Shown here: positions 1 through 32,165 of the stretch, one piece after another
Layout of the letters: each line of letters begins with the position of its first letter
Position numbering within the stretch: the first letter of the stretch is position 1
Source of the DNA: Terriglobia bacterium
GTDB taxonomy: Bacteria > Acidobacteriota > Terriglobia > Bryobacterales > Bryobacteraceae
Assembly (NCBI GenBank): GCA_025358575.1
Contig: JANYJA010000243.1
Span: 1-32,165, forward strand
Reading direction: 5' to 3'
Length of the DNA stretch: 32,165 nt
Notes under the pieces: generated by a model
What the model saw: the letters and a program-made list of their open reading frames with translations, nothing else
What the model was told of the DNA's origin: nothing
Databases searched by the model: none
Position numbers and translations under genes: made by a program

Positions 1-1311
1 CTGGCTCGCAAGCTGCACGCGCAGGGTCATGACTGGGAGGCGCAGTTTGCGCAATTCGGGTATACCGATAAAGTGCAGGCACCGAACATTGGGCTGGCTT
101 CACACGGCGTAAACAACGGGATGGCGTTGAAGGCGGCCGCCGTCTGGTCCGAGATAACAGGAGCGCAGGCAGATCGCGATGCCGCGCTGCGGATGCTGAA
201 GACGCTGGATGAGTTTCACGGACAGCCAAACGGCATGTTCAGTTGCGATGAGCATTTAGCCGGGAGGAATCCATCGCAAGGGACAGAGCTTTGCACCGTG
301 GTGGAAACCATGTATTCACTCGAGACTGAAATCTCCGTGCTGGGCACCCCGATGCTGGCGGACCGGCTCGAAAAGATCACGTTCAATTCGCTGCCCGGCA
401 CGTTCACGCCGGACATGTGGGGACACCAGTACGATCAGCAGGCGAACCAGGTGCTGGTTAGCTTGGGCAAACGCGACTGGTCGAGCAATGGACCCGATTC
501 AAACATTTTCGGGCTGGAACCGAACTTCGGCTGCTGCACGGCGAACATGCACCAGGGATGGCCGAAATTCGTATCGAGCTTGTGGATGGGTGCTCCAGGC
601 AATGGATTGGCGGCCGTGGCGTATTCGCCGAACGATCTGCAAACGGTAGTGAAGGGCGTGAAGGTCGAGATTTCGGAGCAGACGGATTATCCATTCCGCG
701 ACTCCGTTCGCATGGTCGTGAGCCCGGCGCATCCGGTTGCGTTCCCGCTGCAACTGCACATTCCGGAATGGACGCAGCATCCGGAGGTGAAGGTCAATGG
801 GGAGGCCGTGAGTGACGCTCGCAGCGGCACCTTCTTCACCGTGAACCGCGAGTGGAAGGCTGGAGACCGAGTGGAACTCAGGTTCCCGATGCCGATTGCG
901 GTGACTCATTGGTATCACAATTCGGTGGCGGTCGAGCGAGGTCCTCTGGTGTACTCGCTTAAGATCGGGGAGCAGTGGCGCAAGGAGAAACAGACCGGTC
1001 CGGCGACCGACTACGAAGTGTTTCCAACGACGCCGTGGAATTATGCGCTGCGGCTGAATGCCCAAGATCCCGCGAAATCGTTTCGGGTGGAGGAGCGGCC
1101 GATTGGCAAGCAGCCGTTCAGTCCCGATGGCGCTCCCGTAATTCTTTATGCGGAAGCGCGACGCCTGCCCGAATGGGTACTGACCGATGATTCCGCGGCG
1201 CCGCTGCCGGTGAGTCCCGTGAAGAGCAAGCAGCCCGTGGAATCGGTGACGTTGATTCCGTACGGCGCAGCCAAGCTGAGGTTGACAGCGATGCCGTACC
1301 TAAGTGAATAG
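1..1311 (+). CDS. GH127 (DUF1680) beta-L-arabinofuranosidase, 5' truncated by window
   Basis: The reading frame is open from base 1, so the gene starts upstream of the window; 436 codons are visible. The family hydrolyses beta-L-arabinofuranosides and usually uses a zinc-bound cysteine thiolate as nucleophile. Seen: the E-x-C pair (Glu at 286-288, Cys at 292-294, in TELC) and the consecutive cysteines at 532-537 (GCCTAN). Their spacing of about 80 residues is close to that of the known Glu/Cys/Cys-Cys zinc site. The second half is a beta-sandwich-like C-terminal region rich in Trp and Pro. The N-terminal signal and the start of the (alpha/alpha)6 barrel are outside the window. Family assignment is firm; the exact sugar specificity is not, because GH127-like families are broad. 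Confidence 0.9.
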   Translation: MARKLHAQGHDWEAQFAQFGYTDKVQAPNIGLASHGVNNGMALKAAAVWSEITGAQADRDAALRMLKTLDEFHGQPNGMFSCDEHLAGRNPSQGTELCTVVETMYSLETEISVLGTPMLADRLEKITFNSLPGTFTPDMWGHQYDQQANQVLVSLGKRDWSSNGPDSNIFGLEPNFGCCTANMHQGWPKFVSSLWMGAPGNGLAAVAYSPNDLQTVVKGVKVEISEQTDYPFRDSVRMVVSPAHPVAFPLQLHIPEWTQHPEVKVNGEAVSDARSGTFFTVNREWKAGDRVELRFPMPIAVTHWYHNSVAVERGPLVYSLKIGEQWRKEKQTGPATDYEVFPTTPWNYALRLNAQDPAKSFRVEERPIGKQPFSPDGAPVILYAEARRLPEWVLTDDSAAPLPVSPVKSKQPVESVTLIPYGAAKLRLTAMPYLSE

Positions 1312-1410
1312 AGGTTGCCGCGCTAATGGCAAGCCCTGACAAAAGCCTGAAGTAGTGACCAGTCGTCGCCCGCGCAGCAATGGCGCTAGCCGGCAGGCTT
1401 AAAATGTACC

Positions 1411-1968
1411 ATGCTCCGTCACATCTGTGCTCTGCTGATTCTTGGGTGCCCGCTCGCTTGGGCGCCAGGTAAGCGCGTTTCCCTTGCCCGTCACCTTTTC
1501 CGGCGTTTCGATTAAGATCATGCCGTCGAACGCCCCGCTGGGTAAGGTTTCGGCAATCCCACCACGGCCACGGTGGTCAACAATAGCTTCGGCACTTTCG
1601 CCGTGAACTGCGGGGGCTTCGGGCCAGGCATACTGCAGAATTACATTGCCGCCGACAACCAGCCCATCAACTCCCTGCGGCAGACCGCTTCGCCCGGCCA
1701 AGCGATCACGCTGTGGGGCACGGGTCTCGGTCCGGTCGGGGGACCCGACAATGTCGCACCCTCCGCCGGCAACCTCCCGACACAGGTCGAAGTCTTTGTC
1801 GGCGGGAAGATTGCGCCGCTGCTTTATCATGGCCGCACGCCTTGCTGCTCCGGGGTCGATCAGATTGTATTTCAGGTTCCCGGCGATGCTCCGCTCGGTT
1901 GCTATGTCCCGGTTCAGGTCCGCACCGGCGGCGCCGCGCTAAGCAATGCAGTGACGATGTCAAATTAG
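1411..1968 (+). pseudogene. Remnant of a secreted protein with a TIGR03437 domain
   Basis: An ATG at 1411 begins a signal-peptide-like stretch (MLRHICALLILGCPLAWA), but this frame stops at 1513-1515. Domain sequence continues in another frame at about 1484-1550 (LPVTFSGVSIKIMPSNAPLG) and returns to the first frame from about 1552 (GNPTTATVVNNSFGTF) to the stop at 1966-1968. The last 130 residues match the C-terminal part of the TIGR03437 module known from Solibacter, including ITLWGTGLGPVGGPDN, VDQIVFQVP and GCYVPVQV. Compared with intact copies, about 15 codons after the SNAPLG segment appear lost. The two frame changes and the missing segment make a functional product unlikely. An ATG-less or GTG-started fragment from about 1570 could still be read but has no visible ribosome binding site. 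Confidence 0.65.
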
Positions 1969-2571
1969 ACCAGCCGAGGCGCCTGCTCCGACGCAGCCAA
2001 TCCTTTCAGCACCCTTAGCCCTGACGGCTCGGTGCAGGTCATCGACATCAATAATCGCAGCTTAATAACCTCGATTCCGATCGTTGGCGATGCAACGCTC
2101 GATCAAATCGTCCTGACGCCGGACGGAACCATGGCGTTCCTGGCCAGCGACTTTTCCTATAACGGCTTCATGTACGCGATCGATACTACAACCAATACAC
2201 TGGTATATAAAGTGTCGAGCCAAGGCGGTCCCGGCCCGGTGCACATGGCCATGCATCCCGATGGTTCGCGGGTCTACCTCGCGCCTTTCGACGGCAAGAA
2301 CACCCGCGTCTTCAATATTGCTAGCGGCACGTTTGGCAATGGAATTCCCGGACCAGGCAACGGAGGGATACAGCCTATCGGGACCCCGGGAGTCAGCGGC
2401 ACGCAGCCCGTGTTCACGCCCGACGGCCGCTATCTTTACATCCTCGACACGCCGCATTCATTTTCAGCGATCGACACCGCCAGCGACACGGTCGTGGGCA
2501 CTTTCCCGTCACCTGTCGCCGGAGTGAACGGCGGCCGGTCGCGCATGACATATTTCGTTCTGCCGGATTAG
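1969..2571 (+). pseudogene. YVTN-type beta-propeller fragment, in frame with the preceding TIGR03437 remnant
   Basis: After the TAG at 1966-1968 the same frame continues through a stretch (GACSDAANPFST) that resembles what normally follows a TIGR03437 module. It then passes into about 180 residues of YVTN/NHL-like beta-propeller repeats to a TAG at 2569-2571. Repeat hallmarks are VIDINNRSL, LTPDGTMAFLAS, YAIDTTTNTLV, MHPDGSRVYLAP, FTPDGRYLYILD and SAIDTASDTVV, giving roughly four blades where six or seven are usual. There is no signal peptide; the only early start is a GTG at 2032 with no Shine-Dalgarno. This looks like the 3' part of a longer secreted protein cut off by the TAG or by a deletion. 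Expression from GTG 2032 cannot be excluded. Confidence 0.55.
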
Positions 2572-2595
2572 CGGTGTTCGCGCCCGTTTCATTCC

Positions 2596-3582
2596 TTACT
2601 TCAGCACTGACTCAAAGAACGCCAGCGCGCGCGAATCGTTGGATTGCCCCAGCCAGAACATCGCTTGCTTCCGCACCTCTGGATTCTTGTTGTTCCTCGC
2701 CGTTTGAATTAATAGCGGAACACCCTCATCCTTCGGCAGTTGCTGGAGCGCGAAGACCGCCTTCTTCTTCACTTCGGTTTCCGGATCGTTCTCAAGTGAA
2801 TTCGCAATGGCGGCCGTCGCCTGCTTTCCTGCTTTTTGCGCCAGCCAAAATAGCGCTTGCCCGCGTACGTGCGGACTGCGATCGTTCTTGGCCACGTCGA
2901 TAATTTCCGCGACGGCTTGCGGCTGTTTGCTTAGCGACATTGCGAAGACGGCCTTCTCTCGAATTTTGTCGCTCGGGTCATGCGTGAGCACGTTCTTCAC
3001 CGCTGCATACCCGCGCGCCCCGCGCGTCACCCCCAGCCAAAAAACCGCTTTTTCGCGCAAGCGCTCATCCTGGTCCTGCTTGACCATCGCTTCCAGCGCG
3101 TCGTCCGCCGAACTATCAGTGTGGAGCGCGATGGCCGTGATCGCTTCATCCGTTCGTTTTTGCTCTCCCGTTTTTCGCGCAATGGACGCAAGCAACGCTA
3201 CACTCGCCGACGGCTTTACGCCACTAAGCAACGTTACCGGCAACCCGCCGGCGTCCAATTCACAGTCTTCGGAATAGACGTGGATGCGAGTCAGCGCGTG
3301 ATTCTCTATACGGTATAAAACCATCAGAGTGCGCGGACCTTCCAGGTGCACCGGGCTTGCAATCGTATTGAGACCGCGGTTGTAACACATCTGGTTTTCG
3401 CCCGCGATCATGGGAACGCCGTAGCCAAGCCAACTGGCTCCCGATTGCGCGGCCAGCGACCGGTCGAAGTCGGCCCGCAGATCGCCGCTTAAGGCGCGCC
3501 CTTGCAGGTTCGCATTGGTCAGCCGCGGCAACTGAGCGGCAAGCGGTATCACCAGCAACAAAATTCCAGTTATTATTTTCAT
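2596..3582 (-). CDS. Secreted HEAT-repeat protein
   Basis: The 328-residue product begins with a short signal peptide (MKIITGILLLVIPLAAQ). It has an N-terminal region of about 140 residues without recognisable fold, containing two cysteines. From about residue 165 to the end come five HEAT-like repeats of about 31 residues. The second helices of the repeats are strikingly alike: KAVFWLG, KAVFAMS, QALFWLA, KAVFALQ and QAMFWLG. HEAT solenoids bind proteins or peptides and are not catalytic. It is the last gene of the sigma/anti-sigma/HEAT operon, 12 bases after the TPR/HEAT gene. Its place downstream of an ECF switch suggests an envelope sensor, scaffold or target of the regulon; this is inference. 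Confidence 0.85.
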   Translation of the reverse strand: MKIITGILLLVIPLAAQLPRLTNANLQGRALSGDLRADFDRSLAAQSGASWLGYGVPMIAGENQMCYNRGLNTIASPVHLEGPRTLMVLYRIENHALTRIHVYSEDCELDAGGLPVTLLSGVKPSASVALLASIARKTGEQKRTDEAITAIALHTDSSADDALEAMVKQDQDERLREKAVFWLGVTRGARGYAAVKNVLTHDPSDKIREKAVFAMSLSKQPQAVAEIIDVAKNDRSPHVRGQALFWLAQKAGKQATAAIANSLENDPETEVKKKAVFALQQLPKDEGVPLLIQTARNNKNPEVRKQAMFWLGQSNDSRALAFFESVLK

Positions 3583-3594
3583 GGCATTCTCTTC

Positions 3595-4818
3595 TTACTT
3601 ATTCAAAATTTCCAGCATGTAGTCCGTAGTTTCCTTGGACCGGATCAGAGACAGCTTTTGCACTGCCTCGTGCTTCAATTCGGGATGAGTTTCCTTGCGC
3701 GCAATCTCAACCAGTGCTTTGGCGTTCTGCTGCAGGAACAACGCATTCAAAATTTCCTTGCGGATTTCGGGGTCGGTCTCGCTTGTATACAAATTTGCAA
3801 GCGAGCCGCCCGACCGCGCCCCCATCAAACCAAGCGAGCGAATCGCCGCGCGTCGCAGCTTCGGCTCTTTCTCATTCTTCGCAATTTCAAGCAGGCGGTC
3901 TGCATTGCCGCCGATGAACATCGATTGCACAATCTGTTCCTTATTTTCCAGCGACGGCTCACGTTGATAGAGCTGCCAGAGTTCCGCGTGAGCGCCCATC
4001 ATGGCGAGTTCCCGAATGGCTTCGTGCCGCAGATCCGCATTCTTCTCGGTCTTCGCCACGCTGAGCAGCGGCTCCTTTGCGCCGCCCAGCAGATAGCCTT
4101 GCAGCACGGCCCGTTTGACTTCCATCTCCCCGGCTTTGGTATAGATCGCCGCTAGATCGTGCTGTGCATCGGCGCCGCCCAACATTGCCAGATACTTCAC
4201 GGCGGTCAATTGCAAGTCGGGATTCGCTCCTCCTTTGGCGGTCTCCACCAAAACCGCCCGTCCGCGCGCCGAGCCGCTTTGCGCCAGCACAAATAGAGCG
4301 CGTTCCTTGAGGCGTCGTGAGCTTCCGCCCTTCAGTAAATTCTCCAGCAAGGGCACCGCTCGTTCGGAATCGGAAGTCATCAACCCATTGATCGCCATCA
4401 GCTTCAGGTCGTCGCTCGATTCAGCCGACGGGCTCACCGGACTTCCTTTCCCCTGATTCACCTCCATTTCGAGCGCCTGGGCATCATCCATCCAGCGGCT
4501 CTTTGGATATTGCCGACGCAGAAGGGCTATCGTCGCCAGCGATTCATCGCGCCTGCCGAGCCGGTTCTGAGCGTAGGCTTTCCAATACAATGCTCCATCG
4601 GCGCGAGGGCCTTTGCGTTCGGCAGCCTCGCTAAATGACCGCAGAGCATCGTCCCAACGGCTCGCGTCCAACGCGCTGGTGCCAGCTTCATATAGTTGGC
4701 CGTCACCGCCCGATCGATTTCGGGATTCGGCTTGCGCCATGAAAGCCAGTTGCCCGGTGTCCGGAGCGGGTCCCCCCTGCGCGAGAAAAAGTGCGATTGC
4801 CGCGGTTACCATCGTCAT
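3595..4818 (-). CDS. TPR/HEAT-repeat protein coupled to anti-sigma factor
   Basis: The product has 407 residues. A short hydrophobic N-terminus (MTMVTAAIALFLAQG) may act as a signal peptide. Residues about 42-113 form tetratricopeptide-like helices (ALDASRWDDALRSFSEAAER, YWKAYAQNRLGRRDESLATI). From about 150 to the end are HEAT-like repeats with recurring LK/LRxxAIRxLxxMGA patterns. The start ATG overlaps the stop of the anti-sigma gene in an ATGA arrangement (4815-4818), so translation is probably coupled. TPR and HEAT solenoids are protein-interaction modules. A secreted or periplasmic partner of the anti-sigma factor's outer domain is plausible but unproven. The next gene encodes a shorter HEAT protein, so the two may form a pair. 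Confidence 0.85.
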   Translation of the reverse strand: MTMVTAAIALFLAQGGPAPDTGQLAFMAQAESRNRSGGDGQLYEAGTSALDASRWDDALRSFSEAAERKGPRADGALYWKAYAQNRLGRRDESLATIALLRRQYPKSRWMDDAQALEMEVNQGKGSPVSPSAESSDDLKLMAINGLMTSDSERAVPLLENLLKGGSSRRLKERALFVLAQSGSARGRAVLVETAKGGANPDLQLTAVKYLAMLGGADAQHDLAAIYTKAGEMEVKRAVLQGYLLGGAKEPLLSVAKTEKNADLRHEAIRELAMMGAHAELWQLYQREPSLENKEQIVQSMFIGGNADRLLEIAKNEKEPKLRRAAIRSLGLMGARSGGSLANLYTSETDPEIRKEILNALFLQQNAKALVEIARKETHPELKHEAVQKLSLIRSKETTDYMLEILNK

Positions 4819-5537
4819 AGTCGATTTCCTTTTTCACGCGCGGTTGTTCCGACCACGCGGACCTTAAATAAAATTCCTTGAGCCTCAATGCGGCGCTGCA
4901 AATTCTCGAGCTCAGGTGAAGAGATTTGCGAAGGGCTGTGAGCAATCTCGAGTAGCACCCGTTCCAGTTCGTCGAGAACGTTCGCGTCCACGCCATCGCC
5001 GGACTTGACGGCCGTTTGCCGAAACAGGCGGTTGTCCTGGACCAAGTCTTGCGCACGACGGCGCTCATCGCTGATGTCAATGGCACCGGAAGCCCGCGTG
5101 TTCACCAGTTCCGCAATCACCATCTGCGAGCGCTCCAAATGGTCGCCCATCGCCACCAGCAGGATGCGCTCGCGGACTTTTCCGGAGATCGCCGATGCGC
5201 TGGAAACCGTCGCCGGTTGCACGCGGCCGCCGCTCCGCTTCGCTATCCACTGGCCCGCCAGGAACGCGACCACAACCAAACCGGCAAGCGCGGGTGCCGC
5301 TTTCCACCAGGACGACCACGACCTCCTAGCCAGCTTCGGCTCCAGTCGATGCCACACCGCCACCTCGTAACTGGCAAGGCGCTCGGGAACCGCATAATCG
5401 CAGGAATCGAGCGTCCGGGCCAGCGCGTCGTATTCGCGTTGGCACTGTTCGCACACCGCGAGATGCACGGCAGGCCCGGCGCTCTCCGGCTCGCCGTAAT
5501 AATGCAAAATCAATTGTTCTTCACTGAGATGGGTCAT
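4815..5537 (-). CDS. Putative membrane anti-sigma factor with zinc-finger motif
   Basis: The 240-residue product starts with a zf-HC2-like cytoplasmic segment: His25, Cys29 and Cys32 in HxxxCxxC spacing, typical of zinc-binding anti-sigma domains that hold ECF sigma factors. A Trp-rich stretch leads into one membrane helix at about residues 79-97 (APALAGLVVVAFLAGQWIA). The remaining 140 residues would lie outside and are mainly helical, with DQ/E-rich segments. The gene overlaps the preceding sigma gene and the following TPR/HEAT gene by ATGA junctions, the usual arrangement for a sigma/anti-sigma pair. No protease cleavage site can be identified by eye. Assignment is strong from context and motif; the inducing signal is unknown. 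Confidence 0.88.
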   Translation of the reverse strand: MTHLSEEQLILHYYGEPESAGPAVHLAVCEQCQREYDALARTLDSCDYAVPERLASYEVAVWHRLEPKLARRSWSSWWKAAPALAGLVVVAFLAGQWIAKRSGGRVQPATVSSASAISGKVRERILLVAMGDHLERSQMVIAELVNTRASGAIDISDERRRAQDLVQDNRLFRQTAVKSGDGVDANVLDELERVLLEIAHSPSQISSPELENLQRRIEAQGILFKVRVVGTTAREKGNRL

Positions 5538-6091
5538 CTTGCTGCCCCCATGGCCGGCTGAAGCGCGCGCCGCAGCTTTTGAACTGCGCGGAAAACGCTA
5601 TGCTTGGCCGCATTCGGCTCCACGCCCAGCACCCGCCCGATCTCTTCCATGGCAAGGCCCTCGTAGTGACGCAAGACGAAAGCGGTGCGCTCAGTCTGGC
5701 TAAGTTCTTTCATCGCCGTGCCCAAGATGCCGCTGATCTCAACGCTCTGAGTGAGCCGCTCCGGGGACGCGTCTCGCGAGCGCACGGCATCGACGGGTGC
5801 TTCCACGGTGCGCTCGTCGCGCTTCTTGCGGGCGCGGAGCAAGTCCACCGAGCAATTGGCCGCGATGCGATAGAGCCAAGTGCCGAATCCCGCCCGGCCA
5901 TCGAATCTGCCGAGTTGTTTGTAAGCTCGCAAGAAAGTCTCCTGCACCATGTCTTCCGCATCGTGCTCATTGCCGGTCATCCGGTACGCCAGCCGAAACA
6001 CGGCGCGACTGTGGCGGTCGACGAGCACACGAAATGCGTCAGCATTCCCGCCGCGTGCATGCTCGACAGCCGCTGCATCGGTCCATTCCAT
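5534..6091 (-). CDS. ECF-family RNA polymerase sigma factor (RpoE-like)
   Basis: The 185-residue product has both ECF domains. Sigma region 2 spans about residues 18-86 (DAFRVLVDRHSR, DAEDMVQETFLRAY, FGTWLYRIAANCSVDLLR). Region 4 spans about 128-178 (LSQTERTAFVLRHYEGL, EEIGRVLGVEPNAAKHSVFRAVQKLR). Length and order are normal for the class. It directs RNA polymerase to a small regulon when released by its anti-sigma factor, whose gene follows with a 4-base overlap. The 115 bases upstream contain short inverted repeats, but I could not find a convincing GGAAC-type autoregulatory promoter. Confidence 0.95.
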   Translation of the reverse strand: MEWTDAAAVEHARGGNADAFRVLVDRHSRAVFRLAYRMTGNEHDAEDMVQETFLRAYKQLGRFDGRAGFGTWLYRIAANCSVDLLRARKKRDERTVEAPVDAVRSRDASPERLTQSVEISGILGTAMKELSQTERTAFVLRHYEGLAMEEIGRVLGVEPNAAKHSVFRAVQKLRRALQPAMGAAR

Positions 6092-6138
6092 CCGGCTGAC
6101 AGTTTAGACTGCGCGAGGGGGGAGCGGTTAGCTTGAAG

Positions 6139-6149
6139 ACTTCAGAAGT
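6139..6149. repeat. Short perfect inverted repeat upstream of the sigma operon
   Basis: ACTTC-A-GAAGT forms a perfect 5+5 palindrome about 48 bases upstream of the sigma-factor ATG. A second small palindrome (CAGT-4-ACTG) lies at 6100-6111, close to the start codon. Either could be an operator or occur by chance; repeats of this length are expected occasionally in any sequence. Confidence 0.2.
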
Positions 6150-6206
6150 TTTGAGGGCGCGTGTGGCCGAAGCCGCTGTCACGCTTCCCCGGCACGCTTT
6201 CGGAAC

Positions 6207-7541
6207 CTATTTCCCCGCCGCTGCCGCGCAGTACATCTCCAAACCCACCGCCCAGCGTCGCTGGAATCCCTTCCAGCTCGTCTCGCCGTCACTCCCCTTG
6301 CTGAATAACGCACCCGCTGATTTCCCTTCAGCCAGCGGCCACTTCCCATCATTCGATTTCAGCGGACCCACATGCAGATAAGGCCGCCGCGTCTCGTCGC
6401 CTTTCAAATACAGATCCAGAAACGCCGTTACGAAATGTTGATTAATAGCGGTGATCCGGTCCTTGCGCCACACCGGTTCGTCGAACGCTTGAAGAGCTTC
6501 AAAGCTTAGCGCCACGCCGGGCGGCGGTGGATTTCCGCCCACATTGTGCCGCGCATTTTCGTAAACCAGCATGCATCGGTCCGAGTTGACGGCGCCGTCG
6601 AACGCCCGCTTGACGCCAGTCTGGTATTCCGACACATCGTCCTGATCGCCCACCACAAAGAGCGCCGGAATGTGAATTCCCGCCAGTCCCGCATCATCCC
6701 AACTGGAGAAAGGCGGCTGCGCGCCCCAAGGCGCCATCGCGACGATGGCTTTCAAATTCTCATGCTTGTGCGCGAGAAATTTTTGGCCGCCGGCCGTGAC
6801 GTCCGCAAAGTATCCGCCTGGCACAAAGCTCGCGGCCCTTCCGTCTTTACGGTAACCCGCGCCCGCGCTGGCTAGCGCTCCGTATCCGCCCATTGAGTAC
6901 CCGACGATCGCAACCTTCGATGCATCCAGAATCCCATGCAGAAAATCGTCGGATTTCGTGGCACGTTCAGCGAGTGCATCGATAGTGAACAGTTGATCCG
7001 TAGATCGATTCAGAAGCGTGCTCTGAAATCCTTTCACCGCGCCAAAGACGGAATCGGTATGGTCGATGGCCGCCACTATATAGCCCTTTGAAGCCAAGTT
7101 CTCAGTGAGGTAAGTCAGGAACGTGCGCGACCCGGGGTACCCATGCGACACCACCACCAGCGGAAACTGCCCGCCCGTAACCGGAGGCGCATCGCGCAGC
7201 GCCTTGCCCGCAATGTGTAACGTAGCGCCGCTTAAGCCCGGCATCGCACTCTCGTAAACGGTGCGCTCCTCTGTGCCTTCTGGAATGGCGGCGGGATACC
7301 AAACCTCAACGGTGAGAGGCCGGTCGTAAAGGGGTGCCTTCCCCGTGTCTTTGTCGAAATGAAGAATATCGACCTGGCCTGGATTGACCAGGTGAATCGT
7401 GCGCACGCCAACCTTGTGAGCGCCTCGGTGCGCCAACTCGGGAGCATCCACGCCGGGCACGCTGAAATAAACCTCGGGGTTTTGTGCGGCAATGCACCAC
7501 GCAAAGGTCGCGGCAATGAAGAGTGAGCGAAGAAGTCGCAT
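6207..7541 (-). CDS. Secreted alpha/beta hydrolase (PAF-acetylhydrolase / dienelactone hydrolase-like)
   Basis: Starting at ATG 7541 gives 444 residues with a clean signal peptide (MRLLRSLFIAATFAWCIAAQ); a longer reading from 7589 only adds a charged leader in front of it. The core has a dialkyl-ester-hydrolase shape: PLVVVSHGYPGSR (oxyanion region), the nucleophile elbow GYSMGG, FVVGDQDDVSE (candidate acid) and a late His in ENARHNVGG. This resembles platelet-activating-factor acetylhydrolase-type esterases. It probably cleaves an ester outside the cytoplasm; the substrate is unknown. It lies upstream of the sigma operon on the same strand but is separated by about 115 bases, so cotranscription is uncertain. 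Its 5' end faces ruvX across about 35 bases. Confidence 0.85.
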   Translation of the reverse strand: MRLLRSLFIAATFAWCIAAQNPEVYFSVPGVDAPELAHRGAHKVGVRTIHLVNPGQVDILHFDKDTGKAPLYDRPLTVEVWYPAAIPEGTEERTVYESAMPGLSGATLHIAGKALRDAPPVTGGQFPLVVVSHGYPGSRTFLTYLTENLASKGYIVAAIDHTDSVFGAVKGFQSTLLNRSTDQLFTIDALAERATKSDDFLHGILDASKVAIVGYSMGGYGALASAGAGYRKDGRAASFVPGGYFADVTAGGQKFLAHKHENLKAIVAMAPWGAQPPFSSWDDAGLAGIHIPALFVVGDQDDVSEYQTGVKRAFDGAVNSDRCMLVYENARHNVGGNPPPPGVALSFEALQAFDEPVWRKDRITAINQHFVTAFLDLYLKGDETRRPYLHVGPLKSNDGKWPLAEGKSAGALFSKGSDGETSWKGFQRRWAVGLEMYCAAAAGK

Positions 7542-7562
7542 CTGAATATAGTGACACCTGTC

Positions 7563-7568
7563 TATAAT
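7563..7568 (+). promoter_or_regulatory. Candidate -10 box (TATAAT) before ruvX
   Basis: A perfect TATAAT hexamer sits in the short gap between divergent genes, with TG four bases upstream (TGTCTATAAT), close to an extended -10. No good -35 is visible at 16-18 bases. A start about seven bases downstream would fall at the TTG start codon of ruvX (7577) and give a leaderless message. Alternatively the overlapping GAAG at 7569-7572 is a weak Shine-Dalgarno and the hexamer is coincidental. Confidence 0.35.
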
Positions 7569-7576
7569 GAAGTTCT

Positions 7577-8026
7577 TTGAGCCGTCCAATTGGTCGCATT
7601 CTGGCGCTTGATCTCGGCACGCGGCGCATCGGTATTGCCGTCAGCGACGAGCTTGGAATTCTCGCGCGCGGCCTGGATACGCTGATCCGCACGAACAAAC
7701 GCGCCGACCTCGAAGTTCTGAATCGCATCGCAATGGAACATCAGGTTCGTCTGATTCTGCTGGGGAATCCGCTCCGCTTAAGCGGTGAAGCCGGAAGCCA
7801 GTCCGATTGGGCGCGGAAATTCGGTGATGATTTGCGGGCTCGCACCAAGCTGCCCGTTGCACTCGTTGACGAGCGACTGACCAGCGCGGCAGCCGCCGAG
7901 GCGCTTCGTGGGAAGCGCATCCCTATAAGACACAGGAAGGCGGCTATCGACCGCATCGCCGCGATTATCCTCCTTCAGGGCTACTTGGACGCCCATGCGG
8001 TTTCCACCATGGAGCACAACCTATGA
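7577..8026 (+). CDS. ruvX: Holliday junction resolvase-like / pre-16S rRNA nuclease RuvX (YqgF)
   Basis: The product has 149 residues, the normal length for the family. Its RNase H-like fold is marked by the N-terminal acidic strand ILALDLGTRRIGIAVSD (Asp11), LLGNPLRLSG, the conserved VDERLTS segment (Asp98/Glu99) and the C-terminal IDRIAAIILLQGYL. The family is a nuclease implicated in maturation of the 16S rRNA 5' end. TTG 7577 is the only usable start, because an in-frame TGA lies just upstream at 7568-7570. The stop overlaps the mltG start by ATGA. A ruvX-mltG pairing is common in bacteria. Confidence 0.92.
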   Translation: MSRPIGRILALDLGTRRIGIAVSDELGILARGLDTLIRTNKRADLEVLNRIAMEHQVRLILLGNPLRLSGEAGSQSDWARKFGDDLRARTKLPVALVDERLTSAAAAEALRGKRIPIRHRKAAIDRIAAIILLQGYLDAHAVSTMEHNL

Positions 8027-9018
8027 AGATCTTTTTTCGGCTCGTTCTATTCCTTGTGCTCATCGCGCTCGTTGCCGGCGGTTTCATGTATTACCAATTG
8101 GCAAGACCTTATAAGTCGTTCGGCGACACCGTGTTTGTCGATTTCCCGAAAGGCACCAGTTCCGATGAGATGGCTGAAATCCTTGCCAGCAAAGGCGTGA
8201 TCGCCCGCCCCTGGCAGTTTCTGGCGGCCCGCGCTCTTTCCCGCGGCACTACTCTCCAGGCCGGTGAATACCAGTTCACCAAGCCGGCGTCTACCCTCGA
8301 TGTCTTCGATCGTATTGCCAGAGGCGACATTTTTTACTACTCGCTGGTGGTTCCGGAAGGCCAGAATATGTTCGACATCGCAGCGTCGGTGCAGAAGCTC
8401 GGCGTCTTTACCGCCAAAGACTTCCTCAAGGCCGCGCGGGATCCCAAACTGATCCGCGATTTGGATCGTACCGCCCCCTCTCTCGAAGGCTATTTGTTCC
8501 CCGATACATATCGGCTAAACCGCAGCACCACGGCGCCCCATCTCTGCCGCTTGATGACGGGCAAGTTTCGTGACGCATGGAAATCCTTGGACACTCATGA
8601 GGATGTTCACGCCACGGTGACGCTCGCGTCGCTGGTTGAGCGCGAAGCGCGGCTCCCAGCCGAGCGGCCGACCATTGCCTCGGTGTTTCGCAACCGTCTC
8701 AAGATCGGCATGAAACTCGACTGCGACCCCACCACCGTGTACGCCGCGCTGCTTGAGGGCCGTTATCGCGGGACCATTTATCGTTCAGATCTGGACAGCC
8801 CGAACGCCTACAATACCTATCGCAACGCCGGATTGCCGCCCGGCCCCATTGCCAACCCCGGAGTCAGTTCGCTCAAGGCCGCGCTCAATCCGGCCGATAC
8901 CGAGATTCTCTATTTCGTTGCGAAGGGCGATGGTTCCGGCAGTCACGCGTTTTCTGGCACCTTGGCTGCGCACGAAGCGGCCACCGCGGAGTACCGTCGT
9001 GCCACCAAAAACAAGTGA
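8023..9018 (+). CDS. mltG: Endolytic murein transglycosylase MltG
   Basis: The 331-residue product has one N-terminal membrane helix (about residues 5-23) and a periplasmic YceG/MltG domain. Family motifs present in order are LEGYLFPDTY (154-163), ASLVEREA with the catalytic Glu206, the LDCDPTTVYA segment, and the SPNAYNTYRNAGLPPGPIANPG region near the C-terminus. It cleaves nascent peptidoglycan strands and helps terminate glycan polymerisation. GGAG at 8011-8014 inside ruvX is well spaced from the ATG, and the genes overlap by four bases, so they are coupled. Confidence 0.95.
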   Translation: MKIFFRLVLFLVLIALVAGGFMYYQLARPYKSFGDTVFVDFPKGTSSDEMAEILASKGVIARPWQFLAARALSRGTTLQAGEYQFTKPASTLDVFDRIARGDIFYYSLVVPEGQNMFDIAASVQKLGVFTAKDFLKAARDPKLIRDLDRTAPSLEGYLFPDTYRLNRSTTAPHLCRLMTGKFRDAWKSLDTHEDVHATVTLASLVEREARLPAERPTIASVFRNRLKIGMKLDCDPTTVYAALLEGRYRGTIYRSDLDSPNAYNTYRNAGLPPGPIANPGVSSLKAALNPADTEILYFVAKGDGSGSHAFSGTLAAHEAATAEYRRATKNK

Positions 9019-9289
9019 TCGATTTGCGGTAAATCAGAAGTCTCTTCAGGAACTGGAAAAAAGTCTGCTTGCACTGGCGGCAATCTACGCAGCCGAACCC
9101 AATTCCGCCCTCAAGTGCCGCGAAGCTGTGATCCGCGCGAAAGACCGTGCCCGGTTCGCTTCGCGCAATCCAAAAGTGACGCTCGAGACCAGCACTCGCA
9201 AGAGCGAGATGGTCGAGTGGATGCTGGTCTGGCTCGGAGACCCCGCTATGTTCGCGGAGTGGGCGCGCCTCCGAAAAGCTCTACTGTAA
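8999..9289 (+). CDS. Small conserved-looking helical protein overlapping mltG
   Basis: A GTG at 8999 in the end of mltG opens a 96-residue frame that outlives mltG by 270 bases. The product is mostly helical and charged (SLQELEKSLLALAAIYAAE, MVEWMLVWLGDPAMFAEWARLRKALL) with a single Cys and no signal peptide or known motif. Being codirectional and overlapping, it probably belongs to the ruvX-mltG operon. No function is recognised. The start is uncertain; codons from about 9035 look the most protein-like. Confidence 0.6.
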   Translation: MPPKTSDRFAVNQKSLQELEKSLLALAAIYAAEPNSALKCREAVIRAKDRARFASRNPKVTLETSTRKSEMVEWMLVWLGDPAMFAEWARLRKALL

Positions 9290-9604
9290 GTCGATCGATT
9301 CTACTTGCACCGTGTCGCCGTCCAGCGTCCCGGTGATCTTTGCCTTCAAGTCTTTTTCTTTGCTCGTGGCTTTCAAAGCGGCCAGTGCTTTTGCGTTGCC
9401 CGCCTCATCCAGCTTCACGAACTTGCCATCGGAAAGCACCAGGCCATAGCCGCTCTTGGAACAACCCACGGCGCATTTCGTCGTGTGGCTGGCCAAGTCT
9501 TTGCCCTTGCACATCACGTCAACCAGAGTGCCGCTCCACGTTTCGGCGAGAGCCATCGCGGAAAATAACAAAGTCGCGCCGGAAATTGCCAGTAGTCTTT
9601 TCAT
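9281..9604 (-). CDS. Small exported acidobacterial-type protein with conserved cysteines
   Basis: From ATG 9604 the product has 107 residues with a clear signal peptide (MKRLLAISGATLLFSAMALA). The mature part begins ETWSGTLVDVMCKG, then has HTTKCAVGCSKSG and ends with a small beta-rich module (KAKITGTLDGDTVQVESIDL). Three cysteines (CK, CAVGC) plus a DGKFVKLDEAGNAKA segment recur in many short exported acidobacterial proteins of unknown role; I recognise the pattern, not a function. A longer reading upstream lacks a signal peptide and was not used. The 3' end overlaps the opposite small gene by nine bases. Confidence 0.8.
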   Translation of the reverse strand: MKRLLAISGATLLFSAMALAETWSGTLVDVMCKGKDLASHTTKCAVGCSKSGYGLVLSDGKFVKLDEAGNAKALAALKATSKEKDLKAKITGTLDGDTVQVESIDLQ

Positions 9605-9652
9605 GCTGGTAGTGTAGCCGATTTCCCGGTAGGCTGGAATGAGCGTGGGAAC

Positions 9653-11482
9653 GTGGAAGAAGAGGTAATCGGAAAAGCGTACGACGGCCGCCTCATGCGC
9701 CGCCTGCTGGTGTACATGCGGCCGTATCGCAAGTCCATCGCGCTCGCGCTCCTGTGCCTGCTGGTCTATTCGCTGCTTCAAGTTTGCGGTCCGCTGCTCA
9801 CCAAGCTTGCCATCGACCGCTACCTAACGCCCGGCATTCACCCTTCCGCTACGGTATTCGACCGATGGCTCTCGCCCAACGCCGCCACCGGTCTCGCCCA
9901 GATCGCGGCCCTCTACCTGGCTGTGCTGGTTGGCGTTCTCTTCTCGGAATTCGGCGAGCTCTACATCATGCAGTATGTCGGCCAGTTCGCCATGTTCGAC
10001 CTTCGGCGCCAACTCATGAGCCACCTGCAAACGCTGGACGTCGCCTTCTTCGATCACAACCCCGTAGGCCGTCTGGTCACGCGCCTCACCACCGACGTCG
10101 ACGTCCTCAACGACCTCTTTGCCTCCGGGGTCGTAACCATTCTGGGTGATCTGCTCACGCTCGCGTTCATCGTGTTCACCATGTTTCGGCTCAGCCCGGG
10201 TCTGACGCTGATGATGCTCGGCGTCATGCCGCTGGTGATTGTCGCCACCGCAATCTTCCGCCGCACCGTCGCCGCCAGCTATCGCCGCATCCGCGTCGCC
10301 ATCGCTCGCATCAACGCTTATCTTCAGGAGCATATCGTCGGCATTGTGGTGCTGCTACTTTTCAATCGCGAGCAAAAGAGCATCGCCGAATTCGATGCGA
10401 TCAACCGCCAGCACATGGATGCTTACAAGGACACCATTACGGCCTATGGATGGTTTTATCCAATCGTCGAATTTCTGGCGTATGTATCGCTGGCCTTCAT
10501 ACTTTCGTACGGCGGCTGGCGCGTCCAGCAGCATGGCCTGACGCTTGGTGTAGTGGTGGCGTTCTTGCAATTCGGGCTGCGATTTTTCCGTCCCATCCAG
10601 GACCTCAGCGAGAAGTACAACATCCTGCAAGCTGCCATGGCGTCGTCCGAGCGCGTATTCAAACTGCTGGATACCCCGGCCACGGTTGTGAAGCCCGCTA
10701 ACCCCGCCACGTTTTCCGAGGACTCCGGCCGCATCGAATTCGACCATGTCTGGTTTGCGTACAAAGACGATGACTGGGTCCTTCGCGACGTCACTTTCGC
10801 CATCGAGCGCGGAGAGACGATCGCGATTGTAGGACACACCGGCGCGGGCAAGACCACCATCATCAGCTTGCTTCTGCGCTTTTACGATGTGCAGCGCGGC
10901 GCCATTCGCGTCGGCGGAGTCGATATCAAAGACATGGACCCGCTCGATCTGCGCCGCCACTTCGGCGTCGTTTTGCAGGACCCTTATTTGTTCACGGGAA
11001 CCGTGGCCGATAACATTCGCCTCGGCACGCCGCAAATTTCGGATGAAGCCATTGAACAAGCCGCTGAAAATGTGAATCTGATCGATTTTATCCGGACGTT
11101 GCCGGATGGTTTCGCGCAGCCCATTCGCGAGCGTGGAAATTCACTCTCTACAGGTCAGAAGCAGCTCATCAGTTTCGCCCGGGCTCTCGCGCACCAGCCC
11201 CGCTTCCTGATTCTCGACGAAGCCACATCCAGCGTCGATACGGAAACCGAGCTGCGCGTGAGTGACGCTTTAGCGCGAATGGTGCAAGGCCGAACGTCGA
11301 TCGTCATTGCCCATCGGCTATCCACGATCCAGCGCGCCGACCGCATTCTGGTGATGCATAAGGCACAGTTGCGCGAGGCCGGCACACATCAGGAATTGCT
11401 CTCACAGCGCGGTATTTATTGGAAGCTGTATCAGCTGCAATATCGCGATCAGGAAAGCTTGTCGCCCGCAAACTTGCCGTAG
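9653..11482 (+). CDS. ABC exporter, MsbA/multidrug type, fused membrane and ATPase domains
   Basis: The 609-residue product has an N-terminal six-helix ABC_membrane domain (about 25-320) and a C-terminal ATPase. Walker A is GHTGAGKT (394-401), the Q-loop is VLQDPYLF, the signature is LSTGQ (498-502), Walker B is FLILDE (518-523) and the switch His is H554 (IAHRLSTI). All catalytic elements are intact, so as a homodimer it could export a lipid or drug-like substrate. GTG 9653 is the first in-frame start consistent with the family N-terminus. No partner half-transporter is adjacent. Its 3' end overlaps the convergent glcF gene by 34 bases. Confidence 0.93.
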   Translation: MEEEVIGKAYDGRLMRRLLVYMRPYRKSIALALLCLLVYSLLQVCGPLLTKLAIDRYLTPGIHPSATVFDRWLSPNAATGLAQIAALYLAVLVGVLFSEFGELYIMQYVGQFAMFDLRRQLMSHLQTLDVAFFDHNPVGRLVTRLTTDVDVLNDLFASGVVTILGDLLTLAFIVFTMFRLSPGLTLMMLGVMPLVIVATAIFRRTVAASYRRIRVAIARINAYLQEHIVGIVVLLLFNREQKSIAEFDAINRQHMDAYKDTITAYGWFYPIVEFLAYVSLAFILSYGGWRVQQHGLTLGVVVAFLQFGLRFFRPIQDLSEKYNILQAAMASSERVFKLLDTPATVVKPANPATFSEDSGRIEFDHVWFAYKDDDWVLRDVTFAIERGETIAIVGHTGAGKTTIISLLLRFYDVQRGAIRVGGVDIKDMDPLDLRRHFGVVLQDPYLFTGTVADNIRLGTPQISDEAIEQAAENVNLIDFIRTLPDGFAQPIRERGNSLSTGQKQLISFARALAHQPRFLILDEATSSVDTETELRVSDALARMVQGRTSIVIAHRLSTIQRADRILVMHKAQLREAGTHQELLSQRGIYWKLYQLQYRDQESLSPANLP

Positions 11483-12786
11483 GCTTCATCCAGCACTTCG
11501 ATCACGTGCGCCACACGCTGGCCGGTGCCCATCATCCGCGCCCCCGCTTCAAGCTGCAGCATGCATCCGGGATTTGCCGTGACGATGAGTTCCGCTTTGC
11601 TCGCATTCACGGACTCCATCTTCGACCGCAGGATGTCCATCGACATCTCGGTATGGATCACGTTATAGATCCCGGCGCTCCCGCAGCACAAATCCGCAAG
11701 CGGCATCTCGCGAAAGACCAAACCTGGAACAGCCGCCAGCAGCTGCCGCGGAGCCTTGCGGATTTTCTGGCCATGCGCCAAGTGGCAAGAGTCCTGATAA
11801 GTGGCCGTCGCTTCCACGCGCCCCATTTTCGTGTTTAATTCGATGGACGCCAGAAATTCGTTAACGTCTTTCATCAGTGCCACGAACTGCCGCGCCTTCT
11901 CTGCATAAGCGGGATCGTGCTCCAACAACTCGTCGTACTCTTTCAGTGTGGATCCGCACCCTGCGGCGTTGCTGATGATGGCGTCATAGTCTCCGCCCAG
12001 AATTGCATCGATATTGCGGCGAGCGAGTTTACGGGCCTCATCGCGCACCCCCGCGTGTACGTGCAGCGCGCCGCAGCAAACCTGCCCGGCCGGGATCGTT
12101 ACTTCGCAACCGTTCTGTTGCAGCACGCGCACCGTGGCTTCATTCAGCCGCGCGAACGAGACGTTCGCAATGCAACCGGCCAGCAGCGCGACTCGGTGTT
12201 TTCGTTCCCCAATGGCAACGAAAGTCTTCCCAATCTTGCTGAAGAAGAACGGCGGTTCCGCGGGCGGCGCTAGCTGCTCCAGGCGGCCCATTTTCCCCAT
12301 CAGCTTCAGAATCCCCGACCCGCGCACCAGCTTCTGCATGCCGCTGGCCTGATAGAGATACAGCAGCGACCCCAAGAACGTCATCAGCCCCGGCGATTGC
12401 AATAGATGCCGAAAAGCAAAATTCCGTGTCGCTCGCGAAAGCCACGGCCTTTCCGTCCGATGCTCTATGTCAGCGCGCGCCGCCTCCACTAGCCTTCCGT
12501 ATTCCACGCCTGAAGGGCAGGCTGTTTCGCACGCGCGGCAAGCCAGGCACAGATCGATGTGCTCTTGATAAGACGCGGTGATCGGCGCGCCCGCCGCCAC
12601 TTGCACCATCTGGTAGATTCGCCCCCGCGGCGAATCCATCTCGACGCCCAACTGCCGGTACGTCGGGCATGCGTTCAGGCACAGCCCGCAGTGCACGCAG
12701 CGGTCGAGATCGCTCTGCTGGGGCTTATCGTGCTGAGCAAGCAACTGCGCGAGCGAGATTTCAGAGGAGACGGTAGAGTCGGCCAC
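11449..12786 (-). CDS. glcF: Glycolate oxidase iron-sulfur subunit GlcF
   Basis: The 445-residue product carries two ferredoxin-type 4Fe-4S motifs (Cys 30/33/36/40 and 80/83/86/90) and two CCG domains (CCGALHVHAG at 237; CCGSAGIYN at 367), the standard GlcF architecture. It passes electrons from glycolate or another 2-hydroxyacid oxidised by GlcD/GlcE towards the quinone pool. The start is GTG at 12786, inside the end of glcE (26-base overlap), indicating translational coupling. The catalytic subunit GlcD is not in this window. Assignment to glycolate rather than lactate rests on the pairing with GlcE. Confidence 0.9.
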   Translation of the reverse strand: MADSTVSSEISLAQLLAQHDKPQQSDLDRCVHCGLCLNACPTYRQLGVEMDSPRGRIYQMVQVAAGAPITASYQEHIDLCLACRACETACPSGVEYGRLVEAARADIEHRTERPWLSRATRNFAFRHLLQSPGLMTFLGSLLYLYQASGMQKLVRGSGILKLMGKMGRLEQLAPPAEPPFFFSKIGKTFVAIGERKHRVALLAGCIANVSFARLNEATVRVLQQNGCEVTIPAGQVCCGALHVHAGVRDEARKLARRNIDAILGGDYDAIISNAAGCGSTLKEYDELLEHDPAYAEKARQFVALMKDVNEFLASIELNTKMGRVEATATYQDSCHLAHGQKIRKAPRQLLAAVPGLVFREMPLADLCCGSAGIYNVIHTEMSMDILRSKMESVNASKAELIVTANPGCMLQLEAGARMMGTGQRVAHVIEVLDEAYGKFAGDKLS

Positions 12787-13933
12787 GGTTTAAAAGTTGG
12801 TTCGGGTCAAACATGTGCTTGACCTTCTTCATCATCGCAAAGTCGCTTCCCGGCGCTGGCCATAGATCGAGGTGCGCCTTCTCCGCTTCAGGCGCAAACT
12901 CAATCACGGCTTTCCAGTTCTTCTTGACCGCTGCCGCGACCCATTTTGCCGCCGCGGCGGATCGGTGGAAATACGCATAACTGACCCCGGACCCGGCCCG
13001 CGCAATCGCCGGCACTTCCAGGGATTCGAAAATCTCTGTAAGCCGCGTAAGCGTGCTCGAAACGCGCACCACCGCGCCATCGCGAAATTTCTCCAGGAAT
13101 CGCGGGGTGAACTCTTGGATCGAATTCCAAAACCGTGCGGCATCCAGAGCGTTCAAAACGATGCTCCGTCCTAACGCCGAGATTTCGCGTTGGCAACGCT
13201 CCACCACTGCATCGTTCCCCCCGAACTGCATCGCCAGCAGGAAACCCTTGTAGCCTAGCTGCGCGCTCACCAGCGGATGTAACAAATCAATTGCCGCTGG
13301 CTGTAGCACGCTGCCCAAAATGCGGTCCCGAATTTCAATTGCTCCTGTTAGGGAATCGAACGAAAGCAGGCATGTTCGCTCCACCGCGGGCATCGGCGTC
13401 ACCTTAAAGTTCACCACGGCAATGGCCGCCAGCGTCCCAAAGGAGCCGATCATGAGCTTGCCCATGTCGAGGCCAGCCACGTTTTTCACCACCATCCCGC
13501 CAGACTGCACCAGTTTCCCTTCCAGTGTCGCGAACTTCATTCCGATCACGAAATCGCGCGCAGTGCCATGCAGTCGGCGCCGGTATCCGCTGGAGTTGGC
13601 CGCCAGGATTCCGCCGATCGTCGCGTTTTCTGAAAAGGGCGGGTCGAGGGGAACCATCTGGTTATGCGGGGCTAGCGTGCGGCTCAATTCGGCATGGGAT
13701 ATGCCGGCTTCCACGCTGATGGTGAGGTCGCTGGGCTCATACTGCAGAACTCGCTGTAGGCGAGCCGTCGAAATGGTCACGTCCGAGGGCTCCACAGGGC
13801 CCGCCATCTGCCGTTTCGAGAAATGTCCTCCCAGCGAAATGGTGTGGCGGCTTTGAGCGGCGGCCCCCAGCATATGGGCGAGTTCTTCCGGCGACTGAGG
13901 ATGCTGGCTTTCGCTAATTTCGATTTCCGGCAA
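12761..13933 (-). CDS. glcE: Glycolate oxidase FAD-binding subunit GlcE
   Basis: The 390-residue product has an FAD_binding_4 (PCMH-type) domain: the ISLGGHFSKR loop, DLTISVEAGISHAEL, ATIGGILAANSSGYRR, the DFVIGMKFATLEGKLVQSGG segment and the VVKNVAGLDMGKLMIGSFGTL motif. Residues beyond about 190 form a short cap. The length fits GlcE rather than the longer GlcD. The first in-frame start that keeps the family N-terminus is TTG 13933; an ATG eight bases upstream is out of frame, and the next ATG (residue 21) would cut into the domain. No clear Shine-Dalgarno is visible. It is cotranscribed with glcF. Confidence 0.88.
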   Translation of the reverse strand: MPEIEISESQHPQSPEELAHMLGAAAQSRHTISLGGHFSKRQMAGPVEPSDVTISTARLQRVLQYEPSDLTISVEAGISHAELSRTLAPHNQMVPLDPPFSENATIGGILAANSSGYRRRLHGTARDFVIGMKFATLEGKLVQSGGMVVKNVAGLDMGKLMIGSFGTLAAIAVVNFKVTPMPAVERTCLLSFDSLTGAIEIRDRILGSVLQPAAIDLLHPLVSAQLGYKGFLLAMQFGGNDAVVERCQREISALGRSIVLNALDAARFWNSIQEFTPRFLEKFRDGAVVRVSSTLTRLTEIFESLEVPAIARAGSGVSYAYFHRSAAAAKWVAAAVKKNWKAVIEFAPEAEKAHLDLWPAPGSDFAMMKKVKHMFDPNQLLNRGRLYRLL

Positions 13934-14038
13934 AGTACCATGATACAGGCGTCACGCCCGTCCGTTGTCCCTGCGATACACTAAATACAGTGCCGCAAGG
14001 TCGCACCGTTTCACCGCTTTGCCGCGTCCCACAAACTT

Positions 14039-15253
14039 ATGAATAGCCGCGCGAAATTCGTGGTCGTAATGGCCTCCACCTGTCTTGTGATTCTCCTTCT
14101 TCTGGGCACGGTGTTGAGCCGAGGCGTCGCCGCGGAAGACGGCAGCAACGGCCCCAGTGGCGTTTATAAGCATTTCGCCGTCTATACCGAGGTTCTTTCC
14201 CGCATCAAGAGCGAGTATGTGGAAGAACCCGATATGAAGAATGTCACGCTCGGCGCGCTTAACGGGATGCTGGAGTCCATCGACCCGTTTGCCAGCTATC
14301 TCAATGCCGATCAGTATAAAGAATATTTGAAGAATTTCGACACTTACCGGGGCGATCTTGGCATGGTGCTGGCTAAGAAGTTCGGCTATATCGCAATTGT
14401 CAGCGTAGTGCCGGGTTCGCCCGCCGCCAAGCAGGGCTTAACCACTGGCGATATGCTGGAGACCATAAAAGGGGTCGGAACGCGCGACATGCCGCTGGCC
14501 TACGCTAATCTGCTCCTCAAAGGCGCGCCCGGATCTACTGTTGACCTAAGCGTGTTGCGCCGCCGTCCTGAGCCGCAGAAGATGACTCTGACGCGCGCCG
14601 TCATCGTGTATCCTGCCGTTCTAAGCAAGTTGATGCCGGACGGCATCGGCTACATTCGTCCTGAAACGCTGGTGCACGGCAAGGTGAAAGAGATTGCTTC
14701 CGCCATCTCCGATCTTCAGAGCAAAGGTGCCCGCAAGTTAATTCTGGATCTGCGTAATTGTGCCGTGGGCACGCCGGACGACGGCGTCGATCTCGCAAAC
14801 CTGTTTATGGATAACGGGCTCATTACCTTCGTCCAAGGTCAGCGCTATAAACGCCAGGATTTTAAGGCCGACGCCAGGAAGGACATCACCAAGTTGCCTT
14901 TGGTAGTGCTCACCAATCGTGGAACTGCCAGTGCGGCGGAAGTGGCCGCTGCCGCGATCCAGGAGGATAAGCGCGGTGAAGTAGTGGGAGAGCGCACTTA
15001 TGGTGACGCATCCATTCGTCAGCCTGTGACCATGGAAGATGGCGGTGCCATTATTCTTTCAGTCGCGAAATACTACGGACCGGATGGCAAGTCGATTCAG
15101 GACAATGGCGTTACGCCCTCCACGCTGCTGCAGGAGCCGGATTCGCAGACCGAGGTCAACGAAGACGGGGAGCCCCTCAATCCGGAGACCGACGCCAAGC
15201 CCGTTGACGATTTGCTCTTAAAGAAGGCTGTCGAGATCCTCAGCAAGAAATAA
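14039..15253 (+). CDS. S41-family C-terminal processing peptidase homologue lacking the catalytic lysine
   Basis: The 404-residue product has an N-terminal signal/anchor (about 7-28), an N-terminal helical S41 segment (YTEVLSRIKSEYVEEPD, ESIDPFASYL), a PDZ domain (about 105-185) and a peptidase core. The serine of the Ser-Lys dyad is kept (GTASAAE, Ser298). The lysine that follows in GEKTFGKG of active CtpA enzymes is replaced by Asp323 (GERTYGDAS; GAC at 15005-15007). The downstream AKYYGPDGKSIQDNGVTP block is typical. Either it is an inactive scaffold, or it uses another base. It is divergent from glcE and followed three bases later by the Uma2 gene. Confidence 0.88.
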   Translation: MNSRAKFVVVMASTCLVILLLLGTVLSRGVAAEDGSNGPSGVYKHFAVYTEVLSRIKSEYVEEPDMKNVTLGALNGMLESIDPFASYLNADQYKEYLKNFDTYRGDLGMVLAKKFGYIAIVSVVPGSPAAKQGLTTGDMLETIKGVGTRDMPLAYANLLLKGAPGSTVDLSVLRRRPEPQKMTLTRAVIVYPAVLSKLMPDGIGYIRPETLVHGKVKEIASAISDLQSKGARKLILDLRNCAVGTPDDGVDLANLFMDNGLITFVQGQRYKRQDFKADARKDITKLPLVVLTNRGTASAAEVAAAAIQEDKRGEVVGERTYGDASIRQPVTMEDGGAIILSVAKYYGPDGKSIQDNGVTPSTLLQEPDSQTEVNEDGEPLNPETDAKPVDDLLLKKAVEILSKK

Positions 15254-15256
15254 CCC

Positions 15257-15766
15257 ATGAGCGCCAAAGCTCAATTGATTTCCGTTGATGAATATCTTCA
15301 CACCAGCTTTCACCCCGACTGCGAGTACATCGACGGGGAAGTGATAGAGCGGAACTTGGGAGAGAAGCCGCATAGCAAAGCTCAGCGCAAGCTGATTGCA
15401 TGGTTCAGCAATCGGGAAGAATCTCTCGGCACTTTTTGCTTTCCTGAACAGCGCGTTCAAGTGCGTCAAACGCGCTTCCGCGTGCCCGACGTCTGCGTCT
15501 ATATCGGCCACGAACCGGATGAGAATATTTTCCGCACGCCGCCGTTTCTTGCCATCGAAATACTTTCTCCCGAAGACCGCGCCAGCAGCCTGCAGGGGAA
15601 AATAGAAGACTATCGGGCTTTCGGAATCCCGTGGATCTGGGTCATCGATCCCATGCGTCGTGCAGCCCTAATCCACACTGCGGATACCAGTCAGGAAGTG
15701 CGCGACGCTATTTTGCGAACGCGGAATCCAGAGATCGAAATTCCGCTGAATTCTTTATTCGACTAA
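15257..15766 (+). CDS. Uma2-family (DUF820) restriction-endonuclease-like protein
   Basis: The 169-residue product matches the Uma2 fold: an N-terminal ISVDEYLHTSF, DCEYIDGEVIER, RVPDVCVYI (catalytic Asp in a PD context), FLAIEILSPED (the E-x-L element) and WVIDPMRRAALI. The family has a PD-(D/E)XK nuclease-like core, and many copies per genome are usual in Acidobacteriota and cyanobacteria; their biological role is poorly known. It starts three bases after the S41 stop, so is probably cotranscribed. The 3' end overlaps the convergent cytochrome gene by four bases. Confidence 0.85.
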   Translation: MSAKAQLISVDEYLHTSFHPDCEYIDGEVIERNLGEKPHSKAQRKLIAWFSNREESLGTFCFPEQRVQVRQTRFRVPDVCVYIGHEPDENIFRTPPFLAIEILSPEDRASSLQGKIEDYRAFGIPWIWVIDPMRRAALIHTADTSQEVRDAILRTRNPEIEIPLNSLFD

Positions 15767-16092
15767 AGCGTCTTCAGGTAGGCGATCAGATCGGTCTTCT
15801 CGGTGTCGTTCAACATCTCGGTGTAAGCCGGCATGCCATTGCCGCCTTCATTGATTTTGGCGCGCACATTGGCTTCCGTGGGTGCCTTGCCGTTCGCCAT
15901 CTTATCTTTCTGAAATAGCCCCTTCAGCCCCGGTCCCATTTTCTTTTCCGTGCTGTCTGAATTGTGGCAAACCGAGCATTGCTCGAAAACTTCCTTACCC
16001 TTCGCCGCGTCCCCTTTGTCATCCGCGGCGAACGCCGGAACAGCGCCTATCGCGAGCGCGGCGCAACAAACAAAAAATGTCGATTTCTGCAT
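15763..16092 (-). CDS. Soluble class I cytochrome c
   Basis: The 109-residue product has a signal peptide ending near AFA (residue 22), one haem motif CSVCH (Cys39, Cys42, His43) and a distal methionine in NGMPAY (Met87). Length and motif order fit a small periplasmic monohaem electron carrier of the c5/c6-like group. AGGAG lies seven bases before the ATG. It is on the same strand as, and 87 bases downstream of, the phosphoesterase gene. Its redox partner is not evident here. Confidence 0.92.
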   Translation of the reverse strand: MQKSTFFVCCAALAIGAVPAFAADDKGDAAKGKEVFEQCSVCHNSDSTEKKMGPGLKGLFQKDKMANGKAPTEANVRAKINEGGNGMPAYTEMLNDTEKTDLIAYLKTL

Positions 16093-16179
16093 TATGATCT
16101 CCTGGCCAGAACTACTTCCTCAGTCTACAATGACACTGCTTTTGACGCACACCCCAGCCGCCCCGTTACGCAGGTTTGT

Positions 16180-18132
16180 TTATTGGAAGGTCAACTGACC
16201 CATATTCGTCGCTTGCCCACTTACCGTGACGGTCACCACCAACTGGCCCCGGCCCTTCAGCTTTGCGGGCAGTGCGACGTTTACTTGGTCCAGGCCCGCA
16301 AATCCGCCTTGCGCGCCGGCAAACGACACGGGTGCATCTATGTTTCCGATTCTCACGCTGACGTTGGCCTGTGATCCCCCGCGGATGCCAGTTCCATAAA
16401 GAACCAAATAGCCCGCCTTATTGACGTCTATAGGGACCAGCGCGCAACGGCTAGCCGGAGCACATTGAAAGGTGTTGGAATACGTGCCTTGGTTGTCGAC
16501 CACTTGGGCCGCGGCTGGCCCCAGTCCGCTCGGCCCGGCGGTGTATAAACCCGGTGCCGTTGCGCCGATCAAAGCCGTTCCCGAAAATGTTGTACTCCCA
16601 TTGGCCACTACCAGATTCGCCACGCCCGCGGCCACACCCTTCGGCACAAAACAGTTCACCTGATTCGGAGAAACGTAAAAGACCGGGACCGGGAACGCGG
16701 TGCCGCTCGAATCCTGCAGCGTCACGGTGACGCCCCCGAGCGAGTTCGGCAGGGGTTGTGATTGAGCCTGCTGTGTCGTTGCCGCGAGACCGGCCCCATA
16801 AATCGACGCGATGGATTCAGGCGCGAGCGAGTACGTGCCGTAGGCGGAATTGGTGATGCTCAACGCCGCTGCCGGGTGAACCAGAACCTGCGGCGTCGGT
16901 GGATAGCTAGCGCCCGCCGCATTCAATAGCATTGGCGCGCGTGGCTGCTGAGTGAAATCGAAGGCGTCGGTCATATCGTTGGCCGTGTTATCACGCCCGG
17001 TCATCGGCACCACGCCAAATCGCTCCTCAATAATTTTAAGCCACGATTCGAACGAATAAGTCTTGTGATCGACGTAGCCCTGGCGCGCCCAAGGGCTGAT
17101 GATCAGACCCGGAACCCGAATGCCCAAGCCGTATTGATCCACCTTGGGGGGCGCCACATGGTCGTAGAATCCGCCCCAGTCGTCCCACGAAATGAAGATC
17201 GCTGTCGAGTTCCATTGCGGCGAGTTCATCACCGCGTTAACTAGGCCCGTTATGTAGTTCGAACCCGTCGCGATGCTGGCGGGCGGGTGTTCACTAAGAT
17301 CGCTGTTGGGGATGATCCAGCTCACCTGCGGCAACATGCCGTTCTGCGCGTCGGTGTAAAACTGCGTGGCATTGGTCAGGCGGCTGAACTGCGTGGGATC
17401 GTTCTTGACGGCCGGGAACGCAGGCAGCGGGTTCCAAAAGGTGGACGTGGTTTCATCGGAATCCACGTTAGAGACTCCGCCATCGGCCGCGCCCGCCGTC
17501 TTACCGCGGTTCACATAGTATCGCCAGTCGATCTTCCCGCTGCCCAGAAGGAGCGTAATTTCCGGGAAGGTATAAGAAGATGGTCGCGTCTGGCCCGTAC
17601 CGATATACCCTCCGCTTTGCGCAGCCAGCATATACAAATGTGCCGGGAGGCTATAGGAGGCGATGGATTCAAAGAGGCGGTCCTGCAGCACATAGAGTTG
17701 TGCGTAGCTCCAGTAGTTGGCGAGCTCACGAGAGTCGTGCCACCCCATTACGTCGCCCGGATTCTGTTTGGAACTCACCAGGAATCCGTCCATCAGACCG
17801 CCGTTGATACTGGCTAGCGCATTGGCCCAGTTGTGCCCGCCGCCCTGGTTGACCAGATTAGAATCGTGCGAAGGCGCGACGCAGGGTCCGCCGAGCGGAT
17901 TAGGAACACAAACGCCGGGCGGAAGTCCCTCGGCACCTGGGTAAGTCCCAAAATAGTGATCGAAGCTGCGATTCTCCTGGATGATGAAAACGAAGTGCTG
18001 GATTTTTTCGATACCCGGCGGGGCAAAAGGCAGGGGCCCGGTTTGAGTATGCGCCCGGCTTCCCGTGAGCAGGACCGCTAGCAGCACCGGTGCAAGAACA
18101 AGGCATACGCGAATGAGCCGGCGCGGGGGCAT
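16180..18132 (-). CDS. Secreted phosphoesterase (phospholipase C/AcpA-like) with C-terminal TIGR03437 domain
   Basis: From ATG 18132 the product has about 650 residues with a long signal peptide. The catalytic half (about 40-425) shows the PF04185 signature: [19 protein letters not shown] (metal ligands), [26 protein letters not shown] and [11 protein letters not shown]. Members hydrolyse phosphodiester or phosphomonoester bonds of lipids or other substrates. Residues about 430 to the end are an intact TIGR03437 module ([52 protein letters not shown]), perhaps for surface placement. A GTG immediately before the ATG (18135) is an alternative start; AGGGG nine to eleven bases upstream serves either. 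Confidence 0.9.
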
Positions 18133-18176
18133 CACCTTAATAAACCCCTAAGCGCTCCACGGTTGCAACTCGAAAT

Positions 18177-19259
18177 TCAAGCTTCGTTTCGCACCGTTTG
18201 AATGATGGCCTGGATGTAGCCGATCTCAAATGCGAATGCGAGACCGGTTTTGTCCCCTTCGATTTGCGGCGCGTGGTCCGGCATCAGCATCCCCTCGTAG
18301 CCCACTTCCCGGTAGACTCGAGCGCATTCCAGAAAGTTGATATCGCCCTCGTCCGGATAGGTCTCGCGAAAATTGAGGCGATGCCCTTTGATGTTGCGGA
18401 AGTGAACGTTGAAGATCTTCTTGCGCGACCCGAAGTAGCGAATCACGTCGGGAATTTCTTTGGCCGGGTTGTCCAGCATCTCGCAAACCGTCCCTTGGCA
18501 GAAATTCAGTCCGTGATACGGATTGGCGGATATTTCCACGAACCGCTTCAGCCCTTCCACCGAACTAAGCACCGACGGAACGCCGCGAAATCCGCCTTTG
18601 GGCATCCCTGGATCGTTCGGATGGCACGCGATTTTTACCTTCGCCTCTTCAGCCACGGGCACCACGCGTTTCAGAAAATACGCGATCCTCTCCCACATGA
18701 TGTCGTCATCCGCTTTCACCATTTCAAAAACCTGCGGATCTACTTTTGCGGTTTCATAGACGAAGGTGCTGCTCCGCGTATTGCCGCGGCCCGGCGTAAA
18801 ACCAGAGCGAACAACCCCAAGGTAAGTGAGGTTGTATTTCATCGCGGGAATTCCGGCCTTCCCGGCATTGCGAATCATTGTGCTGATTTCTTCGATGTCT
18901 CGATCCCGCTCCGGCGTGCCAAGCAGGATGTTGGGGAAATTATTCTTATTGATGGTGACTGACGACATAGGCAGCGGGATCATGTCTAGACTCAGTCCGA
19001 ACGACTCAACCTGCTCGCGAAAACGCGACAGACCGTCAACCGACCACTTGTCATTGAGTCGCGGCGAGATCTCTCCGCTGCAAATGTGTTTAACTCCGAA
19101 CGCCCCCATGGCACGAAGCACGTCGGGCGAGTGGCCCTGCTGCGTGCCTGCGTAGAACAAAACAGACCGCCGCGCCTTCGTGGTCGCCGCTCGAGTCAGA
19201 CGGTTTTCCGCAGCGGCAGCCCCCGCGGCCGCTGCTTGTAGAAAACTCCTGCGATTCAT
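18177..19259 (-). CDS. Tat-exported mannonate dehydratase-like protein (UxuA family)
   Basis: The 360-residue product begins MNRRSFLQAAAAGAAAA, a twin-arginine signal. The rest is a TIM-barrel of the UxuA type: His213 in HPNDPGMP (usual HPDDPP), Cys254 in FCQGT, His286 in VHFRNI and Asp328/His329 in MPDHAPQ, matching the metal-binding positions of mannonate dehydratases. Cytoplasmic UxuA converts D-mannonate to 2-keto-3-deoxygluconate. An exported copy with a changed metal loop may act on another sugar acid. It follows the TonB-dependent receptor gene by nine bases, so the two are probably cotranscribed and function together in sugar-acid handling. Confidence 0.82.
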   Translation of the reverse strand: MNRRSFLQAAAAGAAAAENRLTRAATTKARRSVLFYAGTQQGHSPDVLRAMGAFGVKHICSGEISPRLNDKWSVDGLSRFREQVESFGLSLDMIPLPMSSVTINKNNFPNILLGTPERDRDIEEISTMIRNAGKAGIPAMKYNLTYLGVVRSGFTPGRGNTRSSTFVYETAKVDPQVFEMVKADDDIMWERIAYFLKRVVPVAEEAKVKIACHPNDPGMPKGGFRGVPSVLSSVEGLKRFVEISANPYHGLNFCQGTVCEMLDNPAKEIPDVIRYFGSRKKIFNVHFRNIKGHRLNFRETYPDEGDINFLECARVYREVGYEGMLMPDHAPQIEGDKTGLAFAFEIGYIQAIIQTVRNEA

Positions 19260-19268
19260 CCGGCGTTG

Positions 19269-22200
19269 TTAGAAATCAATCCGAACGCCGATTTGGCCCG
19301 TCCGGCCCGCGCCGAATTCAGAGTCACGCGCCCGCGTGATCTGGCCAAACGCGCCGCTGCCGATATTCAAATTGGGATCGGCCAGGTTCACGTGGTTAGG
19401 CACGTTCGTGAATGAGCCTTCGACTTTGATCGCGACGCGTTCCGTGATGGCGAAGGATTTGCCGAGGGCCGCGGACAAGTTGAAGCTCCCCGGACCTTCC
19501 AGAATGCCGATGCCCGAGTTGCCGAAACGGCCGATGGGAGCCAGATCGCTGGCTGGGTTGAGGCCGATGTGGCAGTTAAACTGACTCGCGCTGCCAACCG
19601 TCTGACCGGGACAAACGAAGGCGTTGCGGTCGAAAAATCGACTAGCCGTCGGGTTCGATACGGTTCCTTTGCCGACGCGGTCCGGACGCTGCGTCCGGTA
19701 GAACCCCGAGCCGGAGCCGGACGGATCGCCGCCGCTGAAAAACGGCGTTTCGTAAGGACCCGTCTGCAACATAAGTATGGAACTTAAGCGCCAACCACCG
19801 AAAATTCCGTTCACCAGACCGCTGGTGTGGTTCATGAAAGCGCGATTTTTGCCGAACGGCAACTCGTAAACCGCGGTGCCGATGAAGCGATGACGACGGG
19901 TGCCGTACATGTTGCCTCGTTCGCGGCTAAACGCGTTTTCAATGCGTCCGTTGCCAGTCTCGCCGCCAAACTCGCTGGGGTTCGGGCCGCCGATGTCAGT
20001 CAGATTTTTTGCTAGCGTGTACGCGCCGGTAAACGTCAAGCCATTCTGGTACCGGCGGTTCAGCTCGATTTGCAGGGAGTTATAAGAAGCGGACCCGCCG
20101 GACTCCCGGCTCTCTATGCGACCCCAGTAAGGGAAAGGCCGCTGAGTGAGGGGCTGGAGTGCAAAAAAAGTGGTGGAGTTGGCGGACTGATTTAAATTTC
20201 TCGCATAGCCAAGATGCGCCGAGTGGGATCCGATGTAGGACATCCGCAAACTGGTGTTGAACCCAATGTTGCGATCCACCGAGAGATTGTACTGATATAG
20301 ACGCGGATTCTTGAAGTCAATCTGGTTTGCGGTGCCGAAGTAGGCGGTGCCGTACTGGTCGATGGAGACTCCGCTGCCGCCGGTATGGGTGTCGGGCCAC
20401 GCGAATATGGGGCCGCCGGTGGAGCTGATGTTGTTGAAGGTGCGAACGTCAGTTCCCGATGTTCCCGTGAGCGAGTAGAAGACGGCGCCTAGCACTGGCG
20501 CCCAGTAGGTACCGAAGCCCCCACGGACCACCGTATCGCCATTGCCGAACGGGCGGTAAGCAAAGCCCAGCCGAGGCGCGAAATTTAGCTGATAGTCCTT
20601 ACGCAAACCTTCGGGTAAACCGGCCTGTTTCGCGGTTTTGAAAGGTGTGCAGGGCACCCCCGGCAGCCCCGGCCCGGGACCCGGAAGATTCGGCGTGCCG
20701 GGGCAGGCGTTGACCGCGATCTCGAACTCAGGCGAAAGAATTCGGGCGGCTTCGGCGCTGGAAGGGTAGATCACCGCACCCGTCCTGGGAATGGTGCGGT
20801 CAAAGTTACCGATGTTGCCCGCCTTGTCGGCGAACGGCGGCTGCCAGTCCCAGCGGACGCCGTATTCAAGTGTCACCTTCTGACTGACCCGGTAACTATC
20901 TTGTATATAGGCGTGGTACTGCTTGGAGCGCCCGTCATTATCTTGATGCACGTCGCCGTAAGAAGTGTCGGAAGGCAGCCCCAGCAGGAAGTCGGCAAAC
21001 TCGTTACCACTGAACGCGCCGGTAAAGTTGAAGTTACCAAAGTTATCCGCCCCGATGAAACCGAGTGCCGTCTTGGATCGCAAAAAGCGGATATCGAAAC
21101 CCACCTTGATCGTATGCTGTCCTAAGTTAAAAGTTGTGTTGTTATTGAATTGGAAGGTGCGATAGATGTCGGCACCCTGAACACGTCCGACACCCAACCC
21201 GGTAAGGTTGTTGAACGAGATGTTGGGCAGGCCGTTAAACGGCGTGTTCGGCAAACCGATGAAGCCAAGCGATTTTTCGAAGGCCTTGCCGTCAAAAGCG
21301 AAGTTCGATCCGGGAGCATCCTGAGTGAACCCAAGCCGGAACTCGTTCAGAATGCGAGGCGTGATGGTGTAGTTATAAGATATCGCCAGCGAGCGGTCCT
21401 GCTGGGTGTTGCTTGTGGTGGGTTGAAGCAGGTCATTCGGACCGAGAGACGCGCCGTTTTTCCAGCTGAAGCGGGCAAAAAGAGCCTGGCTCCGAGTTAA
21501 GTAATGGTCCCCGCGAATATCAAACTGCCGTGACTGAATATCGGACTGCCGGTTCACAATGTAGTTGGCATTGTGCGAAACGGTAGTGTCTCCGGTGTTA
21601 GCGTTCGGAAAGAACTGCGTGAGAAGTTTTTGCGCGATCGGGCTGATCCGGCCCGATGGAATCATGTTATTGGCGAATGGTTGCCCCGTGGTTGGGTCAA
21701 CGATGGTTCCGGGCTCATGCGAAAAATCGCCGGTGCGTTCTGAAGCTGTAGGCACCCAGTTCTGGATGGTCGAGGTGCGCGGATAACGCAGCTCTTCGTA
21801 ATCGCCGAAGAAGAACGTCTTATCCTTCCCGTTATAGATTTTGGGAATCCAAAGCGGGCCGCCAAAAGATCCGGAAATGTTGTTCACTTGTTTTTCAGGA
21901 CTCGAACTGGAGCCGAAAGGCTTCGAATCGAGCGCCGCGTTCTGGTAATACCACGCTGCCGAACCGTGAAAGGCGTTGGTTCCGCTTTTCGTGATCGTCG
22001 TAATATCGCCCGCCGAGCCGTACTCCGCGGTGTTGCCCACGCCTTGCACTTTCATCTCCTGGATGCCTTCGACGGAAGGAAAAATTTCAACCAACGGGCG
22101 ATTGGACCGGACATTCTGCGAGGAGATTCCGTCGATCGACGACTCGGACTGGTTCGGAAGGCCGCCCTGAATGGACAGGTAGCTCTTCCCATAGTCGTGC

Positions 22201-22715
22201 CCGTTGTTATCCGACTGCACGCCGGGAAGCGTGGTTAAAAGATCGTATGGACTGGTGCTGGTCGACGCTCGAAAGTTGACCGGAAGACTAAGAATCTTTT
22301 CGGTCCCGTAACTGGACGCGATAGTCGCCGTTTCCGATGCAATGATGCCGGCCGTGCCCTCCACGGTAACCGTATCGGCGGTCGAGCCCACGGGAAGCGT
22401 AACGTCGACACGCATCGTTTGACGGGCGAGCAAGTGAAGGTCGTTCGTTGTCGAAGACTGAAATCCTGGGCTCGATACCGAAATCGAATAGTTGCCGGGC
22501 TTCAGGTTGAGCACTTCATAGCTGCCGTCGCTCCCGGTTTTGGCATCGCGCGATGTTTGCTCATCTACATTTGTGACTTTGACTGTTGCGCCGGAAACCA
22601 TGGCTTGCGACGGATCCTTCACCGTCCCGACAATTTCGCCAAAGGTGGATTGAGCTCTTAGATGCAGTGTAAAGCTAAGAGTCAGCAGACACGAATAGCC
22701 AAGCAGTTTTCTCAT
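19269..22715 (-). CDS. Oar-like TonB-dependent receptor with carboxypeptidase-regulatory-like domain
   Basis: The start at ATG 22715 is chosen because GGAGG lies four bases upstream and a signal peptide (MRKLLGYSCLLTLSFTLHLRAQ) follows; a frame extension to 22736 adds only seven residues before it. About 1148 residues: a CarboxypepD_reg-like beta-sandwich (TFGEIVGTVKDPSQAMVSGATV to about 105), a plug-like segment (YDLLTTLPGVQSD, SIDGISSQNVRSN, EYGSAGDITTITKSGTN) and a 22-strand-type barrel ending in a C-terminal Phe (GVRIDF). Such acidobacterial proteins import large substrates such as oligosaccharides or act in outer-membrane organisation. It is the first gene of a probable operon with the mannonate dehydratase-like and phosphoesterase genes. 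Confidence 0.92.
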   Translation of the reverse strand: MRKLLGYSCLLTLSFTLHLRAQSTFGEIVGTVKDPSQAMVSGATVKVTNVDEQTSRDAKTGSDGSYEVLNLKPGNYSISVSSPGFQSSTTNDLHLLARQTMRVDVTLPVGSTADTVTVEGTAGIIASETATIASSYGTEKILSLPVNFRASTSTSPYDLLTTLPGVQSDNNGHDYGKSYLSIQGGLPNQSESSIDGISSQNVRSNRPLVEIFPSVEGIQEMKVQGVGNTAEYGSAGDITTITKSGTNAFHGSAAWYYQNAALDSKPFGSSSSPEKQVNNISGSFGGPLWIPKIYNGKDKTFFFGDYEELRYPRTSTIQNWVPTASERTGDFSHEPGTIVDPTTGQPFANNMIPSGRISPIAQKLLTQFFPNANTGDTTVSHNANYIVNRQSDIQSRQFDIRGDHYLTRSQALFARFSWKNGASLGPNDLLQPTTSNTQQDRSLAISYNYTITPRILNEFRLGFTQDAPGSNFAFDGKAFEKSLGFIGLPNTPFNGLPNISFNNLTGLGVGRVQGADIYRTFQFNNNTTFNLGQHTIKVGFDIRFLRSKTALGFIGADNFGNFNFTGAFSGNEFADFLLGLPSDTSYGDVHQDNDGRSKQYHAYIQDSYRVSQKVTLEYGVRWDWQPPFADKAGNIGNFDRTIPRTGAVIYPSSAEAARILSPEFEIAVNACPGTPNLPGPGPGLPGVPCTPFKTAKQAGLPEGLRKDYQLNFAPRLGFAYRPFGNGDTVVRGGFGTYWAPVLGAVFYSLTGTSGTDVRTFNNISSTGGPIFAWPDTHTGGSGVSIDQYGTAYFGTANQIDFKNPRLYQYNLSVDRNIGFNTSLRMSYIGSHSAHLGYARNLNQSANSTTFFALQPLTQRPFPYWGRIESRESGGSASYNSLQIELNRRYQNGLTFTGAYTLAKNLTDIGGPNPSEFGGETGNGRIENAFSRERGNMYGTRRHRFIGTAVYELPFGKNRAFMNHTSGLVNGIFGGWRLSSILMLQTGPYETPFFSGGDPSGSGSGFYRTQRPDRVGKGTVSNPTASRFFDRNAFVCPGQTVGSASQFNCHIGLNPASDLAPIGRFGNSGIGILEGPGSFNLSAALGKSFAITERVAIKVEGSFTNVPNHVNLADPNLNIGSGAFGQITRARDSEFGAGRTGQIGVRIDF

Positions 22716-22719
22716 AGGT

Positions 22720-22724
22720 CCTCC
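22720..22724 (-). promoter_or_regulatory. Strong Shine-Dalgarno (GGAGG) fixing the receptor start
   Basis: GGAGG is four bases before ATG 22715. It decides between this start and a longer reading from 22736, which has no such element. Confidence 0.75.
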
Positions 22725-22855
22725 AGGTTGATACACGTTGAATTCAGCAGATTAGCACGTCGATCCGCGCTAGCAATTACAAATTGGTGAAAATACGGCG
22801 CCTTAGTGTACACCTCGACACGTCGCCCTAAACAGCTTCGTGACATTATAGCGAG

Positions 22856-24241
22856 ATGTGCAAAGTGTTTCTGCTCGCCGTTTATTGCCTGTCGGCGCTG
22901 GCCGCCAACAACCTGCCTCCTCTTGCCGACCAGCAGTTAGCGCGAGAAATTTACAAACAGATGGTGGAAAGCCAGTCGGGTTTCACCACCGGCGCCACCA
23001 CTCCCATAGCCGAAGCAGTTGCCGCACGCCTCAAAGCCGAGGGATTTCCAGCTTCCGACATCTTCGTCGGCGGAGCCATTCCACGCAAGGCTAATATCGT
23101 GGTGCGGTATCACGGCACCGGCGCGCACAAACCCATTTTGCTGCTGGCCCATATCGATGTGGTCGAAGCCAAGCGCGAGGACTGGAGCACCGATCCGTTC
23201 CAATTCATCGAAAAAGACGGATACTTCTACGGGCGAGGCACGTCGGACGATAAAGCCCAGGCGGCCGTCTGGGTTGCGAACCTGATCCGCTTTAAGCGCG
23301 AGGGATTTAAGCCGGATCGCGATCTGATTGTCGCGCTAACCGCGGATGAAGAGGGCGGCGGCCCGTACAACGGAGTCGAATGGCTACTGAAAAACAAGCG
23401 GAGTTTAATTCAGTCGGAATTTGCTTTGAACGAAGGCGCGCGCGGCGAGCTTGTGAACGGCAACCGCGTTTCACACGATATTGGGGTTGCCGAGAAGACC
23501 TATGCGGACTTCCGTTTCGAATCGCGCAACAAGGGAGGCCACAGTTCGCGCCCGATTTCGGATAATGCGATTTACCATCTGGCCGGTGCGCTTTACCGTT
23601 TGTCGAGCTATTCTTTTCCATTCCAATTGAACCAGGTGACGAAGGCTTATTTTCAGCAGACGGCGAAACTGGAAACTGGAGATGTGGCGGCGGATTACGC
23701 CAAAATCGCGGAGGGTTCGGAAGCCGCCATGCAGCGTGTAGCCAAGACCAATGCCGGGATGAACTCCATGATGCGAACCACCTGTGTAGCGACGCAGCTT
23801 GAAGGCGGACACGCGCCGAATGCGCTGCCCCAACTTGCCGCCGCGAATGTGAATTGCCGAATTCTTCCGGACGATTCGGTGGAGCACGTTCTGCAAGTGC
23901 TGAAACAGGTCGCTGCCGACGACCAAGTGGTTGTCACCATCAAACAAGAAGAGGGCAAAGCTCCCGCTTCTCCCATGCGCGAAGACATCATGAAGGCCTT
24001 CAACAAAGTGACCGACACCATGTGGCCGGGAGTGATTACGGTACCGGCGATGGCGACTGGTGCGTCCGATGGACGTTACCTGCGGGAGGCCGGCATCCCG
24101 ACCTACGGGGTGCAGGGGTTCTTCAACGATCGCGATGACGTCCGCGCCCACGGCAGAGATGAACGGATGCTCGTGCTCTCCTTCTATGAGGGCCAGACTT
24201 TTCTGTACGAGTTCGTGAAGGTGCTTTCGACCCTGCCGTAG
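22856..24241 (+). CDS. Secreted M20-family metallopeptidase/hydrolase
   Basis: The 461-residue product has a signal peptide (MCKVFLLAVYCLSALA). M20 metal-site residues are present: His99 and Asp101 (LLLAHIDVV), Asp131 (GRGTSDD), the Glu165/Glu166 pair (ADEEGGG) and a later His in RAHGRDER. A GHSSRP motif marks the lid domain. M20 enzymes are dizinc aminoacylases or exopeptidases. The 140-base gap before it faces the receptor gene on the other strand. The following fucosidase starts 52 bases downstream, so they may be cotranscribed. Confidence 0.92.
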   Translation: MCKVFLLAVYCLSALAANNLPPLADQQLAREIYKQMVESQSGFTTGATTPIAEAVAARLKAEGFPASDIFVGGAIPRKANIVVRYHGTGAHKPILLLAHIDVVEAKREDWSTDPFQFIEKDGYFYGRGTSDDKAQAAVWVANLIRFKREGFKPDRDLIVALTADEEGGGPYNGVEWLLKNKRSLIQSEFALNEGARGELVNGNRVSHDIGVAEKTYADFRFESRNKGGHSSRPISDNAIYHLAGALYRLSSYSFPFQLNQVTKAYFQQTAKLETGDVAADYAKIAEGSEAAMQRVAKTNAGMNSMMRTTCVATQLEGGHAPNALPQLAAANVNCRILPDDSVEHVLQVLKQVAADDQVVVTIKQEEGKAPASPMREDIMKAFNKVTDTMWPGVITVPAMATGASDGRYLREAGIPTYGVQGFFNDRDDVRAHGRDERMLVLSFYEGQTFLYEFVKVLSTLP

Positions 24242-24258
24242 ATTCAATAGATTCGATA

Positions 24259-24286
24259 TCCGCTGATATTTCGCGTCCGCTGATAT
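24259..24286. repeat. Two copies of TCCGCTGATAT upstream of the fucosidase
   Basis: The 11-base word is repeated exactly at 24259-24269 and 24276-24286, 17 bases apart start to start, ending eight bases before the fucosidase ATG. The position suits an operator or a small local duplication. The 17-base period is not a whole number of helical turns, which weakens the operator reading. Confidence 0.45.
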
Positions 24287-24293
24287 ATGATTA

Positions 24294-25703
24294 ATGGCCG
24301 TGAATCGCAGAACCTTTCTTACTTCTATTTCTCTCGCCGCTTCAACCCGGCTGACAGGCGCGAATACTTTTGAGCCAACGTGGGAATCTCTCCGCACGCA
24401 CAAAGTTCCCGAATGGTATGACAACGCCAAACTCGGAATTTTCATCCACTGGGGACTCTATTCCGTGCCGGCATGGGCGCCGACGACGGGCGAACTCGGC
24501 AAGGTCGACTGGAGCAAGTGGTTTTATCAGAATGCGTATGCCGAGTGGTACCTCAACTCACTTCGGCTCAAGGACACACCAACCTACGAGCATCATGTGA
24601 AAACCTACGGCGCGAATTTCGACTACTACGATTTCGCGCGCACTTTCAATGCGGGGCTGGGACATTGGGACCCGGCGCAGTGGGCAACTCTTTTTCGGAG
24701 AGCCGGCGCCCGATACGCCGTGCTCACGACGAAACATCACGATGGCTTCACAATGTGGCCGAGTCAAGTGGTGAATCCGAAGAAGGCGAACAACTCCGTG
24801 AAGCGCGATCTGGTGGGCGATCTCGCGGGCGCGATTCGTAAAGAGGGCTTGAAAATGGGCCTCTACTATTCGGGCGGATTGGATTGGACCTTCAACTCAG
24901 CGCCGATCGCCAAGATGGAAGATTTGAAGGCGACCGCTCCGCAGTCTGAAGAGTATGCGCGCTACGCCGATGCGCACGTTCGCGAATTGATCGCGCGCTA
25001 CAAGCCCTCAGTGCTCTGGAACGACATTAATTACCCCAAGCTCGGAAAGATTCCGCAGATCTTCGCGGAATACTACAATGCCGTCCCTGAAGGCGTCATT
25101 AACAATCGTTTCGGCGTGGATTTTTCAGACTTTACTACTCCCGAGTACGCCAAGTACGACAAGATCACGGAGAAGAAATGGGAGTCCTGCCGCGGTCTCG
25201 GATTTAGCTTCGGCTATAACCGGATGGAAGGGCCGGACCAGGTGATTGCATCCGATAAGCTCGTGGCGCTGCTGGCCGACATAGTCAGCAAGAACGGCAA
25301 TCTGCTTCTGAATATCGGGCCGAAGGCCGATGGCTCGATTTCCGATATCCAGCTTGACCGTCTGCATGCTCTGGCGCGATGGATGGATATCAACGGCGAA
25401 GCGATCCACGACACGAAGCCGTGGACAAGAGCGGCGGCGAAATCGGGCGATGGCACCGAAATTCGATTTACGCGCAAGCCCGATGCCGCGTACTCGATCC
25501 TGCTCACTCGGCCGAACGCCGGCGCCTTTACAATTCCGGGGATCTCGGCACCCCCAAGCACACGCGTGACTGTTCTCGGTTTAAACGCGCCACTGAAGTG
25601 GTGGCAAGAGGGTGCGGACATTTCCGTGACGCTGCCCGAGCGGCTTCCCGGTGAGTACGCCGTCGCGCTCAAGATGTCCCCGGCCCCAACACAGACGCCA
25701 TGA
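24294..25703 (+). CDS. GH29 alpha-L-fucosidase, exported
   Basis: The 469-residue product starts with a likely twin-arginine signal (VNRRTFLTSISLAAS). GH29 motifs are complete: LGIFIHWGLYSVPAWAP, LTTKHHDGFTMWPS, LWNDINYP with the nucleophile Asp244, and GNLLLNIGPKADGSI; a C-terminal beta-sandwich follows. It releases L-fucose from glycans by a retaining mechanism. The acid/base residue is variable in this family and I did not assign it. Its stop overlaps the next start by ATGA. This is the best-defined activity in the operon and points to fucosylated substrates. Confidence 0.94.
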   Translation: MAVNRRTFLTSISLAASTRLTGANTFEPTWESLRTHKVPEWYDNAKLGIFIHWGLYSVPAWAPTTGELGKVDWSKWFYQNAYAEWYLNSLRLKDTPTYEHHVKTYGANFDYYDFARTFNAGLGHWDPAQWATLFRRAGARYAVLTTKHHDGFTMWPSQVVNPKKANNSVKRDLVGDLAGAIRKEGLKMGLYYSGGLDWTFNSAPIAKMEDLKATAPQSEEYARYADAHVRELIARYKPSVLWNDINYPKLGKIPQIFAEYYNAVPEGVINNRFGVDFSDFTTPEYAKYDKITEKKWESCRGLGFSFGYNRMEGPDQVIASDKLVALLADIVSKNGNLLLNIGPKADGSISDIQLDRLHALARWMDINGEAIHDTKPWTRAAAKSGDGTEIRFTRKPDAAYSILLTRPNAGAFTIPGISAPPSTRVTVLGLNAPLKWWQEGADISVTLPERLPGEYAVALKMSPAPTQTP

Positions 25704-27319
25704 GCCTGATGCGATGGCGAGTGGCAGCCGCGCTCGCGCTAATGGTTTTCGCCGCGGGACATGCGCGTGCCGCCGAAGATTTCTTCATCCAGACGACCGA
25801 TCCCCAATTCGGGATGTTCGCGAACGATGCCAACTTCACGCAGGAGACCGCAAATTTCGAATTTCTCATTGCGAACGCAAATCGGCTGCATCCGCGCTTC
25901 GTGATTGTCTGCGGCGACCTTACCAACAAAGCGGGCGACGCCGACCAGATCGCGGAATATCACCGCATTGCGCGGAAGCTGGACAAAGACATTTCGCTTT
26001 ACAACGTGGCCGGCAATCATGACGTCGGGAACGATCCGACGCCCGAATCGCTGGCCGATTACCGGCGCAATTTCGGGCCGGATTTCTACACGTTCCAAGC
26101 GGGCGAGATCACCGGCATTGTGCTGAATTCGAGCTTGATCAAAGCCCCCGCCAAAGCCGAGCGGGAAGCCGACCGGCAGGAGCAATGGCTGCGCCAGCAA
26201 CTGGCGAAGGCAAAGCGGAACGGCGTCAATAGGATCGTGATCTTTCAGCACCATCCTTATTTTCTAGAACGCGCGGACGAAGACGATCAATACTTCAACA
26301 TTCCGAAAACGGCGCGCGCCCGCTATCTGAACTTGTTTCACGAATACGGCGTGCGCTTCATTTTCGCCGGGCACTATCATCGCAATGCGCTCGCTCGCGA
26401 TGGCGATCTTGAGATGGTCACCACCGGCCCCGCTGGGATGCCGATTGGTTCAGACCCCTCGGGTTTTCGGATTGTGCGCATCGCGAAAGATTCGCTGGAG
26501 CACGAGTATGTGGGGTACGGTGCGATTCCAAATCGGATTGAGCGAAAAATCACGGCGCTGATTGTCGATGGCATAAACAATCACGACTGGCAGACCGGCA
26601 CCAGCGAGCTAAAAAAAATCCTTCTCGCAACGGGGCGATTTACCGTTGACGTATCGACTACGCCACCCGCCGGCGCACCGCCTGAAGCGTGGAGCGCGTG
26701 GCACCCCGAGTTTGATAAGTACCAGGTGGTGATCGACAATTTCAACGGCGGGCACACCGACGCGGGTGTCCGTTGGCCCGCGGCGGTCGAGCAAGCGCTT
26801 GGCGATTATGTTCGCGGCGGAGGCGGACTGGTCGTGTATCACGCGGCTAACAACGCCTTTCTGCTCTGGGACGAGTACAACCAGATGATCGGGCTCGGGT
26901 GGCGTGACAAGAGTTTCGGACGCGGGTTGACCGTTGGCGACGACGGCGAGATTGAGACGGTGCCACAGGGGACTGGACTGAACCCGGGGCACGGGCCGCG
27001 GCACGATTTCGAAGTGCGTGTGCTCGATGCGAATCATCCGATTACGCGCGGCCTTCCGCGCGCGTGGATGCATCCCTCCGAGCAGTTGACGCATGGTCAG
27101 CACGGGCCAGCCCAGGGCCTGACCATTCTGACCTTCGCCAGGTCCGAAGTTTCCGGTAGGAACGAACCGATGGATTGGGTTCGCTCGTACGGAAAAGGGC
27201 GCGTTTATACAACGATGCTGGGACACACTTGGAAGGATGAACCCAATCCAAATCTCGCGGATCCGGAGTTCCGAAAGCTGTTCGCGCAAGGCGTTGCGTG
27301 GGCGGCGACGGGCAAATAG
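25700..27319 (+). CDS. Exported metallophosphoesterase fused to a ThuA-like domain
   Basis: The 539-residue product has a signal peptide (to about ARA, residue 24). Residues about 26-275 are a calcineurin-type metallophosphoesterase: TTDPQ in place of DxH, GDLTN (72-76), GNHD (105-108), HHPYF (184-188) and GHYH (224-227), as in CSTP1-like enzymes. Residues about 283-535 are a ThuA-like class I glutamine-amidotransferase-type domain (ITALIVDGINNHDW, GGGGLVVYHAANNAF, NHPITRGLP, GRVYTTMLGHTW). ThuA domains are linked to sugar or disaccharide metabolism. The two domains are normally separate proteins. It overlaps the fucosidase by four bases. Confidence 0.88.
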   Translation: MSLMRWRVAAALALMVFAAGHARAAEDFFIQTTDPQFGMFANDANFTQETANFEFLIANANRLHPRFVIVCGDLTNKAGDADQIAEYHRIARKLDKDISLYNVAGNHDVGNDPTPESLADYRRNFGPDFYTFQAGEITGIVLNSSLIKAPAKAEREADRQEQWLRQQLAKAKRNGVNRIVIFQHHPYFLERADEDDQYFNIPKTARARYLNLFHEYGVRFIFAGHYHRNALARDGDLEMVTTGPAGMPIGSDPSGFRIVRIAKDSLEHEYVGYGAIPNRIERKITALIVDGINNHDWQTGTSELKKILLATGRFTVDVSTTPPAGAPPEAWSAWHPEFDKYQVVIDNFNGGHTDAGVRWPAAVEQALGDYVRGGGGLVVYHAANNAFLLWDEYNQMIGLGWRDKSFGRGLTVGDDGEIETVPQGTGLNPGHGPRHDFEVRVLDANHPITRGLPRAWMHPSEQLTHGQHGPAQGLTILTFARSEVSGRNEPMDWVRSYGKGRVYTTMLGHTWKDEPNPNLADPEFRKLFAQGVAWAATGK

Positions 27320-27344
27320 GCGTAATCAGCGATAGACTGTCGCC

Positions 27345-28490
27345 ATGCAGAAAACTTCAATAGCCGCGGCGGCTGCGGTTCTGTTTGTGTGCGCGGCGCA
27401 GGCTGGACCCAAATCCGAAGCTATCCGACGACGGCTGACTGAGCAGATCGACAAGCACGAAATTCCCGGCGCTGTCGCACTGGTGGCAACGCGCGATTCC
27501 GTGGTAAGCCTGGACGCGGTGGGCAACGCGGACAACGCCGGCACGCGACACATGACCACGGACAGCATCTTCTGGATCGCGTCAATGACCAAGCCCACCA
27601 CGGCGACGGCCGTGATGATGATGAATGAGCAAGGCAAGCTTTCCATTGAAGATCCCGTGAGTAAATATATTCCAGAGCTAGCAAACCTGAAGCTGGCCGA
27701 TGGAACGCCCGGCCAAGTTACGTTGCGGCACATGCTGACGCACACATCGGGAATGGGAGAGCCGACCGACGACGAAGCGGCCGGGGCGAAAACCCTGGCG
27801 GAACTGATTCCCGCGATCGCCACGAAGCCACTGTTCTTCAAGCCAGGCGATCAATGGAAATACTGCCAATCGGGAATCAACACGCTGGCGCGCGTGGTGG
27901 AGATTGTGTCGGGCGAACCGTATCCGGAGTTCTTACAGAAGCATCTCTTGGGACCTTTGAAAATGAAGGATACGACCTTCTATCTAACCGAAGCGCAGAT
28001 GCCGCGGCTGGTGACGCCGGTGAAGCGTGATGGTGAAACACTCGTGCCCGCCAGCATCGGGCTGCTGCATGGAATGCCGCCGACGTCGCATGATCGCTAT
28101 CCCGCGGCGAATGGTGGGCTGTTCTCTACCGCGCCGGATTACGCGCGCTTCGCCAGGATGATCCTCAACGACGGCACGCTGGATGGCAAGCGATATTTGT
28201 CGGCCGCATCGGTTCGTTTGATGACCAGCGTGCAGACCGGCGATCTCAAAACCGGCTTCACGCCCGGCAACGGATGGGGGCTAGGCTGGTGCATCGTGCG
28301 CGAGCCGCGTGGCGTCACGGCAATGTTGTCGCCGGGTACTTTTGGGCATGGCGGCGCATACGGGACGCAGGCGTGGATTGACCGCCCGAAGGGCGTCGCG
28401 CTCATCCTGATGGTGCAGCGCGCCGACTTCAAAAATGCGGACGACACCGGTGCAAGGCTGGCATTCCAGCAGGCGGCGCTAGAAAAATGA
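27345..28490 (+). CDS. Secreted serine hydrolase of the beta-lactamase class C / EstB type
   Basis: The 381-residue product has a signal peptide (to about AQA, residue 20). The catalytic SxxK is S80-M-T-K83. The tyrosine motif is Y173 in YCQSG, where YxN is usual. The third motif is HGG at 335-337. The [12 protein letters not shown] segment is typical of the family. Such proteins are esterases or D-amino-acid peptidases more often than true beta-lactamases. It follows the fusion gene by 25 bases and overlaps the next start by ATGA. Confidence 0.9.
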
Positions 28491-29725
28491 CCCCCACTTC
28501 AGACGCGATTATTCAACCCTTGCCGCAGTCTCAAAATACCAAAGAGATGAAAACGCGCATGGCGCGCAACGTTGCCGTGGATGCCTACCGCGGCTTTGTG
28601 ATGTTGCTGATGATGGCCGAGGTGCTGCAACTGGCGCGCGTCGCACAGAGCTTTCCAGGAAATTGGGTGTGGAGCGTCCTGGCCTTCAATCAAAGCCACG
28701 TCGAGTGGGCCGGATGCTCGCTGCACGATCTGATTCAGCCCTCGTTTTCATTCCTGGTGGGAGTCGCGCTCCCGTACTCCATCGCCAGTCGTGTTGCCAA
28801 AGGCGGCACCTTCGGCAAACTTTTTGCGCATGCGATTTGGAGATCGTTTCTGCTGGTGGCGCTCGGAATTTTTCTGCGGTCCATGAACGGCACTCAAACC
28901 TACTTCACGTTTGAAGACACGTTGACGCAGATCGGGCTGGGGTATCCCATTTTGTTTTTGCTAGGGTTTCGGCCGCGGCGCTGGCAGTGGATCGCGCTCG
29001 GCGCGATTCTAATTTGCTATTGGGCGGCGTGGGCACTCTATCCAGCACCTGGCGCGAGCTTCGACTATCAGGCGGTCGGCGTAAAGCCGGATTGGCAGCA
29101 ACATAACTTCACGGGTTTTGCCGCCCATTGGAACAAGAACGCCAATTTAGGGAATGCGTTCGATCAGTGGTTTTTGAATCTGTTCCCCCGCGCTAACCCG
29201 TTCGTCGCCAATGGCGGCGGGTACTTGACGCTTAGCTTTATTCCGACGCTGGGTACAATGATTCTGGGGTTAGCCGCCGGTCGCTGGCTGGTGGACGACG
29301 CGCCGCGCATTCCGCTGAAGCGGTTTTTGATCGCGGGTTTAGTGGGAATCGGCGCGGGCGCGCTGTTTCATTACACCGGCATTTGCCCCATCGTGAAACG
29401 CATCTGGACCCCTAGTTGGACTCTGTTTAGCGGCGGCGCCTGCTTCCTGCTTCTCGCGGCCTTCAGTTGGGTCGTCGACGTGAAGGGCTATCGCAAGTGG
29501 GCGTTTCCGCTGCTGGTAATTGGGATGAATTCCATTGCCGCCTATTTAGTCGCGCATTTGTTCGAGCGTTTCATCGCGAGCTCCTTCCGCATTCATTTAG
29601 GTCCCAGCGCCTTTCATATTTTCGGCGATGCGCTGGCGCCCCTCATGGAAGGTGCCGCAATCCTGCTTGCGTTTTGGCTGATTCTGTTCTGGATGTACAG
29701 GCGGAAAATTTTCCTGCGCATTTGA
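28487..29725 (+). CDS. HGSNAT-like membrane acetyltransferase (DUF5009 family)
   Basis: The 412-residue product has about ten predicted membrane helices and the family N-terminus [17 protein letters not shown]. His71 in QSHVEWAG, just before [15 protein letters not shown], aligns by context with the catalytic His of human heparan-alpha-glucosaminide N-acetyltransferase (HSxWNG...DLVFPWF). Members move an acetyl group from cytoplasmic acetyl-CoA across the membrane to a sugar. Here it could O- or N-acetylate a periplasmic glycan or protect a breakdown product. It overlaps the serine-hydrolase gene by four bases, and the next gene begins directly after its stop. Confidence 0.85.
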
Positions 29726-30624
29726 ATGGGCTACAAATATATCCTGTCGCTCCCGGAACGAGCGGTTCGCTCCGGGGCGGCGTTATCGGGAGGGCTGCTG
29801 CGTGAAATCGGCGCGGTCGCGCTGCCCGCGAGCCTGCGGCGCACCATGCTGTATCGCACGATGGTCGATGTCACGCTCCGCTTTCTGATCGAAGAAGTCG
29901 GACAGATGGAAGGAGTGTACCCCCCCGAAGGCCGCATTGCGGAGCATTTTGTGGCACGGCGCGCAGCGAGTCACGGCATCGAACTGCTCGGCATCCTGGC
30001 ATTTCACGCCTCGCCCGTCTGGGTGCTGGCCGCACTCGCGGATGTCACTGGAAGCGGCCAAAAACTGATTCACGAAATTTCGGAGGCCCTGAAGAAGGAA
30101 GGTCTGCTCGATAAAAGCGTGCGATTCGAATCGATGGATCAAGTTCTCGGCGGACTGGAAAAAACTAGCGGACATTTGGCCCAGACCCTGAATATGCCGC
30201 CCCTGGATGTGCGCGGATTGCGCCGTGAGTGGCACAAGCTCAAAGAAGAACTGGGCGGCATTCCGCCGCACCGCCGGCCGGTATTGGAACGGGTGGAGCG
30301 AACGTGGTCTGAATTGCGGGAAACAGCGAACTCGCAGGGGCGTTCGGTGTTACCGTATCGTCATTGATAGCTATCTCCGCCATCTCGCATGTGCCGCGGA
30401 ACACTTTGTGGCTTTCGCGCGCGGCTCGCTCGGCCGCGCGGCGCACGAGTGAGGTGCTGGGCGATTCGCTCCTCAGGCATTACGCCGAAGCTCTTGAAGA
30501 GATCGCTCAAACTGGGTTTGTGGATTATTGGATGCGCGAGTTTCGGCCCTACTTGCGCGCGGCGGCTGAACTCTTCGCCCCCGCCACCCCGACTCTCACC
30601 GAGCGCCTCTTGAAGCGTCTGTAA
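29726..30624 (+). pseudogene. Acidobacterial hypothetical protein split by an apparent frameshift
   Basis: Frame one (29726-30367) gives 213 residues ending VLPYRH; a TTG at 30364 opens a second frame to 30624 (86 residues, ending TERLLKRL). The second frame already reads well from about 30340 (GAFGVTVSSLIAISAISHVP), upstream of its start. One extra G in the GGGG run at 30337-30340 would join them into one 299-residue protein with a continuous hydrophobic segment. I therefore read this as one gene with a -1 change, from mutation or sequencing error. The alternative is two genes coupled by a TTGA overlap. No domain of known function is recognised; it is mostly helical (ETALRRT..., SRAARSAARRTSEVLGDSLL). 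Confidence 0.6.
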
Positions 30625-30764
30625 AATAAATCATGATTCTCGTCGTGTTGTAATATTAGGAATCAAACCGTAATCGTTGGGCCTCGCTGTCCCACGGCAT
30701 CTTCGTCGATCTCCCCCGTTTTTGCGGCACCCGACTCGCAATCTTCCCTGCTGGGATTGAAAAA

Positions 30765-30769
30765 GAGGA
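30765..30769 (+). promoter_or_regulatory. Shine-Dalgarno (GAGGA) before the TTG start of the second receptor
   Basis: GAGGA lies four bases before TTG 30774. With the signal peptide that follows, it supports this unusual start codon. Confidence 0.6.
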
Positions 30770-30773
30770 AAAT

Positions 30774-32165
30774 TTGAAATTTCTGAACTCGCTCTCGCTC
30801 GTTTTCTTGATGTTCCTCACATCCACCTCTGCGTTTGCGCAGTCGCAAGCGACCACCGGGTCCATCGAAGGCGTGGTGACGGATCCCGCCGGTGCCGTAA
30901 TCGCAGGAGCGGATGTTACCTTGCAGAACACGGAAACGAACTTCACGCGCAAATTGACGACCGATGCCGATGGGCGTTTCCGCGGAGTACTGCTGCCGCT
31001 GGGGCTGTATAAGGTCTGGGTAAAATCGCCGCAGTTCGCGATGCTTGTGCGCGAAGGCTTAAACCTCGGGGTTGGGCAGACCATCAACTTGGCGCTCACG
31101 CTTACCGTCACCGCAGTCCAAGAATCGGTGAACATCTCGGCCGAGGCTCCGGTCGTCGAAACTGGCGCCGTGGAAACGGCGACCGACATCAATCAGCAGT
31201 CGATTAAGAATCTCCCGAATAACGGGCGTAATTTTTTGGATTTTGTGAATCTCACGCCGGGTGTTTCGATTGTGCAGGGCCCGGACGGAAACGAGATTTC
31301 GATCAACGGTCAGCGCGGCATAAACAATAACGTTTCGATTGATGGCGCTGACGATAACAATCCGTTCTTTGGCGAAGAGCGCGGCGGTCAGCGGCCCCCG
31401 TTCACAGTGAACCTGGATGCCGTGAAGGAATTGACGGTGGTGGCGGATGGCGCACCGGCGGAATTTGGACGCAGCGCGGGCGGGTTCATCAATGTAGTCA
31501 CGAAATCCGGCACAAATCAAACCCACGGGACGGCGCATGAGTTCCAGAAATGGACCGCGCTCACATCGCCGCAGTCCGATGGAACCAAGCTGGCGGGGTT
31601 CTCGCAAGAACAGTTCGGCGGCACTATCGGCGGCCCGATCAAGCGTGACAGACTTTTTTATTTCGGCGCGTACGATCAACAGATTTTCCGGCAAACCAAA
31701 CAGAACAACCCCGCTCGCATCGACCCGGCTCTGGTGAATTTTTTCGCTACTCACTTTTCCGATCCCAATGAGAACGGGCCCATCAAGCGGACTAACGACG
31801 CTAATGCGGCTCTTGGCAAGATCGATTGGAATCCGAACCAGAATAATCTGCTGACGTTCAAGTACAACTATTCGCGTTCAAAGCAAGAGAACGGAACGTT
31901 CGACGTGGACCCTTATGGAAGAAGCGCCAACGGCATCGAGCGTGATTTCGCCAATGTCTTCAACGGCTCGCTCAACACCACGCTCACGCCGACAACCCTC
32001 AACGAATTTCGTTTCCAGTACTCGCGTGAAGACCGTCCGCGGCCTTATGCGGGCGCACAAATCCCGAGCGAAAACCGGCCATTTCCGGATACAGGTGTCA
32101 GCTTTGCCGGCTATCGCTTCGGGGAACCGTTTTTCCTTCCGGTCGCGGACCACGACACGCGCGTG
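30774..32165 (+). CDS. Oar-like TonB-dependent receptor, 3' truncated by window
   Basis: The frame is open from TTG 30774 to the window end (464 codons). It starts with a signal peptide (MKFLNSLSLVFLMFLTSTSAFAQ), then a CarboxypepD_reg-like domain (TGSIEGVVTDPAGAVIAGADV, DADGRFRGVLLPLGLYKVWV) and a plug (NLPNNGRNFLDFVNLTPGV, ISINGQRGINNNVSIDGADD, EFGRSAGGFINVVTKSGTN), followed by early barrel strands (RDRLFYFGAYDQQ). It is a separate gene from the receptor at 19269-22715: the N-terminal sequences differ clearly. An unusual DGADDNNPFFGEERGGQRPP loop lies in the plug. The substrate is unknown. About 150 bases separate it from the preceding gene, so it may have its own promoter. Confidence 0.9.
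   Translation, partial: MKFLNSLSLVFLMFLTSTSAFAQSQATTGSIEGVVTDPAGAVIAGADVTLQNTETNFTRKLTTDADGRFRGVLLPLGLYKVWVKSPQFAMLVREGLNLGVGQTINLALTLTVTAVQESVNISAEAPVVETGAVETATDINQQSIKNLPNNGRNFLDFVNLTPGVSIVQGPDGNEISINGQRGINNNVSIDGADDNNPFFGEERGGQRPPFTVNLDAVKELTVVADGAPAEFGRSAGGFINVVTKSGTNQTHGTAHEFQKWTALTSPQSDGTKLAGFSQEQFGGTIGGPIKRDRLFYFGAYDQQIFRQTKQNNPARIDPALVNFFATHFSDPNENGPIKRTNDANAALGKIDWNPNQNNLLTFKYNYSRSKQENGTFDVDPYGRSANGIERDFANVFNGSLNTTLTPTTLNEFRFQYSREDRPRPYAGAQIPSENRPFPDTGVSFAGYRFGEPFFLPVADHDTRV

Follow-up and report, generated by a model that had tools for sequence, protein, structure and literature searches.

An ECF sigma/anti-sigma operon conserved across Acidobacteriota, with two predicted exported TPR/HEAT solenoid proteins as its probable output

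Introduction

ECF sigma factors are a main bacterial route to sensing conditions in the envelope, and the Acidobacteriota, which are abundant in soil, are poorly understood in this respect. The locus described here raises the question of why two helical-solenoid proteins should be encoded together with an ECF sigma factor and its anti-sigma factor. A preliminary description of the window (the whole 32,165-nt stretch of DNA that was analysed) had offered two answers: the solenoids might sense a ligand and alter release by the anti-sigma factor, or they might be the main output of the system. The four genes are as follows.

5534-6091, minus strand: ECF sigma factor (SIG), 185 residues, regions 2 and 4 only (Pfam)
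4815-5537, minus strand: single-pass anti-sigma factor (ANT), overlapping SIG by 4 nt; profile match to RsiW and ChrR
3595-4818, minus strand: TPR-HEAT protein (TPH), TPR at about residues 40-110 and HEAT from about residue 150 (Pfam)
2596-3582, minus strand: HEAT protein (HEA) (Pfam, alignments, structure model)

We consider it likely (probability about 0.7) that these genes form an ECF sigma/anti-sigma switch which regulates its own operon and has two exported solenoids as its dedicated, conserved output; TPH may in addition give feedback on ANT. A conserved module of this kind with a readable promoter would offer a reporter, a defined output and, where the operon is split, a natural experiment with which to probe its signal and what the solenoids do.

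Gene content of the operon

The layout at 2596-6091 is as the preliminary description gave it, with all four genes on the same strand. The SIG/ANT and ANT/TPH junctions are 4-nt ATGA overlaps (5534-5537 and 4815-4818, respectively) and 12 nt (3583-3594) separate TPH from HEA. Separate promoters inside the operon, which that description had named beforehand as evidence against it, were not seen: a scan of 2300-6400 for sigma-70-like sites gave none on the minus strand and a single site on the plus strand, compared to 0.9 expected. The protein identities that it assigned also stand, as the following matches show.

SIG matched Sigma70_r2 (2e-22) and Sigma70_r4_2 (6.9e-12) in Pfam, and its closest solved chain was SigW (E 2.6e-27). 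The C-terminus follows soon after region 4, the Pfam match running to residue 173 or 174 of 185, and the protein has no C-terminal regulatory extension of the ECF41 kind. ANT matched no Pfam family above the cut-off; among solved structures, a profile built from its relatives matched RsiW (E 1.5e-6) and, less closely, ChrR (E 0.01). Three parts of ANT were distinguished.

5442-5465, minus strand: zinc-type HX3CX2C motif, residues 25-32 (alignment)
5235-5309, minus strand: predicted transmembrane helix, residues 77-101 (the AlphaFold model shows a long helix here, hydrophobic as judged by eye)
4818-5225, minus strand: conserved outer helical-bundle domain, residues ~105-240 (alignment, AlphaFold model)

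The motif is that defined for zinc anti-sigma factors in PMC7406223, and H25, C29 and C32 were invariant in all 21 aligned sequences. The outer part of ANT had no Pfam match, and a Foldseek search of the PDB with the outer domain returned nothing at E ≤0.001. VIA-align gave middling Z values (up to 12.1), to four-helix bundles only, among them chemoreceptor and kinase sensor domains; as these lie below the guide value of about 13 for such bundles, no kinship is claimed.

Both solenoid proteins matched HEAT_2 (1.3e-20 for TPH, 1.5e-20 for HEA), and the TPR_16 match of TPH (2e-7, 31.8 bits) fell just under the Pfam cut-off of 32.7. Read by eye, the N-termini of both proteins look like signal peptides, which suggests that they are exported or otherwise reside in the envelope. 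Repeat number in TPH is variable, since matches to the model stop early or run longer. HEA begins with a strand-rich domain (about residues 20-120, with conserved C66 and C107), followed in the alignments by the HEAT solenoid; residues 18-160 had no Pfam match. The HEA structure model had a mean pLDDT of 92.2, and it came closest to alphaRep, artificial proteins of HEAT type (E 1.1e-6 in Foldseek; Z 16.5). In this whole-chain comparison the matches were of HEAT type, and the absence of RseB among the matches listed is uninformative.

Conservation of the gene order

Relatives of TPH were found in 106 of the 299 genomes of the window's class, and the plasmid collection gave no TPH match at E 1e-10. 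Among the 80 best named relatives, the SIG gene lies upstream in 72, the remaining 8 being cut by a contig end, and the HEA gene lies downstream in 71; at 6 of the 80 loci HEA was not detected despite downstream room. Many species share this order, with TPH identities of 45-57%. Junction overlaps were present in the relatives at SIG/ANT (61 of 72), ANT/TPH (35 of 74) and TPH/HEA (46 of 71). Outside the window's class all four genes were present in 17 of 19 chosen HEAT-gene regions, and 18 of 20 chosen regions conformed phylum-wide. The preliminary description, which proposed a search across Acidobacteriota and took a single occurrence as grounds for dropping the idea, was thus answered by a widespread arrangement in which the solenoid genes accompany the sigma pair elsewhere, both in the 80 best relatives and in the chosen phylum-wide regions.

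The SIG clade follows TPH as well. It was present in 4/4 TPH-positive and 0/36 TPH-negative genomes, with scores of 249-281 bits in the clade compared to at most 191.6 in TPH-negative genomes; these 40 genomes, like the 20 phylum-wide regions, were chosen by hand and not at random. No further neighbour family occurred at more than 18 of the 80 loci, a count based on mechanically called ORFs, some of them spurious.

The promoter element

An ECF-type element stands 12 nt before the sigma ATG.

6104-6131, minus strand: promoter element CTAACC-N16-GTCTAA (-35 at 6126-6131, -10 at 6104-6109)

This element or a close variant was found upstream of SIG in 67 of 71 regions, with a spacing of 16 in 62, compared to 0.0 per set in 200 shuffles. 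The four misses were L054, L055, L085 and L111. At two loci outside the 71 regions (L077 and L088), where SIG is present with its start unassigned, the element lies 8 nt before the ORF. AAC and GTC were invariant in the 67 matched regions, which is partly a product of how the regular expression was built, and a C precedes the GT in 19 of the 67. Boxes of AAC (-35) and CGT (-10) and autoregulation are described as ECF norms in PMC8103513 and PMC3426412. CTAACC-N16-GTCTAA would be the sequence that SIG recognises.

In the window's 4.77 Mb genome the exact element occurs once, at this operon, and there are 3 sites with one mismatch compared to 23 + 23 for the backwards control. Because words rich in CTAA are rare in GC-rich genomes, rarity by itself is weak evidence. 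Of the 103 TPH genomes that were compared (the 106 positive genomes minus three without a row in the list of places), 26 had no exact copy of the element at the operon, both lists being incomplete, and the regular expression missed it at 7 of 18 phylum-wide loci.

Split operons and the role of the solenoids

In four genomes (G313, G291, G316 and G004) the unit is split: SIG-ANT-TPH stands without an adjoining HEA, and a second TPH gene paired with HEA lies elsewhere. The relocated pair is preceded by the element, exact in the first three genomes and with one mismatch in G004. A solo TPH relative (G036:C82) has no element. Because the element is nearly confined to the operon in the window's genome and accompanies the relocated TPH/HEA genes in four others, the DNA suggests that making TPH and HEA is the main job of the sigma switch, and it is the second of the two original answers that gains by this.

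The model that we favour runs as follows. At rest ANT, with its zinc motif and held by one membrane helix, would keep SIG bound. An envelope signal acting on the outer helical domain of ANT would free SIG, which would then transcribe its own operon from CTAACC-N16-GTCTAA so that SIG, ANT, TPH and HEA rise together. TPH and HEA would be exported as the conserved output of the switch, and TPH may bind the outer domain of ANT and provide feedback, by analogy with RseB on RseA. We infer this last role because TPH keeps its place next to SIG-ANT where HEA has relocated.

It is possible, if somewhat doubtful, that TPH and HEA are effectors only, such as scaffolds for envelope assembly or repair, with no part in sensing. 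The element that travels with the pair in trans fits this, as does the variable repeat number, which is expected of a binding scaffold; however, SIG, ANT and TPH are together in 4/4 split genomes, and this hints that TPH is linked to the switch.

A role as sensors, in which TPH and HEA bind or shield ANT's outer domain until a ligand or a misfolded envelope protein removes them (a co-anti-sigma function, nearest to RseB), seems unlikely to us. The TPH gene directly follows that of ANT, much as rseB follows rseA in the rpoE operon, is never apart from SIG-ANT in the complete loci among the 80 best relatives, and is retained beside the pair in the split genomes. The partial correlation with TPH/HEA was also slightly higher for the outer domain of ANT (r = 0.38-0.39) than for its inner domain (0.21-0.22), yet this is a small effect in 59 sequences from which relatedness was only partly removed, and we do not count it as evidence. 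In addition, HEA may be relocated or absent and so is not obligate for the switch.

A broader form of the favoured model would make this a phylum-wide switch of Acidobacteriota in which the exported solenoids are at once dedicated output and sensing or feedback proteins on the outer domain of ANT, closing a self-amplifying loop whose regulon would, in some genomes, contain few other genes. Taken as a whole, we regard that version as improbable.

Element copies outside the operon

SIG might instead control a wider envelope-stress regulon that includes PadR-ADOP operons (ADOP being a MacB/FtsX-like permease). Among 68 non-operon copies of the element (70 sites, with G214:C711 and G157:C43 left out), 15 had an ADOP or PadR gene downstream in the same orientation and no more than 1.2 kb away (PadR alone, 10), compared to 94/2000 and 10/2000, respectively, for stretches drawn at random from operon flanks. 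Of the 14 clear sites, ten fall in TPH-positive genomes, and two extra ADOP sites (L136 and L148) carry the element. On the other hand, in the window's own genome a PWM scan of 13 of the 30 ADOP-type places found did not detect the element, four of the sites are in G157 and G184, which have no SIG clade, many sites come from related genomes and are non-independent, and the control flanks were drawn from other genomes. We hold a wider regulon of this kind to be rather unlikely. In G235, which is TPH-negative and also has no SIG clade, another ECF gene follows the element at a distance of 4 nt; because it occurs there and before the PadR/ADOP genes of G157 and G184, it is probably common to other sigma factors too. 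As a lead on the control of a large family of Acidobacteriota permeases, the PadR-ADOP sites are of use in themselves.

That the four genes are mere neighbours is extremely improbable: proteins with HEAT or TPR repeats are widespread, HEA stands alone in G558 and HEAT genes occur without SIG or ANT in the G351 region, but the order and overlaps recur across the phylum, which rules out chance clustering, the other neighbour families are sparse and the operon and the split pair have the element in common.

Relation to known systems

A literature search outside the main ECF classification found no described sigma system with such solenoids. The nearest relatives of the sigma pair are of the SigW-RsiW/ChrR type, SIG being closest among solved chains to SigW and the ANT profile to RsiW, and the HX3CX2C motif, the single predicted membrane helix and the gene overlap are features in common. 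The present system differs in the greater length and the conservation of ANT's outer domain and in the two genes for predicted exported solenoids that follow.

The sigma-E regulon of E. coli is large, in contrast to the single exact promoter copy in the window's genome. The order of rpoE-rseA-rseB(-rseC) is otherwise similar, with a sigma factor, a membrane anti-sigma factor and then one or more exported proteins (predicted as such here) in one operon, here putatively autoregulated, except that TPR/HEAT solenoids here replace RseB, which PMC8103513 describes as a periplasmic product of the rpoE operon that binds RseA.

For ECF41, PMC3426412 reports a single transcript as the sole detectable target and a highly conserved promoter. 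The operon described here resembles ECF41 in its highly conserved promoter and one probable main target transcript, whereas in ECF41 a regulatory domain is fused to the C-terminus and the targets are enzymes (COE), and SIG consists of regions 2 and 4 only and is paired with a separate anti-sigma factor.

The operon and its proteins

Gene calls and Pfam matches place in one direction the genes for an ECF sigma factor (SIG), an anti-sigma factor (ANT), a TPR-HEAT protein (TPH) and a HEAT protein (HEA). The gene order, the ATGA overlaps at the SIG/ANT and ANT/TPH junctions and the 12-nt spacing between TPH and HEA were correctly observed in the preliminary description.

Features of the window
6091 to 2596, minus strand: SIG-ANT-TPH-HEA operon
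Minus strand, 185 aa: SIG, ECF sigma factor
Minus strand, 240 aa: ANT, anti-sigma factor
Minus strand, 407 aa: TPH, TPR-HEAT protein
Minus strand, 328 aa: HEA, HEAT protein
6104-6131: promoter element, CTAACC-N16-GTCTAA
6207-7589, minus strand: alpha/beta hydrolase (PETase/PAF-acetylhydrolase-like) gene that lies upstream of SIG in the same orientation
73-1311, plus strand: beta-L-arabinofuranosidase (GH127) type gene, close to the window start

No Pfam family scored above cut-off for ANT. Against solved chains its profile matched RsiW (1.5e-6) and ChrR (0.01), and the zinc-type motif H25-C29-C32 did not vary among 21 aligned sequences. The predicted structure of ANT (mean pLDDT 89.3, pTM 0.54) has an inner helical part, a helix of membrane length (77-101) and an outer helix bundle (119-239); a fold search of the outer domain returned nothing informative. 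The HEA model (mean pLDDT 92.2, pTM 0.87) has an N-terminal strand-rich domain, in which C107 is invariant in both alignments and C66 nearly invariant in the first, followed by a HEAT solenoid. Read by eye, the N-termini of TPH and HEA resemble signal peptides. The number of HEAT units in TPH is highly variable (A1 alignment, loci L021 and L304), with extra tandem units in genome G014.

Distribution of the four-gene unit

TPH relatives were present in 22 of 61 near genomes and in 106 of 299 genomes of the window's class. Scanning a single genome for each species yielded 177 relatives, and the best 80 of these were used for neighbourhood counts. All but three of the 80 have record titles naming Acidobacteria or its subgroups. 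Locus L113 (JAIEMQ010000005.1), titled Cyanobacteria bacterium, matches in length contig G482:C3 from a genome of the window's phylum, so that its title is probably wrong; a similar error probably accounts for the titles of L055 (Nevskia soli) and L077 (Betaproteobacteria). Among these best 80, SIG lies upstream of TPH in 72 and ANT in 74, and at all eight loci without SIG the genes reach the contig end. HEA follows TPH in 71 of the 80; of the other nine, three have a contig end within 350 nt after TPH and six (L089, L101, L105, L106, L111 and L112) have no detected HEA there despite room.

The HEA profile matched 82 of 297 phylum genomes, many of the matches being HEAT repeats only. Searched for across Acidobacteriota, as the preliminary description had proposed, the order SIG-ANT-TPH-HEA recurs: it was found in 18 of 20 regions hand-picked from these matches, and in 17 of the 19 outside the window's class. 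The exceptions were G558, with HEA alone, and G351, with HEAT genes and neither SIG nor ANT. We found no description of the arrangement in the literature searched at abstract level, which did not extend to the main ECF classification, or in passages of PMC3174227, PMC7406223, PMC8103513 and PMC3426412.

One contig (G537:C114) carries the whole unit twice, about 20 kb apart (L281 and L282), with two promoter-like elements upstream of SIG in each copy.

When the SIG profile was run on 40 hand-picked genomes, the four with TPH (G214, G188, G165 and G075) scored 249-281 bits; the top score among the 36 TPH-negative genomes was 191.6 bits. TPH-negative genome G166 (L204, G166:C74 from 16467) has the element and a start resembling the first 15 codons of SIG, after which similarity stops, likely the remnant of a lost operon.

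A promoter element upstream of SIG

Upstream regions were taken from 70 loci with an assignable SIG start and from the window. The pattern [CG][TC]AAC[N]-N14-18-GTC[TAG]AA was present in 67 of these 71, with a spacing of 16 in 62 and 17 in five. The strict CTAACC...GTCTAA form occurred in 57 regions, whereas 200 dinucleotide shuffles gave 0.0 per set. For 63 of the 67 the distance from the end of the element to the assigned start codon is 7-13 nt, so that operon transcripts should be nearly leaderless. The pattern also recovered the element in 11 of 18 members of the phylum-wide set.

Within the window's genome (4.77 Mb) the one exact copy of the element is that at the operon; sites with one mismatch number three, where the backwards control has 23 and 23, although CTAA-rich words are rare in such genomes. 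Among 22 relatives, 14 of 19 exact sites lie upstream of SIG. The element was matched in 109 of 299 class genomes; 80 of the 150 sites listed fall within 3.5 kb upstream of TPH, and 77 of the 103 TPH genomes compared have such a site among those listed.

Split operons and the role of the solenoid proteins

The unit is split in four genomes, G313, G291 and G004 of one genus and G316 of another genus in the same family. In these genomes SIG-ANT-TPH remain together downstream of the element, and the 1.4-1.9 kb retrieved beyond TPH contained no HEA. A different contig carries a second pair, a TPH-like gene and then HEA, with its own element about 19-55 nt upstream of the likely start; this copy has one mismatch in G004 and is exact in the other three genomes. 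Since the second pair has its own element and SIG-ANT-TPH are kept together, TPH and HEA would be the output of SIG, with TPH the one tied to the switch; the split operons are the strongest sign of this. The solenoids had been proposed as ligand sensors or as the main output, and it is the output role that the DNA evidence supports.

ECF systems commonly have AAC/CGT boxes, autoregulation and an anti-sigma factor encoded alongside, and RseB, which is periplasmic and encoded in the rpoE operon, binds RseA (PMC8103513 and, for the first point, PMC3426412). By analogy with that operon, with TPH in the place of RseB and ANT in that of RseA, the best candidate for a feedback component that would act on the ANT outer domain is TPH. 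Mirror-tree correlations linking this domain to the HEAT part of TPH and to the N-terminal domain of HEA were weak (partial r 0.38-0.39); those of the ANT inner domain were 0.21-0.22.

Element copies outside the operon

Of the sites listed for the class sample, 70 lie outside the operon; we examined 68 of these, and five precede SIG-like starts (L188, L190, L191, L195 and L204). A wider regulon, in which PadR and ADOP (MacB/FtsX-like permease) genes are under the same sigma factor, is a lead, not a result. Such genes (NCBIfam TIGR03434, TIGR03433) lie within 1.2 kb downstream on the same strand at 15 of the 68 sites (13 ADOP, 10 PadR), compared with 94 of 2000 random operon-flank stretches (91 ADOP, 10 PadR). 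However, in the window's genome all 13 of the ADOP-type places that were scanned lack the element, four of the ADOP/PadR sites are in G157 and G184, both without the SIG clade, and in TPH-negative G235 an exact copy (L201, G235:C224) ends 4 nt upstream of a different ECF sigma gene. The element is therefore probably common to more than one sigma factor.

In three members of the window's family the exact element ends 6 nt before an ADOP-family start codon (L144, G022:C70; L136, G003:C415; L148, G033:C34). PadR-family regulators directly follow it at ten sites (L186, L187, L189, L193, L203, L237, L239, L240, L242 and L243), and at eight of these an ADOP gene follows within the fetched stretch. 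At L205 (G298:C121:7831-7858) an exact element lies 25 nt upstream of a gene that, by eye, resembles the main RpoD-type sigma factor.
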